From: Anoxynatronum buryatiense
GTDB taxonomy: Bacteria; Bacillota; Clostridia; Peptostreptococcales; Tindalliaceae
Direction: 5' to 3'
DNA length: 64,000 nucleotides
Assembly (NCBI RefSeq): GCF_900182905.1
Contig: NZ_FXUF01000001.1
Coordinates: 434,001 to 498,000 of the forward strand
In this document: one piece after another, positions 1 to 64,000 of the stretch
Layout: each line of letters starts with the position of its first letter
How positions within the stretch are numbered: position 1 is the first letter of the stretch
Made by a program: the position numbers and the translations under genes
The notes under the pieces: model-generated
The model's input: the letters and a program-made list of their open reading frames with translations, nothing else
What the model was told of the DNA's origin: nothing
Databases searched by the model: none

Positions 1-135
1 CTCCTCACATCCGTACAAATTGGCGCCGCCATGGTGCGTCATTGCACAGCCATCCTGATGCGCACAGCTCAGACACATACCGGTTACCTGCACCTTTGCT
101 TCTTTTTCCATTACTTCTCTTTTCGCATTTAACAT
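1..135 (-). CDS. Small cysteine-rich protein, N-terminal 45 residues (runs off window)
   Basis: Not recognised. The reading frame starts with ATG at 133-135, preceded by AGGAGGG at a good distance, and stays open to the window edge. The visible part has a charged, Lys/Glu-rich start, then a Cys-X2-Cys-X5-Cys motif (residues 21, 24 and 30), a His-His pair and a further Cys near residue 43. This could bind a metal or Fe-S cluster, but no family is assigned. About 70 bp upstream lies a sigma-54 promoter (205-221), and the next genes are an NtrC-like activator and its kinase, so regulation by that pair is a reasonable inference. The full length and C-terminus are outside the window. Confidence 0.6.
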   Translation of the reverse strand, partial: MLNAKREVMEKEAKVQVTGMCLSCAHQDGCAMTHHGGANLYGCEE

Positions 136-204
136 GAGAAACCCTCCTTATTCGTTTCGCCCGTTTGACGGGCCGCTGGACTTTTTCTGGTACCTCTATA
201 TATA

Positions 205-221
205 AGCAAGAGGCGTGCCAA
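205..221 (-). promoter_or_regulatory. Sigma-54 (-24/-12) promoter for the small Cys-rich gene
   Basis: Read on the minus strand, this is TTGGCACGCCTCTTGCT. It matches the consensus TGGCACG-N4-TTGCW completely, with the -24 GG and -12 GC ten bases apart. It lies about 70 bp upstream of the ATG at 135 and next to an NtrC-family activator gene. Confidence 0.85.
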
Positions 222-310
222 CTAATTCGATCGGTGTATTTTTTTGATATTTCCTGTATTTTCAACATTTACAAGACTTTCATTCTTTCAACCATTTCCA
301 GTTATACAGA

Positions 311-341
311 AGAACACCGAGGTGAAATGCCCCGGTGTTCT
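311..341 (-). terminator. Hairpin terminator after the NtrC-like regulator gene
   Basis: AGAACACCG and CGGTGTTCT arms form a strong stem with a short loop just downstream of the regulator stop codon. The T-content after the stem on the minus strand is only moderate (TCTTCTGT). Confidence 0.6.
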
Positions 342-384
342 ATTTAGTCCCGATTTTACTATTTTTTCACAAAGCCTTTATCGT

Positions 385-1758
385 TCAAAGAGTGTTATCA
401 CCATCATCATTATCTGCAACGCCATCAATTTTCCGTCTCAGGGTTTTTCTGTCGATTCCCAAAATGACAGCAGCCTTAGTTTTGTTCCCCCCGGTATAGT
501 TGAGCACATCAATTATGTACTCTTGTTCCACCTGCTCAAGGGTTCGTTCGAACCCCTTGGCAATGGAAATGCCGCCCTTCATAAACGCAGGCAGATCGGC
601 CTGTGTTACCCGCGAAGATTCAACCATGATCACCAGTCGCTGAATCAAATTTTCCAACTCACGCACATTGCCCGGCCATTCGTATCGCTTAAAAATCTGA
701 AGTACTTCATCGGATAAAACCGGTACATCACGACCAATCTCCCCTGCACATTTCTGTAAAAAATAATTAGACAGCAGTACCACATCATCTCCCCGCTCAC
801 GCAGGGCAGGTATTTGAATATTGATGACATTCAAGCGATAGTAAAGATCTTCCCGAAAGCGACCCTGCTTTACCAGATCTCTCAAATTTTTATTGGTAGC
901 TGCAATGAGACGAACGCTCACCCGACGGGGATGCTGAGAACCCACCATCATTACCATTCCATCCTCCATCACTCGCAGTAGTTTCACCTGCATGGCAAGA
1001 CTGGTCTCACCAATCTCATCGAGAAACAGGGTACCCCCATCAGCAGTGATGAAAAAACCCGCCCGGGTTTCGTTAGCACCTGTGAAAGCCCCTTTCATGT
1101 AACCAAAAAGCTCACTTTCCAACAGATTTTCCGGAATGGCACCACAGTTAACGGGAACAAAAGGTGCTTTTGCCCGTTCGCTGTGATAATGGATCGCCCG
1201 CGCGACCAGCTCTTTACCGGTGCCGCTCTCTCCGGTTACCAAAACAGTCACCGGATTTGTTGCCGATTTATCAATGGCATGAAAGACTTCTTTCATCGGT
1301 TCAGATGCCGCCACGATGCCGTATCGACTGCCGTCGGGAGCAGCTTTTCCTCTGGCCAGCTTCCGGTTGCGGACGTTTTCCATGACGCGGTTCAGACAGG
1401 CAAAAAACTCCTCATCTGTAAATGGCTTGGTCAGATATTCCTCCGCGCCACTTTTAACGGCTTCCACTGCACTTTCTACCGTAGGGTAACCGGTGATCAT
1501 GATAATTTGAAGGTCCTGATCCCGCTCTCTTATATGACGAATCAGATCAAGCCCTGTGAGTCTCGGCATTTTATAATCAGTGATCACCAGGTCAATCTCT
1601 GTGGTTTCCAGGATTCGAAGCGCACTTTCAACCTGATTGGCCAGATAAACCTGATAGCCTTTTCCGGCGAGTTTGCGTTCCAAAATTTCCAGCGTATCAG
1701 CTGAATCATCCACCACAAGTATCTGTTCTTTCTCTTTTGGTATGGATTCCTTTGTCAT
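385..1758 (-). CDS. NtrC-family sigma-54 response regulator
   Basis: A 457-residue transcriptional activator with three domains. The receiver domain covers about residues 12-125, with the acidic pair D17/D18, phosphoacceptor D61 (VITDYKMP) and a KPF signature near 111. The AAA+ sigma-54 contact domain covers about 145-380, with Walker A GESGTGKE at 176-183, GAFTGA at 223-228 and Walker [11 protein letters not shown] at 241-250. A Fis-type helix-turn-helix is at the C-terminus ([13 protein letters not shown]...). ATG at 1758 follows GGAGCGGTTCA and overlaps the kinase stop by 4 bp (ATGA), so the two are translationally coupled. It should open complexes at the sigma-54 promoter at 205-221, and perhaps elsewhere, after phosphorylation by the adjacent kinase. 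The input signal is unknown. Confidence 0.95.
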
Positions 1759-3398
1759 TGAACCGCTCCTTTCCCCGCTTCATTTACCGGCAGAATAATC
1801 ACAAAAGATGTTCCCTCACCGGGGCGGCTGATGACTTCAATGCGGCCGTGGTGGGCGGTCACAATTCCATGCACCACTGATAATCCCAGTCCGGTACCTT
1901 CCTGTACATCTTTCGTGGTGAAGAAGGGAAGAAAAATTTTCTGGCGCACTTCTTCAGTCATTCCCACACCAGTATCCCTGATTGTCAGGTGTACTTCTTC
2001 GTTGACAGCATTGGTTTCAATGGTAAAGACACCACCATCTGGCATGGCATGCATGCTGTTAACAGCCAAGTTCACCAGTACCTGATGTATTTGGCCAGGA
2101 TCAGCAATGATTTCAGGTATATTTTTTCCATAGTGCCGTTCCAATTGTATGGCATTCTTGACAAAGCGACTCCCCAGAAAATATAGTCCTTCCTCAATGA
2201 TTTGATTCACATTGATCCGACTTTTTCTGGGAGGCATCTGGCGGGAAAACAACATCAGTTTGCGTATGATCTCCCGGGCGTGAAGCGTGGCTTTAATGAC
2301 TTTGTCAATATCCTTCAGTGTTGTTTCATCCGTGTTGCTTTCTTTGATCAATTGACTGAATCCTAAAATGGAACCCAGCGGTTCGTTGATTTCGTGAGCC
2401 ACTCCGGCAGATAACTGACCAATAGTAGCCAGCCGGTCCGCATGAAGCAGCTGATTCTGCAGCCGACGGCTCAATTCCTCAGCTTCCTTCCGTTCCATGA
2501 GCAGGGCAATCTGGCTGGATACCGTTTGAATTAACTTTTCCTCTTCTTTTAGAAAAATGTCGTCATAGAAATCCATATGTCCAGGGAGGTAGAATACCTC
2601 CAATGTTCCCCAGTTCTGTTTCTCCGAAGTAATGGCTGCAGTCAACCGAATATCACTTTCCTGAAACCCCGGACTGGTAAAACACTGGTTATCCAGACAA
2701 ATACGCGCTGTGGCTATTTCTGGGAACTGCATCGCAGCAGGCAGCATTGTGACAATTCGGGCAAGCACATCTTCTTTCGAGCCATTGGTCAGACCTGCCA
2801 GATGAGAGATTTCATACAGACAGGATAATTCTTTGACTCTTTCCTGACAGGCATGATGTACATGCTGATGATTAAAAGCTTCTGACAACGCCTGACTTAA
2901 TCCTTCAAAGAGCGGTTTCAGCTCTGAATCAAAGGGACGTCCTCCCATTTGTTTCAATAAGACGATTCCCATTTTGTCATGCTGATAAAGAAACGGTACC
3001 AGCAAGACCCCTGTCACTTCATCAGCATCACCAGAAGGCACTTTTTGCTCCATGACATGACAACCGCCCCAGTTTTCCACCTGCCAGTCTGAAAAACCCC
3101 GGGAATCAACGTAGACCTGAAAGAAAGCAGGCATCCACACATCCGTCAACCTGTTATAATCCCACAGATGATCCAATTTTGCCAGGGGGTTCACTTTACA
3201 TAAGCGCAGTGCCGGTTGGCCCCGGTACTCAGCCAGAAACTGGTATAGCTTAAGGTCATAGTAAAAAAACAGGCTGGTTTCGTCCACGTTGGCTGCTTGT
3301 TGCACCATTTTGAAAATCGCATGCACAAACTCCAGTCGGCTGGTTTCCTTTCCCGCAGCCTGCAACATCTGATAGGCAAACGAGACAAAGCGTTGCAT
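1755..3398 (-). CDS. NtrB-like soluble sensor histidine kinase with GAF-like sensor
   Basis: A 547-residue kinase with no obvious membrane segments. The N-terminal 300 residues look like one or two GAF-type sensor regions. Then come a HisKA dimerisation/phosphotransfer domain (H335 in AGVAHEINEPLG) and a HATPase domain with N-box NLAVN (443-447), G1 box DTGVGM (475-480) and G2 box GTGLGLS (501-507). The chosen ATG at 3398 sits 8 bp after AAGGAGG; an in-frame TTG further upstream lies before the ribosome site and is rejected. The gene is coupled to the downstream NtrC-like regulator. The H-box has Glu where Gln or Asn is usual (HEINEP), probably a tolerated variant. Its ligand is unknown; redox or nitrogen sensing would be guesses. 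Confidence 0.92.
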   Translation of the reverse strand: MQRFVSFAYQMLQAAGKETSRLEFVHAIFKMVQQAANVDETSLFFYYDLKLYQFLAEYRGQPALRLCKVNPLAKLDHLWDYNRLTDVWMPAFFQVYVDSRGFSDWQVENWGGCHVMEQKVPSGDADEVTGVLLVPFLYQHDKMGIVLLKQMGGRPFDSELKPLFEGLSQALSEAFNHQHVHHACQERVKELSCLYEISHLAGLTNGSKEDVLARIVTMLPAAMQFPEIATARICLDNQCFTSPGFQESDIRLTAAITSEKQNWGTLEVFYLPGHMDFYDDIFLKEEEKLIQTVSSQIALLMERKEAEELSRRLQNQLLHADRLATIGQLSAGVAHEINEPLGSILGFSQLIKESNTDETTLKDIDKVIKATLHAREIIRKLMLFSRQMPPRKSRINVNQIIEEGLYFLGSRFVKNAIQLERHYGKNIPEIIADPGQIHQVLVNLAVNSMHAMPDGGVFTIETNAVNEEVHLTIRDTGVGMTEEVRQKIFLPFFTTKDVQEGTGLGLSVVHGIVTAHHGRIEVISRPGEGTSFVIILPVNEAGKGAVQ

Positions 3399-3420
3399 TT
3401 GACCAACCTCCTTCGGCAAA

Positions 3421-3492
3421 GATGACGGGAAATCGTTCCCGTCATCTGATGATTTCTACTGGGCAGTGGTTCACAACACTGCCCTCATTATA
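3421..3492 (-). terminator. Two hairpins and a -10-like box between gdhA and the kinase gene
   Basis: Going down the minus strand from the gdhA stop there is a TATAAT box (3492-3487) with no good -35. Next comes a stem GGGCAGTG/CACTGCCC (3461-3484), then a perfect 11-bp stem GATGACGGGAA/TTCCCGTCATC (3421-3446) followed only by TTTG. These could be a weak gdhA terminator or structure in the kinase 5' leader. Confidence 0.45.
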
Positions 3493-3507
3493 CTGTATAC
3501 CAGATTG

Positions 3508-4839
3508 CTATACCAGTCCACGATCCAGCATGGCATTGGCAACTTTCAAAAATCCGGCGACGTTGGCTCCCTTGACATAGTCGATATAGGTGCCGGTTTT
3601 CCCATGTTCAACACATTGCTCATGAATGGCGCTCATGATGGATTTTAACCGACTATCCACCTCATCGCGCGTCCAATTGAGGCGCAGGCTGTTTTGAGAC
3701 ATTTCAAGCCCTGAAGTAGCCACGCCACCTGCATTGGCAGCTTTTCCGGGGCCGAAGAGCATTTGATTCTCCTGGAAAATTTCGACAGCCTCCGGCATTG
3801 AGGGCATGTTGGCACCTTCCGATACGCACAAACATCCATTATTGACCAACGCTTTGGCTTCTTCACCATTTATTTCATTTTGAGTGGCACAGGGAAGCGC
3901 CACATCACAGGGAACATGCCAAGGCCGTTTTCCCTCATGGTAATCTACTCCGTACACCTTTGCGTAGTCACTGATACGACCCCTTTTTACGTTCTTAAGC
4001 TCCAGCAGATACTCCCATTTTTCTCCGGTGATTCCATCAGGATCATGAATAAACCCGCCCGAATCAGATGCTGTCACCACTCTACCACCCAAATCATTGA
4101 CTTTTTGTATGGCGTACTGTGACACGTTACCCGAACCGGATATAACAACAGTTTTGCCTTCCAGTGAATTACCGCGGGTTTTTAACATTTCTTCTGCAAA
4201 ATATGTGCATCCATAACCGGTGGCTTCAGGCCGAATAAGGCTGCCTCCCCATTCCATTCCTTTACCTGTGAACACCCCTGTGAAATCATTTTTGATTTTG
4301 CAGTACATGCCAAATAAATAGCCAATTTCACGCTTGCCCACACCAATATCGCCTGCAGGTACGTCTGTATCAGGGCCAATGTGCCGAAAGAGTTCTAACA
4401 TGAAGTTCTGACAAAACCGCATCACTTCATCGTCTGATTTTCCTTTGGGATCAAAATCTGAACCGCCTTTGCCACCTCCCATGGGTAACGTGGTGAGACT
4501 GTTTTTAAAAATTTGCTCAAATCCCAAAAACTTGAGAATCGACTGATTAACAGTGGGGTGAAAACGAAGGCCGCCTTTATATGGTCCAATGGCGCTGTTA
4601 AACTCAATACGATACCCACGGTTCACCTGAACTTCTCCCCGATCGTCCACCCAGGTAACCCGAAATTTGATTTCCCGTTCCGGTTCAACGATTCGCTCAA
4701 GTATTTTGTTTCGATACAAGCTGTCATGACTCTCGTACACCGGCCAGATAGACTCCACAACCTCATGTACTGCCTGTAAAAATTCTGGTTGATTTGGGTT
4801 GTTGGCTGCCACCTGATTCAAAAAATCATGCATTGACAT
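3508..4839 (-). CDS. gdhA: Glutamate dehydrogenase (hexameric)
   Basis: A 443-residue enzyme of the bacterial/fungal GDH50 type, which interconverts glutamate and 2-oxoglutarate plus ammonia with NAD(P). Visible marks are the substrate region GPYKGGLRFHP (about 85-95), GGGKGGSDFDPKGKSD with the catalytic Lys at about 124, and a Rossmann nucleotide-binding motif SGSGNVSQYA in the second half. Length is normal. ATG follows GAGGAGGAAGG. It is preceded by a clear sigma-A promoter and a leader with repeats and a palindrome (4865-4987), so expression is probably regulated. In an amino-acid fermenter it would link glutamate oxidation to 2-oxoacid pools. The cofactor preference cannot be read with certainty. 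Confidence 0.97.
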   Translation of the reverse strand: MSMHDFLNQVAANNPNQPEFLQAVHEVVESIWPVYESHDSLYRNKILERIVEPEREIKFRVTWVDDRGEVQVNRGYRIEFNSAIGPYKGGLRFHPTVNQSILKFLGFEQIFKNSLTTLPMGGGKGGSDFDPKGKSDDEVMRFCQNFMLELFRHIGPDTDVPAGDIGVGKREIGYLFGMYCKIKNDFTGVFTGKGMEWGGSLIRPEATGYGCTYFAEEMLKTRGNSLEGKTVVISGSGNVSQYAIQKVNDLGGRVVTASDSGGFIHDPDGITGEKWEYLLELKNVKRGRISDYAKVYGVDYHEGKRPWHVPCDVALPCATQNEINGEEAKALVNNGCLCVSEGANMPSMPEAVEIFQENQMLFGPGKAANAGGVATSGLEMSQNSLRLNWTRDEVDSRLKSIMSAIHEQCVEHGKTGTYIDYVKGANVAGFLKVANAMLDRGLV

Positions 4840-4864
4840 TAACCTTCCTCCTCACATACGATGT

Positions 4865-4892
4865 ATGACAACGTTTTCCCCTAAGTTGTCAT
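4865..4892 (-). promoter_or_regulatory. Inverted repeat in the gdhA leader
   Basis: ATGACAAC-N12-GTTGTCAT, perfect 8-bp arms about 25-55 bp upstream of the gdhA ATG. It could be a protein operator or an RNA hairpin in the 5' leader. Confidence 0.5.
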
Positions 4893-4902
4893 CTGGAGAT
4901 TT

Positions 4903-4947
4903 GGGTTATAATGCCCCTCCTTTTTAAATTTGCGGGTCATTATGCCC
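4903..4947 (-). repeat. Two 14-bp near-identical sites 31 bp apart downstream of the gdhA promoter
   Basis: On the plus strand the copies are GGGTTATAATGCCC (4903-4916) and GGGTCATTATGCCC (4934-4947). Each is roughly palindromic, and starts are 31 bp apart, close to three helical turns. They lie just after the predicted gdhA start site, where a repressor would act. Confidence 0.5.
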
Positions 4948-4958
4948 TACTCACTCTT

Positions 4959-4987
4959 ATCATACTGCTACTTTCATGGAAAATCAA
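4959..4987 (-). promoter_or_regulatory. Sigma-A promoter of gdhA
   Basis: On the minus strand: TTGATT (4987-4982), a 17-bp spacer, then TATGAT (4964-4959). The spacing is ideal and only one or two bases per hexamer deviate from consensus. Confidence 0.75.
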
Positions 4988-5038
4988 CATTTTTTTGTGA
5001 TTTTTAAGACAATTCCGCCGGGGTATATTTCCCCATTT

Positions 5039-6001
5039 TTACTGTTCTTCTTCCACTAATGAGTAGAACCGTTGAATCAGGTGCACCCCTTCCTGGTAAT
5101 AATCGGGTGCCTGATGATAGGTCCAGCTGCAGATCACTACCCCCTTACATAAAAGATAGTAGGGTAATCGCCGCCAGAAATCTTTGTCCACCGGCAAGTG
5201 CCGTTGATACCCCTTCAGAAACCAGTCTTCCCGGTGGGTGGCTCCCATAAGGTAACGCGCATAAATTCCCGCAAGATCGATTTCGCAGTTTCCGGGGAAA
5301 CTCTGTTCAAAATCCAGTACACCCGTAATATTCCATTGTTTTCCTTCCTGTTGAACAAGAATATTTCTGCCGTCGTAATCATGATGCGTCAAACGGGAGA
5401 CTCGTATGGGACTCACCAATGAATAATTCCGGCGAATCATACGGATGGCTTTTTCCAGCAGCCTCCAATCCGGCAGCTGCTGGGCTTCAATGTGCCGAAA
5501 TACGTATTCACTGCTGCGAACAAATTCTGAAAAGTAATGCTTCAGCTTGTACAGACTATTTCCATTTTCATCCCAGTGCCCAAAAAAGGGATAAGTGGCA
5601 GCACTGTGGATTTTCCCCAGTTCGTCTCCCAGCAATTCAAACATGTGCTGTTCCTGCTCATCATTCATCTGTTTCCACACCCGGTCAAGCACGATCCCTG
5701 AAATGAAAGTGGATAACAGCCACTCTGTTCCATCAGCCAGCATACCCACTGCCTTCATTCGGGCACACTTCACCTGTGATTCTTCCAGCCGCTGAAGGGC
5801 CGCAATTTCCCGAAGTCGTCGATTCTTTTTACAATAGAGTTTAAAGACAAGCGGTGCTTCTCCCGGAAGATTCACCCGGTAAACCAGGTGGCGGCCCAGC
5901 TCATGATTACCAATGGGTTCAATGGAAATGTTTTGATTGCTCAGAAGATCTTGCAGGTATCGTTGGATTTCCTGTGGCTGATAAATCAACATAGTACTCA
6001 C
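5039..6001 (-). CDS. APH/choline-kinase-fold phosphotransferase
   Basis: A 320-residue protein of the aminoglycoside phosphotransferase/choline kinase superfamily. The catalytic loop is LTHHDYDGRNILV (H-x-D-x4-N pattern) and the Mg-binding aspartate lies in VLDFEQS. An N-terminal lysine in VFKLYCKK fits the ATP-binding Lys of the kinase fold. The substrate is unknown; many such genes are not resistance genes but phosphorylate small alcohols or sugars. The first in-frame start is GTG at 6001, with ATG three codons later; the ribosome site is weak for both, so the start is uncertain. It stands alone between gdhA and a tRNA gene. Confidence 0.8.
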   Translation of the reverse strand: MSTMLIYQPQEIQRYLQDLLSNQNISIEPIGNHELGRHLVYRVNLPGEAPLVFKLYCKKNRRLREIAALQRLEESQVKCARMKAVGMLADGTEWLLSTFISGIVLDRVWKQMNDEQEQHMFELLGDELGKIHSAATYPFFGHWDENGNSLYKLKHYFSEFVRSSEYVFRHIEAQQLPDWRLLEKAIRMIRRNYSLVSPIRVSRLTHHDYDGRNILVQQEGKQWNITGVLDFEQSFPGNCEIDLAGIYARYLMGATHREDWFLKGYQRHLPVDKDFWRRLPYYLLCKGVVICSWTYHQAPDYYQEGVHLIQRFYSLVEEEQ

Positions 6002-6267
6002 TCATTTCCGATTGGTATGCTTTATAATCCGTCTTTCTTGCTAGTCGTTACCAGACTTATTACCCTTACATTTTTTAATTCAACGCTTTCCCGACAAAAA
6101 GATCGTCGCCTGTTTCATCAATGGATACATGTCATCTTTTCATCAATCAAAAGCTGGTAGAGAAATCGTTGCTGATGAATTATTTTTTGATTCCTGCCAT
6201 TCAAATTGCTATTCATACTTTTCCTCTTTTGGAATCTGTGGTAAAATAGTGTGGTATTGAACGATTT

Positions 6268-6343
6268 GCTAGTATGGCTCAGATGGTAGAGCAGCGCATT
6301 CGTAATGCGCAGGTCGCCGGTTCGAATCCGGCTACTAGCTCCA
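6268..6343 (+). tRNA. tRNA-Thr (anticodon CGT), CCA encoded
   Basis: A 76-nt cloverleaf. The acceptor arms GCTAGTA/TACTAGC are followed by T and encoded CCA, the D-loop is CTCAGATGGTAGAGC, the anticodon stem GCGCA/TGCGC encloses loop TTCGTAA (anticodon CGT), and the T-arm is CCGGTTCGAATCCGG. It reads ACG codons. Confidence 0.97.
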
Positions 6344-6370
6344 GTAAAATCAATGCTTTCAGGATTTGGT

Positions 6371-6411
6371 GAACTTGGCATAGTTCCAAAAAATGTGCCA
6401 AAAATGTGCCA
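6371..6411 (+). repeat. Tandem AATGTGCCA motifs downstream of tRNA-Thr
   Basis: A short palindrome GAACT-TGGCAT-AGTTC (6371-6386) is followed by two AATGTGCCA copies with an 11-bp period (6392-6400, 6403-6411). They sit 50-70 bp past a tRNA 3' end, a common integration site. No integrase gene is in the window, so an old attachment or arm-site remnant is only a possibility. Confidence 0.4.
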
Positions 6412-6434
6412 TTTTTCTAAAGTATCCCGAAAGC

Positions 6435-6462
6435 AAAAGCCCCCCCGGCCGGGAGGGCTTTT
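6435..6462. terminator. Bidirectional terminator between tRNA-Thr and tdk
   Basis: AAAAGCCC...GGGCTTTT arms surround a very GC-rich stem (CCCCGG/CCGGG). A-runs and T-runs flank both sides, so it can stop the tRNA transcript and the convergent tdk transcript. Confidence 0.85.
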
Positions 6463-6477
6463 ATTGTAGCTTCCGTT

Positions 6478-7098
6478 TTAATCTCCGTTTGACTGCATTG
6501 ACTTTACAGCCTGTTGTCTTTTCATTGATTGATAGCACTTGCGGCATACTGGTTTGTACTCATTGTCTCCCATGAGGATTTGAGCACCTGAAAAAACTGG
6601 TGTGCCATCAATCAACCTCAAGTTCATGGAAGCTTTATTGGTGCAGTATTCACAAACTGTTTCAATTTCCCGAAGCGTGTCCGCATAGATCAGTAGTGCT
6701 TTACTTCCCGGGAACAATTCTCCCTTAAAATCATTCTTCAGGCCATAACAGATGACCGGAATTCCTTCATGATCCACCAGTTCAGCTAAATTGAGAATCA
6801 TCTCTTCAGCCAGAAACTGGGCCTCATCCACCAGAATGCAGTCCGGGTTTTCTTCTCTGGCCAAACGGCAGATGTCCACCTTCTCGATCAACCATGCTTC
6901 CGCTTTCAACCCAATACGGGTGGTAATTTGACCCTTCCGCGGGTCGCGTAACCCATCATCGTCTAAGTAACGGGTATCCACTTCCGAAGTAAAGAGCAGG
7001 GTCTTGTAGCCGCGTTCCCGGTAAGCATGATCTGTTTTCAGCAAATCAAGGGATTTGCCGCTTTTCATGGTGGAATGAATAAAAGTCAGTTGTGCCAA
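6478..7098 (-). CDS. tdk: Thymidine kinase
   Basis: A 206-residue type II thymidine kinase, which phosphorylates thymidine with ATP in the salvage pathway. The P-loop is STMKSGKS (residues 9-16), the DEAQF box is near 92-96, and the zinc ribbon is formed by Cys pairs CEYC and CRKC. The start is a TTG at 7096-7098, preceded by GGGAGGATTAATCA. No ATG is available before the P-loop (the next Met lies inside it), so the TTG call is fairly secure. Length is normal for the family. It is a single gene convergent with tRNA-Thr. Confidence 0.95.
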   Translation of the reverse strand: MAQLTFIHSTMKSGKSLDLLKTDHAYRERGYKTLLFTSEVDTRYLDDDGLRDPRKGQITTRIGLKAEAWLIEKVDICRLAREENPDCILVDEAQFLAEEMILNLAELVDHEGIPVICYGLKNDFKGELFPGSKALLIYADTLREIETVCEYCTNKASMNLRLIDGTPVFSGAQILMGDNEYKPVCRKCYQSMKRQQAVKSMQSNGD

Positions 7099-7433
7099 TG
7101 ATTAATCCTCCCTCGGGATGGTTTTTTACCAAAAAGCCCGGCTATCCCATGGGACACCGGACTCCCTTACTACCAGCCTACAGAAGGATCTCTTTTCTGT
7201 CAAGGTATTGGCACTTTTATCTCCGCTTATGGATCATGAATATGCTCATGATCATACTGTTGCTGACAGCGGCAGCACCAAAGGCATGAGTGATAATTTC
7301 ACTTTAAATGGTTTCTGGATTGCCAGCTTGCCATCAAAACAGGTGGGTATAAACTGAGTAACCACTCCATTGCAACTGCTGCTTCTGCGCGCATCAATCA
7401 TTCATAAAAGCACCTTGAAAGGAGCCACATGCA
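7099..7433. other. 335-bp region without a recognised gene
   Basis: It lies between the divergent tdk start and a small membrane-protein gene. A palindrome GATCATGA-N6-TCATGATC sits at about 7231-7252. Short open frames here have no ribosome sites and no recognisable features. No clear promoter was found by eye. Confidence 0.5.
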
Positions 7434-7613
7434 GTGCCACGACGCCAGCTTCCCCCACCCCGTCAATTGATGTTAACACTCATATCCCTGGTTTCCATCG
7501 TGCTTTGGGGTGCCTTCATGTCTGGCTGGTTTGAGGGCGTGGAAGTCTACCTGCTGGCGCCTTTGATTGTTTTATGGCTGTTCTTTCTGATGAAGTGGAC
7601 GAAAAGACCGTAG
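7434..7613 (+). CDS. Small two-helix membrane protein (59 aa)
   Basis: Not recognised. The frame starts with GTG at 7434, preceded by GAAAGGAG with about 9 bp spacing, and ends with TAG at 7611-7613. The predicted protein starts with a basic, Pro-rich tail (PRRQLPPPRQ), then has two hydrophobic stretches (about residues 13-31 and 38-54) around a short GWFEGVE loop, and ends in a basic KWTKRP tail. This is a typical hairpin topology with both ends inside. The stop codon directly abuts the stop codon of the convergent LiaF-like gene, with no base between. The strong ribosome site and topology argue for a real gene, but expression is unproven. Confidence 0.6.
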   Translation: MPRRQLPPPRQLMLTLISLVSIVLWGAFMSGWFEGVEVYLLAPLIVLWLFFLMKWTKRP

Positions 7614-8315
7614 TCAGGATATTTCAATGCCGCCCATGGCAGCACGGCAATGGATTCGAATCACAGGTGCATGAGATTCGGCAGCAACCCGCTCTGCTGC
7701 CAGTGAAGCATATATGCCGCCTGTTTCTTCTCCCAGCATTTCAAGCCCTCCCAGCATCACTGATCCCTCGCAGTAGACAGTTGCTTCTGCCGGAACAATG
7801 ATTTCTATTCCGCCCATTAACACATTACACGACAGTTGATACTCCCTGCCAGGTTCCAGACGTGCTTTGTTTAAATCAAGCGAAATACCACCCATAATTG
7901 CCCAATAAGTGCCATCTTCCAATTCCCAGGATGCCTTCGTTTTCTCGATGCCACTCATAAAAGCAGTATTGCTTCGTCCTGTCACGTTTGGCCCCCGTAA
8001 AAAGTTGACACCAATAATGATAAGTACCAGCGGCCATAAAAACGCCCACATTCTCTTCATTTCAAAAACAAACCATCCGAGACGATTGCCCAACATAACC
8101 ACGCCAAGCACCACCAGCACCAGCCCTGTGACGAGTTCACCGGTTCCCTTTCGACCAACCAAAAACGAAATACCCCACAAAATCAGCACCACCGGCCAAA
8201 ACTGGCGTATCAGCCAGCCAATGGAAATCGTTGTGTATCCCAGATTATTCAGCAGCAAAATCGTTCCTAAAACGATCAACAAACCGCCTGGCAGCCATTG
8301 TTTTCTCCCTCTCAT
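7614..8315 (-). CDS. LiaF/LiaI-like membrane protein with C-terminal toastrack domain
   Basis: A 233-residue protein. Residues 1-125 hold about four membrane helices arranged as two repeats (WLPGGLLIVLGTILLLNNLGY, FWPVVLILWGISFLVG and a second similar pair). This is followed by a soluble beta-rich domain with repeated MGGI/GG-type turns (IMGGISLDL, VLMGGIEI, AMGGIEIS), the pattern of the LiaF C-terminal (DUF2154/toastrack) domain. Such proteins modulate cell-envelope stress two-component systems, but no kinase is adjacent here. The ATG at 8315 follows GGGGTGTGGAAT. An in-frame TTG at 8372 is rejected because it is the TTGACA of a possible -35 box and has no ribosome site. Confidence 0.8.
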   Translation of the reverse strand: MRGRKQWLPGGLLIVLGTILLLNNLGYTTISIGWLIRQFWPVVLILWGISFLVGRKGTGELVTGLVLVVLGVVMLGNRLGWFVFEMKRMWAFLWPLVLIIIGVNFLRGPNVTGRSNTAFMSGIEKTKASWELEDGTYWAIMGGISLDLNKARLEPGREYQLSCNVLMGGIEIIVPAEATVYCEGSVMLGGLEMLGEETGGIYASLAAERVAAESHAPVIRIHCRAAMGGIEIS

Positions 8316-8510
8316 ATTCCACACCCCGTCTCTCAAATTGTTTGACTTATTTTTGCAAATCACTTTTGTCAAACCGTTCCAATCAGTTTCTATGATTATA
8401 GATACGCATTTTTTCTTTCAATGTTTCACAACATACAGCTGCAAAATAGGGTGATTTCGCTATTGCAGAAATCTATATGATTCGATTCTGTCGTGATGAC
8501 CACCTGAAAA

Positions 8511-8544
8511 ACGACCGGAAAACTGCTTCACAGTTTCCGGTCGT
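8511..8544. terminator. Terminator after the GNAT gene
   Basis: Arms ACGACCGGAAAACTG and CAGTTTCCGGTCGT pair over 14 bp with one bulge, with A/T runs on both sides. It most likely ends the minus-strand GNAT transcript. The remaining 8316-8603 interval holds nothing else recognised. Confidence 0.85.
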
Positions 8545-8603
8545 TTTTGCACCTTGCTCTATCCTCCAAGCCCTCAACTATGCTTGATTATCACTTCAAT
8601 CAG

Positions 8604-9074
8604 TTAGTCCCGTCTTTTTTGCTCCAAAATAGTTTTTCTGGGGTAAAACCCATAGCGTTCATAAAAATCAAAAAGACGCTCATTTCCTTCAGCCACACCG
8701 ATGATGCAATGATCCACCCTATGTTCATTAAACCATGACATCGAAAGGCGCATCAGCCGGTCACCAATGCCATACTGACGATATTCGGGCTCCACATAAA
8801 GCGAATCAATTTCTCCCATATTCTCATCTGTAATGGTGCTGACACAATAGCCGACGTATTCACTCTCCTTTTTTACCTTCACCAGATCAACCCGGACCTT
8901 CATTGCTTCATCACTGAGAAATTTTTGTTTTCGAACATCAAATGTAAGGCGGTCAAACTGATCAGCAAAGTGGGTTGCATGTTGTCTGTGGTGAACATTC
9001 AGCTTTTCCCACAATGGCTTGACTTGATCCAGTAACTCTTTTCCGCCTGAAAGATACACCACCGGCTCTTTCAC
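8604..9074 (-). CDS. GNAT-family N-acetyltransferase
   Basis: A 156-residue acetyl-CoA-dependent acyltransferase fold. Motif A is visible as LYVEPEYRQYGIGDRLM (acetyl-CoA pyrophosphate loop R-x-x-G-I-G), followed by the C-terminal RLFDFYERYGFYPR typical of GNAT motif B. GTG at 9074 is chosen because AGGAGGTGAAAGG precedes it at correct spacing. The acceptor substrate cannot be told. It is 36 bp from the upstream SDR gene on the same strand, so the two may be co-transcribed. Confidence 0.88.
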   Translation of the reverse strand: MKEPVVYLSGGKELLDQVKPLWEKLNVHHRQHATHFADQFDRLTFDVRKQKFLSDEAMKVRVDLVKVKKESEYVGYCVSTITDENMGEIDSLYVEPEYRQYGIGDRLMRLSMSWFNEHRVDHCIIGVAEGNERLFDFYERYGFYPRKTILEQKRRD

Positions 9075-9110
9075 CCTTTCACCTCCTCATTATTTGGAAA
9101 ATCAGTCTTT

Positions 9111-9878
9111 TTACTGCATATATTCGCCGCCATTGGGAGAGATCACCTGGCCAGAAAAATACCCGGCAGCATCAGAAGCGAGAAAGCAGATGGCTGCGGC
9201 CATGTCTTCCGGTTCACCGATGCGGTGAAAACGTTCCAGCGCCGACGGAAATTCCCACTCGTGAGCCATCCGTGTATTGGTTAGCCCCGGAGCCACCACA
9301 TTCACATTGATTTTCTCCTGAGCCAGTTCTCTGGCAAGCGTTTTGCTCATGGCAATCACTCCACCTTTAGCTGCGCTGTAATGAATATCACTGAAATCGC
9401 CGGCAATGGCTGCCACCGAACTGACACTGACGATTTTCCCATACTGCTTTGCCCGCATAATGGGCAGTACCGCTTTGATAAAGTGGTACACGCCCTTCAA
9501 ATTCACATCGATCAGGCGGTCGAACTCCGGCTCATCGACTTCGTCCACCAGTTTTCCGCCTCCCAGTGTTGCCCCGTTGTTCACCAGAATATCCACGGTT
9601 CCGAAAATTTCCAGCGTTCTGTCCACCAGCGACTGAATTTGGTTTGGCTGGGTGATGTCACAGGTGAATGCCATGGCTGTCAGGCCATCTCTGGTGATTT
9701 CTGCCACAGTTTCATTGACACGCTCTGTTTCAATGTCACAGGCAACCACCCTGGCTCCTAATCCAGCCATCATGATGGCCGTTGCCTTGCCAATGCCATT
9801 ACCGGCACCTGTGATAATAGCCACTTTGTCTTCAAGCTTAAAAAAATCATATACCTTTTGTATCACTCGCGGATCCAT
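9111..9878 (-). CDS. Short-chain dehydrogenase/reductase (FabG-like)
   Basis: A 255-residue NAD(P)-dependent oxidoreductase. The cofactor motif is TGAGNGIG (23-30), the NNG motif is at 100-102 (N-N-G-A rather than N-N-A-G), and the catalytic residues are Ser153/154, Tyr167 and Lys171 (YSAAK). D48 after the second beta strand (ACDIE) suggests a preference for NAD(H). ATG follows GGGAGGGAAGAAAA. The substrate is unknown; a 3-hydroxyacyl or sugar/alcohol substrate is possible. It is probably in a short transcript with the downstream GNAT gene. Confidence 0.9.
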   Translation of the reverse strand: MDPRVIQKVYDFFKLEDKVAIITGAGNGIGKATAIMMAGLGARVVACDIETERVNETVAEITRDGLTAMAFTCDITQPNQIQSLVDRTLEIFGTVDILVNNGATLGGGKLVDEVDEPEFDRLIDVNLKGVYHFIKAVLPIMRAKQYGKIVSVSSVAAIAGDFSDIHYSAAKGGVIAMSKTLARELAQEKINVNVVAPGLTNTRMAHEWEFPSALERFHRIGEPEDMAAAICFLASDAAGYFSGQVISPNGGEYMQ

Positions 9879-9919
9879 TTTTCTTCCCTCCCATGATGAA
9901 TATATTAGCAGTTATTGTT

Positions 9920-11209
9920 TCAGTTTATCAGACCAGCTTCCCATTTCAACAATAATACACGCTCCACAGCTGCATCCAGTCGTTCCTGAGGCAACTCTCC
10001 ATTTGTCACCGCCGTCACAATGGCGTCTCTGGCAACCAGGGGTTCAGGGGGCATCAGCAGCAGGTCTGCCCCCGCAGCCAGTGCCAGAATGACTGCTTCT
10101 CCGGTTGACCACTCGTCGGTGATTGCCTGCATGTCCAGTGCATCTGTCATAATTACCCCTTCAAACCCCAGTGTTTCCCGCAGCAATCCTGTTAGAACGG
10201 CCGGCGACAGTGTGGCGGGGAAAGCATTGTCATAGGCCGGTACATGTAGGTGCGCGGTCATGATGACCGGCAATCCAGCTTCAATTCCGCGCTGAAAAGG
10301 AATCAACTCTATCGAAACCAGTCGCTCTTGGTCATGTGGAAGACTGACGGCCCCCTGATGCGTATCCTGATGAGTGTCACCATGTCCGGGAAAGTGCTTC
10401 AGTACCGGAATAATGCCTGCATCCATTAACCCATTGGCCATTGAAACCGCCATTCGTCCCACCTCAACCGGGTCGCTGCCAAAGGAGCGATCACCGATTA
10501 CCGGATTAAGGGGATTGGTATTGACGTCTGCCACTGGTGCCATGTTCATATTGAAACCCAGCATCTTCATGGCTTTTCCCAATTCAAGGCCAGCTTCATA
10601 AACCATTTTTACATCCCCGGATTCTCCAAAAACACCAGCTGCAGGCAGCCGGGGAACTGAAATTCCTTTTGCCCCCAGCCGACTGACTCGCCCACCTTCC
10701 TCATCCACCGACACCAGCAGGGGCACGGTTGCTTTGGCCTGCAATGCTTCGATGAGCAATTTCACTTGTGAATCATGATCGATATTTTCAGAGAACAAAA
10801 TCACTCCCGCCGGTTGAATTTCCAACAGCATATCACGGGTAAACTCATCCAGTCGGTGAAGCAGTGTTCCTTCAGCCGTTTGTCGAAAGGCCGGCATGAT
10901 CACCTGCCCCGCCTTTTCTTCCAGGCTCATTGCCGCCGTCAGCTCATTTATTTTTTTCATCGCTTCATCAATGAGATCGACTGCCGGCGATTCCTCCAGC
11001 TCTTTCTGTGATTGTTCCAGACCATCTTCATTAATACTCTCTGTTTCGGTATCTCTTGCTCCCAGTTGATCCACATCGTTATGCTTCCGGCAACCGATGA
11101 GCCCACCCGTCATCAGCAGGCTGAAAACCAAAGCCGCCAATATCCAATGCTGAAGTTGTTTACCGCCCATCTCTTTTCTCCGATGATTTCCACCAGGTAT
11201 TATTTTCAT
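9920..11209 (-). CDS. nagZ: Glycoside hydrolase family 3 beta-N-acetylhexosaminidase, lipoprotein
   Basis: About 429 residues. A basic N-region and hydrophobic stretch end in a lipobox (GLIGC, Cys about residue 40), so the enzyme should be anchored outside the membrane. The GH3 domain follows, with the NagZ signature KHFPGHGDTHQDTH carrying the catalytic Asp-His loop, and the nucleophile region VIMTDALDM. It would remove N-acetylglucosamine from muropeptides. The start is uncertain: ATG at 11209 follows AGGTGACGCA, while ATG at 11170 follows GGAGAAAAGAG and gives a shorter signal peptide; both retain the lipobox. It is divergent from the nitrilase-Nudix gene, with about 65 bp shared. Confidence 0.9.
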   Translation of the reverse strand: MKIIPGGNHRRKEMGGKQLQHWILAALVFSLLMTGGLIGCRKHNDVDQLGARDTETESINEDGLEQSQKELEESPAVDLIDEAMKKINELTAAMSLEEKAGQVIMPAFRQTAEGTLLHRLDEFTRDMLLEIQPAGVILFSENIDHDSQVKLLIEALQAKATVPLLVSVDEEGGRVSRLGAKGISVPRLPAAGVFGESGDVKMVYEAGLELGKAMKMLGFNMNMAPVADVNTNPLNPVIGDRSFGSDPVEVGRMAVSMANGLMDAGIIPVLKHFPGHGDTHQDTHQGAVSLPHDQERLVSIELIPFQRGIEAGLPVIMTAHLHVPAYDNAFPATLSPAVLTGLLRETLGFEGVIMTDALDMQAITDEWSTGEAVILALAAGADLLLMPPEPLVARDAIVTAVTNGELPQERLDAAVERVLLLKWEAGLIN

Positions 11210-11274
11210 TGCGTCACCTGCCTGACTGTTGGTTTTTTTTCTAAAGGGGTACTTATTACTTGGAGGCTGATACA

Positions 11275-12516
11275 ATGAAACCCCTACACATCACGATGAT
11301 TCAAATGGATATTATCAAAGGCGATTTCGATGCCAACTGCAGTACCATCGAAAAACTGTTGCAACAGGCGACGCAACCACCAGACCTTCTCATGCTCCCG
11401 GAAATGTGGTCGGTGGGTTTTGACTACCGGCGAATGAAACATCATAGCCAAGTGCTTTCCAAGACACTTTCGTTCCTCAATCATCTGGCGCGCCACTATC
11501 ATACGGTGATCATGGGAGGCAGTGTGCCTGAATCAAAGGGCGATCGGTTGTTCAATACCACTTATGTATTAAATCCTGATGGCACCACCCAGGACCGTTA
11601 CCGAAAAATGCATCTGGTGAGCCAGCGGCACCTGGAAGGAAAAACGTTTAACCGCGGCAACCGAATCCCTCTTTTTCAGGCAAATGACGTACCTTTTGGA
11701 GTGGCCAACTGTTACGACATCATGTTCCCCGAAACCACCCGGGGCATTGCACAGCAGGGTGCCCAGTTGGTCACTGTTCCCGCTCAGTACTCAAGTCCCT
11801 TTTTCGATCAGTGGATGACACTGCTAAAAGCCAGGGCCATGGAAAACCAGGTTTTTGTGGCTGCTGTGAATCGGGTGGGCGCCAATTATTTTGGCCATTC
11901 CTGCATCATTTCTCCCACTGGTAAAATGCTTTTTGAAGCCAATGACCAGGAGCAGCTCATCGAGTTTACGCTTGATGCCGACCAGGTGGAAAGGAAACGG
12001 GCCATCCGGCACCATGCCCGGCAAATCAACGAGATGGCACTGATGAAATGGGTCTATCCCCAAAACTTCATTGGCGTGGGTGGACTGGTGGAACGAGACG
12101 GCCGTTTTTTAATGGTGCGTCAAAACTATGGCCGCATCAAGGGTTACTGGCTGCTGCCAGGCGGTCATTTGGACAAAGGAGAGGCTCCTGAAGTGGGTGC
12201 TGCCAGAGAAATCATGGAGGAAACCAGTGTGCACACCCAGGCCTTGGAACTGTTGGCCCTTCGAAACCTTCGAGTCAATGGAGTGGTGGACAGCTATCAG
12301 GTATACCGCATGGAAGATTTAGGCGGCGAACCAGTTCCCGACGGTTTTGAAAACACCGAAGCTGCTTTTTTAACTCCCGATGAAATCTTCAATGAAAAGC
12401 CGGTCACCCACCTTGCCCAAGCCATTGTCAGAAAAGTGTTGAGCGGCGAAAAAAACGGCTTGCAGCTGCAAACCGACTTTATCAAGCACAGCGAAGATTA
12501 CCAGCTGTATCTATAG
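11275..12516 (+). CDS. Nitrilase-superfamily amidohydrolase fused to a Nudix hydrolase domain
   Basis: A 413-residue two-domain protein. Residues 1-265 form a carbon-nitrogen hydrolase with the Glu-Lys-Cys triad E43 (LPEMW), K111 (YRKMHL) and C146 (ANCYDIMFPE). Residues about 270-395 form a Nudix domain with the box GGHLDKGEAPEVGAAREIMEET, matching GX5EX7REUXEE, though the final Gly is Ser. The ATG at 11275 is 8 bp after GGAGG; an in-frame TTG at 11260 overlaps that site and is rejected. The frame is continuous with no sign of a sequencing join. The two activities suggest sequential processing of an amide-containing nucleotide or cofactor degradation product, which is inference. A strong terminator follows. 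Confidence 0.9.
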   Translation: MKPLHITMIQMDIIKGDFDANCSTIEKLLQQATQPPDLLMLPEMWSVGFDYRRMKHHSQVLSKTLSFLNHLARHYHTVIMGGSVPESKGDRLFNTTYVLNPDGTTQDRYRKMHLVSQRHLEGKTFNRGNRIPLFQANDVPFGVANCYDIMFPETTRGIAQQGAQLVTVPAQYSSPFFDQWMTLLKARAMENQVFVAAVNRVGANYFGHSCIISPTGKMLFEANDQEQLIEFTLDADQVERKRAIRHHARQINEMALMKWVYPQNFIGVGGLVERDGRFLMVRQNYGRIKGYWLLPGGHLDKGEAPEVGAAREIMEETSVHTQALELLALRNLRVNGVVDSYQVYRMEDLGGEPVPDGFENTEAAFLTPDEIFNEKPVTHLAQAIVRKVLSGEKNGLQLQTDFIKHSEDYQLYL

Positions 12517-12520
12517 CATG

Positions 12521-12541
12521 AGAGCCGCCGGAGGCGGCTCT
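12521..12541 (+). terminator. Terminator after nitrilase-Nudix gene
   Basis: AGAGCCGCC and GGCGGCTCT form a perfect 9-bp stem with a 3-nt loop, followed by GTTTACTTTT. Confidence 0.7.
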
Positions 12542-12543
12542 GT

Positions 12544-13776
12544 TTACTTTTGTGAAGGATATGCTCCCTCCCATACAATTCGCCGATACTGGTCAGGGTC
12601 TGTGTCTCCCTCAGTGCTGATGATCAGAATACGGGATTCGGCATTCATTTGGAGGGCTTTTGCCAGACGCTCTCCATCGGTGTTTTGCTGCATCATTTCT
12701 GCCAGAACACCCATGCCCACAGCTCCTGATTCTCCGGAGATAACGACAGGATCTCCCGCCATGGGGGCAGCCAGAATTCTCATACCCCTGGCAGCCAGGG
12801 GATCAGCACAGGAAACGAAAGCCCGGGTATATTTCCGCAGGATTTTCCAGCCCAGCAAATTGGGCTCACCACAGGCCAGACCCGCCATAATAGTGGCCAT
12901 GTCACCGGTAACAGCATGGGGCATGCCGTCGTCAATACTGGCAGTTCGAAAGTAACAATCTGCCTGGTCAGGTTCCACCACAACGGTTTGAGGCCGATGT
13001 TCACCCCATTTGGCCGCCAGATAACCCTGAATGGCTCCTGCAAAAGAGCCGACACCAGCCTGAAGAAACACGTGAGTGGGCGGCAGCTTTCCCAGTTCTT
13101 TCAATTGCCCGCTGATTTCTTCCATCATCACTGCATATCCCTGCATAATCCAGGCAGGGATTTCTTCATATCCTTCCCAGGCAGTATCCTGCACAACGAT
13201 ACCATCATGAGCCTGGGCATACTCCCGGGCATGACGCACAGCATCATCGTAGTTCATTTCAGTAATGCTCGCCTCGGCACCTTCCTGTTGAATCATTTCC
13301 AGCCTGCAGGCAGAAGATCCTTTGGGCATGAACACCACTGCCCGCTGTCCCATTTGCCGGGCAGCCCAGGCAATTCCCCGGCCGTGATTGCCGTCTGTGG
13401 CTGTGACAAATAACAGATCACCCAGCTTTTCCCGCGTTTCCTCTGAGATCAACTGTTGAAAGGTCATATCATTCATGCCGACTCCCAGCCGCCGGCAAAT
13501 GACATTGGCAACGGCATGGATTCCTCCAAGTACCTTAAAAGCGTTGAGGCCAAATCGCTTTGATTCATCTTTAACGTAAATGGCTCCCAAACCCCAGAAG
13601 CCTGCCAGGGCCGGCAGATTCACCAAGGGGGTCGGTACATAGCCATCCATACTGGCCACCAGCCGATTGACCGCTTCGATGCGCTCCGGGTTCAGAAAGG
13701 CAGCCGGTCCATCTTCTGATACCTGCTGTTCAAAGCGGGGGTTCATCATCCACTCCATGGAATTTGTCAGCGGCAT
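12544..13776 (-). CDS. dpaL: 2,3-diaminopropionate ammonia-lyase
   Basis: A 410-residue PLP enzyme of the DpaL/YgeX family, which cleaves 2,3-diaminopropionate to pyruvate and two ammonia. The PLP lysine is about K81 in RFGLNAFKVLGG. The phosphate-binding and substrate motifs include TATDGNHGRGIAW, and the C-terminal half has the family GESGAVGMG loop. ATG is preceded by GAAGGAGGAATCGG. Length is normal. The neighbour tyrS starts a different transcript further on. It fits amino-acid fermentation, feeding pyruvate to the ferredoxin oxidoreductase. Other PLP fold-type II lyases are less likely given the full-length match in motif order. Confidence 0.92.
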   Translation of the reverse strand: MPLTNSMEWMMNPRFEQQVSEDGPAAFLNPERIEAVNRLVASMDGYVPTPLVNLPALAGFWGLGAIYVKDESKRFGLNAFKVLGGIHAVANVICRRLGVGMNDMTFQQLISEETREKLGDLLFVTATDGNHGRGIAWAARQMGQRAVVFMPKGSSACRLEMIQQEGAEASITEMNYDDAVRHAREYAQAHDGIVVQDTAWEGYEEIPAWIMQGYAVMMEEISGQLKELGKLPPTHVFLQAGVGSFAGAIQGYLAAKWGEHRPQTVVVEPDQADCYFRTASIDDGMPHAVTGDMATIMAGLACGEPNLLGWKILRKYTRAFVSCADPLAARGMRILAAPMAGDPVVISGESGAVGMGVLAEMMQQNTDGERLAKALQMNAESRILIISTEGDTDPDQYRRIVWEGAYPSQK

Positions 13777-13831
13777 TCACCGATTCCTCCTTCACCTGTC
13801 CGTTATGCGGCTACCAGAAATGTATTGGTGC

Positions 13832-15055
13832 TTACTCTGCAACGACTCGATGGTAGACTTTTTTGCCTTTTTTGATGATCATCTGCCCATCATCTAAATA
13901 GTCAAGGGTGATCACCGTTTCGATGGCAGCGATTTTTTCATCGTTAATACTGATCCCGCCCTGTTGCACCAGTCGCCGTGCTTCTGAACGACTGGCTGCC
14001 AGCCCGGTTTCCATCAGCAGTGTCAGGATATCAAGTCCGTCTTTCAAAACAGTTTCATTCAACGCTGTGGTGGGCATGTCTTCTGATACACCGCCGCTGA
14101 AAGCGGCTCGTGCTGCCTCCTGGGCATGCCGGGCGGCTTCTTCACCATGCACAATCCTAGTCGCTTCGAAGGCCAGCACTTCTTTGGCCCTGTTGAGGGC
14201 AGCCCCTTCGGCGCTGCACAGTTCTTTTATATCCTCCATAGATACAAAGGTGAGCAATTTCAGGGTTTTTTCCACATCTCTGTCATCCACATTGCGAAGG
14301 TATTGATAAAACTCATACGGGGATGTTTTTTCGGGATCCAGCCACAAAGCGCCAGATTCAGTTTTGCCCATTTTTTTCCCTTCACTTGTGGTCAACAGCT
14401 GAAAAGTGAGGGCAAAGGAATTATCCCGTTCTACTTTACGGATCAGTTCATACCCCGCCAGAATATTGGACCACTGGTCGTCGCCACCCATTTGCAGCTG
14501 ACAGTCATACCGACGATATAATTCCAGAAAGTCGTAGGCCTGCATAATCATATAGTTAAACTCCAGGAAGGTGAGTCCCTGATCAAGACGTGATTTATAA
14601 CATTCTGCCGCCAGCATTCTGTTAACAGAAAAATGCCGCCCAATGTTGCGCAGAAATTCTACATAGTTTAATTCCAACAGCCATTCAGCATTATCCACAA
14701 TGCACGCCTTGTCTTCGCCAAACTCCAAGAACCGTTCAAACTGCGCTTTAAAGCGCAGTGCATTATGTTGAATCTGTTCCTGAGTTAACATCTTTCGCAT
14801 ATCTGTTTTACCCGATGGGTCACCCACCATGGTAGTACCGCCTCCCAGCAGTACCAACGGACGATGGCCCGCCTTCTGCAGGTGCATCATCACCATGATC
14901 TGAACATAGTGACCCAAATGAAGGCTTTCTGCTGTGGCATCGAACCCAATGTAAAATGTGACCGGTTTTTCCCCCAGCAGCTGCCGCAAATCTTCTTCAT
15001 GGGTTACCTGTGCAACATAACCTCTCTCTTTAAGCACATCAAATACGTTGGACAT
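13832..15055 (-). CDS. tyrS: Tyrosyl-tRNA synthetase
   Basis: A 407-residue class Ic synthetase. The Rossmann HIGH-type motif is HLGH (46-49) after the YIGFDATA signature, the tyrosine-binding region is MGGDDQWSN, and the KMSKS-type loop is KKMGKT. The C-terminal S4-like RNA-binding domain covers about the last 65 residues. ATG follows AGGAGGAGACCCAT. It begins 29 bp after zapA on the same strand with no terminator between them, so the pair is probably co-transcribed from the promoter at 15654-15682. No T-box is visible here, unlike pheST and thrS. Confidence 0.97.
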
Positions 15056-15084
15056 ATGGGTCTCCTCCTGTAATCAGGGCAATA

Positions 15085-15618
15085 CTAAGCCTCGGCTGTC
15101 TGCCCCTGCTGTTTCTCCAAAGTAGCCACTTTCATCTGATTTTCATACAGCTGCTCTTGCAGATCTCCGATAATTTCCTGAGCGTTGACAAGCTCCTGAT
15201 CTTTTTCTCGCAGCTGTCTCAATAGCTGTTGGTTGCTTTCCCGCAGTTTTTCCTGATCCTGTTTCACATTGTTCAGTTTTCGCTGCAGTGTGCGTGAGTA
15301 TTCCTTTTCTTGCTGAAGCGAACCGTTTTTTTGATCCAGCTCTTGTTTCACATTGCTTAGTTCTTCATTTGTCGGGGGTTTTGTGTGCTGCAATGTCTCG
15401 TAGGCATCTCTCAGCTTCAGCATTTCATCTGCCACATTGATGGCTGTGAGTACTGAGATCTGCGAAACGCTCAGCTGGCGGTTGAGACGACTGACTTCCT
15501 GCATTTTTTCATCCACATAGGATCCCACCCGAATCAGGTATTCTTTGGATTCCTTACCTGCAATGGGATACTCTTGTCCGTTGATGCGTATCAGTACACG
15601 GTTTTTCTTTTCTGACAC
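15085..15618 (-). CDS. zapA: Cell division protein ZapA with long coiled-coil tail
   Basis: A 177-residue protein. The N-terminal 90 residues match the ZapA domain, which bundles FtsZ protofilaments at midcell (RINGQEYPIAGKESKEYL..., and VSVLTAINVADEMLKLRD). The remaining half is Gln/Lys/Glu-rich with heptad character, a predicted coiled coil longer than in typical 85-110 residue ZapA proteins. The start is GTG at 15618 after GGGGTGAGAAAC. The neighbourhood pheST-zapA is common in Firmicutes and supports the call. Confidence 0.9.
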   Translation of the reverse strand: MSEKKNRVLIRINGQEYPIAGKESKEYLIRVGSYVDEKMQEVSRLNRQLSVSQISVLTAINVADEMLKLRDAYETLQHTKPPTNEELSNVKQELDQKNGSLQQEKEYSRTLQRKLNNVKQDQEKLRESNQQLLRQLREKDQELVNAQEIIGDLQEQLYENQMKVATLEKQQGQTAEA

Positions 15619-15653
15619 CGTTTCTCACCCCTTGGCCCGGATTAATGACCTAC

Positions 15654-15682
15654 ATTATAACACACCTTTGGAGCTGTGAAAA
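15654..15682 (-). promoter_or_regulatory. Sigma-A promoter of zapA-tyrS
   Basis: TTTTCA (15682-15677), a 17-bp spacer ending in TG-T, then TATAAT (15659-15654). The perfect extended -10 makes this a convincing promoter 36 bp upstream of the zapA GTG. Confidence 0.75.
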
Positions 15683-15691
15683 GCTTGCCAA

Positions 15692-15719
15692 AAGCGGCAT
15701 GCGTAATGGCATGCCGCTT
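15692..15719 (-). terminator. pheST terminator
   Basis: Perfect 11-bp stem AAGCGGCATGC/GCATGCCGCTT with a 6-nt loop, followed on the minus strand by TTTTGG. It separates pheT from the zapA promoter. Confidence 0.85.
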
Positions 15720-15739
15720 CTTGTTAAGGTTCATGGGGT

Positions 15740-18142
15740 TTATGCCCGCAGGACTGCATTCAGTTCTTTCTTGAGAGATGACACCACTGCATCATAGCAC
15801 TGGTTCACTTCCTTGTCCTTCAGGGTACGTTCATTGTGACGGAAGGTGAGGGTGTAAGCCACGCTTTTTTGGTTTTCGCCCACCTGCGCTCCCTGATATA
15901 CATCAAAAAGGCGGCAGTCTTCCAGCAGTTCACCCGCCTGGCGACGTATGAGGATTTCGATGGTTTGCACCGACAACATTTTATCCACCACCACTGCCAG
16001 ATCACGAACAACCGCCGGGTAACGGGGCAGGGGTTTGTAGAGAGGATCTATTTTTGCCATTGCCAGTACGGCATCGCCATTAATTTCTGCCACAAAAACC
16101 CTTACATCGTCCATATCATAGTTGGCGGCAACAAGAGGATGAATTTCTCCAAGGGTTCCCATCAGTTGATCACCTACATATATATTGGCACAACGTCCGG
16201 GATGAAAGGTGGGGTGGTTGGATTCCCGTTCAAAATCGGGCGATGCCAGTCCCAATGTCTTGAATAGATGAATCAGCATTCCCTTCAGGACGAAGAAATC
16301 ATTTCCCTCTCCATAAATTCCCATCACCAGCTCTTTGACTTCCAAAGGCAGCACCGCTTTTGCTTCATCCAGTTGGCCGTAAAATACTTGGCCAATTTCA
16401 TAGAAGCTGCCCGCAGGTACTGAACGACTCACATTGCGACGCAACACTTCCATCATGTTGGGTAAAAGTGTGGTGCGCATCACACTGGTTTCGTCACCAA
16501 GGGGATTCAACAACCGAACAAAATCCCGTTTGAAGCTGTCCTCAGGCAATCTGATGAGATCGACACCTGAAGGACTGACAAAGGAGTAGGTGGCGGCTTC
16601 ATAACAACCCAGCCCACTCATGGTGCGCTTCAAAACTTCCTCCATTTTCTGCCGGTGAGAGAGCCCCCCCACCATGATATCTCCTGTCATCAGAGTTGCC
16701 TTGATCTTGTCATAGCCATAAATGCGGCCGATTTCCTCAATGAAATCCGCCTCCTGAACAAGATCATCCCGGAAAGTGGGCACGGTAATGTGAATTAATT
16801 CATCTGCTTCATGAGCTTTTATTTCCAGTGCATGGAGGATTTCCACCATCTCAGACACTTTTAAATCAGTACCCAGCAACGCATTCACCCGATGCGGCCG
16901 AAGGGTGTTTTCCCTGGGAGTTGCCGGCTGAGGGTACACATCAATAACACCCGGGCATACCTGCCCGGCTTCAAGCTCTTCCAGTAATTGACACGCCCGG
17001 TTGGCTGCCATGAGAGATAGCTCAGGATCTTGTCCTTTTTCAAACCTGGCAGAGGCTTCTGTACGAAGACCTAACTGCTGAGAGGTCTTTCTGATGCGGT
17101 CAGCGTTGAAGCAGGCTGATTCCAATATAATGGCACGGGTTTCTGTCGTCACCTCTGAATTTTCACCACCCATAACGCCGGCAATCCCCAGCACTTTTTC
17201 CGAGTCGGTGATGAGGGTCATCTGGTCATTGAGCTTACGCAGAGTACCATCCAGGGTCTTGGTGGTTTCGTCCGGTTTTGCACGGCGAACAACGATGGAT
17301 TGCCGGGCAACAATGGCTGCATCAAAAGCGTGAAGCGGCTGCCCCATTTCCAGCATCACATAGTTGGTGACATCCACCACATTGTTGATGGGCCGCACCC
17401 CTGCCTGCATCAATCGTTGCTGAAGCCACTGGGGTGACTGGCGTATCACAATATTCTCCACTTTTCGTGCCACATAACGACGACAGCCTTCAGGATCATC
17501 AATACGTACACTGGCAGTATCTGTCCAATCAGTTCCAGCTTCTTCAAGGGTGATTGCAGGCACTTTAAGCGTTTCGCCAACGGTGGCTGCTGCCTCTCTG
17601 GCAATACCGATCACACTCATACAATCAGGTCGGTTTGAAGTGATTTCAAATTCGATAATTTGGTCCACTGCCGGAAGTGCATCAATAAACCGGCTGCCTG
17701 GTGTCTTTTCATCCAAAATCCAGATGCCATCTTTCATACTTTCGGGAATCAGGTTCTTGGTGATTCCCAGTTCATCATGGGAGCACATCATCCCCTGAGA
17801 TGCCTCACCCCTCAAGTCTTCTCCCACAATGGTCACTCCATTGGGAAGTGTGGTGCCTTCAAGAGCAACCGGTACTGTATCGCCTTCTTTGATATTGGTG
17901 GCACCGGTGACAATTTGCAGCGGTTTCTCTTCTCCTATATCCAAGTGGGTCACCACCAGCTTATCAGCATTGGGATGTGGTTGGATGGACAGAATTTTTC
18001 CAATCACCAATTTTTCCAGATTTTCTCCCCAATTTCTGACCTCTTCCACTTTTGATCCCGACATGGTCATTTGATCAGCAAATTCTTTTGTATCCATTGA
18101 TAAAGTCACATATTCCTCCAGCCATTTAACAGGTACCAGCAT
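15740..18142 (-). CDS. pheT: Phenylalanyl-tRNA synthetase beta subunit
   Basis: An 800-residue beta chain of full bacterial length. The N-terminal tRNA-binding (EMAP/OB) domain covers about residues 40-150 (VIGKILSIQPHPNADKLVV). The B3/B4 editing region (SNRPDCMSVIGIAREAA) and B5 domain follow, then the core fold, and a C-terminal anticodon-binding FDX domain ends with RHNERTLKDKEVN. It pairs with PheS to charge tRNA-Phe. ATG follows GAGGAGTAGCG. It is 222 bp downstream of pheS, a larger gap than usual for this pair. Confidence 0.97.
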   Translation of the reverse strand: MLVPVKWLEEYVTLSMDTKEFADQMTMSGSKVEEVRNWGENLEKLVIGKILSIQPHPNADKLVVTHLDIGEEKPLQIVTGATNIKEGDTVPVALEGTTLPNGVTIVGEDLRGEASQGMMCSHDELGITKNLIPESMKDGIWILDEKTPGSRFIDALPAVDQIIEFEITSNRPDCMSVIGIAREAAATVGETLKVPAITLEEAGTDWTDTASVRIDDPEGCRRYVARKVENIVIRQSPQWLQQRLMQAGVRPINNVVDVTNYVMLEMGQPLHAFDAAIVARQSIVVRRAKPDETTKTLDGTLRKLNDQMTLITDSEKVLGIAGVMGGENSEVTTETRAIILESACFNADRIRKTSQQLGLRTEASARFEKGQDPELSLMAANRACQLLEELEAGQVCPGVIDVYPQPATPRENTLRPHRVNALLGTDLKVSEMVEILHALEIKAHEADELIHITVPTFRDDLVQEADFIEEIGRIYGYDKIKATLMTGDIMVGGLSHRQKMEEVLKRTMSGLGCYEAATYSFVSPSGVDLIRLPEDSFKRDFVRLLNPLGDETSVMRTTLLPNMMEVLRRNVSRSVPAGSFYEIGQVFYGQLDEAKAVLPLEVKELVMGIYGEGNDFFVLKGMLIHLFKTLGLASPDFERESNHPTFHPGRCANIYVGDQLMGTLGEIHPLVAANYDMDDVRVFVAEINGDAVLAMAKIDPLYKPLPRYPAVVRDLAVVVDKMLSVQTIEILIRRQAGELLEDCRLFDVYQGAQVGENQKSVAYTLTFRHNERTLKDKEVNQCYDAVVSSLKKELNAVLRA

Positions 18143-18364
18143 CGCTACTCCTCCTCATATCATCAGTTCTTCTTTGCAGCACCCACCCCATTGCCTCATG
18201 CTGCTGGAGTCCACAGGTGCAACACCGAAAATGGAAAGTGGAACCAGAGAGCATATACCACCGTGCAACGCCATTTCCGGCTGCCTAACACGTCATTCAG
18301 ATCATCATCGGAACTTCAGTCAGCTTTTTTTCTTCTTAAGGATCGTCAGTTAGCAGATTCTTCC
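18143..18364. other. 222-bp spacer between pheS and pheT
   Basis: No gene, terminator or promoter was recognised. Reading through from the T-box controlled pheS transcript is assumed. Confidence 0.5.
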
Positions 18365-19390
18365 TTAGAACTGTGAAAGGAAGCGCAGATCATTTTCATA
18401 GAGCAGCCGAATATCATCAATGCCGTATTTCTGCATGGCGATCCGATCAATTCCCATTCCAAATGCCCAGCCGCTGTATGTTTCAGGGTCGATACCGCAG
18501 TTGCGCAACACGTTGGGGTGCACCATTCCGGCGCCCAGCAGTTCGATCCACCCACTGCCTTTGCAGACACTACAGCCTTCTCCCTGACATTTAAAGCAGG
18601 TAACATCAACTTCAGCACTGGGTTCGGTGAAGGGAAAATAGTGGGGTCGAAATTTGATCTGTGTGTGTTCTCCAAAAAGGTGTCGCGCAAAAATTTCGAG
18701 ACTGCCCTTCAGATCCCCCAGAGTGCTGCCCTTATCCACCACCAGTCCTTCCAGCTGATTAAACATGGGAGAATGGGTGGCATCAGGGGTATCGTTTCGA
18801 AAACAACGTCCCGGTGCAATGATGCGGATCGGTGGCTTGGTGCTTTTCATCACCCGCACCTGGACCGGCGATGTCTGTGGTCTTAAAATCACCTGTTCGT
18901 TAATATAAAAGGTATCCGTCATCTCCCGGGAAGGGTGATTTGCCGGAGCATTGAGCATGTCAAAATTATTGACAACCGTTTCCACTTCAGGTCCTTCTGC
19001 TACAGTGAATCCCATGCCGATAAATACTTCTTTCAATTCATCAAGGGTTTGAGTCAGCGGATGCTTGGTTCCCTGGGAGAATACTTTCCCAGGCATGGTG
19101 ATATCAATGGTTTCCCGGGCAATCCGTGCCTCCATTTCCAAACGGCCAATACGATCCCGTGCTGCATTCATGGCTGCCTCCACCGCCTCCCGCACTTCGT
19201 TGGCCACCTGGCCCATGCGGGGTCGTTCTTCCTTTGGCAGGCTTCCCATACTTCTCAACAACTCGGTGAGTGAGCCTTTTTTCCCCAGATACTTCACTCG
19301 GAGGTTCTCCAGCTCTTTGGCATCTCTGGCAGCCTGCAACACTTCTCTTGCTTCGATCTCCAGTTGTTTCAAATTTTTTTCCATCTCCAT
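18365..19390 (-). CDS. pheS: Phenylalanyl-tRNA synthetase alpha subunit
   Basis: A 341-residue alpha chain. The N-terminal coiled coil covers about residues 1-85, then the class II catalytic core with motif 2 ([22 protein letters not shown], in part) and motif 3 ([13 protein letters not shown]). A Cys cluster ([17 protein letters not shown]) typical of many bacterial PheS proteins is present. The ORF starts at ATG 19390 ([10 protein letters not shown]); a second ATG two codons on is possible. It is controlled by the Phe T-box leader directly upstream. Confidence 0.97.
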
Positions 19391-19455
19391 AAACTCCCTT
19401 CAAGTGGATGATTATGCTCCGCTGTGCTGATGATACATCAGGTGTTTCAGGTAAC

Positions 19456-19790
19456 AAAAAAAGCCCTCGTCTCCCTGAAGGGACGAAAGCTGTTCCGCGG
19501 TACCACCCTTATAACCGACGGCAATTCAACCACCGACCCATCAGGGGGCCTGTGACACCGTCAATCTCTCATAACCGTAACGTGGTCTTTTCGTCGATGC
19601 CTACTGACAGGTTCAGCACCGCAGCTCCCGGGCGAACTTCCATCACAGTGAGGATCAGGTGCTTTCAGCCGGAGGCACCTTTCTCTTTCGAAGCTCCTCT
19701 GTGATGTACTTTCCCATTCACAGCCTTTGAATCTTTCGCCGCTACGTCACCGTTTTCACAGCTTGACAGCGATGATATCCAGATTCTATC
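19456..19790 (-). ncRNA. T-box leader (Phe) of pheST
   Basis: The conserved T-box AGGGTGGTACCGCG is at about 19509-19495. It is followed by an intrinsic terminator with stem at 19463-19490 and seven U (19456-19462), with an antiterminator formed by the T-box side. Linker sequence resembling GTAGGC lies between stem I and stem III. A TTC (Phe) triplet at 19634-19636 on the 3' side of stem I is the likely specifier. Uncharged tRNA-Phe should favour readthrough into pheS. Confidence 0.93.
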
Positions 19791-19796
19791 GAACCG

Positions 19797-19825
19797 ATTA
19801 TACCACAGGCTCTCAGGGAATACAA
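19797..19825 (-). promoter_or_regulatory. Promoter of the pheST T-box transcript
   Basis: TTGTAT (19825-19820), 17-bp spacer, perfect TATAAT (19802-19797). It overlaps the last codons of the upstream methyltransferase gene. Confidence 0.65.
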
Positions 19826-20646
19826 GAGGCTTCCCCTGAAGGGTTGTTCAGTTCCCGGGCGAGATGAAACATGAGAATACTGCCTGCGATGGCCGCATTC
19901 AGAGATTGGATCGCCCCTTTCATGGGAATGGTCACCCGCTGGTCCAGGTTTCTCATGAGAGCATCACCGATTCCTTTGGCTTCATTGCCGATCACTAATA
20001 CCAATGGACTTTGATAACTCTGCTCATAACATGAACTGCCGCCTTCAAGAGCCGCCCCCACTAAACGCAAACCCGCTTTTTTTAGGCTGATACCGTCAGA
20101 ATCGGCTTCTGATAACTCAATCACCGGCAAATGCAAGACAGCCCCGGTAGCCGCCCGAAGAGCCTTGGGATTATATGGATCTGTGGAACCGTGGGTGAGC
20201 AGCACTCCCGCCAATCCGGCAGCTTCTGCCGAGCGAATCAGGGTTCCCAAATTTCCCGGATCCTGAATACGATCCAGCATCAGCCAAAATCCACAGGGTT
20301 TCTCCAGCAATTGTTGTACCTGGTGAACTGGTTGACGAAAGACCGCCAGCACCCCCTGAGGATGCTCTGTATCTGCCATTCGTTTCATCAAGTGTGAAGG
20401 CATTTCATATCCAGGAATTCGAAATGCTGAAAGGTGTTGGATCAAGGATTGATTTTCTTCCCGGCTGATGAATCCATGATCAGCTATAAAATAAACCGGT
20501 TCCCAGCCGCCTTTCAGGGCATCCTGTATGCCACCGAAGCCTTCCAGCAGAAAAAGCCCCTGCTCCCGACGATGGCGCCGTTGGTGGAGGGCAATTGTTT
20601 TCTTACAGATCTCATTGGCAGTGCTGCTGATTCCAATTAATCTCAT
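19813..20646 (-). CDS. SpoU/TrmH-family RNA 2'-O-methyltransferase
   Basis: A 277-residue SPOUT methyltransferase that should methylate ribose on rRNA or tRNA with S-adenosylmethionine. It has an N-terminal RNA-binding substrate domain (about 1-100) and the trefoil-knot domain with motifs LDRIQDPGNLGTLIRSAEAAG (in part), VIGNEAKGI and MKGAIQSLNAAIAGSILMFHL. ATG at 20646 overlaps the ktrA stop by one base (TGATG), with AGGAGAAAGTC as ribosome site, so it is coupled to ktrA. Location just upstream of pheST is common in Firmicutes. The target nucleotide is not determined. Confidence 0.93.
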   Translation of the reverse strand: MRLIGISSTANEICKKTIALHQRRHRREQGLFLLEGFGGIQDALKGGWEPVYFIADHGFISREENQSLIQHLSAFRIPGYEMPSHLMKRMADTEHPQGVLAVFRQPVHQVQQLLEKPCGFWLMLDRIQDPGNLGTLIRSAEAAGLAGVLLTHGSTDPYNPKALRAATGAVLHLPVIELSEADSDGISLKKAGLRLVGAALEGGSSCYEQSYQSPLVLVIGNEAKGIGDALMRNLDQRVTIPMKGAIQSLNAAIAGSILMFHLARELNNPSGEASCIP

Positions 20647-21296
20647 CAGACTTTCTCCTGTACCTTTTGCAAGTCATCATTTAAACCCACCACCACCAGC
20701 ACATCTCCACGTCGCACAACGGCATCCGCATGGGGCGAAACGTTGATGGCTTCCCCATGTTTGACAGCCAACACACTAAGACCATATTTTGACCGTACAT
20801 TGGCCTCCTGCAGGGTTTTATCAATCCATTTTTCCGGGGCGGTAATTTCCATAATGCTGTAGTCCGGTGCCAGTTCAATGTAATCCAGTATGTTGGTGGA
20901 AGTAAGGTTATACGCCAGACGCACGCCCATGTCGCGTTCGGGAAAAATTACCCTGTCTGCCCCTATTTTATAGAGTACCTTGGCATGCAGTTCGTCCTGG
21001 GCCTTGGCCACCACATATTTGACACCCAGCTCCTTAACCACCAGTGTTGCCATGATGGAGGCTTTGATATCTGAGCCAATGGCAATAATAGCCACATCAA
21101 TGTTGCGCATTCCCACAGCCCGCAGGGCATGTTCATCTTTTACGTCGATACTGGCCGCATGGGTCACACTCTCTGAAAGATGCTGCACAATGTCAGCGCA
21201 CTCATCAATGGCCAACACGTCATACCCGTTTTTATACAATGTCTTGGCAACAGCCGTCCCAAAGCGGCCACAGCCAATAACCGCAAATTGCTTCAT
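20646..21296 (-). CDS. ktrA: KtrA/TrkA-type potassium uptake regulatory protein
   Basis: A 216-residue cytoplasmic RCK protein. The N-terminal Rossmann domain has GCGRFGTAVA (GxGxxG) and an acidic residue after the second strand (AIDE) for NAD/ATP binding, and the C-terminal RCK_C domain covers about residues 135-216. Single-RCK length is typical of KtrA/KtrC rather than the double-length TrkA. The ATG at 21296 follows GGGGAGGAACAGAA; a codon six residues upstream is rejected. It lies 70 bp after ktrB and gates that channel. Confidence 0.94.
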   Translation of the reverse strand: MKQFAVIGCGRFGTAVAKTLYKNGYDVLAIDECADIVQHLSESVTHAASIDVKDEHALRAVGMRNIDVAIIAIGSDIKASIMATLVVKELGVKYVVAKAQDELHAKVLYKIGADRVIFPERDMGVRLAYNLTSTNILDYIELAPDYSIMEITAPEKWIDKTLQEANVRSKYGLSVLAVKHGEAINVSPHADAVVRRGDVLVVVGLNDDLQKVQEKV

Positions 21297-21366
21297 TTCT
21301 GTTCCTCCCCACATTTATCATTCCAAACCAATCGCTGACACTTTGGAAGGCAGTTCCCGCTATTTG

Positions 21367-22722
21367 TTATCCCACCATCACCCGCTCTTCGGCATAATGT
21401 ACCAGGTTCTGATACCGGCTCTGACGGCTGGCCAGTGCAAAGGCGATGGTAAGTGTTCCCACCCTGCCGGCAAACATGGTGATAATCAGCAGCACCTTTC
21501 CCGGTGTGCTGAGCATGGAGGTGATTCCAGTGGAAAGGCCTACTGTTCCAAAAGCAGAAGTTACCTCAAATAAGATTTCCATAAAAGAAAAGTGTGGCTC
21601 CATGATCGATAATCCCATGGTGACCATCACCACCATCAACAACCCAATGACCAGAATGGTCACCGCCCGATTAACTATGTCAAAGGGGATTTTTCGCCGG
21701 AAAATCTCCACGTTTTCTTTGCCCTGGATAACGGAAACAGCCATGATCAACATGACACCAAAAGTAACGGTTTTAATTCCTCCCGCTGTTGAAGCAGGTG
21801 ATCCGCCGATGAACATCAGTATAACTGTCAGGAGCTGGGATGCCGTAGTGAGACTTGCGGTATCTACGGTATTGAATCCCGCTGTTCGTGTTGTCAGTGA
21901 TTGAAAAAACCCTGCCTGCACTTTTTCAAGAAAATGCAAATTTCCCATCGTTTCCGGATTATTCCATTCCAGCAACAGAAATAAGCAAGTTCCGCCCGCC
22001 AGCAAAATGACTGTCATCATAAGAACCAGCCTGGTATGTAAAGCATAGCGGCGCGTTTTATAATGATTAATGATGTCTAACACCACCGTAAAGCCCAAGC
22101 CCCCCAAAATCACCAGTCCTCCTACGGTAAAGTTCACCAGAGGATCTGACACATAGGGAGTCAGACTGCGCCCATCTCCAATTAAGTCAAAACCTGCATT
22201 GCAGAAGGCAGAGACCGCATGAAACACTGCATAGCCAACGCCTGTGGCCAGGCCGTATTCAGGCACAAAACGAAACGAAAGAAGCAGTGCACCCACCAGT
22301 TCCAACCCAAAGGTCAGCGCCAACAGATAAAGTGAAAAGCGCACCACCCCTGAAAGTGTGTTTTGTCCCACCGCCTGCTGGATCAGCAGCCGTTCTTTTA
22401 AAGAGATTCTTTTCCCCAGTATGACCGCAAAAAGAGTCGCCATGCTCATGAATCCGATACCGCCAATTTGAATCAAAAAGGCTATCACTGTCTTTCCAAA
22501 GACGGTCCAGTGCGTGCCCGTATCCACCACCACAAGTCCTGTCACACATACCGCTGATGTGGCCGTAAACAGAGCATCCACAAATCCGACAGACGTTTGA
22601 TCAATGGATGCTGCTGGCAGCATCAACAAACTCATTCCCACCAAAATCACCGCCGCAAATCCCATTACCAAAATACGTGCCGGATTTAGATATAATCTGC
22701 TTTTCAACTCATTACTATTCAT
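21367..22722 (-). CDS. ktrB: KtrB-type potassium uptake channel subunit
   Basis: A 451-residue membrane protein of the SKT (Trk/Ktr/HKT) superfamily with about eight membrane helices plus four pore loops. Selectivity-filter-like glycines occur in TATSAVCVTGL, AFCNAGFDL, TTRTAGFNT and SAFGTVGLSTG. It carries K+ uptake, in many species Na+-dependent. ATG follows AAGGAAGGCAGAAC. A promoter lies at 22781-22809, and ktrA and a methyltransferase follow in the same direction. Confidence 0.95.
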   Translation of the reverse strand: MNSNELKSRLYLNPARILVMGFAAVILVGMSLLMLPAASIDQTSVGFVDALFTATSAVCVTGLVVVDTGTHWTVFGKTVIAFLIQIGGIGFMSMATLFAVILGKRISLKERLLIQQAVGQNTLSGVVRFSLYLLALTFGLELVGALLLSFRFVPEYGLATGVGYAVFHAVSAFCNAGFDLIGDGRSLTPYVSDPLVNFTVGGLVILGGLGFTVVLDIINHYKTRRYALHTRLVLMMTVILLAGGTCLFLLLEWNNPETMGNLHFLEKVQAGFFQSLTTRTAGFNTVDTASLTTASQLLTVILMFIGGSPASTAGGIKTVTFGVMLIMAVSVIQGKENVEIFRRKIPFDIVNRAVTILVIGLLMVVMVTMGLSIMEPHFSFMEILFEVTSAFGTVGLSTGITSMLSTPGKVLLIITMFAGRVGTLTIAFALASRQSRYQNLVHYAEERVMVG

Positions 22723-22780
22723 GTTCTGCCTTCCTTTTCATGATGTCGTCAGCCATACGTTGGCCCCTGTTTCTGCTATT

Positions 22781-22809
22781 ACTATATCAGATGTCTCAAC
22801 ACCTGAAAA
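22781..22809 (-). promoter_or_regulatory. Probable ktrB promoter
   Basis: TTTTCA (22809-22804), 17-bp spacer, TATAGT (22786-22781), about 60 bp upstream of the ktrB ATG. Confidence 0.6.
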
Positions 22810-22850
22810 GAGAAAGATCCTGTTTCCACGACCCTAAAAAAAACGATTAA

Positions 22851-22892
22851 AGCCCCCGTGGGGACGAATGGTTTCGTTCCCCTCCAAGGGCT
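22851..22892 (-). terminator. Terminator of infC-rpmI-rplT
   Basis: Nested arms AGCCC/GGGCT and GGGGACGAA/TTCGTTCCCC form a long stem just downstream of the rplT stop, followed on the minus strand by TTTAATCG. Confidence 0.75.
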
Positions 22893-22914
22893 CTTCACTT
22901 CAACTTGTTTTGCT

Positions 22915-23274
22915 TTAAGCGTTTAACTTATTCTTGGAAAGTTCCACCAGCTGTGAGAAACCTTCTTTGTCATGGATGGCCATTTCTGCCAGCATCTTAC
23001 GGTTCATTTCAATACCCGCCAGTTTCAGACCATTCATGAAACGGGAATAAGACATGCCGTTCATACGGGTGGCCGCATTGATACGGGTAATCCACAGTTT
23101 TCTGAAATCACGTTTTTTCAGTTTGCGGCCTTTGTATGCATGGCTCAGAGCCTTCATCACTGTCTGGTTAGCTGTTTTAAACAGTTTGCTTCGGGCACCG
23201 CGGTAGCCTTTCGCCAACTTCAGGATTTTTCTATGCTTTTTCTTGGCATTCACTGCCTTTTTAATTCTAGCCAT
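22915..23274 (-). CDS. rplT: Ribosomal protein L20
   Basis: A 119-residue 23S rRNA binding protein of normal length. The N-terminus [18 protein letters not shown] and the central [14 protein letters not shown] region are diagnostic. ATG follows GAGGAGGATCAACACA. Last gene of the infC operon. In Firmicutes L20 binds the operon leader and represses the operon, which fits the leader seen at 24043-24294. Confidence 0.98.
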
Positions 23275-23310
23275 TGTGTTGATCCTCCTCTTTTGACTTT
23301 CCGTCTTCGC

Positions 23311-23502
23311 TTATTGAATCATCTGACGTACTGCTCTCAGCTCGCCTTTGAAAACAGATGTGGCTTTACGCAGGTTCCGTTTGCGCTTGGCTGACTTTTT
23401 CGTCAGAATATGGCTTTTGAATGCCTTTGCACGTTTAATGAACCCTGATTTTGTTTTCTTGAAACGCTTGGCAGCGCCACGGTGAGTCTTCATTTTTGGC
23501 AT
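23311..23502 (-). CDS. rpmI: Ribosomal protein L35
   Basis: A 63-residue, very basic large-subunit protein beginning [17 protein letters not shown]. It has family length and sits between infC and rplT, the conserved order. ATG follows AAGGAGGAAAACACA. Confidence 0.98.
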
Positions 23503-23535
23503 TGTGTTTTCCTCCTTGTTTGCAAGTTCACTTAT

Positions 23536-24042
23536 TTATGGCTTGGGGGCAATGAACATGATTAACTGACGACCTTCCATCTTGGCCGCCTTTTCCACAT
23601 TCCCCGCTTCACTTAATATCTCTTTGAAAGCATCCATCACCCGCTGCCCAAGGCCAATGTTGGCCAACTGACGCCCCCGGAAACGCAGGGTAACTTTCAC
23701 TTTGTCGCCGGCCTTCAGAAACTTAATGGCCTGATTGGCTTTTACCTGCATGTCATGTTCTTCAATGTTGGGGCTGAGGCGAATTTCTTTCACATTGACC
23801 ACTTTCTGGTTTTTGCGAGCTTCCTTTTCCTTTTTGGCCTGCTCGTATTTGTATTTGCCGTAATCCATAATGCGGCAAACCGGCGGCTTGGCCATGGGCG
23901 CAATTTTCACCAGATCAAGATTTCGGTCGATGGCCATCTGCAATGCATCTTTGCCAGATACAATTCCCAGCTGTTCACCATTCTGATCTGTCAGTCTGAC
24001 CTCTTTGTCCCTGATTTGTTCATTAATTTGCAGTTCTTTAAT
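23536..24042 (-). CDS. infC: Translation initiation factor IF-3, AUU start
   Basis: A 168-residue IF3 that binds the 30S subunit and proofreads initiator tRNA. No ATG, GTG or TTG gives the full N-terminus. The frame continues upstream to ATT at 24040-24042, giving I/M-KELQINEQIRDKEVRLT, the classical IF3 beginning, and ATT is preceded by GGGAGGTG at about 9 bp. AUU is the known rare infC start that allows IF3 to limit its own translation. A prediction from the first TTG would lose 33 residues. N-domain is about 1-75 and C-domain about 85-168. First gene of the infC-rpmI-rplT operon. Confidence 0.96.
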   Translation of the reverse strand: MKELQINEQIRDKEVRLTDQNGEQLGIVSGKDALQMAIDRNLDLVKIAPMAKPPVCRIMDYGKYKYEQAKKEKEARKNQKVVNVKEIRLSPNIEEHDMQVKANQAIKFLKAGDKVKVTLRFRGRQLANIGLGQRVMDAFKEILSEAGNVEKAAKMEGRQLIMFIAPKP

Positions 24043-24294
24043 CGTATGACACCTCCCTGTACTCTGTTGACAGTGCGACTATAAAAAGCGGATCGGTCAT
24101 AGGACCAATCCGCTTCTGTTTCTTCATTTACTGTTGCTTTCAGAGCCAATCCCTTTACACCCGGGAAGTGATAGTCACCTGCGTCTGCCGTTCATTTGCC
24201 GGCATCAAGCACCATCGAAAGCACCAGTCATGGACCCTGTCGAGTCGCTACCGCAGGGTGAGAAACGGATCGTTCTACTTGTTGTTCTTGACAA
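24043..24294 (-). ncRNA. infC operon leader with attenuator (L20-type)
   Basis: About 250 nt between the promoter and infC. It ends in a hairpin AAGCGGATTGGTC/GACCGATCCGCTT (24087-24115) followed by TTTTTAT, a terminator inside the leader. This arrangement matches L20-autoregulated leaders of Firmicutes, though the L20 recognition fold was not drawn in full. Confidence 0.75.
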
Positions 24295-24300
24295 TTAAAC

Positions 24301-24329
24301 AGTTTATCAGGTTATCTATCAAATGTCAA
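24301..24329 (-). promoter_or_regulatory. Sigma-A promoter of the infC operon
   Basis: Perfect TTGACA (24329-24324), 17-bp spacer, TAAACT (24306-24301). Confidence 0.8.
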
Positions 24330-24378
24330 TGCCTGTGATGATATTATTAAAATCTGATGGAAAAAACCGTCTAACCTG

Positions 24379-26304
24379 TTATGCTTCCTGAGGTAACTGC
24401 TTCTCCTGAATTTCCTTGATCAGTGAAGCCATTAACTCATCAACATCCACAGCACCCAGCTCACCACGGTCACGACTCCGCAAATTCACCTTGTTTTCTT
24501 CCACTTCCCGGTCTCCCATAATCATCATATACGGCACTTTCTGAAGCTGGGCTTCCCGAATTTTATATCCGATTTTTTCATTGCGGTCATCCAGTTCCAC
24601 TCTGATTCCTGCTTGTGCCAGCTGCTGCTTCAACACTTTAGCCGCATCATAATGTCGTTCAGAGATGGGCAATATGCGTGCCTGCACCGGTGCCAGCCAC
24701 AATGGAAACTTGCCTGCAAAATGCTCGATGAGAATCCCAATAAACCGCTCAATGCTGCCGAAAATAACACGGTGAATCATAATGGGACGGTGCTTCTCGC
24801 CATCTGCACCCACATAATTGATATCAAAACGCTGGGGCATCTGGAAATCAAGCTGAATAGTGCCACACTGCCACGTTCTGCCAATGCAGTCTTCCAGATG
24901 GAAATCAATTTTAGGGCCATAGAACGCGCCGTCACCTTCATTGATTTTATAGGCCAGTCCCCGGGCATCCAGGGCTTCCCGCAACGCCTCCGTGGCCAGA
25001 TCCCACTCTTCCTGGGTTCCCATGGAATCTTCAGGTCTGGTGGAGAGTTCCACATGATATTTGTATCCGAACATTTTATAAACGTAGTCAACAAAGTCAA
25101 TAACCCCGATAATTTCGTCTTTAATCTGCTCCGGCAGCATGAAGATATGGGCATCGTCCTGTGTGAAGCAACGTACCCGCATGAGCCCATGGAGAACGCC
25201 CGACATTTCGTGGCGATGCACCAATCCCAGTTCACCCATGCGAAGAGGCAAGTCCCGGTAACTGTACATTTTACGTTTGAATACCAGAATGGAACCGGGG
25301 CAGTTCATGGGCTTGACGGCATAATTACCTTCATCAATCTGTGTGAAGTACATATTTTCCTGGTAATGATCCCAGTGGCCGGACTGATGCCACAGGTCTT
25401 CGTTGAGAATAATAGGGGTTTTGATTTCATCGTATCCCCTTTTTACATGTTCATAGCGCCAGAAATTTTCCAGTTCATTACGAATGACCATGCCCTTGGG
25501 GTGGAAGAAAGGAAAGCCCGGGCCTTCTTCCTGAATGCTGAAAAGATCCATCTCTTTGCCGATTTTCCGATGGTCCCGTTTCTTAGCCTCTTCCATCTTG
25601 TCAAGATAGTCCTGCAGATCCGTTTTTTTGTCAAATGCCGTGCCGTAAATCCGTTGCAACATTTTGTTCTTCTCACTGCCCCGCCAGTAGGCACCTGCCA
25701 CACTCATCAACTTCACGGCCTTCACCCGTCCGGTGGAAGGAGCATGCGGACCGGCACAGAGATCAACAAACTCTCCCTGCTGATAAAACGAAATGGGCGC
25801 ATCTTCCGGCAGGTCTTCGATAAGCTCCACTTTATAGTCTTCCCCGTGTTTCTTCACGAAATCAATGGCTTCATCCCGGGGCAGTTCAAAGCGGGAGACT
25901 TTATGATCTTCTTTAATGATTTTTTTCATCTCGGCTTCAATTATTTCCAGATCCTCCGGTGTGAAAGAGTGATCTGTATCAATGTCATAGTAAAACCCGT
26001 CTTTGATGGCAGGGCCAATGGCCAGTTTTGCCTCTGGATGAAGGCGCTTCACTGCCTGGGCCAGAATGTGGGAACCTGTATGCCGCAGAAAGACCTTTCC
26101 TGCTTCATCTTCAAATTTCACCAAGCTTAATTCAACATCTGACTCCAGTGCCGTGACATAATCCACCGGCTCGCCGTTAATTTCGCCGCCTATGGCCGCC
26201 CTTGCCAATCCAGGGCTGATATCTTCTGCCACCTGCTGAACAGTTACTCCTTTGGGGTATTCCCGGACAGTGCCGTCTTTGAGTGTCACTTTAATCATAG
26301 ACAT
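24379..26304 (-). CDS. thrS: Threonyl-tRNA synthetase
   Basis: A 641-residue class II synthetase. The N-terminal TGS domain covers about residues 1-65, and the editing domain has the HxxxH motif RHTGSHILAQ. The catalytic core contains the zinc Cys in VKPMNCPGSI and motif 3 region MIHRVIFGSIERFIGIL, and a C-terminal anticodon-binding domain begins near residue 540. The ATG at 26304 (MSMIKVTL) follows AAAAAGGAGGAACAAAG. An in-frame codon at 26343 lies inside the terminator U-run and is rejected. It is controlled by a Thr T-box. Confidence 0.97.
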   Translation of the reverse strand: MSMIKVTLKDGTVREYPKGVTVQQVAEDISPGLARAAIGGEINGEPVDYVTALESDVELSLVKFEDEAGKVFLRHTGSHILAQAVKRLHPEAKLAIGPAIKDGFYYDIDTDHSFTPEDLEIIEAEMKKIIKEDHKVSRFELPRDEAIDFVKKHGEDYKVELIEDLPEDAPISFYQQGEFVDLCAGPHAPSTGRVKAVKLMSVAGAYWRGSEKNKMLQRIYGTAFDKKTDLQDYLDKMEEAKKRDHRKIGKEMDLFSIQEEGPGFPFFHPKGMVIRNELENFWRYEHVKRGYDEIKTPIILNEDLWHQSGHWDHYQENMYFTQIDEGNYAVKPMNCPGSILVFKRKMYSYRDLPLRMGELGLVHRHEMSGVLHGLMRVRCFTQDDAHIFMLPEQIKDEIIGVIDFVDYVYKMFGYKYHVELSTRPEDSMGTQEEWDLATEALREALDARGLAYKINEGDGAFYGPKIDFHLEDCIGRTWQCGTIQLDFQMPQRFDINYVGADGEKHRPIMIHRVIFGSIERFIGILIEHFAGKFPLWLAPVQARILPISERHYDAAKVLKQQLAQAGIRVELDDRNEKIGYKIREAQLQKVPYMMIMGDREVEENKVNLRSRDRGELGAVDVDELMASLIKEIQEKQLPQEA

Positions 26305-26329
26305 CTTTGTTCCTCCTTTTTCAATCATC

Positions 26330-26580
26330 AAAAAACCCTTCACTCCCTGGGATCAGGGCGAAAAGGGTTCGCGGTTCCACCTGAATTGACTGTATTCTGG
26401 TCAGTCATCTCATTAAGACGATAACGGAGTCACCGGCTCTCAATTAATGAAAGCAGCTATTCGGATGGTACCTCAGGATTCTGTCAGTAAGACGCTTTCA
26501 GCCAGGTCGTCTTTTCTCTGTCAACTGAAGAAATGCCCGAGACATGTCCCGTGTCATGGCTATTCTGAAGGTTTCATTTA
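26330..26580 (-). ncRNA. T-box leader (Thr) of thrS
   Basis: T-box motif AGGTGGAACCGCG at 26382-26370 is followed by a terminator with arms AACCCTT/AAGGGTT (26334-26369) and U-run. An ACC (Thr) triplet at 26469-26467 in the stem I 3' side is the likely specifier. Uncharged tRNA-Thr should relieve termination. Confidence 0.92.
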
Positions 26581-26588
26581 TATGACTG

Positions 26589-26617
26589 ATTATACGCCTG
26601 CTCTTTTGATCTGTCAA
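26589..26617 (-). promoter_or_regulatory. Consensus sigma-A promoter of thrS
   Basis: TTGACA (26617-26612), 17-bp spacer, TATAAT (26594-26589): both hexamers match perfectly. A second TTGACA lies at 26637-26632 in the duplicated 20-bp unit. Confidence 0.88.
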
Positions 26618-26645
26618 GAAACTATATGATCTGTCAAGAAACTAT
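26606..26645. repeat. Tandem 20-bp duplication carrying the thrS -35 box
   Basis: The unit GATCTGTCAAGAAACTAT occurs at 26608-26625 and again at 26628-26645. It includes the TTGACA hexamer and reaches into the trkH stop codon. Confidence 0.85.
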
Positions 26646-28090
26646 GCCTGTTCTTTCCAAAAGTCGGGAGTTATGAGTATAAAAACGGTGAAAAGCTCCA
26701 GCCGTCCCATGAGCATAAAAAGAGACATGAGTCCTTTGGCAGGCATGCTGAAAGCAGCATAGTTCTGTGCGGGCCCCACAAAACCGAAACCAGGCCCAAT
26801 GTTTCCAAGGGTGGCGGCCACCGCACTGAATGCACTGGTCAGGTCCAGCCCTTCAAGACTGAGCAGCATGGTTCCCACTGCCATAATCAGCAGGTAAAGA
26901 ATGTAGAAGCTGGTGACGCTGGCAATCACATCAGGCTCCAACATCCGGTGATGAATGCGCACCGGCACCACTGCCCGGGGATGCAGAATACGCATGATTT
27001 CCCGCTTAATCAACTTCACCAATACCAGCAAACGAATCACCTTGATGGAGCCACCGGTGGAACCGGCACACCCACCCACAAACATGAGGAAAAAGAGAAT
27101 GGACTGGCTGAACTGGGGCCACACTTCATAGTCCACCGTGGCATAGCCGGTGGTGGTGGTGATGGAGGCCACCTGAAAAAAGGCGTGGCGCAGCGTGGTA
27201 AAGACGCTGCCATGATACTCCCACTGTAGATTGAAAAAGATCAGCAGCGTGGCAGTGCCAATGATCAGCAGATAGAATCGCAGCTCCTCATTTTGGTAAA
27301 TATCCCGCAGCCGGTTGCGGTAGAGTGCATAATACAGAGAGAAGTTGATGCCGGAGGCCACCATGAAAATGGCAATCACCCATTGCACATAGGCACTGTG
27401 ATACCCCCCAATACTGGCATTCAGGGTTGAAAAACCCCCGGTGCCCACGGTACCGAAGGTGTGCACCAAAGCCTCATACAGTGATAACCCGCCAAACATC
27501 AGCAGCACTGTTTCCAGCAATGTGATTCCCAAATAAGCCGTATAGAGAATGGTGGCCGTGTGTTTCATTTTGGGTGCCAGTTTATCCGCCACCGGTCCCG
27601 GCGTTTCTGCCTTGAAAATCTGAAACCCTCCCACGCCAAGCGCTGGAAGAACCGCCAGTGTTAACACCAGAATTCCCATGCCCCCCAGCCAGTGAGTAAA
27701 GGACCGCCAGAAAAGAATGCCTCTGTCAAGGCTTTCAATTTCTTCCAGAATGGTGGCACCGGTAGTGGTTAATCCTGACATGGTTTCAAAAAAGGCATCC
27801 ATCATTGATGGAATAGAGCCGGAAAAATAAAATGGGAGAGCGCCAAAAAAAGAAACGGCCAGCCACCCGCCAGCCACAATGATCAGTGCTTCTTTTGCCC
27901 GAATGCTTTTGGATGAACCGCTGATTTTTTGCAACACCAAACCCACTGTGAGGGTGAGCAGCATAACACCCAAAAACACAATGGCGCTGGTTTCATCATA
28001 TAGCAGCCCCACCAGCATGGCCGGGGCAAACATGATGGCTTCAAAAATCAATAAGCTCCCAATAACCTTAGCGATAATTCCATAGTTCAC
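26642..28090 (-). CDS. trkH: TrkH-family potassium uptake channel
   Basis: A 482-residue SKT-superfamily membrane protein with about ten hydrophobic segments and four pore loops (for example MSGLTTTGATIL, HTFGTVGTGGFST, TTTTGYATVD and AATLGNIGPGFG). It carries K+ uptake with the TrkA protein encoded just upstream. GTG at 28090 follows AGAGGATTCTTAA and overlaps the trkA end by 23 bp, so the genes are coupled. It is longer than and distinct from the ktrB product in the same window. Confidence 0.95.
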   Translation of the reverse strand: MNYGIIAKVIGSLLIFEAIMFAPAMLVGLLYDETSAIVFLGVMLLTLTVGLVLQKISGSSKSIRAKEALIIVAGGWLAVSFFGALPFYFSGSIPSMMDAFFETMSGLTTTGATILEEIESLDRGILFWRSFTHWLGGMGILVLTLAVLPALGVGGFQIFKAETPGPVADKLAPKMKHTATILYTAYLGITLLETVLLMFGGLSLYEALVHTFGTVGTGGFSTLNASIGGYHSAYVQWVIAIFMVASGINFSLYYALYRNRLRDIYQNEELRFYLLIIGTATLLIFFNLQWEYHGSVFTTLRHAFFQVASITTTTGYATVDYEVWPQFSQSILFFLMFVGGCAGSTGGSIKVIRLLVLVKLIKREIMRILHPRAVVPVRIHHRMLEPDVIASVTSFYILYLLIMAVGTMLLSLEGLDLTSAFSAVAATLGNIGPGFGFVGPAQNYAAFSMPAKGLMSLFMLMGRLELFTVFILITPDFWKEQA

Positions 28091-29447
28091 TTAAGAATCC
28101 TCTCCTGGGTGGATAAAAATATTCTTCAATCCGGGACATTTCTCCACTTAGAATAAAGACGACGATCCGGTCTTCCGGCTGTATGTGAGTGGTACCGTCG
28201 GGAATAAGTACATCATCGCCCCGAAGCACCGCCCCAATGATGATGCCTTTGGGAAGTTCCAGATACTGAAGCTGATCCCGGGTAACATAGGCCTCTGGTT
28301 TAATGACAATTTCCAGTGCTTCTGCCGAGCCGCCCAGTAACAACGAGATGGAAGCCACTTTGCCCCCCAGCACATATCGGAGAATTTCACTGGCTGTGAT
28401 GGTCACCGGATTCACCGCCACATCAACCCCCAGTTTTTCGATGATGGGAATATAATTGGGGCGACTCACTTTTGAAATCACGTGCTTCATGCCGAACTGT
28501 TTGGCCAGCAGTGCCAGCAGAAGATTTTCCTCGTCCAGCCCCGTGAGGCAAATCAGCGCATCTGCTCCAAAAACCCCTTCCTCTTTCAACAGGTTGATAT
28601 CGGTACCGTCTCCGTTGATGACCAGCACATTCCCGAAGGTTTCTGCCAGGTATTTGCACCGTTCCCGATTACTTTCAATAATTTTAATGTTCATTCCCAG
28701 ATCCACCAGGTATTCAGTCAGGTAGTATCCAATGCGACCGCCACCCAAAATCACCACATGATCCACTTCTTTTTTGTCAGTGGAAACACCGCACCGCCCT
28801 GAAAAACTGGCAACATCTTCGCTTTCTCCAATGAGGTAAAGCACATCTGTTTCTTCAATCAGGGTTTCCCCGTGCGGGATCAGAATGTCGCCTTCCCTTA
28901 CAATGGCGGCCACCAGCACCTTTTCCCGGATATTCAGATCTTTTAACTGATATCCGGCAATGTTACACATATGATTAACATGAACATCTGCCATCACGAT
29001 TCTTCCCTGAGCAAAATCTTCCACATGCATGGACATATCCCGCAACAGATAGTTGCGGATTTCCTGAGCTGTGGTTTGCTCTGGATTGACAATGTAGTCG
29101 ATATTCATTTCTTCTTTAATGAAATCTGACTGGCGGGAGTACTCCGGGTTACGCACCCGGGCGATGGAACGTTGACAGCCCATGCGCTTTGAAAGAAAAG
29201 CAATGAGAATGTTGGTCTCATCATCATCAGTCACGGCGATGGTCAGATCCAGCTCGCCAATATTGGCTTTTTTAAGACTGGTGATCTCCACACCGTTATG
29301 CTGAATGGCCAATACGTCCAACTGATCAGCGGTCTTTTGCAGGGCTGACTGCTTCTGGTCCATCACCACCACATCATTATCTTTAATGGCAAACGCTTCT
29401 GCAAGCTGATAGCCCAACTTGCCCATGCCCACAATCAGCACTTTCAT
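28068..29447 (-). CDS. trkA: TrkA potassium transport regulator, double RCK
   Basis: A 459-residue cytoplasmic protein made of two tandem RCK modules, each with a Rossmann NAD-binding half (GMGKLGYQLA near 7-16, and GGGRIGYYLTEYL near 230) and an RCK_C half. The double length is typical of TrkA that works with TrkH. ATG at 29447 follows GGGGAGCGGTCAA; the longer frame is rejected. It begins a two-gene operon with trkH. Confidence 0.95.
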   Translation of the reverse strand: MKVLIVGMGKLGYQLAEAFAIKDNDVVVMDQKQSALQKTADQLDVLAIQHNGVEITSLKKANIGELDLTIAVTDDDETNILIAFLSKRMGCQRSIARVRNPEYSRQSDFIKEEMNIDYIVNPEQTTAQEIRNYLLRDMSMHVEDFAQGRIVMADVHVNHMCNIAGYQLKDLNIREKVLVAAIVREGDILIPHGETLIEETDVLYLIGESEDVASFSGRCGVSTDKKEVDHVVILGGGRIGYYLTEYLVDLGMNIKIIESNRERCKYLAETFGNVLVINGDGTDINLLKEEGVFGADALICLTGLDEENLLLALLAKQFGMKHVISKVSRPNYIPIIEKLGVDVAVNPVTITASEILRYVLGGKVASISLLLGGSAEALEIVIKPEAYVTRDQLQYLELPKGIIIGAVLRGDDVLIPDGTTHIQPEDRIVVFILSGEMSRIEEYFYPPRRGFLSELWNYR

Positions 29448-29606
29448 TTGACCGCTCCCCACTTTCCATCTTTTCCATCGCTGCAGATTGCCTTCGTAAC
29501 GTTATCTCAACCGGCATTGTTCATGTATTGTATCATAAGGTCACTGAAACCAGCAACCACAAAACCGCCCGCGCAAAGTTATAATCACATTTTCCCGTAC
29601 CATAAC

Positions 29607-29634
29607 AAAAGCGCAGTGCCGTAAGACGCTGCGC
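29607..29634 (-). terminator. Terminator after the SurA-like lipoprotein gene
   Basis: GCGCAGcG/CaCTGCGC stem, followed on the minus strand by TTTTGTT, 12 bp past the stop codon. Confidence 0.75.
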
Positions 29635-29645
29635 CCGAGACTTTC

Positions 29646-30425
29646 CTACATGAATTTTTCAATATCGCTGCTTTCCATCAACTCGTCTACATAGACCATC
29701 ATGGCTTCCTGCTGCTTTTCCTGCAAAAGCTGGTTTCGAAGCGTTTCTTTCATTTCATCATAGGGCGGCAGTTCCATCATGGCCAGTTCTTCCGGCGACA
29801 GTTCCTGCCCGCTTTCTTCCATGGCCTCCATCTGCATTTCATACTGCATTTCGTAGAAGCTGTACATTTCCTGCAGTTCAGCCTCTTCCACTTCCATATC
29901 ACCCACCGCATGCTGCAAGAGTGCTTCAATGGTCATTTCGATTTTAAGGGTTTCTTTCAGTTCTCTTTCGGTGAACATGGTGCGTTCCAGGATATCTTTG
30001 AAAGCTTCTTCTGTATCGAACTGGCTTTTCAGATTTTCAAACTCGTTTTCTACCGCCTCATCGTCTACTTTCAGAGATAGCTTTTCTGCCTCCTGAAGCA
30101 TCACTGCCTGTTGAATCAGGTGTTCCAAAACACTTTCTTCCACCTGCAGCCGCAGTTCATCGCCTTCTTCTCCGCTGAAGTCCATCCCTTGTTGTTCATA
30201 AGACCAGATCATCCGGTCTGTGGTGCGATCAAAGGAACCCTGATAAATTGCATTGCCATTCACCATGGCCACAGGTTCACCAAGCTCCACCTCAGCAACT
30301 TCTTCCGGTTCTTCAGAACCACCACAGGCGGCCAGCAGTGTGATCATCAACATCAGCACCAGAAGTCCTGCGATTTTCCTGATACCGGTTTTTTTATTTT
30401 TTTGACTTTTCATGTTCATGTGCAT
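29646..30425 (-). CDS. SurA N-domain-like lipoprotein chaperone
   Basis: A 259-residue secreted lipoprotein. A basic N-region (KSQKNKKTGIRK) and hydrophobic core end in lipobox LLAAC. The rest is acidic and helical and matches the SurA/PrsA N-terminal chaperone domain (VAMVNGNAIYQGSFDRTTDRM; LEHLIQQAVMLQEAEKLSL). No parvulin PPIase domain is visible, so it may be a chaperone-only member. The middle ATG at 30425 has AAAGGAG at 7 bp and is chosen over ATG at 30431, which is too close to that site. It is a single gene with its own terminator. Confidence 0.82.
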   Translation of the reverse strand: MHMNMKSQKNKKTGIRKIAGLLVLMLMITLLAACGGSEEPEEVAEVELGEPVAMVNGNAIYQGSFDRTTDRMIWSYEQQGMDFSGEEGDELRLQVEESVLEHLIQQAVMLQEAEKLSLKVDDEAVENEFENLKSQFDTEEAFKDILERTMFTERELKETLKIEMTIEALLQHAVGDMEVEEAELQEMYSFYEMQYEMQMEAMEESGQELSPEELAMMELPPYDEMKETLRNQLLQEKQQEAMMVYVDELMESSDIEKFM

Positions 30426-30667
30426 TGTCATGCTCCTTTCACTTTGGCTGATAAGCTACGGGCTCATGGTAACATATGGGACAAAATAATGCAAATCGTT
30501 GATCATCACATCAGCAAACAGCAACGTACATCAAAGGAGGCCATCGGCACGAATATCAGCAAAACAGACTGTTTTTCGTCTTGTGATTAAAAACAGTTTC
30601 ACAGGGTATCCCCAAATGAACAAGCAGTTCAAACCATCCTCAGCCCAATGGAAAGGAAGTTGATTAT

Positions 30668-31162
30668 ATGAGTTCATCTCCAACAAAAAAGCTGGTGATC
30701 TATTACTCACTGGAAGGCAATACGAAACTCATGGCAGAAACCATGGCAAAGGCCATTGACGCTGACATTCTCGCCATTGCTCCCCAAAAAGAGATCAGCT
30801 CCAAAGGTTTTTCAAAATACTTCTGGGGCGGCAGCCAGGTGATGATGAAGCGAAAACCCACATTGATGCCTTTATCTCTCAATCCCCTGGACTATGATCT
30901 CATTATTATCGGAACACCGGTATGGGCCTGGACCTACTCGCCTCCCATTGCGACGCTTCTTGAAGAAGTTGATTTCAGTGGCAAACAAATGGCCCTTTTC
31001 AGTTGCCATGGCGGTCAGAATGGCAAAACATTTCTTCATATGAAGGCTCATCTGCCTGACAGCCAAGTACTTGATACCATCGATTTTTTTGAGCCTTTAA
31101 AGAATCACACAGAGGAGTGCATTCAACGGGCTTTGGACTGGGCACGACACTTATCACAATAA
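30668..31162 (+). CDS. Flavodoxin family protein
   Basis: A 164-residue FMN-binding fold. The phosphate loop is YSLEGNTKLMAE (residues 13-24), followed by the strand-loop IIIGTPVWAWTYSPP typical of long-loop flavodoxin-like proteins. Probably a small electron carrier or quinone/NAD(P)H-type reductase partner. ATG follows AAAGGAAGTTGATT. It is convergent with the formate dehydrogenase operon, with a shared terminator. Confidence 0.88.
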   Translation: MSSSPTKKLVIYYSLEGNTKLMAETMAKAIDADILAIAPQKEISSKGFSKYFWGGSQVMMKRKPTLMPLSLNPLDYDLIIIGTPVWAWTYSPPIATLLEEVDFSGKQMALFSCHGGQNGKTFLHMKAHLPDSQVLDTIDFFEPLKNHTEECIQRALDWARHLSQ

Positions 31163-31165
31163 ACG

Positions 31166-31206
31166 GCACCCATCAGACCACTTTCTCGGGGAAGTCTGAT
31201 GGGTGC
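31166..31206. terminator. Bidirectional terminator between flavodoxin and formate dehydrogenase genes
   Basis: Long stem GCACCCATCAGAC/GTCTGATGGGTGC extended by ACTT/AAGT, with CTTTGCTATTTT after it on the plus strand. Confidence 0.8.
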
Positions 31207-31218
31207 TTTGCTATTTTA

Positions 31219-33153
31219 TTAATATTCCGGCGGCAGGGTCATCATTTCTTCATAGGTGAAGACAGGCCCGTCGACGCACATGTAGTGACTCCCCACTTTG
31301 CAGTGGCCGCATTTTCCAGCACCACACCGCATGTGGGTTTCCAGGGTCACCAAAATATCAGATGGTTTCATTCCCAGTGTCATTAAATCTTTGGCCACTT
31401 TTTTGATGCGGCTGGGAGAAGCACACACCAGCGCGGTGGTATTCTGCCATTCCAAATTTAACCCGGGAAGAAGATCGTTCACATAACCATTGTGGGCTTT
31501 CACCTCATCAGTGGGGTCTTTCAGAGCATAATGCACCGTCACTCCCGCAACCTGGCTCCATGCCTTCATTTCTTCCTTGTAAATCAGTTTCTCATAGCGC
31601 AGGGCACTGGCCATGATTTCCACCCGGCCGAAATCTTCCCGATGCTGTAATACCGGCTCCAAAACGGTGCGCAGTGGTGCCATGGCAACACCGGAACCCA
31701 CAAACACCAAATTGCGTCCTTTCAGTGTTTCGTAGGGAAATCCTCTGCCATAAGGCCCCCGAAGACCAATTTTATCACCGGGCTGCATTTGGTACAGCAC
31801 TTCAGTGACTGAGCCCACATTTTTAAAATCAAAAACCAGCTCATCCTGCTGTTCAGGTCCATAGGGAATTGACAAAGGCACTTCTCCCTCACCAAACACC
31901 GTCACCTGAAAAAACTGGCCTTTGTGCTGGTAGTGCTCATGGAGAGAAGGGTCGTCATATTTCACAAACATCCGCTTGATTTCGGGTGTTTCCTGTTTCA
32001 TGCGGGTAATGGTGGCCACATCTGGCGCGTACAGTCCCCGGCGAGAGTTGATTTCACGATCAAAAATTTCATGACGCATGGCAGTCATCTGATGAACTGC
32101 CGGTTCGGTGGCCTGCTCTCTGACTGTTTGCTGCATGGCATGAATGATGTCAATAATGCTGATATAAGTGGGGCACACATCAGTACAACGGCCGCAGCCG
32201 GAACAGCCCTTGTATCCAAACCGTTCCTCAATGTACTTCAGCTTGTCATAAATACGGTAACGCACACGGGATACCGCATCGCGAGGATTATGATGCTCCG
32301 CATTCCGGGTGAAATGGTCACTCTGGCAGGAATCCCAGTAGCGTACCCGCTCCCCCCGGTCTTCCTGCTGTTTCTCTTCCACCACATTGAAACAGGTACA
32401 GGTGGGGCATACATTGGTACAACCGGTACAGCCGATACAGGCGTGGGCTTCATCCAGCCAGAAATCGGCATCAAAGGTGCGGGCCATATCATCCCAGAGA
32501 TTGGTGAGATCCATTTTCAGAGGGAAGCTTTCTTCCACCTGCTGCCGAAGCGTCTCTTTATCCTGCAGCAGTTGGGAAACTGCCGGTGCAAACCACTTTG
32601 CAGCCGCATCAATAAGATCTTGTCCTTTTTCAGTGGCCACTTCCACCAGATATTTTTCCTCCAGTTCTGTCAGCGCCAGATCATGGCCAATGGTGGAAAA
32701 GACGCCGGTACCCACAGAAGTGCAGAAGCAGTGCTTTCCTGCCCGCAGGCAGTTGACAGCCACAATGGTCACAGTCTCCCGTCTTGACTGGTAGTTGGGA
32801 TCCAGAAATTCTTTGAGATAAAAACGGTCGGTATAGGCAATGCCATAGGTATCACAGGCGCGAACGCCGTAGAGTATCCGATTGCCGGCATGGCGATGGG
32901 CCAGGTTTTCCACCTGAATGCCTGATTCCCCGCGTTCCCAGCTGAAAAGGGCTTCCTTCTGCTCAAACACCATTTCTTTCACCGGAAGTGTGAGATTAAT
33001 GTAGTCTTCTGTCCGCTGTGCCTCATCCATGGGCTGAAGGGTAATATCTTTCTCCCGGCCGCTGGGAACATACACAGGTGTCTGCTGATTCCATATTTCC
33101 AGAACAGCGTTCAAGCTTTCTTTCTTTAGCGTATATAACCTTCTTTCACTCAT
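31219..33153 (-). CDS. Fused HydB-HydG-like electron-transfer subunit (Fe-S plus FAD/NAD)
   Basis: A 644-residue fusion. The N-terminal about 350 residues resemble the sulfhydrogenase beta / anaerobic sulfite reductase A family, with two ferredoxin clusters CIGCTGCTNVCPTC and CSGCGRCTDVCPTY. The C-terminal about 270 residues resemble the gamma / dihydroorotate dehydrogenase electron-transfer family: FAD-binding PLSIPYG, nucleotide-binding VGSGVAMAPLRT, and a terminal 2Fe-2S Cys set MRCGAGKCGHC...C. In most relatives these are two proteins. The ATG overlaps the fdhA stop by 4 bp, so it is the partner that passes formate electrons to NAD(P). No frameshift or internal start is apparent. Confidence 0.9.
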   Translation of the reverse strand: MSERRLYTLKKESLNAVLEIWNQQTPVYVPSGREKDITLQPMDEAQRTEDYINLTLPVKEMVFEQKEALFSWERGESGIQVENLAHRHAGNRILYGVRACDTYGIAYTDRFYLKEFLDPNYQSRRETVTIVAVNCLRAGKHCFCTSVGTGVFSTIGHDLALTELEEKYLVEVATEKGQDLIDAAAKWFAPAVSQLLQDKETLRQQVEESFPLKMDLTNLWDDMARTFDADFWLDEAHACIGCTGCTNVCPTCTCFNVVEEKQQEDRGERVRYWDSCQSDHFTRNAEHHNPRDAVSRVRYRIYDKLKYIEERFGYKGCSGCGRCTDVCPTYISIIDIIHAMQQTVREQATEPAVHQMTAMRHEIFDREINSRRGLYAPDVATITRMKQETPEIKRMFVKYDDPSLHEHYQHKGQFFQVTVFGEGEVPLSIPYGPEQQDELVFDFKNVGSVTEVLYQMQPGDKIGLRGPYGRGFPYETLKGRNLVFVGSGVAMAPLRTVLEPVLQHREDFGRVEIMASALRYEKLIYKEEMKAWSQVAGVTVHYALKDPTDEVKAHNGYVNDLLPGLNLEWQNTTALVCASPSRIKKVAKDLMTLGMKPSDILVTLETHMRCGAGKCGHCKVGSHYMCVDGPVFTYEEMMTLPPEY

Positions 33154-35186
33154 GACGCCACCTCGATTCGAACCGCCGATACTTTCAGGGCGGGAATGTT
33201 GATAATGGGATCCAAGTTTCTTCCGGTGAGCCGGTTGACGGGGATTTCTGCAAAATGAAAGGGGATAAACACGGTTTTTTCATTGATTCGGTCTGTGATC
33301 ATTGCCGGTGCCGTGATGGTTCCCCTGGCTGAGGTGATGCGCACCTCCTGGTGCTCCCGAATTCCCAGATCTGCCGCATCTTTGGGATGAATTTCCACAA
33401 AGCCTTTGGGATATTCTCTGTCCAGCGTCCAGATTTTCCGGGTCATGGTACCGGTATGATAATGGTGGGTCACCCGACCGGTGGTGAGGATGAAGGGGAA
33501 TGCTTCGCTGCGCTGGTCGCCGATGAGTTCCCAGTCATTGACGGTGAAAAGACCTTTCCCACGTTTAAACTCACCCACATGAAGAATGGGTGTTCCGGGA
33601 TGATCTTTGGTGGGGCAGGGCCACTGCAGACCCACTTCCTGAATCCGTTCATGGGTAATGCCTCCGTAAGAATCCACCAGTAGGTTGATTTCATCCATTA
33701 CCTGGGCCGGCGACTCATAATCCACCGTCATGCCAATCCGCTTCATGATCTCATTGATGATGACCCAGTCTGGCTTGCAGTCTCCCACCGGTTCGATCAC
33801 CTTGCGAATCAGCTGTACCCGCCGTTCGGTATTGGTATAAGTGCCATCCCGTTCCAGAAAACTGGCGGCAGGCAGCACCACATCGGCGTACCGGGCAGTT
33901 TCTGTGAGAAAAATGTCCTGTACTACCAAAAAAGGGATTTTTTCCAGTGCGTGAATGGTGTGAGTCTGGTCTGGGTCTGACAATACCGGGTTTTCACCCA
34001 CAATGTACATGGCTTTCATGATGCCTTCATCCATCAGGTCAAACATCTGTATAATATTATTGCCCCGCAAACAGGAGAAATCACCCCACACCTTGGAAAA
34101 GCGCTCTTTTGTCTCTGGCCACTCCGGCCACTGGTAACCGGGAAGATAGTTGGGAAGAGCTGCCATATCACCGGCACCCTGCACATTGTTCTGTCCCCTC
34201 AGGGGATTAATCCCCGTTGAAGGGCGACCCACATGGTTGGTCATCATGGCCAGATTAGCCAGCGCCCGAATGCTTTTGACACCCGTTGTCTGCTGGGTCA
34301 CTCCCATGGTGAACAAAATCATGGCTTTATCTGTTTTGGCGTAGGTGCGGGCAAACTGGCGGATGGTTTCCGCCGACAGCCGGGTGATGGGAGCTGCCCA
34401 CTCCGGTGTGCAGTGTGCCACTGAGGCCTTCACCGCTTCATAATTTTCAGTGCGGGTTTCGATGAAATGCTGATCTACCAGATCTTCTTCAATAATGACC
34501 TGAATCATGGCGTTAATAAAAGCCAGGTTGGTGCCGGGCTCTATGGGTGCATAGGCATGGGCAAAGTCGGTGAGTCGAATTTTTCGTGGGTCCACCACAT
34601 AAAGCTGAGCGCCTTTCTCAAGGGCTTCAAAAATGCGGGTGCCCACCAGCGGGTGCTGCTCTGTGGTGTTGGACCCAATGACCAGAATAAGATCTGCATC
34701 ACTGACTTCATCAATGGAGTTGGTCATGCCGCCGGTACCAAAAGAGGTGGAAAGACCTTCCACCGTGGGACTGTGTCAGAGGCGGGCGCAGTGATCAATA
34801 CTGCTGGTCTTCAACCCGGCCCTGGCCAGTTTTGCCAGCATAAAGTTTTCTTCGTTGGTACAGCGGGCTGACGTGACCACACCGATGGCGTTGGTGTTGT
34901 CACCGCCGGTCATGGCAGCTTTCAGACCTGTGGCCACTTTTTCAAGGGCCTCCTCCCAGGAAGCTTCCCGGAATGATCCGTCAGACTGGCGGATCAGCGG
35001 GCTGGACAACCGCCGGGAATCCTTGACAAATGCAAATCCGTGCCAGCCCTTGGAGCAAAGCTTTCCCTGGCTGACCACATGGTTATAGCTGGGAGTGACC
35101 CCCAGCATGGTACCATCGTCGGCCATATTGACATAAATGCCACAGCCGCAGCCACAGTACCCACAGGTGGTTTCTTTGCGTCTCAC
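33150..35186 (-). CDS. fdhA: Formate dehydrogenase catalytic subunit, selenocysteine at residue 137
   Basis: A molybdo/tungsto-bis-MGD oxidoreductase of about 678 residues, interrupted by one in-frame TGA at 34778-34776. The sequence around it, DHCARL-U-HSPTVEGL, is the site of the metal-ligating Sec/Cys of formate dehydrogenases, so the TGA is read as selenocysteine and this is one gene, not two. The N-terminal 4Fe-4S site is CGYCGCGC...KLCSKG, and the C-terminal molydopterin-binding domain contains GRVTHHYHTGTMTR. GTG at 35186 follows AAAGGAGGAACTCAT. It is coupled to the fused Fe-S/flavin subunit and oxidises formate, or reduces CO2, in the cytoplasm. Confidence 0.95.
34746..34764 (-). promoter_or_regulatory. 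SECIS hairpin for the fdhA selenocysteine codon
   Basis: Eleven nucleotides after the UGA, the stem GGTGGAA/TTTCCACC encloses the apical GGTCT, the same apical element as in the E. coli fdhF SECIS. Position and loop support SelB-directed decoding. Confidence 0.88.
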
Positions 35187-35219
35187 ATGAGTTCCTCCTT
35201 TTGGGATGTTTTTTTCTGA

Positions 35220-35225
35220 ATTATA
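35220..35225 (-). promoter_or_regulatory. Possible fdhA -10 box
   Basis: Perfect TATAAT 34 bp upstream of the GTG, but no convincing -35 at 16-18 bp. An activator or another element may be needed. Confidence 0.35.
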
Positions 35226-35259
35226 CTTCTTTTCTGCCTTTTGCTTCTGGCAAAAAAAT

Positions 35260-35328
35260 ACCCCTGTTGGAAGAAACGAAACACATCTATCTGTCCTTTA
35301 TGTGTCCTTCATTTCTGTTAGCAGGGGT
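35260..35328 (-). terminator. Long-stem terminator overlapping the stop codon of the B12-related gene
   Basis: Arms ACCCCTG/CAGGGGT with an inner ACACAT/ATGTGT stem, followed on the minus strand by seven T. The TAA stop of the gene lies within the 5' arm region, so translation termination and transcription termination are very close. Confidence 0.7.
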
Positions 35329-35986
35329 TTTCATAAAGCTCGCGCCGGCCAACACAAGCTTTTCGGGGGCAGTGGGCACAGTTCAGGTGCAGGGTTTTTC
35401 CCGAAAATCGGATGCCCGACATAGATTTCAGGGGACTCATCAGCCAGTCCGGTGAGAGGGTCACGCCCAACCCGGCGGCTGCCTGATGCAAGAATTCAAA
35501 TATGTGAGTCTGACCTGTCAGGGGCCAGTCTTCCAAAGAGCCGGGATTCACCATGGACGCATTGGTCAGGCAATAACGGGTATCCACTTCTGACAGTATG
35601 TTTTCCAACGCTTCCATGCAAGCAATCTCTGTCATCACCTCTGCCACATAACGATCAGTAATGCCTGTGAAGGACTGAGCCCAGGCTTCCAGCGGCCGAC
35701 CACAGGTTGCCAGAAAGGGGAAAATCAGCTGTCGATGCTCCGTTTGTTCCTGAAGAATGCGACTGTTGATCCGAATACCGGAAGCAATGATAAACCCATC
35801 GCCTGTATGGTCAATGGTCACCGGAAGATAGGCACCGCCAAGGCCCCCGATGGATTCTGCCTGTCGTGCCAGCGCCATCACCCGATTCCACCGGGGCGAT
35901 GCTTCCGGAATCGCAAGCCTGGCGGCCAGCTGCGATCGGGACAATGTGAATGAAATGGATGTAACTGTCACAGCGTCCATGGGCAT
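35318..35986 (-). CDS. Cobalamin-dependent methionine synthase activation-domain-like protein
   Basis: About 222 residues. The C-terminal part NPGSLEDWPLTGQ...GVTLSPDWLMSPLKSMSG resembles the AdoMet-binding activation domain of MetH, which occurs as a stand-alone protein in many anaerobes. It ends in a Cys cluster CAHCPRKAC...C that could bind a metal. The function may be reactivation of a corrinoid methyltransferase, but no such gene is in the window. The start is ambiguous (ATG at 35986 or 35980; both have AAAGGA nearby). It lies between fdhA and nhaC with its own terminator. Assignment is moderate. Confidence 0.65.
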   Translation of the reverse strand: MPMDAVTVTSISFTLSRSQLAARLAIPEASPRWNRVMALARQAESIGGLGGAYLPVTIDHTGDGFIIASGIRINSRILQEQTEHRQLIFPFLATCGRPLEAWAQSFTGITDRYVAEVMTEIACMEALENILSEVDTRYCLTNASMVNPGSLEDWPLTGQTHIFEFLHQAAAGLGVTLSPDWLMSPLKSMSGIRFSGKTLHLNCAHCPRKACVGRRELYENPC

Positions 35987-36030
35987 CTTTCCTTTCTTCT
36001 CCTTCGATAGCATCCATTGTAGCGCAAAAA

Positions 36031-36054
36031 ACCGGCAGTCACAAGACTGCCGGT
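36031..36054 (-). terminator. nhaC terminator
   Basis: Perfect ACCGGCAGTC/GACTGCCGGT stem with 4-nt loop followed on the minus strand by TTTTTTG. Confidence 0.9.
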
Positions 36055-36101
36055 GAGGTTGAAGTCATCATGAACAAACGACTTGGATAATGTGTCTTCC
36101 A

Positions 36102-37466
36102 TTAAAAAATGAATCCGGCCACCAGAAATGCCACAGCCGATAATCCTGCTGCTATGAATCCATAATACATCTGACTGAGGGCATGTTGAAAATTGTCGCA
36201 TCCGCAGGCTGCCGAGGTGAGGATGGTGGCATCGGAATAAAAGCAGATATGGCTGCCGAAAACGCCAGCGGAAAGAACCGCGCCAATGGCCATAAAAGGA
36301 TTGGCACCCACATTCAGCGCCAGGGGAATCACGATGGGCAGGGCGATGATATACATGCCCCAGTTGGTACCGGTAATGAACTCGGTGATGGTGAGCACAA
36401 TGAACACCACCAAGGGCAGTAGATGAGGCGTCATGAGAGGCGTGGCCGACTCAATGATATAAGAAGTGAAACCGATCTGTTCATTGGCTTCTGCGAACAG
36501 GAAAGCCAGCACCATGAGCATCAGGGGGTAGATCATATTTTTGATGCCTTTGATTGATAAATCCCAAAAATCGTCGGAAGTCATGATTTTTTGGGGAATG
36601 TACAGTACGTACATAAAGGCCACGGTGGTAATGACACCCATCATCATATCCACTTCAAAGTATATGGTGGCTGCCACCAGAAAAATCATGGGCAGAAAGA
36701 AATTGATGATTTTGGGATTTTCAGGGGCTTCAATAATTTCGCCGGCTTTAATGTCAATTTTTTCTGATCCGGGAGGCGCCAGCACACCGGTTTCCTGCGC
36801 CCGCTGTTCTGCTTTTTTCATAGGCCCCACAAGGGGAATCACGCCGATGATCACCAATGGCACAATAATGGCGGCAATCCAGGCATAGAAATTATAGGGA
36901 ATGGTACGGATGAAATACAACATGCCTTCTCCCCGGGGGGCGAAGCCATTGGCTTCAAGAAGTGCTGCCGCAAAAACCGCCCAGGTGGAGATGGGAATCA
37001 GCACGCAAATGGGTGCTGCGGTGGAGTCCACCACATAGGCCAGCATTTCCCGGGAAACCTTGTGTCGATCTGTATTGGGTGCCATGCAGGAACCCACCGT
37101 CAGTGAATTAAGATAATCATCAATGAAAATGCCAATTCCCAGAATCCAGGTCCAGATCAGGGTGCTTTTTCGGGTTTTGGCCCGTCTCGCGACCCATTCA
37201 CCAAAGGCAAAGGAACCACCGGCTTTTTCAATAAGGGCAATAATGCTGCCCATGAGGCCGCACACCACCCAGAGCCAAATCATGTCATAATCCATACTGA
37301 CGTCCAGCAACCCATCAATAAAGGCTGTAAAAAACCCACCCCGATGGCCAATGAAGAATCCCATGAGACAAGCCAGTGTGAGTGCTTCAAGAATACGCTT
37401 CGTATAAAAGATATACACAATGAGAAAAATAGCAGGAATGATGGAAATAATACCCATGTTGTCCAT
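36102..37466 (-). CDS. nhaC: NhaC-type Na+/H+ antiporter
   Basis: A 454-residue membrane protein with about 11-12 hydrophobic helices, of the NhaC/IT-superfamily antiporter type. Notable polar segments are GIFIDDYLNSLTVGSCMAP and VVDSTAAPICVLIPISTWAVF in the first half and the related GTNWGMYIIALPIVIPLA and GVFGSHICFYSDATILTSAACGC in the second, as in this family's inverted repeats. Substrates may be Na+/H+ or an amino-acid-linked exchange. ATG at 37466 is chosen because AAGGGGG precedes it at 6 bp. Single gene. Together with the SSS permease it suggests a sodium economy. Confidence 0.85.
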   Translation of the reverse strand: MDNMGIISIIPAIFLIVYIFYTKRILEALTLACLMGFFIGHRGGFFTAFIDGLLDVSMDYDMIWLWVVCGLMGSIIALIEKAGGSFAFGEWVARRAKTRKSTLIWTWILGIGIFIDDYLNSLTVGSCMAPNTDRHKVSREMLAYVVDSTAAPICVLIPISTWAVFAAALLEANGFAPRGEGMLYFIRTIPYNFYAWIAAIIVPLVIIGVIPLVGPMKKAEQRAQETGVLAPPGSEKIDIKAGEIIEAPENPKIINFFLPMIFLVAATIYFEVDMMMGVITTVAFMYVLYIPQKIMTSDDFWDLSIKGIKNMIYPLMLMVLAFLFAEANEQIGFTSYIIESATPLMTPHLLPLVVFIVLTITEFITGTNWGMYIIALPIVIPLALNVGANPFMAIGAVLSAGVFGSHICFYSDATILTSAACGCDNFQHALSQMYYGFIAAGLSAVAFLVAGFIF

Positions 37467-37626
37467 AGAATGCCCCCTTAGCATGTTTTGATGTGTCTCT
37501 TGCAGTGGATTTCAACAATAAGAAAGCGGCTTCATATCACCTTCTCGTCTCATTTTTTGGAATATTGCTTCCTTTCTGGTAACTATTGAATTATTGTAAC
37601 CGATCCCTTTTCTTTTTTCAATCCCA

Positions 37627-37663
37627 TTGGAAATTTTTTTATATGTAGTATAATGTACATTAT
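37627..37663 (+). promoter_or_regulatory. Promoter and palindromic operator of the DUF401 permease gene
   Basis: TTGGAA (37627-37632), 16-bp spacer, TATAAT (37649-37654). A perfect 14-bp palindrome ATAATGTACATTAT (37650-37663) overlaps the -10 box and start site, which is a repressor position. Confidence 0.7.
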
Positions 37664-37698
37664 GTTCAACATCACATCATTTGCTGAAGGAGATCCCC

Positions 37699-38940
37699 AT
37701 GAACCAGCTTATTGCAACTCTTGTCGCCTTTCTTTGCATTCCCGTCCTGCTTCACTTAAAAGTAAAATTAAGTCATACCATCGCTGTCACTGCCGGCATT
37801 CTGGCCGTTCTTTCGGGTATTGGCCTGCCTGCCGTTGGTCAGGTTGCCACCGGTGTCTTCACCCACGCCCCTTCCCGGGATACCATTCTGACTGTTCTTT
37901 TGGTTAGTGTGGTAGGTGGCGCCATGAAGCATTATGGCGTGCTGGATCGTATTGTGACGTCTATTCTTGCTCTTGTCAGCAGCAAAAGAACAGTGCTGGT
38001 TATTATCCCCGGTCTTATTGGGACACTGATTATTCCCGGCGGTGCCATTCTGTCAGCCCCCTTTGTGGATGAAATCGGTGCTGATGCCGGGTTAGCTCCG
38101 GCGCGCCGGGCCGCAGTCAATCTGGTTTTCCGTCATGTGGCCATGATTCTGTTCCCATTTTCATCCACCATTTTACTGATTCGATCGTCCTTGCCTCACA
38201 TTAATATTTACTGGGTGCTGCTGCTCACCCTTATTTTTCTCTTTCTGGCACTCACAGTGGCTTATTTTCTTTATTTGAAAAACATTCCATCAGAACCCGT
38301 CACAGAAGCACATCAGACTGTTCACCGGGCCGTCCATTTGCGTCATTTGTTTCTGGACACTGCCCCTATTTACGTACCTGTGCTGATTAACGCCGCCACT
38401 GGACTCCCCTTCTATATGACTATGCTGGTCAGTATTGGCATTGTGTATCTCCAATCCAACCGTCATCGTTTTTTTCAGGTGTTGTGGAAATCTGCCAGTT
38501 GGGATACCGTCTTGATCATTATTGCTGTGCTGGTGATGAAAGATATCATTCTTCAAATGGACAGCCTGCTGATGCTCTTTGATGCCATTTTTGCCGCCAG
38601 CAACAGTTCTCTTTCAGTCATGGGCGTGTTCATGGCCACCTCCCTTTTTTTTGGTTTCATCACAGGAAATATCAATGCACCCCTGGCAGTCACACTGCCC
38701 ATGCTCATTCGTATCAGCACAGATATGACCATGGTACAGCTCCACATATTTGCATATTTTCTGCTGATCAGCGCCTTCTTGGGCTACTACTTCTCCCCAC
38801 TGCATCTTTGCCAGACCTTCACCCTGAAAATGATGAAGGTGACCACCGGCCAACTTTATCGGGAATACCGACTTTATGCACCAGCCACTGTTTTGATTCT
38901 CATGGTGACCACTCTTTCTCTGTTAACCTTGACGCGATAA
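37699..38940 (+). CDS. DUF401-family integral membrane transporter
   Basis: A 413-residue, very hydrophobic protein with about ten predicted membrane helices. The family is related to gluconate/citrate-type permeases; motifs include PGLIGTLIIPGGAILSAPFVDE and SLFFGFITGNINAPLAVTLPM. The substrate is unknown, probably an organic acid. ATG at 37699 follows AAGGAGATCCCC; the longer frame includes the ribosome site and is rejected. It has its own promoter and ends before the terminator at 39022-39055, so it is not part of the sigma-54 cluster that follows. Confidence 0.85.
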   Translation: MNQLIATLVAFLCIPVLLHLKVKLSHTIAVTAGILAVLSGIGLPAVGQVATGVFTHAPSRDTILTVLLVSVVGGAMKHYGVLDRIVTSILALVSSKRTVLVIIPGLIGTLIIPGGAILSAPFVDEIGADAGLAPARRAAVNLVFRHVAMILFPFSSTILLIRSSLPHINIYWVLLLTLIFLFLALTVAYFLYLKNIPSEPVTEAHQTVHRAVHLRHLFLDTAPIYVPVLINAATGLPFYMTMLVSIGIVYLQSNRHRFFQVLWKSASWDTVLIIIAVLVMKDIILQMDSLLMLFDAIFAASNSSLSVMGVFMATSLFFGFITGNINAPLAVTLPMLIRISTDMTMVQLHIFAYFLLISAFLGYYFSPLHLCQTFTLKMMKVTTGQLYREYRLYAPATVLILMVTTLSLLTLTR

Positions 38941-39021
38941 CCGATGACTGTAACAGAATTGTGACATGTCACACCCCTGTCTTTCATCTTTCGTGAAATC
39001 ATATTGCCATTATCATTCAAA

Positions 39022-39055
39022 AAACCCTGTAACGTTTCCCGTTACAGGGTTTTTT
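39022..39055 (+). terminator. Terminator upstream of the sigma-54 cluster
   Basis: AAACCCTGTAACG/CGTTACAGGGTTT stem with 5-nt loop followed by TTTTAG. It isolates the sigma-54 promoter at 39071 from DUF401 readthrough. Confidence 0.88.
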
Positions 39056-39070
39056 AGCGCGTATTATTTC

Positions 39071-39086
39071 TGGCACAAGCCTTGCA
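39071..39086 (+). promoter_or_regulatory. Sigma-54 promoter of the KASIII-like/CoA-transferase genes
   Basis: TGGCACAAGCCTTGCA: -24 GG and -12 GC separated by ten bases, one mismatch to TGGCACG-N4-TTGCW. It is about 37 bp upstream of the ATG at 39123. Confidence 0.88.
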
Positions 39087-39122
39087 ATGCCTATGGTCAT
39101 ATTCTTTTAAAGGAGGATTCTC

Positions 39123-40154
39123 ATGAAAATTGGCATCGTCGATTATGAAAACTATTTGCCTGATCAAAAAATCACTGCAGAAGAATTATCGCCCCTTGTC
39201 AACATTCCGTCAGAAATTCTGCGCACTAAAATGGGCATCAACGAAAAATATGTGGGCGGCCCGGAGGATCATGCTGCCATGATGGCTGTGAAAAGCGCCA
39301 GAAAGTTGCTGGAACGCAACCAGGTGGATCCTCTGGATCTGGACATGATTCTTTTTTCCGGTGAGACCTATTGCGAGTACGTGTGCTGGACAGCTGCCAT
39401 TAAAATTCAGAATGAACTGGGTGCCGACAACGCCTATGCCTGGGATCTGGGGTTCCGATGCGCCGGTACACCGCTGGCCCTGAAGGTGGCCAAAGATATG
39501 ATGCGCAGCGACCCAGACCTCAATCAGGTGCTCATTGCCGGCGGAAACACCAATGCTTACCTCATTGATTACACCGATAAAAATCAGTCATTTATGTTTG
39601 ACATGTCACCGGCAGGCTGCGCCATTTTGCTGCGGAAAAATCATTCCGAAAATGAAATACTGGAAACAGCCGTTATCACCGACCATGTTTTCTGCGACCA
39701 AGTCATCGGCAAATGGGGCGGCTCTCTTCACCCCATTGATGAAAGCATCGCTGCTGATCCGGAAGCCCTGCGGAAAGCCAGTAAGATTCACCTCCCCGAT
39801 CCCGAGGGAATGAAAACCCTGTTGGGAGAACGTTCTCTTCCAGCCTTCACAGGCGCTGTGAGGCAAGCCGTCAAAAAATCCGGATTCACCACCGACGCCA
39901 TCGATTTCATCGGAATCACCCACATCAATCCCAAAGCCCATAAAGCCATCATTGCCGATTTGGGACTGTCAGAATCTCAGTCTGTTTATCTCAGCGATCA
40001 CGGACACTGTGGTCACGTGGACCAAACTCTCTGCCTCCATCTGGGGATTGAACAAGGCCTGGTGAAGGATGGCAGCCTCTGCGCACTGCTGGGGGCCGGT
40101 ACCGGTTATGCCTTTGCCTGCACGCTGGTACGGTGGGGTAAACCGGCTGAGTAA
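39123..40154 (+). CDS. KASIII-like (3-oxoacyl-ACP synthase III family) thiolase-fold enzyme
   Basis: A 343-residue protein of the FabH/HMG-CoA-synthase branch of the thiolase superfamily. The nucleophile is C113 (LGFRCAGTPLAL) and the catalytic His is H267 (GITHINPKAH). The position of the usual FabH Asn (GN) reads G294-H295 (DHGHCGHVD), giving a Cys-His-His set. The C-terminus GAGTGYAFACTLVRW is typical of FabH. Being next to a CoA-transferase under sigma-54 control, it is unlikely to serve general fatty-acid initiation; Claisen cleavage or condensation of a CoA ester in catabolism is my inference. ATG follows AAAGGAGGATTCTC. Confidence 0.85.
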   Translation: MKIGIVDYENYLPDQKITAEELSPLVNIPSEILRTKMGINEKYVGGPEDHAAMMAVKSARKLLERNQVDPLDLDMILFSGETYCEYVCWTAAIKIQNELGADNAYAWDLGFRCAGTPLALKVAKDMMRSDPDLNQVLIAGGNTNAYLIDYTDKNQSFMFDMSPAGCAILLRKNHSENEILETAVITDHVFCDQVIGKWGGSLHPIDESIAADPEALRKASKIHLPDPEGMKTLLGERSLPAFTGAVRQAVKKSGFTTDAIDFIGITHINPKAHKAIIADLGLSESQSVYLSDHGHCGHVDQTLCLHLGIEQGLVKDGSLCALLGAGTGYAFACTLVRWGKPAE

Positions 40155-40276
40155 TGGTCAGTTCCATAAAAGACTCCCCTCAGGGTCTGCTTCCAACAGT
40201 CTCTGCAAGAAAAACAACTCATTGCCTTATCGAAACCAGCTTGATGATCAAATGATAAAAATCGGAGGGATGGATT

Positions 40277-41605
40277 ATGTCAGTTCAAGAAATATACACC
40301 CAAAAAAAGAGAACGGTTGCCGAATGCTTACAGCTCATCGCCAATGGCGACCACCTTATATGCGGGCTGGCCGCCAGCGAGCCCATGACCTTGCTGGAAT
40401 CACTGCATGAACTCAGTGATCAAAAAGTCAGCGACCTGCTTCTTACCAACACGCTGCCCATGGGAGCCTACGAGTTTCTCGTTAATCCCAAATATGGTCA
40501 AACATTCACTGTTTCCTCCTGGTTTTACACGCCGGTGATGCGCAAAAACAATCACCAGCCCCATATCACCTTTCAGCCCAACCATCTGCACCGGGCCATG
40601 GATAAGCGTCTCACCGCCACCGCTGACCGCCGGCCGGTGCTGTTGACCACCTGCGCCCCCATGGATCGTCATGGCTACCTGAGCCTGTCTATCGGCAATA
40701 CCTATGAAAAACAGCTGATTCAGTCGGGAAAAGCGCTGGTGATCGTTGAGGTGAGCAATCGGTTCCCCCGCACCTTTGGTGACAATCAGATTCATATTTC
40801 CCAGGTGGATGCCCTGGTGGAAACCGACAGACCCATCCCCTGCCTGCCGGTGAATGGTATTAATTCTTATGATGAACGCATTGGCGCTCTCATTGCCGAA
40901 CGTATTGAAGATGGTTCCACCATTCAGCTGGGCATCGGAGGCATTCCCAATGCTGTTGCCAAAGCATTGGAAGTGCGCCAACATCTGGGTATTCACACCG
41001 AAATGTTCACCGACGGCATGGTGGATCTCATTGAAAAGGGAGCTGTCACCAACAGCATGAAAACCCTCCACCGAGATCAGTCTGTGTGCACCTTCGCTCT
41101 TGGTTCACAGAAATTGTATGATTTTCTTGATGATAATCCCAGCGTGCTCTTTCAGCAGGGTTGCTGGACCAATGATCCTTCCGTCATCGCTCAAAATCAT
41201 CAAATGATCTCCATCAACACCACCATAGAAGTTGATTTTGGCGGCCAGTGCTGCTCTGAATCTCTTGGCTACCAACAGTTTTCAGGTACCGGTGGACAGG
41301 CAGACACTGCCATCGGCGCTCAAAAATCACCTGGCGGAAAATCGTTTATCGCCTTATATTCAACCGCTCAAATCACTGATGCCAATGGTGAGAAGAAAAA
41401 TATTTCCAAAATTGTTCCCACACTGAAGCCCGGAGCAGTTGTCTCGCTGTCTCGTAATGATGTGGATTATGTGGTCACCGAATATGGTGTGGCTGCCCTG
41501 CGTGGTGAGTCTATTGCTTCCCGCACCCGTCAGTTAATTGATATTGCCCACCCCGACTTCAGGGAAGAATTGACTGCCGAAGCCAAGAAAATGAATTTTC
41601 TTTAG
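40277..41605 (+). CDS. Acetyl-CoA hydrolase/4-hydroxybutyrate CoA-transferase family protein
   Basis: A 442-residue family I-type CoA-transferase (Cat1/Cat2/AbfT group). The CoA-binding GIGGIPNAV is at 219-227, and the probable catalytic glutamate is E242 in IHTEMFTDGMVDL. A second family motif YVVTEYGVAALRG lies near the C-terminus. It would move CoA from acetyl-CoA or butyryl-CoA onto an incoming carboxylate. ATG follows GGAGGGATGGATT. It lies 122 bp after the KASIII-like gene with no terminator, so both probably share the promoter at 39071. Exact acceptor acid is unknown. Confidence 0.92.
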   Translation: MSVQEIYTQKKRTVAECLQLIANGDHLICGLAASEPMTLLESLHELSDQKVSDLLLTNTLPMGAYEFLVNPKYGQTFTVSSWFYTPVMRKNNHQPHITFQPNHLHRAMDKRLTATADRRPVLLTTCAPMDRHGYLSLSIGNTYEKQLIQSGKALVIVEVSNRFPRTFGDNQIHISQVDALVETDRPIPCLPVNGINSYDERIGALIAERIEDGSTIQLGIGGIPNAVAKALEVRQHLGIHTEMFTDGMVDLIEKGAVTNSMKTLHRDQSVCTFALGSQKLYDFLDDNPSVLFQQGCWTNDPSVIAQNHQMISINTTIEVDFGGQCCSESLGYQQFSGTGGQADTAIGAQKSPGGKSFIALYSTAQITDANGEKKNISKIVPTLKPGAVVSLSRNDVDYVVTEYGVAALRGESIASRTRQLIDIAHPDFREELTAEAKKMNFL

Positions 41606-41690
41606 ACTTAGCAACCGGCAGAGAATATGATAAGATGAAATGGTAACATCGCACTCCAAAGGGCGACAGGATGCATAATGAGGTGAAACA

Positions 41691-43121
41691 ATGTTCAATG
41701 AACGGGCTGACAAACATCTTGAAAAGCTTTTCCAGGATATACCCAAGTCATTATTCGACGAATTGCCACTTCCCATCAACATTGTGGATGAAAACGGCAT
41801 TGTCGTGGTGATGAACCAAGCTTTTCTCAACTTTTATGGCGCTCCAGACTTTAAAAATGCCCTGGGCCGACCACTACTGGAGTTCGATCACACCACCCGC
41901 CTGCCCATTGTCCTGAAAACCGGTATTCCAGAAGTAGGCATCCCCCATCATTTTGCCACAGGCAAGGTGGCTGTCGTTGACCGTATTCCCATTTTCGACG
42001 GCGATCAGGTGATTGGCGCCGCCGGCATGGTGGTGATTGAAGGCCTTGAAAGCCATGAAAATGCCAAACGAATCCGGGAGTCCATCATTCAGTCCATTCG
42101 TCCCGACTGGGATGACAACACCGATCAACGCAACTCCTCCGGTGCCAAATACCATTTTGACCATATTATCACCCAGTCGCCACTCATCAAACATTTTAAA
42201 GACAGGGCCCGTTCTTTTGCCGCCACCGATCTACCGGTGCTCATCACCGGTGAAAGCGGCGTTGGCAAAGAGCTTTTTGCCCAGTCAATCCACCATCACA
42301 GTGATCGACGCAGCAAACCCTTTGTCAGCATCAACTGTGCTGCCATCCCCGAAACCCTGCTGGAATCAGAACTATTCGGCTATGAAGCCGGTGCTTTTAC
42401 GGGAGCCAGCAGAAAAGGAAAACTGGGGAAATTTGAGTTGGCAAACCATGGCACGCTGTTTTTAGATGAAATTGGAGACCTGCCCCTGAGCATGCAGTCC
42501 AAGTTGTTGCGGGTACTGCAGGAAAACCAGGTGGAACGTATTGGCGGCAACGAGGTCAAATCCATTAACGTGCGGGTGATTTCAGCCACCAACCGCAATT
42601 TACATGATAAAATCAAAACCCAGGAGTTCCGTTCCGATCTCTATTACCGACTGAATGTGTTAAACCTGAACATTCCGGCCCTGCGGGAGCGGGTGGAAGA
42701 CATCGAACTGCTCATCGAGCACTTCAGCTCTCTTTTCTATCAAAAAACCGGCATTTACCGAAAGTTCAGCCCCGAAGTGATCCGGCTGCTGAGTCGCTAT
42801 CCCTGGCCGGGAAATATTCGGGAACTGGAAAACATCGTCTGTCGCATTATTGTTATTGCCGAAGGTGAAATCATCGGAAAAGAGCTGATTCCGGAAGAAA
42901 TTCTTCAGGATATTCTTGGCGGTCTTGCTGATTCCAATGATACTGCCGAGATGCTGGGCAGTCAGCCTCACAATTCGCTTGCAGAAATCATTAAACGCAT
43001 CGAAGTCAAAATCATTGAAGACACCCTGGAAATCTGCGACAACAACAAATCCAAGGCAGCTGAACTGCTGGGAATCGACCGAATGACACTGTACCGCAAA
43101 CTGAAAGCCCACGACCGTTAA
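41691..43121 (+). CDS. PAS-containing sigma-54 activator of the carboxylate cluster
   Basis: A 476-residue one-component activator. A PAS domain covers about residues 20-120 (PLPINIVDENGIVVVMNQAF). The AAA+ domain has Walker A GESGVGKE (187-194), GAFTGA (234-239) and Walker [10 protein letters not shown] (254-262), and a C-terminal Fis-type helix-turn-helix contains NNKSKAAELLGIDRMTLYRKL. ATG follows GAGGTGAAACA. It lies between two operons that each have a sigma-54 promoter (39071 and 43296), so it is the obvious regulator of both. The PAS domain probably senses a metabolite of the pathway. Confidence 0.94.
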   Translation: MFNERADKHLEKLFQDIPKSLFDELPLPINIVDENGIVVVMNQAFLNFYGAPDFKNALGRPLLEFDHTTRLPIVLKTGIPEVGIPHHFATGKVAVVDRIPIFDGDQVIGAAGMVVIEGLESHENAKRIRESIIQSIRPDWDDNTDQRNSSGAKYHFDHIITQSPLIKHFKDRARSFAATDLPVLITGESGVGKELFAQSIHHHSDRRSKPFVSINCAAIPETLLESELFGYEAGAFTGASRKGKLGKFELANHGTLFLDEIGDLPLSMQSKLLRVLQENQVERIGGNEVKSINVRVISATNRNLHDKIKTQEFRSDLYYRLNVLNLNIPALRERVEDIELLIEHFSSLFYQKTGIYRKFSPEVIRLLSRYPWPGNIRELENIVCRIIVIAEGEIIGKELIPEEILQDILGGLADSNDTAEMLGSQPHNSLAEIIKRIEVKIIEDTLEICDNNKSKAAELLGIDRMTLYRKLKAHDR

Positions 43122-43142
43122 CCAGACTGCCGTGATCCTTCA

Positions 43143-43172
43143 AAAATCCAACTCCTTCGGGTTGGATTTTTT
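43143..43172 (+). terminator. Terminator after the PAS-sigma-54 activator gene
   Basis: AAAATCCAAC/GTTGGATTTT stem with 8-nt loop, then TTGATT. It separates the regulator from the next sigma-54 operon. Confidence 0.88.
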
Positions 43173-43295
43173 GATTCCCGGATGTCTCTTCACCCCCCGT
43201 AACAATTTAGCACACTGTCGCATTCCTGTTACAAAATCTGTTGATACTTGCAGAGAAATTCGTTGAAAACAGTCATTTTCAAAACGTTTTCCAAC

Positions 43296-43311
43296 TGGCA
43301 CGCTCCTTGCA
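43296..43311 (+). promoter_or_regulatory. Sigma-54 promoter of the transporter-MaoC-SDR operon
   Basis: TGGCACGCTCCTTGCA, a perfect TGGCACG-N4-TTGCW. A perfect inverted repeat TTGAAAA-N6-TTTTCAA (43263-43282) lies just upstream and could bind an activator or bending protein. Confidence 0.9.
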
Positions 43312-43425
43312 ATAATATCCTCCAGAAGCGTGATAACCATGGGTCACGCCCAACAAAGCCGACAGGCAGAAGGAGGATCGAAGCATTCATTCATTTACCA
43401 AAACAAGATGAAGGAGGTCAATGTC

Positions 43426-43881
43426 ATGATTGATATGAAAGATCGCAAAACATTGCTGGTATTGTTGATCACCGCCTGCTGGATCATCATCACTCTCAGC
43501 GGCTGGTTTGGTTACTGGTTTTTCGGTTTATGCCTGAGCGTGGTGCTGATGTTGTTACATATGATGATGGGTGCTGCCCAGAATGGTAAGCTCAGCAAAA
43601 AAATGTTGCTGTATCCCCTGGGATCCTGGACAGTTTTATGGCTGGCTGGTTTCTACATCGCTGAATATTATTCCCAGGCATTTATGGGGGTCATGCCCTC
43701 CTTTACCATTTTAGGATTTCATCCGTCTTTTGGAGCGATTGTCATCGCCTACTGGATTGGCGGAATGCTCACCTTAACGGCAGGTCTTATTCTCTATGCC
43801 TCTGAATGGCTCTCTGAAGATTCCTGGGATGCTTTTAAAGCAAAAATAGAAGCACTTAACCAGGAACATCCCAACGTGTAA
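43426..43881 (+). CDS. Small membrane protein, probable partner of the adjacent symporter
   Basis: Not assigned to a named family with confidence. 151 residues with about four membrane helices (near 9-27, 30-47, 62-80 and 101-125) and a soluble acidic C-terminus. It ends 12 bp before the sodium:solute symporter gene. Some SSS permeases have small membrane partners encoded directly upstream (YhdT with PanF is one example), and this gene has the same layout but is longer. ATG at 43426 follows AAGGAGG at 8 bp. First gene of the sigma-54 operon. Confidence 0.75.
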   Translation: MIDMKDRKTLLVLLITACWIIITLSGWFGYWFFGLCLSVVLMLLHMMMGAAQNGKLSKKMLLYPLGSWTVLWLAGFYIAEYYSQAFMGVMPSFTILGFHPSFGAIVIAYWIGGMLTLTAGLILYASEWLSEDSWDAFKAKIEALNQEHPNV

Positions 43882-43893
43882 GGAGTGAATCAC

Positions 43894-45420
43894 ATGACAA
43901 ATACTGCCCGCTATTCCATTCTGTTTTTTTCAGTTGGTATGATCGTCATTTCCTTTATCATCGGCTGGGCCGCTAAGAAGAAAGCCATTAATCCCCAGTC
44001 CTTTTTCGGGGGAACTGCCCTTTTTGGTCCTGTCACTGTCGGTCTTTCCACTGTGTCTGCTGTCGCCAGTGCCTTTGCTGTTGTGGGAGTGCCCGGTTTG
44101 ATTTATGGCACCGGTAACACCATGAATTTATGGATGCTTTCTTCCTGTGCCTTTGCCATGGCTTACATCGCCATTGGTAAAAAAATTCGGGCCATGGCCG
44201 AAATCTACCCCATTGCCAGTCTGGGAGATATTTCTGATATTCGCTTTGACCGCCACCGGGGGATTAAGGCACTCCTCTCTGTTATATTGTTTTTGGGTGC
44301 CATCGCTTATCTGGCTTCTCAAATCAGCGCTTCTTCCACCTTATTTGCCCACTTGCTGGGATTAAACCCTTATGTGGCCGGATTCATTATTTTTGGAATT
44401 CTCACCGTCTACACCGCACTCAGTGGTGAGGTGGGTGGCATTCTGACCCAGGCCTTCCAGGGACTGGTGATGATTGTGGCCGGCCTCATCATGGTCTTTT
44501 CTTTTCTGATCATGACCGGCGGATTCGCTAATGTGGTGCAAGTGGTTTCCACTGCAGGTGAAGTGGCTGCCACAGTCGAAGGTCAGGAACTGGCGAAAGC
44601 TTTTTCGCCCAAAATGATGGACGCCTGGGGAGTTCTTCCCGGTTCCATTGCCATGACCTGGATGTTTATTCCCATTCTGGGAACCATGGGGCAGCCTCAG
44701 GTGCTGACACGCATCTATGCACTGAAAGATCCCCGGGACATGCCTAAGCTGGCCGCCTACGCCGGTCTGGGACACTTTGTCATTGGTCTTTTCGCCCTGA
44801 CCATGGGGTATGGTGCACTTTATTTGGTGGGCAACGGCCTGGTCGCTCCTCTTGCCAACAACGATACCGCCATTTTTGCCGTTGCCGACTATGTGGGCGG
44901 CTTTTCTCAAATGTTCGTATACGCAGCCATTCTGGCAGCTTCCATGTCAACCGCCAGCATGTTCCTCACCCTTTCTTCCAATATTATTTCCCGGGATCTG
45001 CCTTCTGCTTTTGGCGTGAACCTGACTGCTGATAACCAGATCAAAATTTCCCGTATCACAACATTTGTCATCGGCATCTGCGCCATCTTTTTCGCACTGG
45101 CCAGCGGCGAAGCCGTTGCCATTCTGGGTACTTTTGGATGGGGAACTCTGATGTCTGCCACTTTCCCCGTCTTCATTCTGGGTCTCACCTGGAAGGGTGC
45201 CAGCTCTCAGGGAGTCTTCTCCGGCCTGGCAGTTGCCCTGTCACTGAACATTGTATCTCTGATTCTGAATAACCGCGGCTTCAGATGGCCCGGCGGTCTT
45301 CCCTGGTATGTCAACGTTATTACCGCAGCCATCGTTGTCACTGTCGTTGTCTCACTCTTCACCAAGGGTTCTTCAGATGAAAATCTTGATCCCCGGGTAG
45401 ATGCAGTCATCGATCTGTAA
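43894..45420 (+). CDS. Sodium:solute symporter (SSS family)
   Basis: A 508-residue permease with about 13 membrane helices. SSS marks include SFFGGTALFGPVTVGLSTVSAVASAFAVVGVPG (in part) in the first helices and the middle ALYLVGNG...SMSTASMFLTLSSNII sodium-site region. It imports an organic solute with Na+; in this context a short-chain carboxylate or hydroxyacid is likely. ATG at 43894 follows TAAGGAGTGAATCAC and is preferred over the GTG at 43885, which overlaps the ribosome site. Co-transcribed with its small upstream partner. Confidence 0.92.
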   Translation: MTNTARYSILFFSVGMIVISFIIGWAAKKKAINPQSFFGGTALFGPVTVGLSTVSAVASAFAVVGVPGLIYGTGNTMNLWMLSSCAFAMAYIAIGKKIRAMAEIYPIASLGDISDIRFDRHRGIKALLSVILFLGAIAYLASQISASSTLFAHLLGLNPYVAGFIIFGILTVYTALSGEVGGILTQAFQGLVMIVAGLIMVFSFLIMTGGFANVVQVVSTAGEVAATVEGQELAKAFSPKMMDAWGVLPGSIAMTWMFIPILGTMGQPQVLTRIYALKDPRDMPKLAAYAGLGHFVIGLFALTMGYGALYLVGNGLVAPLANNDTAIFAVADYVGGFSQMFVYAAILAASMSTASMFLTLSSNIISRDLPSAFGVNLTADNQIKISRITTFVIGICAIFFALASGEAVAILGTFGWGTLMSATFPVFILGLTWKGASSQGVFSGLAVALSLNIVSLILNNRGFRWPGGLPWYVNVITAAIVVTVVVSLFTKGSSDENLDPRVDAVIDL

Positions 45421-45471
45421 ATGAAGCAGGTTGCAGTTTCATTATTCCAACCGAAAGTTAGGTGATCCCCC

Positions 45472-46083
45472 ATGAAGGTCATTGCCCTTTGCGGAAGTCC
45501 CCGCAATGGAAACACAGAGTTTTACCTGACTCAGGTGCTGGGCCATTTAAAGGCACAGGGTCATGAAACATCGCTGATTCTCCTCAAAGATAAAAAAGTC
45601 GAGCAGTGCACCGGCTGTTACCAGTGTATTGAAAATAAGGCGTGTGTCGTTCAGGATGATTTTCAGGCTGTTTTTCAGGAAATGATTGAAGCTGATTGTA
45701 TTGTTGCCGGTTCGCCGGTCTATAACGGCTCCATCACCCCTCGTTTGAAAGCAGTGTTGGACCGGGCCGGCTTTTCTGCCCGGTGGATGAAAAATGAGCT
45801 GAACACCACTGACAAGAAATATAACTGGGGACAAATGATTTTTTCCCGAAAGCTTTTTGCACCTATCACCGTGGCCCGCAAAACCGGGCAAACCTTCGCC
45901 TGGTCACAACTGGCCCTCTGGGCTGGTGTGAATGATCTGATTTTGGTAGGTTCCAATTACTGGACGGTGGGCACCGCCGGCACTTCCGGAAAAATGAATG
46001 CTGATGAAGACACAGAAGGCGCTTCTATTATGGCGCATCTAGCCGACAACCTTCATTTTTTACTGACAAAAATCCATCAATAG
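45472..46083 (+). CDS. NADPH-dependent FMN reductase / iron-sulfur flavoprotein-like
   Basis: A 203-residue flavodoxin-fold protein. The FMN phosphate loop is CGSPRNGNTEF (residues 7-17), followed by GSPVYNGSITPRLKAVLDRAG. A Cys motif CTGCYQCIENKAC (about 46-58) resembles the 4Fe-4S site of archaeal and clostridial Isf flavoproteins, though spacing should be compared. It may carry electrons for the redox step of the cluster or act as an auxiliary flavin reductase. ATG follows AGGTGATCCCCC, 51 bp after the symporter gene. Confidence 0.85.
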   Translation: MKVIALCGSPRNGNTEFYLTQVLGHLKAQGHETSLILLKDKKVEQCTGCYQCIENKACVVQDDFQAVFQEMIEADCIVAGSPVYNGSITPRLKAVLDRAGFSARWMKNELNTTDKKYNWGQMIFSRKLFAPITVARKTGQTFAWSQLALWAGVNDLILVGSNYWTVGTAGTSGKMNADEDTEGASIMAHLADNLHFLLTKIHQ

Positions 46084-46152
46084 CCTGAGCTGTTTTTCTC
46101 AGCCCGTCTGTAACTTTTTTTCGTCAATCCCATTCAATCAGGAGGTGGCTCC

Positions 46153-46584
46153 ATGCAGGGAAAAACCATTGATCAAATCAGTCTGGGTGACCGGGCTTCC
46201 TTTGAAAAAACCATCACTGAAACCGATGTGTCTCTCTTTGCAGGGCTCAGCGGTGATATGAATCCTGCTCATATGAGCCGGGTAGCCGCTGAGAAATCTC
46301 GATTTGGTGAACGCATTGCCCATGGACTAGTTTCTGTTTCGCTGATCTCAGCAGTACTGGGAATGCATCTTCCCGGCCCGGGTACCATCTATCTGGGTCA
46401 GGAAATCAAGTTCACTCTGCCTGTCAAGATTGGAGATACTGTTTGTGCCGAGGCAGAGGTGATTGATATGAATCCGGAAAAAAACCGAGTCGTGCTAAAA
46501 ACCACCTGGACCAATCAACATGGCCAGGTGGTGATTGAAGGCAAAGCAACCGTCATGCCCCCGGTGGCATCCGCCTCGTCATAA
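46153..46584 (+). CDS. MaoC/PhaJ-like (R)-specific enoyl-CoA hydratase
   Basis: A 143-residue hot-dog-fold hydratase. The catalytic D35 and H40 lie in LSGDMNPAHM, and the second family motif RFGERIAHGLVSVSLIS is complete. PhaJ-type enzymes interconvert trans-2-enoyl-CoA and (R)-3-hydroxyacyl-CoA, for example crotonyl-CoA and (R)-3-hydroxybutyryl-CoA. ATG follows CAGGAGGTGGCTCC. It precedes the SDR gene, and the pair has the stereochemistry expected of (R)-3-hydroxyacyl-CoA metabolism. Confidence 0.92.
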   Translation: MQGKTIDQISLGDRASFEKTITETDVSLFAGLSGDMNPAHMSRVAAEKSRFGERIAHGLVSVSLISAVLGMHLPGPGTIYLGQEIKFTLPVKIGDTVCAEAEVIDMNPEKNRVVLKTTWTNQHGQVVIEGKATVMPPVASASS

Positions 46585-46661
46585 GCATCACCATGCACCG
46601 AAACGTCAGTCATCATTGCACTTTCTTGCACTTTCAGCGGTCATCGCAAAACCTGCAACAA

Positions 46662-46702
46662 CAGCCAGCCTGTCCATGCATCTTAGTATGACAGGCTGGC
46701 TG
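46662..46702 (+). repeat. Intercistronic inverted repeat between maoC-like and SDR genes
   Basis: Perfect 13-bp arms CAGCCAGCCTGTC/GACAGGCTGGCTG with a 15-nt loop and no following U-run. It is more likely an mRNA processing or stability element than a terminator, though partial attenuation is possible. Confidence 0.65.
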
Positions 46703-46739
46703 CATCCGGCGAAAATCATCCATTATTGGAGGGAATCAA

Positions 46740-47480
46740 ATGAACCAAACCAATCAAACCGTTATTGTCACCGGAGCCGCCAGAGGGATCGGTCAGGCTA
46801 CTGCTGTTGCTTTCGCCAAAAAAAATGCCCGTGTGGTCTTATGCGACCTGAAACTGGATTGGCTTGAAGAAACCAGGGCGCTTGTCAAAGAGGCCGGTGG
46901 AGAATCTCTGGCTTACGAGGTGGACGTTGTGGACCGAGACTCCATTGCCCGCATGGTGGCCGATGTGATACAGCAATGGAACCGTATCGATGTGTTGGTC
47001 AACAACGCCGGCATTACCGCCGACGCACAGTTGAAAAAAATGTCTGAGGAAGCTTTTGATCAGGTGATTGACATTAATTTAAAAGGTGTTTTCAATTGTA
47101 CGCAGGCCGTGTTGCCTGCCATGTTGGAGCAACAGGATGGCGTTATCCTCAATGCTTCTTCGGTGGTGGGAGTTTATGGCAATTTCGGTCAAACCAATTA
47201 TGCCGCCACCAAATGGGGTGTCATCGGCATGACAAAAACCTGGGCGAAAGAACTGGGTAAAAACGGCATTCGGGTGAATGCTGTGGCTCCCGGGTTTATT
47301 GCCACACCCATGGTGGCCAAAATGCCGGAAAATGTGCTGGATATGATGAAAGGCAAATCTCCCCTTAACCGTTTGGGAAAACCTGAAGATGTGGCCAACG
47401 CCTACGTTTTTCTGGCATCACAGGAGGCTGGTTTTATCACCGGTACTGTTCTCAGTGTTGACGGCGGCGTTGTTTTGTAA
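46740..47480 (+). CDS. SDR, FabG/PhaB-like 3-ketoacyl-CoA reductase
   Basis: A 246-residue NAD(P)-dependent dehydrogenase. The cofactor motif is TGAARGIG (11-18), NNAG is at 88-91, and the catalytic set is Ser140, Tyr154 and Lys158 (NYAATK). The closest functional type is FabG/acetoacetyl-CoA reductase, which works on (R)-3-hydroxyacyl thioesters. D36 after the second strand (VVLCDLK) may favour NAD(H), fitting an oxidative role. ATG follows TTGGAGGGAATCAA. Last gene of the operon that begins at the sigma-54 promoter 43296. Confidence 0.92.
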   Translation: MNQTNQTVIVTGAARGIGQATAVAFAKKNARVVLCDLKLDWLEETRALVKEAGGESLAYEVDVVDRDSIARMVADVIQQWNRIDVLVNNAGITADAQLKKMSEEAFDQVIDINLKGVFNCTQAVLPAMLEQQDGVILNASSVVGVYGNFGQTNYAATKWGVIGMTKTWAKELGKNGIRVNAVAPGFIATPMVAKMPENVLDMMKGKSPLNRLGKPEDVANAYVFLASQEAGFITGTVLSVDGGVVL

Positions 47481-47805
47481 TCCCGTAACGCGATGATCCC
47501 TCTCCCGCAGCCATTGTCAAACACCCTGGAAATGTCCCCTTGTCTCAAAAACATCCCTTGCAGCAGCAGTTATTACACTGTGTTCTGCTATCCGTCAAGA
47601 GGGCAATGAAATATATTAAGCCGTTACAGTGTTTACGCACGAAAATACCCGTGAATCAGGACCATTTAATTATCCTGAGTTCGCGGGTATTCTTATGCTG
47701 CACATATAGTTCATGCTACATTAGAGGTGTAAATCGACAAGGGGATATTTCCTCTGACCCAAAAATCTGTCGCCCAAACAGAGACCAGCAAAACGTCCTC
47801 TTGCC
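47481..47805. other. 325-bp intergenic region with a terminator-like inverted repeat
   Basis: An imperfect inverted repeat AATACCCG...TCAGGA/TCCTGA...CGGGTATT spans 47644-47691 and is followed by TCTTATG. It may end the sigma-54 operon or the convergent glk transcript. No gene is recognised in the rest. Confidence 0.5.
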
Positions 47806-48807
47806 CTACAATTGTTGCCAGCCAGATCGGGCAGCTCCCATCAAGGCTACTCTTGGGTTTAGAATCACATGAAGGGGCATTTTTTTCATGGTGTCTGTAA
47901 ACCGGCCTTTCTCCTGAAAATCTTTTAGAAATCCTGGCTCTTTCAGCAAAGGTAACATGCGGGGCGGAATTCCGCCGCCGATGTAAACGCCGCCGGTGGC
48001 CAGCACTTTCAGTGCCAGGTTGCCCGCCTCAGCTCCCAGAATGCTGACGAAAAGACGCAAGGCTTCCCGACAAACAGGACAACCGCCGTCTTTCATTCCT
48101 TCTCTGATAATCACCGGAGTTGCATCTGTTGCTGCATTTACTTCTTTCCAAACGTCGTCCTCTGACGGTAATCCTGCGGTTTTCGCCGCAAAACGGTACA
48201 CATTGGGAAGTCCAATTCCTGCACAGATTCGTTCATAGCTGACATGGTCAAACTGTTTCTGTAAAAAGCGGAGCAGGGCCATTTCTTTTTCATTACGGGG
48301 CGCAAAGTCTGTATGACCGCCTTCTGAAGGATGCGCATGATATTCTCCCGCAGCCCAGGTAAGATAAGCTTCTCCCAGGCCGGTTCCCGGAGCAATCACT
48401 GCCATGGCACCTGTTGGTTCTGCCTCACCGGCGTTGAGGGTTAATACATCTTCTGCTTCAAGAACGGGTACGGCTCCGGCAAAAGCCACCAGGTCATTCA
48501 AGAGAGTTATCGATTGAAAGTTTAGCGCTTCCATCAGTTCTTTTGCATCCATCTGCCAGGGAAGATTGGTTACCTCCACCCGGCCCTTGACAATGGGCCC
48601 TGCCACACCAATGGCGCCATGTTTCACCGGAAGGGGATGCTCTTTCAGAAAATCCCGGATCACTGCTGTAAAGTGGGGATACTCCCGATTAACGAATGAT
48701 GCCTCTGCCAATGGCCTGCGCAAACCCTCTTCCCTGGCAAAAACAGCCAGGTTGGTTTTGGTACCACCCACATCCCCTGCCAGCATTAACACTGATTGAT
48801 TCGACAT
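47806..48807 (-). CDS. glk: Glucokinase (Glk family)
   Basis: A 333-residue ATP-dependent glucokinase of the proteobacterial-type Glk family rather than ROK. The ATP phosphate 1 motif is LAGDVGGTKTNLAV, the sugar-binding region LLNDLVAFAGAVP contains the catalytic Asp, and VIAPGTGLGEAYL is phosphate 2. ATG follows AGGGAGGTGGATAATC. Length is normal. It feeds glucose into glycolysis and is a single gene convergent with the sigma-54 operon. Confidence 0.93.
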   Translation of the reverse strand: MSNQSVLMLAGDVGGTKTNLAVFAREEGLRRPLAEASFVNREYPHFTAVIRDFLKEHPLPVKHGAIGVAGPIVKGRVEVTNLPWQMDAKELMEALNFQSITLLNDLVAFAGAVPVLEAEDVLTLNAGEAEPTGAMAVIAPGTGLGEAYLTWAAGEYHAHPSEGGHTDFAPRNEKEMALLRFLQKQFDHVSYERICAGIGLPNVYRFAAKTAGLPSEDDVWKEVNAATDATPVIIREGMKDGGCPVCREALRLFVSILGAEAGNLALKVLATGGVYIGGGIPPRMLPLLKEPGFLKDFQEKGRFTDTMKKMPLHVILNPRVALMGAARSGWQQL

Positions 48808-48881
48808 GATTATCCACCTCCCTGATATTCATTACAGCCAATCGTTGCTGTGTCATTCAAAAGACATATTCACAAGGTGCT

Positions 48882-50027
48882 CTATAACAGTTCTTTCATT
48901 TCAATCATGCGGGTAGTATAGGCATAGCAACGATTGCGCCCCTGTTCTTTTCCCCAATAGAGTGCCGTGTCAGCTTTTCGAATGGTGTGATCAATCTGGT
49001 CCGAAAGCAGGTCAAAGACTGTGGCTCCAACGGTAATGGTTAACTGATGACGATTAACGCCATCATTGAAAGAATGGTTTTCCACCGCTGAACGCAAGCG
49101 CTCGGCCATCACCATCGTTCCTTTCAAGTCTGTATCCGGCAGCAGCAGAATAAATTCTTCTCCCCCCCACCGGGCAACGGAATCCTGTTCCCGCTTCAGA
49201 CTCAACATCAGTTCGGCCAGTGCTTTTAAAACATAGTCACCGCATTGATGGCCAAAATGGTCATTGAATTTTTTGAAATGATCCACATCGACCATCAATA
49301 ATCCAAAAGGCTGTTGATTTCGATTGGACAAGCGAAGCTGATATTCCATTTTTTCGGTGATATCCCGTCGGTTGGGAAGGCTTGTGAGGGTGTCAAAACG
49401 CGATAGATACTCCAGTTCACGATTAGCTTCCCGAAGCGCATCTGCCATATTCAGGACGCGCTGCTGTTCTTCTTCATAGCTGCGGGCAAAAATCAAAAAA
49501 AGCACGGTGACACTCAGTGCAGAACCGATCAGGCCATATAGATTGCTGTAGAGCAATACCCGGGGATCGGTGATGGGCTTGATCAGTTCACTGCCCAGCA
49601 GGTCCAGGTAAATCATCCAGCCAGTTGTGGTAAAAAGCACCAGCAAATAGATCCACCGTCTGACCCCCTGATGGATGGCCATTAGCACCACTGTCAGGTA
49701 GGGAACAAAAAAAGGAAAGCCTCCAAAGAGACCTCCGTGAGCCATCCAAAGATAAGGAACCAGCCCAACACAGGCAAACAGAGAGGCTGCAAAAATCGGC
49801 CCCCGAAAACGGCCATAACTGACAGCATACCAAAAAAAACCGCCAATGATAGCTGTCATGGCAAAGGGTGCCAGTACCCGGTCTACTGGTGTCCGATAAT
49901 ACAAATTGGCTGCACCTGACAAAAACGTCAACAACATGCCAATCATCAGCAATGTGAGAAAAATGCGCTGTTCCAGTCTGCTGTCAAGATTTTTATTGTT
50001 TGGCAATCCCCTGATCTTCACTTTCAT
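48882..50027 (-). CDS. Membrane-anchored diguanylate cyclase
   Basis: A 381-residue protein. About six membrane helices occupy residues 23-185, and a short coiled coil (EEEQQRVLNMADALREANRELEYL) leads into a GGDEF domain at about 205-370. The active-site loop is GGEEF at 288-292 and the inhibitory RxxD site is present (R279 to D282), so it should make cyclic di-GMP with product inhibition. ATG follows GGCGGTTTACCA. It stands alone. No c-di-GMP riboswitch was recognised nearby. Confidence 0.92.
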   Translation of the reverse strand: MKVKIRGLPNNKNLDSRLEQRIFLTLLMIGMLLTFLSGAANLYYRTPVDRVLAPFAMTAIIGGFFWYAVSYGRFRGPIFAASLFACVGLVPYLWMAHGGLFGGFPFFVPYLTVVLMAIHQGVRRWIYLLVLFTTTGWMIYLDLLGSELIKPITDPRVLLYSNLYGLIGSALSVTVLFLIFARSYEEEQQRVLNMADALREANRELEYLSRFDTLTSLPNRRDITEKMEYQLRLSNRNQQPFGLLMVDVDHFKKFNDHFGHQCGDYVLKALAELMLSLKREQDSVARWGGEEFILLLPDTDLKGTMVMAERLRSAVENHSFNDGVNRHQLTITVGATVFDLLSDQIDHTIRKADTALYWGKEQGRNRCYAYTTRMIEMKELL

Positions 50028-50110
50028 TGGTAAACCGCCTGTCTCAAATCTGTCGTTTGAATGTAACGGCCATGGTTTTTCCCGGTTTAAGTGAGATTTA
50101 CCATTCTGTC

Positions 50111-50785
50111 TTATCTATTGCCATTATAAAATGTGTCGGCTTGTACGTCAAACTTTCGTTCGTTTTTCAGGTGTTCATTTGAAACTACATCTTGCTGATA
50201 TAGGATGGATTTCACCATTCCATTTCGAATCTCCCACAGATTCGCCTGTACCCGGAAAATATCCCACTGGTCGATTTCAAAAATGCGCGACCAGCTATTC
50301 ATAATCTCTGTACGTTCCCGGGCATAAAAATGAGCTGTTTTGTGATCGAAAAATGAGTACACATCTCGGTGACCCCGGCGTCTCATCTCTTCCCGGTAAG
50401 TCTGGGCATCATCGGAGTCTTTGGGAATATATAGGTGGTTCAGCACATAATCCCATTTAACGCTGTCAAAGTAGATGACTTCCGATTCATCCACCTCCAG
50501 CACATACACCACTGTTTCTTCAGTTGGTCGCAACATGTTCGCCTCGCTGACTGAGCACCAGACAGGAAACATCACCTCAGCCGGTTTCGGAACCCGCTGG
50601 TTTGCCGCCTGAACAAACCAGCTGTAAAGAGATGCAATGTAGTCGGTGATTTCTTCAAATTTCTCCTTCAAATGTTGCGGGGTGATGCGAATCACCCCAT
50701 TCATTTTAAGCTCTTCGAGACTCCGAATATCCTGCCGTGTCCACAATGTCACTTTTCCTGAAGCGGGATTTCGATCTGGATTCAT
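50111..50785 (-). CDS. DUF3841-like protein of unknown function
   Basis: About 224 residues, soluble, without a signal peptide. The sequence VTLWTRQDIRSLEELKMNGVIRIT followed by aromatic-rich segments (in parts WSVFVQAAN-like and PVWCSV) resembles DUF3841, a family of unknown function; the match is moderate. The start is uncertain: ATG at 50785 follows GGTGAGGAAT, and ATG at 50797 follows AAGAAAG. Longer frames would run into the upstream GH18 gene. It lies 40 bp after that gene on the same strand and may be read through from it. Confidence 0.6.
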   Translation of the reverse strand: MNPDRNPASGKVTLWTRQDIRSLEELKMNGVIRITPQHLKEKFEEITDYIASLYSWFVQAANQRVPKPAEVMFPVWCSVSEANMLRPTEETVVYVLEVDESEVIYFDSVKWDYVLNHLYIPKDSDDAQTYREEMRRRGHRDVYSFFDHKTAHFYARERTEIMNSWSRIFEIDQWDIFRVQANLWEIRNGMVKSILYQQDVVSNEHLKNERKFDVQADTFYNGNR

Positions 50786-50825
50786 ATTCCTCACCATCTT
50801 TCTTGGTTCGGCCTGATTGATTTGA

Positions 50826-52370
50826 TTACTGATGTTGGTCAAACACAGATTCAAGCTGTTGGTAAACAAAATCAGGAACTGCTCCAAAGCGCCACAGGGC
50901 GACACCGCTCAATTGGTAGCGTTGTACCAGTTTCCATTTTTCCGTCAAACTTCTTTCACTTTCCATATAAATCACGTTCTCATTTCCCTGTTCGTCCATA
51001 AACTGGAGGTAACTGACCTTTGCTGTATGATCCCACAGTTCTGGCAGTGATCGCTGGTGCATCAGCTCATACACTGAATGAAGATACGGGTGGGTAATTT
51101 GCCAGGTGCGCGTAAGCAATTCGCCATCCTCTACATCTTGTGTCTGCGGGCGAGCGGTATAGCGAACTGCCGGCAAACGAACCCCCAGTGTTATTTTTTC
51201 TGAAGGCACCAGTTCCACCAACTGTCGAATTCCCGATTCAACCAGTGTTATGGGTGCGGTGGCGCTGGGCTGCTGACGGTCATGATAATCATAGGCCATG
51301 ACAACCATTTCATCCGCAAGTTTACCCAACTGTGCATAGTCGTATCCCAGGTAAGCACTGTTTACCGGTGGCACTGTCACCACCAGGCGATAACGACTTC
51401 CTATCTGTTCAGCCAATTCAGTCACGAAAGCCGTATAGCCACTGCGTGCCTGCCGGGCCTGGTCTGAATGCTGCTGTAACCCCAGCCCTTCAATATCAAG
51501 GTTCACACCAGTAAATGCTTCACTTTGCAACTCGCTGAAAATCGTTTCCACCAACGCTGCCCGTTGCCCGGCATTGCTCAGCAGCTCAGCCAACATTCCC
51601 TGGCTCTCCTGGGCAAATATCATCATCGTCCTGTCAATATTTCGATTTTCCAGTTCTGCCAATACCTGTTCGTACCCACTGGGTCTTCGAAAACCGTGAA
51701 CTGCCCCATTGGTAATGAGCTCTCCTGCCTCATTCATTTCATACCATCCCAAATGCACCTGAGAAAACAACCTGGCCCACGGGTCGGCAGACACCTGGGG
51801 ATAAGTCTCTCCAAACAGTTCATTCCAGCTTGATCTGTCACCCGCCCCCAGCGCATAGAATCCTGATAGTTTTCCATTGACAGAGTGAAGTATTGGTTCA
51901 TAGGTCATGGCAATATGGCCGTCCTGATAGTCCACCTGCACTCCGAAAGACTCGCTAAAATCTCTCAGCGGAATAAAGGCTCTGCCCTCTAAAATCTGAG
52001 GCGCCGCATTCATTTCCCTTCCACTTCCATTGAAAACTGCCATTCTTGTCCCCACTGTCATCACCAGTTCGACCCCGTCAGCAGTGGCTGTGATTCGTTG
52101 GGTCTCTTCCTGCCAGTCGACATCGACGCCTATGGCTTCTGCCAAACGCCTGAAAGGCACCAGTGTTCTTCCTTTCCAAACCACCGGAGCTGTTTCACCA
52201 AAAATAATGGGCTGACCGTTCAACGAAATGGTCAGTGAATTCTGAGCATATATGGGCTGTAATATCGATATTGCCGTCAATATAAGTAATACGAGCCCCA
52301 CTGTAAATATTCCATTTATGCATTGATGCGCTGCTTTTGCCGTTAGAGAATTTTGGTGCTGTCGCTTCAT
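50826..52370 (-). CDS. Secreted GH18-family protein with copper-amine-oxidase-like N-domain
   Basis: A 514-residue exported protein. A signal peptide or anchor covers about residues 1-43 (hydrophobic 20-41, QPIYAQ). Residues 48-155 form a copper amine oxidase N-terminal-like stalk domain, which in Clostridia attaches to or interacts with the cell wall. Residues 165-510 form a GH18 fold with active-site FTGVNLDIEG (D292, E294) and the YDYHD/VSYLQF family strands, like spore-cortex or germination-associated YaaH/SleL-type enzymes. Substrate may be peptidoglycan or chitin-like glycans. It is not clearly linked to a pathway here. Confidence 0.88.
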   Translation of the reverse strand: MKRQHQNSLTAKAAHQCINGIFTVGLVLLILTAISILQPIYAQNSLTISLNGQPIIFGETAPVVWKGRTLVPFRRLAEAIGVDVDWQEETQRITATADGVELVMTVGTRMAVFNGSGREMNAAPQILEGRAFIPLRDFSESFGVQVDYQDGHIAMTYEPILHSVNGKLSGFYALGAGDRSSWNELFGETYPQVSADPWARLFSQVHLGWYEMNEAGELITNGAVHGFRRPSGYEQVLAELENRNIDRTMMIFAQESQGMLAELLSNAGQRAALVETIFSELQSEAFTGVNLDIEGLGLQQHSDQARQARSGYTAFVTELAEQIGSRYRLVVTVPPVNSAYLGYDYAQLGKLADEMVVMAYDYHDRQQPSATAPITLVESGIRQLVELVPSEKITLGVRLPAVRYTARPQTQDVEDGELLTRTWQITHPYLHSVYELMHQRSLPELWDHTAKVSYLQFMDEQGNENVIYMESERSLTEKWKLVQRYQLSGVALWRFGAVPDFVYQQLESVFDQHQ

Positions 52371-52427
52371 TGTCTGCTGCCCCCTTGTTTAATCATTGCT
52401 TGCTGGTGTCAATTGACTGAAATTTTT

Positions 52428-52904
52428 TCACCGTTCCTGATATCCTTCATCTTCAGGCAGGTCTTCCGCTGAAGCAGCCTGCTTCACCAGTTCATCACAT
52501 CGCTCATTTTCCGGATGACCACTGTGGCCTTTCACCCATATAAACTCAATCTCATGCTTTTCGATGAGTTTCAGCAGCTTTTCCCATAAATCAATATTCT
52601 CTGCCATATCTTTTTTGTTCCGCTTCCAGTTGTTGGCCTGCCATCGCTTTGCCCACCCTTTGGAAACACCGTCCACCAGGTATTTGGAGTCACTGTACAA
52701 CTTAATCATGCAGGGATATTTCAAGAGTTCAAGGGCTCGGATACACGCAGTCATTTCCATTCGATTGTTGGTGGTCATCCGAAACCCGCCAGAAATTTCT
52801 TTTCTGTGGTCTCCATGCACCAGAATGGCCCCGTAACCGCCCTTTCCCGGATTACCCAGTGCCCCGCCATCTGTATAGATCTTCACTTCTTTCATGGTTT
52901 CCAT
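52428..52904 (-). CDS. rnhA: Ribonuclease HI
   Basis: About 158 residues. RNase HI removes RNA from RNA-DNA hybrids. The catalytic acidic residues appear in YTDGGALGNPG, MEMTACIRAL and YSDSKYLVDG, with a fourth in NERCDELVKQ. The basic handle region (KRWQANNWKRNKKDM) resembles E. coli-type RNase HI. ATG at 52904 follows AAAGGCGTG; ATG at 52895 is an alternative. Single gene. Confidence 0.95.
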   Translation of the reverse strand: METMKEVKIYTDGGALGNPGKGGYGAILVHGDHRKEISGGFRMTTNNRMEMTACIRALELLKYPCMIKLYSDSKYLVDGVSKGWAKRWQANNWKRNKKDMAENIDLWEKLLKLIEKHEIEFIWVKGHSGHPENERCDELVKQAASAEDLPEDEGYQER

Positions 52905-53280
52905 CACGCCTTTCAAAATTGCTGGCTGCACGAAATGATCTGACCACTTCTGATTTAGTATAAATCAGCCTGTTCCGACCGCCCATTTCAAATTGTTTTG
53001 CAATATATATTTTCGACATTACTTTTCAAAACCCTTCTTTACCATATCATTAAATCATAAAGTTTTCACCTGCGGATCAGTGCTGAGGGGTTTTGTCACA
53101 GCTTTGATGAAATCGTACTATCTTCTTTGTTTCCTTCGGATATCTGTTTTTGCTGTCTGGTTTTTTGAAGAATTTCTTCACTTCTTTTGACAATTCTGTT
53201 CAAAGTGATAGAATTAATACAGGTGCAGTTTGGCAGCAACTGTGTCATGTCATATTTTCTATCAAAGGAGTGTGAATCAT
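52905..53280. other. 376-bp intergenic region between rnhA and the M20 hydrolase gene
   Basis: Divergent promoter space. The promoter at 53187-53214 is the only recognised element. A TTTGGCAGCAACTGTGT stretch near 53228 resembles a -24 box but lacks the -12 GC. Confidence 0.5.
53187..53214 (+). promoter_or_regulatory. Sigma-A promoter of the M20 hydrolase gene
   Basis: Perfect TTGACA (53187-53192), 16-bp spacer, TAGAAT (53209-53214), about 66 bp upstream of the ATG. Confidence 0.7.
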
Positions 53281-54501
53281 ATGATCAATTGCAGCAAAGA
53301 AAGACTGCAGGACAAGATTCAAACCTTTAGTCAGTTCGGTGATACTGGAAATGGTGGCATTACCCGGCTATGCTTCACGGAGCCAGAACTGCAGGCCCGT
53401 GCCGAGTTTAAAAGACGTTGTGAAGCGCTGGGAATGGAAGTCAAAACCGACGACGTGGCCAACATGTATGCGACGCTGAAAGGCACTGAGGATCTGCCGG
53501 CCATTGCCATGGGTTCTCACCTGGACTCTGTTATCAAAGGCGGCAATTATGATGGTGTTTTAGGTGTCCTCACAGGCCTTGAGGTGGCAGAAACCATCGT
53601 GAAAGAAGGCATCAAGACCCGCCATCCCATCACGGTGATTGCCTGGACCAACGAAGAAGGCTCTCGTTTTGGACCAGCCATGATGTGTTCAGGAATCATC
53701 ACCGGCAAATTTGACGAAGCCACCATGATGGCTTCCAAAGATAAAGAAGGAGTTACTTTCAAAGAAGCCCTTGAAGCCAGCGGCTACAAGGGTAATCAAA
53801 GCAACCGGTTTAAGGCTGATGATTACAAGGCTTTCTTCGAACTCCATATCGAGCAGGGACCAGTGTTGGAGGCTGAAGGCAAAGAAGTGGCTGTACTCGG
53901 CGGTGTTGTGGGAATGGTTAACTACGAGTTCATCACCAGAGGACAAGCCAACCACGCAGGCACCATCCCTATGCCCATGCGTAAAGACGCTCTTTATGCC
54001 ATGACTGCCGTTATCCAGTATCTGCATGACGAACTGGACAAGCTGGACTCCAAGCTGGTTTATACCACCGGTGAATTCAGCGGCGCCCCCAATGTGCATA
54101 CTGTTATCCCCGACTATGTACGTATTACATTAGATTCACGTCATCAAGACCCCGAAGTAATCAAACAAGTGGTTGATGTGATTCATGCCGTGCCAAAAGA
54201 AATGCATGGCTGCCCAGTTACCTACCGGGAACAATGGGCACGAAACACTGTCCATTTTGATCCTGCGTTGGTGAACCTGGCAGAAGAAACAGTCAAAGAA
54301 TTGGGCTATTCCTATAAGGTTATGTATGCCGGAGCCGGGCATGATGCCCAGTTTATTGCCGACATCGTTCCTTCTGCCATGCTTTTCGTTCCCAGCGATA
54401 CCGGTTACAGTCACTGCGAAAAAGAACATACACCTGTGGAGCAGTGCTGGAAAGGGTGCAATGTGCTTCTCAATACTGTTCTGGCCCTTGATAAAAAATA
54501 A
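53281..54501 (+). CDS. M20-family Zn-dependent amidohydrolase (AllC/HyuC type)
   Basis: A 406-residue dinuclear metal hydrolase of the N-carbamoyl-L-amino-acid hydrolase/allantoate amidohydrolase group. Metal ligands are visible: H80 (MGSHLDSV), D91 (GGNYDGVLG), E125/E126 (WTNEEGSRFGPAM), H189 (FELHIEQGPVLE) and a C-terminal His in SHCEKEHTP. It would release ammonia, CO2 or an amino acid from ureido compounds. The substrate cannot be fixed, since no hydantoinase or allantoinase gene is adjacent. ATG at 53281 follows AAAGGAGTGTGAATC; the longer frame is rejected. Confidence 0.92.
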   Translation: MINCSKERLQDKIQTFSQFGDTGNGGITRLCFTEPELQARAEFKRRCEALGMEVKTDDVANMYATLKGTEDLPAIAMGSHLDSVIKGGNYDGVLGVLTGLEVAETIVKEGIKTRHPITVIAWTNEEGSRFGPAMMCSGIITGKFDEATMMASKDKEGVTFKEALEASGYKGNQSNRFKADDYKAFFELHIEQGPVLEAEGKEVAVLGGVVGMVNYEFITRGQANHAGTIPMPMRKDALYAMTAVIQYLHDELDKLDSKLVYTTGEFSGAPNVHTVIPDYVRITLDSRHQDPEVIKQVVDVIHAVPKEMHGCPVTYREQWARNTVHFDPALVNLAEETVKELGYSYKVMYAGAGHDAQFIADIVPSAMLFVPSDTGYSHCEKEHTPVEQCWKGCNVLLNTVLALDKK

Positions 54502-54521
54502 GCAACATTTCATACACCGTA

Positions 54522-54559
54522 AAACAGCAGCCCTGCTCTTCTGAGTGGGGCTGCTGTTT
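54522..54559. terminator. Bidirectional terminator after the M20 hydrolase gene
   Basis: Perfect 12-bp stem AAACAGCAGCCC/GGGCTGCTGTTT with A- and T-rich flanks, between convergent genes. Confidence 0.85.
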
Positions 54560-54591
54560 CTATGCTGTGATCGTTGTGATCAGTATGATCA

Positions 54592-55440
54592 TTAGAGAGT
54601 GGCATTCAATGCTTCCTGAATGGCCTTTTGATGATCGGCATCCACCCGGCCACTGCTGTGGCCTTTGCTCCCGATAAAATGAAGGTCCACATGACCATGC
54701 ATGTCATTCCCTTTCACTTCGTCAAGGTTGGTTCCTCTCCCAAAACCGCCGCTTCTATTATCCACTGTCTGCAGTGCCGGAAGATCATCTCTTCCCGCGT
54801 GGGGCATGGGGGCAATGGAAGCTGCAATGCGAAGACCGTGCACCTCTACAATCACCGGTCTTCTGGACCAGTTCCATTCACCACCTGCCGTTTTCTTAAA
54901 GATGGCTGTATCTTCTTTTGTCAGCGTTTCAACATCGGCGTGGTTGGTCCCATAGGTGCGCTTCACTTTATACGACAAACCTGTCCACACATCAACAATC
55001 GTGGCCACATCGCCTCTGGCAAAAAGATGCTCCACCTCACCAAACCAGGAAAGCGCCTTGATTTCTGTCTGGCTGTTGGTGTTTGTCCTTGAACCACTTC
55101 CTCTGGTGACAGTCATCTCCGCCATTTGCTCCGGTGACTGAACGAATGTGGTGATCATGGAAAGTGTCTTGGCTCCAGCGATCCCATCCGGTGTTAATCC
55201 GTGCTGTTCCTGAAAAGCAGCCACTGCTGATTCTGTCACCTGTCCAAAGTATCCTGTGGGTTCCATTGTGAAGTATCCCAATGCTTCCAAATGTCGCTGC
55301 AACTCCTGCACTTCCTGCCCCGACATTTCTCTTTTCAAAAGGCTATTTTCCGTGAAAGCGTCTGCCTGCAACGGCAACAGTACTGCCATTATCAATACAG
55401 TGATGACTCCCACCCGCTTAATCTGTTGATTCATAGACAT
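54592..55440 (-). CDS. Secreted peptidoglycan-binding domain protein
   Basis: A 282-residue exported protein. The signal peptide covers about residues 1-28 (basic KR, hydrophobic VGVITVLIMAVLLPL, cut near ADA). A PG_binding_1 domain covers about 36-95 (LKREMSGQEVQELQRHLEALGYF). The C-terminal region (about 125-280) contains two conserved-looking stretches (LSWFGEVEHLFARGDVATIVDVWTG, in part, and NDMHGHVDLHFIGSKGHSSGR) that occur in clostridial wall proteins; its His-rich end could bind metal. A peptidase or wall-binding role is possible, unproven. ATG follows GGGAGGTTACAT. Confidence 0.85.
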   Translation of the reverse strand: MSMNQQIKRVGVITVLIMAVLLPLQADAFTENSLLKREMSGQEVQELQRHLEALGYFTMEPTGYFGQVTESAVAAFQEQHGLTPDGIAGAKTLSMITTFVQSPEQMAEMTVTRGSGSRTNTNSQTEIKALSWFGEVEHLFARGDVATIVDVWTGLSYKVKRTYGTNHADVETLTKEDTAIFKKTAGGEWNWSRRPVIVEVHGLRIAASIAPMPHAGRDDLPALQTVDNRSGGFGRGTNLDEVKGNDMHGHVDLHFIGSKGHSSGRVDADHQKAIQEALNATL

Positions 55441-55862
55441 ATGTAACCTCCCGAAGTGTAATTACCGGCCAATCCCGGTATATTCCGGATTATTGTATCA
55501 TACTTCGGGCTTTATGAAAAACCCCCTGACTGGTATCAAGCTGTCAACAGACTGAAATCAGAGAAAGACAGTCTTGTAAAATAAAAGAAATTGATGCTCA
55601 GCTTCTTATAAAATCGAGATGATGATAGTCAGTCATCTGTGAGCCTCTCGCGGATTATATGGATTGGGTCACCGAATAGATATGCACCAGCTGTTTATGA
55701 GAAAGCACCGTATATGTTGATTTTTCTTGAGAAATGGGTATGCAGAAAAGTAGAATCAGCGAACCTTCCTTCACTTTATCATACTGGCTGCAAGAATAAT
55801 CGACATATCTTCTGTACCCGTTCATCATCATGTTGTATAATAGGGAAAATGAGGTGAAGCCC
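55441..55862. other. 422-bp divergent intergenic region
   Basis: Near the peptidoglycan-binding gene, arms CCCGAAGT (55450-55457) and ACTTCGGG (55502-55509) bracket a TACAAT box (minus strand) and touch the ribosome site. Near the cyclase gene a TATAAT lies at about 55836-55841. No gene or riboswitch was recognised in the rest. Confidence 0.45.
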
Positions 55863-57320
55863 ATGTACGCCCTCAAACCCATGACCACTGAAGATTTGAT
55901 GACACTGGACCGCCTGATGCCAGTGCCTTTTGTGCTGATTAATCTAAGTAACCATCTTTATGCCAGCTCATTGTTTCGAAAGCTCACAGGCTTTTCTGGT
56001 GACGAAATCACTTTTCGCCAGAGCCTTCGTGTCATTCATCCGGATCATCGGGAAGCGTTTTTCATGCGCATCGTCGATATTCTGGATCACCCGGAAACAT
56101 TGGAATCCGCCGGGATCGAATCCAACCAACTGATTAAGGAAGTTTGCCTGCTAACCCCTGAGGGACCCTTTTGGTTTGACTATCACTTTACCCTGGTACA
56201 TTACCAGGAAAGACCGTGTATCCTCGCAACACTGAATGACGTGACATCAAAGAAGCTGAACCAGCAGGCACTGGGCCGGCTCATTAATCTGAGAGAAGCC
56301 ATGCTGGAAATCACCCAGTCGGTGATTGGTGTCGAATGCTTGGACAACATCTATGATCTGGTGTTGAAAAAAGCCATTCAGGCCATTGATGCTGCCGAGG
56401 TGGGTTCTATTATGCTACGGGAAGGCACCTTGCTTAAAATGGCGGCTCATCGGGGTTTTAAGAATGAATTGATTGATCACTTTCAACTGCCCATTGAAGA
56501 ATCGTTCCTTTACAAGGCCACCAACGGCAAACTGAACTACATTGCCAAAATCGATAATATTACGTCATTGGAAAATGTTTACGCCATTCCCCTGGAAAAT
56601 GGCGGCGACCGCACCATCAAATCTTCCATCACTGCTCCCATTTTCATTGAAGGCGACTTTTTCGGAGTGGTCGATGTGGAATCCACCCGTTTAGCGGCTT
56701 TTTCTGATGATGACCTGAAAATCATGCAGTTTATTCGTAACCATGTGGAGATTGCCATTGCCAATTACCTGCTATATGAAGAAAAACGATACTTATCTCA
56801 ATATGACTCACTCACCGGAATCTACAACCGCACTTTTTTTGAGGAAATTTTCAGCCAGGTGCTGGATAAAGCTGAGCGGTACCGGGAAATGTTCCATTTA
56901 GTGCTGTTTGACCTGAACTGCTTAAAGGTGGTCAATGACCACCTGGGACATTTGGCAGGCGACCAGTTGATTCAGCGTTTTGCTGCCGGATTAAAACGAA
57001 TCACACGAAAAAGCGATGTGCTGGCCCGCTATGGCGGCGATGAATTTGTAGGTGTTTTTTATTATACCGACGAAACTCATCTGCACCAAAAAATGCTGGA
57101 TTTTCTCAGTGAACTGGAGCGGGAAGAAATCATTATTGATGACACAGCCATCCACAACTCCTTCAGTTATGGCATTGCCACATATGGCAAAGACGGCACC
57201 ACCCTGCAGGAAATGGTACGTATCGCTGATCTGCGCATGTACGAGTTTAAAGACACCTATAAAGCCGCCCGACCTGCCATCTTCTCAATTAAAAAGGATT
57301 TTCGGGACGAGCAGTCCTGA
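55863..57320 (+). CDS. PAS-GAF-GGDEF diguanylate cyclase
   Basis: A 485-residue soluble signalling protein. A PAS domain covers about residues 15-130 (VLINLSNHLYASSLFRKLTGFS), a GAF domain about 145-300, and a GGDEF domain about 310-475, with intact GGDEF at 391-395 and inhibitory RxxD at R382 to D385. It should make cyclic di-GMP in response to a small-molecule or redox cue. ATG at 55863 follows GAGGTGAAGCCC; an upstream in-frame ATG overlaps the -10 region and is rejected. Single gene with a strong terminator. Confidence 0.93.
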   Translation: MYALKPMTTEDLMTLDRLMPVPFVLINLSNHLYASSLFRKLTGFSGDEITFRQSLRVIHPDHREAFFMRIVDILDHPETLESAGIESNQLIKEVCLLTPEGPFWFDYHFTLVHYQERPCILATLNDVTSKKLNQQALGRLINLREAMLEITQSVIGVECLDNIYDLVLKKAIQAIDAAEVGSIMLREGTLLKMAAHRGFKNELIDHFQLPIEESFLYKATNGKLNYIAKIDNITSLENVYAIPLENGGDRTIKSSITAPIFIEGDFFGVVDVESTRLAAFSDDDLKIMQFIRNHVEIAIANYLLYEEKRYLSQYDSLTGIYNRTFFEEIFSQVLDKAERYREMFHLVLFDLNCLKVVNDHLGHLAGDQLIQRFAAGLKRITRKSDVLARYGGDEFVGVFYYTDETHLHQKMLDFLSELEREEIIIDDTAIHNSFSYGIATYGKDGTTLQEMVRIADLRMYEFKDTYKAARPAIFSIKKDFRDEQS

Positions 57321-57337
57321 CCTTGCCGCCAATAGCT

Positions 57338-57372
57338 TCGCCGCCGGAAACCATCTTCCGGCGGCGATTTTT
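57338..57372 (+). terminator. Terminator after the PAS-GAF-GGDEF gene
   Basis: Perfect 12-bp stem TCGCCGCCGGAA/TTCCGGCGGCGA, 6-nt loop, followed by TTTTTC. Confidence 0.9.
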
Positions 57373-57374
57373 CA

Positions 57375-58307
57375 TCACATTTCGCAGCGCTTTCGCAGTG
57401 CTTCCCACTTTGAATCCACATCTTGTTGCAGCTCTTGAATCAAGTGACGGTTTTCCGGCTGAAACAGGTGTTTAAAACGTCCCTGGGGTTCCAGAAATGC
57501 TTCGATGGGCAGTTTTTCCTTTGGTTGGTATGACAGCTGCCACTGCCCGTTGATCACTTCAAAGAGTGGCCAGTAACAGGTATCCACCGCCAAACGGCAG
57601 ATTTCCATGAGGTCCTCCGTTTCATAGCGCCATCCCCTGGGACAAGGCGCCAGCACATTGAGAAAGGCTGGTCCTTCCGTATAAATGGCTCGTTCCGATT
57701 TTTCATGTAGATCTTTAAAGTTTGCCAGAAAAGTGGTCTGTGCCACATAGGGAATCTCGTGGGCGGCCATCACGCCGGCGATGTCTTTCCGAAACTGCTG
57801 CTTTCCCTGAAGCGCACTGCCCACAGGAGATGTGGTGGTATCGGCATACTTGGGAGTCGCCGATGAACGCTGAATCCCTGTGTTCATGTACGCGCCATTG
57901 TCATAGCAGACATATACCATCTCATGCCCACGTTCCATGGCACCGGAGAGAGACTGAAACCCAATGTCGTAAGTACCGCCATCACCTCCAAAGGCGATGA
58001 ATTTATAGGTGTCGTCCAGCTTTCCTTTGTGCCGCAACACCCGATAGGCTGTTTCAACTCCTGACAAGGTGGCTCCCGCGTTTTCAAAAGCATTATGAAT
58101 AAAAGAATCCTTCCAGGCGGTGTAGGGGTAGGTAAATGTGGAAACCTCCAGACAGCCGGTGGCATTTGCAATAACCGCCCGATCACTTTCTTTCAGGGCC
58201 CGCAGCACCCCTCTCACAGCAATGGGTGCTCCACAGCCGGCACACATACGGTGCCCGCCGGTTAAACGTTCCGGTTTGTTCATAACTTCTTTAAATGCAT
58301 AGGCCAT
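57375..58307 (-). CDS. porB: 2-oxoacid:ferredoxin oxidoreductase beta subunit
   Basis: A 310-residue TPP-binding subunit. The pyrophosphate/Mg motif is FGGDGGTYDIG with the following YDNGAYMNTG; an N-terminal Cys pair CAGCGAP and later Cys residues bind the proximal 4Fe-4S cluster, as in PorB. It catalyses decarboxylation of a 2-oxoacid, with electrons passed to ferredoxin and acyl-CoA as product. It is the last gene of porG-porD-porA-porB. Pyruvate is the likely substrate, but related 2-ketoisovalerate enzymes have the same layout. Confidence 0.94.
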   Translation of the reverse strand: MAYAFKEVMNKPERLTGGHRMCAGCGAPIAVRGVLRALKESDRAVIANATGCLEVSTFTYPYTAWKDSFIHNAFENAGATLSGVETAYRVLRHKGKLDDTYKFIAFGGDGGTYDIGFQSLSGAMERGHEMVYVCYDNGAYMNTGIQRSSATPKYADTTTSPVGSALQGKQQFRKDIAGVMAAHEIPYVAQTTFLANFKDLHEKSERAIYTEGPAFLNVLAPCPRGWRYETEDLMEICRLAVDTCYWPLFEVINGQWQLSYQPKEKLPIEAFLEPQGRFKHLFQPENRHLIQELQQDVDSKWEALRKRCEM

Positions 58308-58320
58308 ATGTCATCCCTCC

Positions 58321-59502
58321 TTATTCTCTGACGCTCAGGTATCGGTATACCTCACCAGGATCGTTGGTTTCCATGATATCAAACAATGATTCGTAGACCA
58401 TCTCAATGTGCTGAGTGGTCACATCACGTCCTCCCAGACCATAAATATAATTAATGATCTGCGGCCGCTGTTCCAAAGGGTAGAGAGCCGATCGCACCTC
58501 GGCAAAAACCGGTCCTCCAGCCGCCGAGAATCCCTCGCTGCGATCCATCACTGCCACTGCTTTCAAATGGGCCAGGGCCTGACAGATTTCTTCCTGGGGA
58601 AAAGGCCTGAACATCCTGATTTTCAAAAGACCTACTTTTTTTCCTGCAGCACGCAGGGTATCCACTGTACTTTTAGCTGTACCGGCAGTGGAGTTCAGTA
58701 CCACAATGGCTGTTTCTGTATCTTCCATGCGGTAGGCTTCAAAATAATCATATCGGCGCCCGGTGAGGGCTTCAAAGTCTGTTGCCACTTCTTTGGCCAC
58801 CTGACAAGCATTTTTCATGGCTTCTGCCTGCTGGCGTTTATGTTCCATGTAGTAGGCTGCTGAATCATAGGGGCCAATGGCGATGGCTTCATGGGGATTC
58901 AACAGACTGGTGACAGGTTCATACTGCCCCACAAAATTTTTCACCACTTCATCTTCCATCAGTTCAATATTCTCGATGGAATGGGAGGTGATAAACCCAT
59001 CCTGACACACCATTACCGGCAGCTGTACCTGGGCATGCTCTCCAATACGCACTGCCTGAATGAAATTATCATAAGCTTCCTGATTGTTTTCACTGTAGAG
59101 CTGAATCCATCCGGCATCACGGGCTCCCATTGAATCGCTGTGATCCGCGTGTATGTTGATAGGGCCTGAAAGCGCCCGGTTCACCACTGCCATGGTGACG
59201 GGCAGCCTGTTGGAAGCTGCCACATAGAGCATTTCCCACATAAGTGCCAGCCCACAGGATGACGTGGCTGTCATGGTGCGGGCACCGGCAGACTGGGAAC
59301 CGATACAGGCCGACATGGCGCTGTGCTCTGACTCCACCAGAATTAAACCTGTATCTACCGCTTGATCTGCCACGTATTGGGAGAAATACTGAGGTATTTC
59401 AGTGGAAGGTGTGATGGGGAACGCCGCCACCACATCCGGATTGATCTGTTTCATGGCATAGGCAATGGCTTCATTGCCCGATAATCTTTCCCGAATAGCC
59501 AT
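58321..59502 (-). CDS. porA: 2-oxoacid:ferredoxin oxidoreductase alpha subunit
   Basis: A 393-residue alpha chain with the family start RLSGNEAIAYAMKQINPDVVAAFPITPSTEI. The central CoA/substrate region LVESEHSAMSACIGSQSAGARTMTATSSCG (in part) and the C-terminal domain with MDRSEGFSAAGGPVFAEV are typical. ATG at 59502 follows AAAGGAGTGAAGCAG; the longer frame starting inside porD is rejected. It works in complex with PorB, PorD and PorG. Confidence 0.95.
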   Translation of the reverse strand: MAIRERLSGNEAIAYAMKQINPDVVAAFPITPSTEIPQYFSQYVADQAVDTGLILVESEHSAMSACIGSQSAGARTMTATSSCGLALMWEMLYVAASNRLPVTMAVVNRALSGPINIHADHSDSMGARDAGWIQLYSENNQEAYDNFIQAVRIGEHAQVQLPVMVCQDGFITSHSIENIELMEDEVVKNFVGQYEPVTSLLNPHEAIAIGPYDSAAYYMEHKRQQAEAMKNACQVAKEVATDFEALTGRRYDYFEAYRMEDTETAIVVLNSTAGTAKSTVDTLRAAGKKVGLLKIRMFRPFPQEEICQALAHLKAVAVMDRSEGFSAAGGPVFAEVRSALYPLEQRPQIINYIYGLGGRDVTTQHIEMVYESLFDIMETNDPGEVYRYLSVRE

Positions 59503-59515
59503 CTGCTTCACTCCT

Positions 59516-59824
59516 TTATTTGATTTCTTTTGTCCATTCAATGGCTTCAAAGGGACAGGCTTTCACGCAAATTCCGCATCCCTTACAGTGATCATAATCA
59601 AACTTTTCCCGTTTACGCTCCACCACCGGAATGGAAGAATCAGGACAAGTGGGGGCACACAGCAGGCATTGGCGACATTTTTCCTGAAGCCATACCGGGC
59701 GCATGGTCCGCCAGTCTCCTGTTTTGAAATGCTGCGCACTCCCTGCTTCTGTCACAATACCGCCAGGGGAAATGGCTTTCCATCCAATCTGTTCGTTAAT
59801 CTCAATTCCCGCTTTAGTTTTCAT
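59516..59824 (-). CDS. porD: 2-oxoacid:ferredoxin oxidoreductase delta (ferredoxin) subunit
   Basis: A 102-residue 2[4Fe-4S] ferredoxin subunit with cluster motifs CRQCLLCAPTCPDSS and CKGCGICVKACPFEA, preceded by the PorD-specific WRTMRPV segment. The ATG lies 11 bp inside the end of porG (overlap 59814-59824), so the two are coupled. It relays electrons from PorB to external ferredoxin. Confidence 0.95.
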   Translation of the reverse strand: MKTKAGIEINEQIGWKAISPGGIVTEAGSAQHFKTGDWRTMRPVWLQEKCRQCLLCAPTCPDSSIPVVERKREKFDYDHCKGCGICVKACPFEAIEWTKEIK

Positions 59825-60398
59825 CGCCGTGCACCTCCTGCATTGATCGAACCAGTGCCTTCATGTTGCCGGCTACCACCTCTGTTTTTGATGCAAATTT
59901 ATGCTCAAAAGAGTGCTGCATGGTCTTGATAAATTCATCGTCTGCCATCATGCCACTTACCTTTACCACCGCTCCCAGCATCGGAGTGTTGGGGAACGGC
60001 CGTCCAAGTGCTTCCTGTGAGATTCTTTGAGCGTCAATGGTATAGAGTCGTCCATCATAATTTTCCAGACAGCGCCGGATTTCATCTGGTTTTTTTTCAG
60101 TATTGACAATAACGGCTCCTGCTGGCTTCAGACCTTTCATCACATCCACCACACCAATAAGCGTTTCATCAACCACCACCACATAATCCGGTTCATAAAT
60201 ATTGGAATGGATGGTGATTTTATCACTGCTGATGCGTGTATAGGCCGTAATGGGCGCTCCCATGCGTTCTGGTCCATATTCAGGAAACCCCTGCACATAT
60301 TTTCCGGCGTCAAAGGCTGCATCTGCCAGCAGCAGCGCCGCCGTTTTCGCCCCCTGGCCGCCCCGGCCATGCCATCGTACTTCCATCATATTCGACAA
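59814..60398 (-). CDS. porG: 2-oxoacid:ferredoxin oxidoreductase gamma subunit
   Basis: A 194-residue gamma chain beginning EVRWHGRGGQGAKTAALLLADAAF, the diagnostic N-terminus. The start is probably TTG at 60398, which is 6 bp after GGGAGGG. An ATG at 60416 lies before that site, and ATG codons three and four codons later are too far from it. First gene of porGDAB, under the sigma-54 promoter at 60435-60451. Confidence 0.93.
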   Translation of the reverse strand: MSNMMEVRWHGRGGQGAKTAALLLADAAFDAGKYVQGFPEYGPERMGAPITAYTRISSDKITIHSNIYEPDYVVVVDETLIGVVDVMKGLKPAGAVIVNTEKKPDEIRRCLENYDGRLYTIDAQRISQEALGRPFPNTPMLGAVVKVSGMMADDEFIKTMQHSFEHKFASKTEVVAGNMKALVRSMQEVHGDEN

Positions 60399-60434
60399 TT
60401 CAATCCCTCCCTGCATGATTTATCTCTTTAACGT

Positions 60435-60451
60435 AGCAACTATCATGCCAA
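60435..60451 (-). promoter_or_regulatory. Sigma-54 promoter of porGDAB
   Basis: Minus strand TTGGCATGATAGTTGCT: -24 GG and -12 GC ten bases apart, one mismatch in the TGGCACG half. It is 37 bp upstream of the TTG start. Between it and the divergent activator gene lie short inverted repeats (TTCTCAC 60452-60458 / GTGAGAA 60497-60503; GTTTC/GAAAC at 60488-60505) that may be activator sites. Confidence 0.88.
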
Positions 60452-60556
60452 TTCTCACACATTGTTGATTGCTCCACTTTGCAGGGTGTTTCGCAGGTGA
60501 GAAACAGATAGCTCCTTAAAAATGTGATAAACAAGCCTATTGTTTTGTTAGATATG

Positions 60557-60565
60557 TGTTATAAT
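60557..60565 (+). promoter_or_regulatory. Extended -10 promoter of the divergent activator gene
   Basis: TGTTATAAT: TG-N-TATAAT with a perfect -10 and no good -35, 30 bp upstream of the ATG. Confidence 0.55.
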
Positions 60566-60594
60566 CAATCAAAATGTTAGAAAAGGTGGCTGCC

Positions 60595-62013
60595 ATGAAA
60601 AAACCGGACCTTCTGTCTCTCCCATTAACCCTTCACGACCTTACCCAGCACGACTTTTATCGACAGATTCTTGACCGGTGTAACGATGGTGTCAATGTGG
60701 CTGACCTTCAGGGACGCCTGGTGTACGCCAATCCGGTTTCAGCCGCTTACGCAGGTTCAACTCCCAACGAAATGATTGGTGAAGACATTACCCGCTTCTA
60801 CCCCAAGGCTGTTTTGCTTTCGGTGCTGGAAACCCAACGTCCAGTGCTGGACAAGCAAATTCACTTCATCGGTGGGAAAAAATATCTTGTCAGCTCCTTT
60901 CCCATCTATCTAAATGGCCGCTTTTGCGGTGCCTATTCAGTTTTTAAAGATATTCAGGATATCGAAATTCTCAACCGACGCATTAAAGCGCTTGAGATGA
61001 AGCTGTCACTGAGTTCAGTTGAGCATGACCCCATGCAGATCATCGGCAACGAAGGCTCACTGAAAGAAGTGTTACGGGCTTCTCAGCGTACTGTGGGATC
61101 ACTGGGCGGTCCCCGGCATTCCATCATTATTGGTGAATCGGGAACGGGAAAAACCATGCTGGCTCGCATGATCTACCATTATGCCATCCAGGTGGGAGTT
61201 CTGGACCGTCAGGCTCCCTTTGTGGAGATTAACTGTGCTCAGTACACCAATGCAGATATTGCTGCCGTTGAAATTTTTGGCTCTGAGGAAGGTGCCTACA
61301 CCGGCTCCAAACAAAAAAAAGGCCTGTTTGAACAGGCCAGCGGCGGCATTCTCTTTCTTGATGAAGCTCATGCTCTGGAACACTACCAAACCACGCTGCT
61401 GAAAGCTGTTGAATCAGGTAAAATACGACGTATTGGCGGCAACCGGGAAATCGCCGTGGATGTCATTGTCATCGCTGCTTCCACCCATAACCTGAAGGAC
61501 GAACTGTTGCCCGAACTTTATCAGCGCCTGGCCCAGTATGAACTGGTGCTTCCGACGCTGGGGGATCGGAGTACATCAGAAAAGGAAGCACTACTTCACC
61601 ATTTCATCAAAAAATATGAAGATGCCGTGGCGCAATATCACGGCATCCAGTATCAGGTACGGTTGAGTCCAGCAGCCCGGGAGGCTCTTTTAAAGGCCCA
61701 GTATCCCCGCAATATTCGCCAATTGCGGGATGTGGTGAATCATAGCATCGATGCTGCTTCTCCGCTGATTTCAGAAGTTCAGGGAGAAGTGTCCCTGACA
61801 ATTGAAGTGCAGTTGAAGCATCTGCCCTTCGACTGTCAGTCGGAAAGCACTGCCGTCACGTACACTGCCATTGAAGGCCCTGTCAAACAGATGGTCCACC
61901 AGCTTGCCGGCGAAGGCCTTGGGCCCCGAAAAATCGCCCGGGCTCTCCAGCAGGAAGGCTGGCCCATCGAATACTATCAGGTGGCCTATTATTTGAAGCG
62001 CCATTTGTCTTGA
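60595..62013 (+). CDS. PAS-AAA+ sigma-54-type activator with variant GAYTGS loop
   Basis: A 472-residue protein. A PAS domain covers about residues 20-120 (CNDGVNVADLQGRLVYANPVSAAYAG), followed by an AAA+ domain with Walker A GESGTGKT (180-187) and Walker B GGILFLDEAH (250-259). The sigma-54 contact loop, normally GAFTGA, reads GAYTGS (233-238). The C-terminus is not the usual Fis helix-turn-helix but a helical segment EGLGPRKIARALQQEGWPIEYYQVAYYLKRHL that looks like another DNA-binding helix pair. It is divergent from porGDAB and 160 bp from its sigma-54 promoter, so it is the likely activator. ATG at 60595 follows AAAGGTGGCTGCC. Confidence 0.88.
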   Translation: MKKPDLLSLPLTLHDLTQHDFYRQILDRCNDGVNVADLQGRLVYANPVSAAYAGSTPNEMIGEDITRFYPKAVLLSVLETQRPVLDKQIHFIGGKKYLVSSFPIYLNGRFCGAYSVFKDIQDIEILNRRIKALEMKLSLSSVEHDPMQIIGNEGSLKEVLRASQRTVGSLGGPRHSIIIGESGTGKTMLARMIYHYAIQVGVLDRQAPFVEINCAQYTNADIAAVEIFGSEEGAYTGSKQKKGLFEQASGGILFLDEAHALEHYQTTLLKAVESGKIRRIGGNREIAVDVIVIAASTHNLKDELLPELYQRLAQYELVLPTLGDRSTSEKEALLHHFIKKYEDAVAQYHGIQYQVRLSPAAREALLKAQYPRNIRQLRDVVNHSIDAASPLISEVQGEVSLTIEVQLKHLPFDCQSESTAVTYTAIEGPVKQMVHQLAGEGLGPRKIARALQQEGWPIEYYQVAYYLKRHLS

Positions 62014-62020
62014 TCAATCA

Positions 62021-62629
62021 TCATCTGCCCATGAGTGTCAGCAATATTCCCTGCATCAGTCCAATGAGCATCCCCAGAAAACCACCGATCCACTCGATCT
62101 GTTTTAACTCCCGGCTGGCGACCGCCATCACCATGGCTTCCAGCCGCTCCATGGGAAAGGCATTAATCTTCTCTTCCACCATGGCAGCCAGCTTGATTCC
62201 GGCGGTACCTTCTTCCATCATGTACTCCAGCAGTTCATTCAACAAACGATCACTTTCCCGGTTCATCAGATCACTGACAAAGTGATCCACCGGTTTTTTC
62301 ATCACGTCTTTCAAAAAAAAGGGCACCCGCTCCAGCATCATTTCGTTGAGATATAGACGGAGAAATAATTTCAACTCTTCCTTCTGCTCCGGTCGGGCAA
62401 AGGCCTGCAGAATATCTTCCATTGAAAGCAGCTCTGTTTCAATCTGAACTCCCACACTCCTTGCCAGCTCCGCCTTCCGCCGGGGAATGAGCCCCTGAAG
62501 CTTAAAGCCGGGTATGGGTGTTGTCACAGGTGTGTATGGCTTGAAAAGCAGCCGGATGGCCAGTCGGTTTGTCAACCAGCCGACGAGACCGCCCACTATC
62601 ATCATTAAGAGCCAGCCAAATCCCATCAT
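62021..62629 (-). CDS. DUF445-family membrane protein
   Basis: A 202-residue protein with one N-terminal membrane helix (about 4-20), the family motif GWLTNRLAIRLLFKPYTP, a long helical soluble middle, and a C-terminal hydrophobic hairpin (about 178-200). Related proteins (YheB type) have been linked to the spore envelope or membrane but have no defined activity. ATG follows AAGGAGGAGATTCG. It is convergent with the sigma-54 activator gene, only 7 bp away. Confidence 0.85.
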   Translation of the reverse strand: MMGFGWLLMMIVGGLVGWLTNRLAIRLLFKPYTPVTTPIPGFKLQGLIPRRKAELARSVGVQIETELLSMEDILQAFARPEQKEELKLFLRLYLNEMMLERVPFFLKDVMKKPVDHFVSDLMNRESDRLLNELLEYMMEEGTAGIKLAAMVEEKINAFPMERLEAMVMAVASRELKQIEWIGGFLGMLIGLMQGILLTLMGR

Positions 62630-62760
62630 CGAATCTCCTCCTTACCCTTATTATTGTAACACACCTTTCACTGAATTCATTCAATTAGTCCGGTACATTT
62701 GCTTATCTGTGGGTATTAATGTAACAACCAAACTTACTGGACCGAAAGGAGCGAACAACA

Positions 62761-63210
62761 ATGAGAATTCTGGTATGCGTAGACGGTTCAAAGGAAAGCA
62801 TGAAAGCTGTGGTAAAAGCTGTGGAAATTGCCTCCGGTTGCCGCATTGATCACGTGGCTGTGCTTCATGTGTATGAGAAACTGACCATGACAGTCGTTGA
62901 ATATGCGGATGAACAGTATTACGTGCAAGAAATTAAAAAGTTGGAGAAAATGAATGAAGAAATGGTGGCGCATCGCCAAAAAATTGTAGAGCATGCTGCC
63001 ATGCGTTTCCGGGAGAAGGGTATTGAGGCTGAAACCATGTTGAAAGAAGGACATCCTTCTCATACCATCTCTCAAACGGCTGAAGAAGGCAACTATGATC
63101 TGATCATTTTAGGCAGCCGCGGTGGCGGTGGCCTGAAAAAACTATTGCTGGGCAGTGTGAGCAACGCAGTGATTCAGGAAACCAGCTCCAGCGTTCTCGT
63201 CGTTAAATAA
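62761..63210 (+). CDS. UspA-family universal stress protein
   Basis: A 149-residue single-domain UspA. It starts MRILVCVDGSKESMKAV, and the ATP-binding loop is near the C-terminus (LGSRGGGGLKKLLLGSVSNAVI, the G-2x-G-9x-G(S/T) pattern). It is probably an ATP-binding stress protein. ATG follows AAAGGAGCGAACAACA. A hairpin follows at 63215-63236, which is also the left end of the palindromic element. Confidence 0.93.
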   Translation: MRILVCVDGSKESMKAVVKAVEIASGCRIDHVAVLHVYEKLTMTVVEYADEQYYVQEIKKLEKMNEEMVAHRQKIVEHAAMRFREKGIEAETMLKEGHPSHTISQTAEEGNYDLIILGSRGGGGLKKLLLGSVSNAVIQETSSSVLVVK

Positions 63211-63214
63211 TCAA

Positions 63215-63466
63215 AGACCCTCCGTTCGGAGGGTCTCAGACTGTAGACAAAATAAGATGAAGACAAGGGATTTGGTAAGGGACAGCCTTGGAAATCTTGT
63301 CAGTGTTTTTTCGAAAAGGAGAGAAAACCGCCAGCGCCTGCTGTTTGAGCGCAGCGAGTTCAGGTGCTGTTTTCGAGACTTTCGACTAAAAACACACAAG
63401 ATTGGAATCAGCTGGCCAGTCCAAATCCCTTTGTCTTCAGCCTCAGACCCTCCATTCGGAGGGTCT
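63215..63466. mobile_element. Long imperfect-palindrome element between two copies of a terminator hairpin
   Basis: The hairpin AGACCCTCC-N4-GGAGGGTCT occurs at 63215-63236 and again at 63445-63466, with one base different (G/A in the loop). Between them, sequence pairs across the centre. GAAGACAAGGGATTTGG (63259-63275) is complementary to CCAAATCCCTTTGTCTTC (63421-63438) apart from one extra base. Inner pairs are AATCTTGT/ACAAGATT and CAGCGCCTG/CAGGTGCTG. There is no open reading frame of note. The layout resembles a non-coding MITE-type element inserted in a terminator with duplicated flanks, or a structured RNA. Confidence 0.6.
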
Positions 63467-63472
63467 TTTCAT

Positions 63473-64000
63473 TTAGAGGGTTTCTTCGGTGATGAGATCC
63501 TGAATAAAGGCTCCCGGCGGTACCATGGGAAAGACCTTATCGTCTTTGTCGATGGGTACGTGTACCACCACGGGTCCTTCCTGAGCCAGGGCTTCTTTCA
63601 GAACTGCTTCCACATCTTCCACCTTATTCAACCGATAACCTTTGGCTCCAAAGGCTTCCGCCAGTTTGACAAAATCGGTGTGCCTTTCAATGGTGGTTCC
63701 GGCATATCGTTTATCAAAGAAAAGATCCTGCCACTGGCGCACCATCCCCAGTACCCCGTTATCCAGAATAATGATCAGGATGGGCAGCCGGTAATGCGCA
63801 GCGGTCGCCAGTTCGTTGCAATTCATAAGGAAACTGCCGTCACCGGCAATGTTTATCACTTTTTTATCCTTTCGCCCAATGGCTGCTCCCATACAGGCTC
63901 CCAGACCAAATCCCATGGTACCCAACCCACCAGAGGTAAGGAAGGTGCGGGGTTCACTGTGGGTATAATACTGGGCGGCCCACATCTGGCTTTGCCCCAC
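63473..64000 (-). CDS. ilvB: Acetolactate synthase large-subunit-type enzyme, C-terminal part
   Basis: The last 175 codons of a TPP enzyme; the N-terminal part is beyond the window edge. The TPP motif is IAGDGSFLMNCNELATA, followed by LDNGVLGMVRQWQDLFFDKRYAGT, which is typical of the biosynthetic acetohydroxyacid synthase large subunit. The end VFPMVPPGAFIQDLI matches that family too. It joins two pyruvate, or pyruvate plus 2-oxobutyrate, in branched-chain amino acid synthesis. It ends 7 bp before the right copy of the 63445-63466 hairpin, which can terminate it. Other TPP enzymes (for example sulfoacetaldehyde or glyoxylate types) are less likely. Confidence 0.88.
   Translation of the reverse strand: MGQSQMWAAQYYTHSEPRTFLTSGGLGTMGFGLGACMGAAIGRKDKKVINIAGDGSFLMNCNELATAAHYRLPILIIILDNGVLGMVRQWQDLFFDKRYAGTTIERHTDFVKLAEAFGAKGYRLNKVEDVEAVLKEALAQEGPVVVHVPIDKDDKVFPMVPPGAFIQDLITEETL

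Follow-up and report, generated by a model that had tools for sequence, protein, structure and literature searches.

A predicted sigma-54 activator with a GAYTGS loop, divergent from porGDAB in Anoxynatronum buryatiense

This work asks how porGDAB, a 2-oxoacid:ferredoxin oxidoreductase operon of Anoxynatronum buryatiense, is controlled, given that a gene for an activator with the loop GAYTGS lies divergent from it. Positions are those of the window, the whole stretch of 64,000 nucleotides that was analyzed. In our main reading, to which comparisons of sequence lead us to assign a probability of roughly 0.85, the activator would be a one-component sigma-54 enhancer-binding protein for porGDAB, binding octamers upstream and remodeling the polymerase through its GAYTGS loop. 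Sigma-54 control of porGDAB by the divergent activator had been proposed in an earlier note on this DNA, and it is supported by the promoter, the single rpoN gene, the linkage across genomes, the octamers, and a negative control, each of which is presented below.

The porGDAB operon and its predicted promoter

Four genes lie on the minus strand in the order porG, porD, porA, porB (57375-60398), preceded by a predicted promoter:

60435 to 60451, minus strand: sigma-54 (-24/-12) promoter of porGDAB, TTGGCATGATAGTTGCT, called by its match to the consensus TTGGCATNNNNNTTGCT and its conservation in relatives
59814 to 60398, minus strand: porG, gamma subunit (POR, 6.3e-44; TIGR02175); the open reading frame extends to ATG 60416, with TTG 60398 preferred
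59516 to 59824, minus strand: porD, delta subunit, with two [4Fe-4S] motifs (Fer4, TIGR02179)
58321 to 59502, minus strand: porA, alpha subunit (POR_N and PFOR_II), from ATG 59502; the open reading frame extends to 59550
57375 to 58307, minus strand: porB, beta subunit, thiamine diphosphate binding (TPP_enzyme_C)

With gamma, delta, alpha, and beta in one operon and both TIGR02175 and TIGR02179 over their cut-offs, the genes encode a four-subunit 2-oxoacid:ferredoxin oxidoreductase. The solved chain nearest to porA is 9bt4_B, the alpha chain of a pyruvate:ferredoxin oxidoreductase. Pyruvate is nevertheless not a proven substrate, as the matches to the pyruvate equivalog models fall below their cut-offs (PorA_Arch, 489.4 against 550 bits; PorB, 354.9 against 405; PorC, 199.9 against 270). 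For porG, TTG 60398 is the more probable start because it gives MSNMMEVRWHG, comparable to MSKLTEIRWHG in relatives.

Upstream of porG, TTGGCATGATAGTTGCT (minus strand, 60451-60435) is identical at all fixed positions to TTGGCATNNNNNTTGCT, the published clostridial sigma-54 consensus (PMC6615313). On a simple consensus score of our own (maximum, 8.5; sites of at least 7 are referred to here as near-consensus), it reaches 8.5 of 8.5, the only site in the 64-kb window to do so, while three sites reach 8. When the gap between porG and the activator gene was subjected to 2000 dinucleotide shuffles, none reached 8.5 and 11 reached 7. In the window, the looser pattern TGGCAYGN4TTGCW is not rare when up to one mismatch is allowed (6 observed, 3 of them exact, versus 2.46 expected), so the promoter call rests on the exact match, the position, and the conservation. 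The score and the conservation in relatives bear out the consensus-like promoter that the earlier note had placed here, and transcription of porG would be expected to start near 60424.

The genome (4.16 Mb in 47 contigs) carries one copy of rpoN and 35 matches to Sigma54_activat. We took 33 of these as activators, setting aside the two lowest, which are over the cut-off (34 and 32 bits, in frames of 880 and 824 aa). Exact TGGCAYGN4TTGCW occurs 20 times genome-wide, versus none for the reversed control, and 14 of the 20 matches have a sigma-54 activator gene no more than 3 kb away. The single rpoN, the excess of exact sites, and their proximity to activators together place the porG promoter in a working sigma-54 network. 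POR_N gave nine matches in the genome, eight of them over the cut-off, and one match, in a 1198-aa frame, is taken for a single-chain PFOR. Since porGDAB is the only one of these POR_N genes with an exact sigma-54 site within 15 kb, it looks like an additional, separately regulated POR.

The divergent activator, its loop, and its family

The activator gene runs away from porG on the opposite strand:

60595 to 62013, plus strand: PAS-AAA+-HTH sigma-54 activator, 472 aa from ATG 60595; the open reading frame is open from 60574, and the start was placed by ribosome-binding site and repeat overlap
61291 to 61308, plus strand: codons of the loop GAYTGS, from translation and the family alignment
61870 to 62007, plus strand: C-terminal three-helix HTH, not Fis-type, from an AlphaFold model and structure and sequence comparisons

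ATG 60595 is more probably the start than 60574, because the latter sits at the edge of a conserved regulatory repeat and the former is preceded by AGAAAAGGTGG. The protein matches Sigma54_activat (PF00158) at 2.4e-36 and also gives PAS matches, in agreement with the earlier description of a divergent PAS-AAA+ activator; Walker A (GESGTGKT) and Walker B (FLDEAHAL) identify a bEBP AAA+ domain. An AlphaFold model computed on 46 sequences has a mean pLDDT of 87 and a secondary structure consistent with PAS and AAA+ domains followed by a three-helix unit at the C terminus. In fold comparisons, its AAA+ part resembles FleQ, FlrC, NtrC1, and PspF (TM to target of about 0.8), and DmpR was also matched. 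The PrdR model NF041552 scores 181.6 bits against a cut-off of 795, which leaves the activator outside PrdR.

A Pfam search at E <= 0.01 found no Fis-type HTH (PF02954), and the C-terminal part forms a separate three-helix domain, so its earlier description as not Fis-like stands. Modeled alone, this unit has a pLDDT of 96. Its nearest solved shapes include the HTH of GcrA (5yiu; 1.2 A, TM 0.74), from a Foldseek search in which no E value fell below 0.9 and none was significant. No Pfam model named the domain at 0.01, and a PDB sequence search gave weak matches to the HTH of RecX (3c1d; E 0.014), ribosomal bL9 (0.1), and the HTH of gamma-delta resolvase (1res; 1.1); GcrA, RecX, and the resolvase belong to different protein families. 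Given these results, "resolvase/GcrA-like" is used here as a label by topology only. Across a 60-genome sample, strong scores for the domain were confined to three members of the activator's own family, with 12 weak matches (E 1e-4 to 0.01) in other frames. The family search that the earlier note had suggested for this domain yielded a non-Fis three-helix unit without a significant match to a named family.

Among 297 genomes of the order, 8 others carry an orthologue at 56-62% identity, the next best match being at 33%. In named genomes, we found at least 43 family loci at 43-64% identity, followed by a drop to about 31% (among the best 80 matches). These identities delimit a discrete family that includes the activator, and the recurrence of the same divergent arrangement in many anaerobes argues for a real regulatory family. 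For comparison within it, 46 rows were drawn from 52 family loci, the window standing for L052; duplicates or near-duplicates (L060, L086, L089, L094) and truncated copies (L105, L118) were left out. Clostridium drakei and C. thailandense join the window (100/99) in a tree of these 46 members, within a clade of 37 rows (100/99). The distribution is patchy: two sampled genomes of the same genus and four of the same family have no close orthologue.

The loop GAYTGS is the commonest form in these 46 rows, with 32 occurrences, followed by GAFTGS and GAYTGA (4 each) and GSFTGS, GAFTGA, and GSFTGA (2 each). Position 6 is Ser in 38 of 46 rows and position 3 is Tyr in 36 of 46; all 46 fit G[AS][YF]TG[SA], with Thr-4 and the two glycines invariant. 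Of the six rows on the branch that the midpoint-rooted tree sets against all others, 5 have a loop ending in Ala. Walker B reads DEAH in 51 of the 52 family loci and DETH in one. Together, the frequencies of GAYTGS, Ser-6, and DEAH mark the loop and the Walker B ending as clade signatures. In the same genome, 28 loops were readable in 30 loci encoding other activators; they include 19 GAFTGA, 4 GSFTGA, and one GAFTGS, with no GAYTGS, and on such comparisons GAYTGS is uncommon among sigma-54 activators at large. The earlier view that the loop departs from the family therefore holds with respect to other activators of this genome (0/28) but not within the activator's own family, where DEAH is usual as well. 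The same note had named a loop variant both common and irrelevant in close homologues as a point against its reading; of these two, the commonness is borne out. A link to helicases through DEAH is ruled out, as DEAH here is Walker B plus two residues in the sigma-54 AAA+ fold.

Could an activator with GAYTGS and DEAH have lost contact with sigma-54, being a sigma-70 regulator like TyrR or in decay? Its two loop changes would fit such a loss, as would its Sigma54_activat score (128 bits), which is lower than that of 31 of the 32 other activator-type genes (188-251; one at 75), and loop changes, above all at Phe and Thr, are described in PMC3162934 as mostly reducing or abolishing activity. Against this, the loop pattern is kept in 46/46 rows and near-consensus sigma-54 promoters in 32/46. 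Published examples point the same way. TouR, with Tyr at F3 of the loop, is given as a validated activator (PMC3162934), consistent with the earlier statement that F-to-Y is tolerated, and DVU0679 of Desulfovibrio vulgaris shares GAYTGS and has an assigned sigma-54 target, its authors counting GAYTGS among the variants expected to keep activity (PMC4641369, Table 1). DVU0679 differs in being a response regulator with a non-coding RNA target (PMC4641369). We regard loss of sigma-54 contact as very improbable and GAYTGS as a stable loop form that accompanies near-consensus sigma-54 promoters.

Partner genes, promoter conservation, and upstream octamers

In the order, por is divergent from the activator gene in 9 of 9 loci, including the window's own. 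Among the named loci (at least 43), porGDAB, or what the contig holds of it, is divergent in 20. Eight end within 400 bp of the activator gene, with the partner beyond the contig end. Four (L099, L101, L108, L118) have an acryloyl-CoA reductase-like gene and an EtfB-like gene, assigned by clustering with a profile search on L108 only; two (L088, L124) have a relative of butyryl-CoA:acetate CoA-transferase; and nine have other arrangements. The AcrC and CoA-transferase names denote best matches only, because the scores (526.8 against 640 bits and 365.7 against 674.8) are below the equivalog cut-offs. Genes beside or behind the sites also include a 2-hydroxyacid racemase (LarAH10) and an NPN isomerase, both over their cut-offs (629.3 against 540 bits and 526.1 against 400), as well as glycolate/lactate oxidase-type genes (GlcD, 500 against 567.9, below the cut-off) and DctP transporters.

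When 450 bp was scanned, a site of at least 7.0 of 8.5 was found on the divergent strand in 32 of 46 rows and on the other strand in none. For por-divergent rows, a near-consensus site is present on the por strand in 21 of 24, or 22 of 24 if L123 is counted, whose gap is longer and whose site was found in a wider scan; the other strand gave 0/24. The exceptions are L058, which scores 6.5, and L085, which has por and octamers but no recognizable sigma-54 site.

Por operons that lack the activator served as a negative control. Of the 297 order genomes, 61 contain a close relative of porA, and 9 of these (the window's included) have the activator while 52 do not; no activator was found in order genomes without a close porA (297 searched). 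The control comprised 20 of the 52 activator-less por loci, mostly the best-scoring, of which one was too short upstream, leaving 19, two of them near-identical. On the por strand, 0 of 19 have a site of at least 7 (best, 6.5), and 1 of 19 has any octamer of the kind described below (a single copy). With 0/19 sites in the absence of the activator versus 22/24 in its presence, we conclude that promoter, octamer, and activator are present or absent together.

These results bear on whether the sigma-54 promoter, while real, leaves porGDAB driven mainly by another activator or promoter, with the divergent activator a minor input. The genome does hold 32 other activator-type genes, but the linkage, and the way in which activator, octamer, and promoter are jointly present or jointly missing in the genomes compared, make this unlikely, and we retain the divergent activator as the probable regulator.

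Lining up the DNA of the family loci revealed a repeated octamer, TGTTA(G/T)AA, in some cases TGTTGTAA, between the -24 element and the activator gene. The window holds three predicted copies:

60546 to 60553, plus strand: copy 1 of the predicted UAS octamer, TGTTAGAT, which has one mismatch; lies 95-102 bp upstream of the -24 element and outside the stricter 91-copy count given below
60557 to 60564, plus strand: copy 2 of the predicted UAS octamer, TGTTATAA; lies 106-113 bp upstream and resembles an extended -10 of the activator gene as well
60575 to 60582, plus strand: copy 3 of the predicted UAS octamer, TGTTAGAA; lies 124-131 bp upstream, overlaps ATG 60574, and extends into the ribosome-binding site for ATG 60595

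Octamers were counted in 35 of the 48 segments tried, namely those with a site of at least 6.5. On both strands, these segments hold 91 copies, compared to a mean of 2.95 and a maximum of 7 in 200 shuffles; some come from close relatives, and the 35 are therefore not 35 independent trials. At least one copy is present in 35 of 35 segments and at least two in 29. Copies follow one another most often at 12 bp in the same direction (18 times), and by our count copies start 51-52 bp from the promoter in 14 segments and 63-64 bp in 20. The array in the window is that of L082 but 31-32 bp further out, about three helical turns, a shift that we read as possible helical phasing. Upstream activating sequences of such activators mostly lie 100-250 bp upstream of the promoter (PMC6615313). 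Four of the 13 segments dropped from the count (L085, L093, L095, L123) also hold octamers.

Across the window's own genome, the octamer pair is confined to the present locus, where two matches overlap, and a single further place; the control gave 0. Specificity is lost in five other genomes, where 14 matches stand against 11 for the reversed control.

The nine loci arranged differently separate the octamer from the activator gene. Before the activator gene, the octamer is nearly absent (1 copy over the nine); in four of the nine, it occurs instead at target promoters, namely those of por (L111, L114), of a TRAP gene (L116, L121), and of a 2-hydroxyacid racemase gene (L121). Overall, the octamer accompanies 5 of the 10 sigma-54 sites of at least 7 in these loci, and at every one of the five a copy begins 98-101 bp upstream (9 copies observed versus 0.59 expected). 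Sites in L112, L122, and one of the two in L114 have none, and L115, L117, and L120 have no sigma-54 site of at least 7 in the stretch examined; in all, five of the nine loci lack the octamer at any such site. Its presence at target promoters away from the activator gene is the strongest evidence for the octamer as the site bound by the activator.

At each locus, one of the octamer copies could simply serve the activator gene as an ordinary extended -10. A competing explanation goes further, holding that the octamers are only such a sigma-A type -10 and that the true UAS is another element, e.g., the palindrome TGTTTC-N8-GAAACA (60487-60506). TGTTATAAT does read as an extended -10, a copy precedes the activator gene in every segment counted, and the palindrome is perfect in the window. 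A -10 element would, however, not be expected twice or more in 29 of 35 segments, often 12 bp apart, or at the target promoters of L111, L114, L116, and L121, away from the start of the activator gene. The palindrome appears for no other locus among those listed (at most eight per locus) and was dropped as a candidate UAS. We hold this explanation to be improbable and prefer the octamers as the activator's predicted sites.

Proposed mechanism and relation to known systems

The promoter, the octamers, the PAS, AAA+, and HTH parts, and the linkage across genomes can be read from sequence; the subsequent steps of the mechanism are what we infer from them. The PAS domain would sense a small intracellular acid, at a guess pyruvate, lactate, or another 2-oxo- or 2-hydroxy-acid. 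The three-helix HTH units would bind the copies of TGTTA(G/T)AA that lie 95-131 bp upstream of the -24 element; the AAA+ ring would loop over, and the GAYTGS loop would remodel sigma-54 RNA polymerase at porG. Binding may also repress the activator's own synthesis, as expected from copies that cover its -10-like element and run into its ribosome-binding site. The outcome would be an inducible extra POR beside the single-chain PFOR encoded elsewhere in the genome. That the signal is a 2-hydroxy- or 2-oxo-acid is guessed from the neighboring genes alone and must be called doubtful, although the alternative targets do turn it into a concrete hypothesis for the PAS ligand.

More broadly, and tentatively, with odds slightly short of even, these proteins may form a previously undescribed family of sigma-54 activators in which a small resolvase/GcrA-like HTH reads single TGTTAKAA octamers set in arrays, often in 12-bp direct steps, rather than Fis dimers reading inverted repeats, and which tunes the 2-hydroxyacid/2-oxoacid node via varied exits. 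If true, the exits served would be POR, acryloyl-CoA reductase, CoA-transferase, 2-hydroxyacid racemase, glycolate/lactate oxidase, and TRAP uptake, and the TGTTAKAA arrays would constitute a testable DNA code. Such alternative targets are of a known sort, as acetyl-CoA hydrolase and electron-transfer flavoprotein genes are reported under sigma-54 in Clostridia (PMC12316311); the main text of that 2025 survey does not contain the term "ferredoxin oxidoreductase."

The earlier note had called sigma-54 control of a 2-oxoacid:ferredoxin oxidoreductase unusual, which is true in part. A survey of clostridial PAS-AAA+ activators reconstructed 39 regulon groups, including PrdR and ZypR; none of these groups, as given in its Table 1, contains porGDAB (PMC6615313). 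A literature search covering titles and abstract openings likewise found no paper on this por regulon. Precedents nevertheless exist in ZypR-iorAB, listed in clostridia (PMC6615313, Table 1), and in D. vulgaris, where por (DVU3025, in the operon DVU3025-3033) lies behind a sigma-54 promoter and on lactate LurR activates it about 2-fold (PMC6456213). Like the present locus, the LurR system combines a sigma-54 promoter with upstream activator sites before a pyruvate:ferredoxin oxidoreductase gene and concerns lactate/pyruvate metabolism. LurR differs, as described in PMC6456213, in being a two-component response regulator with other, 16-bp sites, and por there is a single gene; its loop would be GAFTGA if, by our identification, LurR is DVU3023 of Table 1 in PMC4641369.

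The activators surveyed in PMC6615313 are similarly one-component PAS-AAA+ proteins, with a target mostly beside the gene and the consensus TTGGCATN5TTGCT. The Fis HTH is common but not universal among them (335 of 490 survey proteins), and 15 of the 39 groups use TGT-N10-12-ACA inverted repeats; the present activator, on the other hand, pairs a non-Fis HTH with predicted octamer arrays. A central ferredoxin-reducing enzyme of anaerobes would come under the control of sigma-54 activators that form a discrete family and do not figure in Table 1 of that survey. As far as sequence comparison can tell, the system is new relative to known ones in having its own DNA-binding domain, its own site, and its own target, while its kind is itself well known.

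The porG upstream region and other por genes

One further feature lies upstream of the porG sigma-54 promoter:

60487-60506, TGTTTC-N8-GAAACA, palindromic without mismatch, 36-55 bp ahead of the -24 element

This palindrome is absent among those listed for relatives and may be a site for some other regulator. In a same-family por operon that lacks the activator (locus L204, G039:C117), a degenerate sigma-54 site, TTGGAATTATGATTGCT, was found with a score of 6.5 of 8.5; this site is perhaps a remnant. Across the whole genome containing the window, nine matches to POR_N (a domain of the PorA-type subunit) were retrieved, eight of them above the cut-off; on contig C10, one of the nine falls within a frame of 1198 aa.

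Other sigma-54 sites within the window

Two further regions pair an exact sigma-54 site with a GAFTGA-containing protein (genes named by eye, those at 40277-45420 from their translations):

385-3419 (-), NtrC-type response regulator (GAFTGA) and histidine kinase
220-205 (-), exact sigma-54 site
40277-41605, CoA-transferase-like gene
41691-43121 (+), PAS-AAA+-type activator with GAFTGA
43296-43311 (+), exact sigma-54 site
43330-45420, sodium/solute symporter-like gene pair

The first site lies downstream of the two-component genes and is directed out past the left window edge. The second, directly 3' of the activator, precedes the symporter-like pair, with the CoA-transferase-like gene opening the order.

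A conserved gene set beside the activator family

In relatives, the activator family is adjoined by a conserved set encoding four proteins of about 126, 340, 120-140, and 193 aa:

L112, 4050-6941
L115, 4033-6935
L117, 3419-6964
L114, 11912-13935

The four proteins, tested from L112 or L115, gave no match in Pfam or NCBIfam. At L112, L115, and L117, the set has as neighbours TRAP transporter genes together with one for a nickel-pincer isomerase (group 22); at L114, three of its four members lie behind por.
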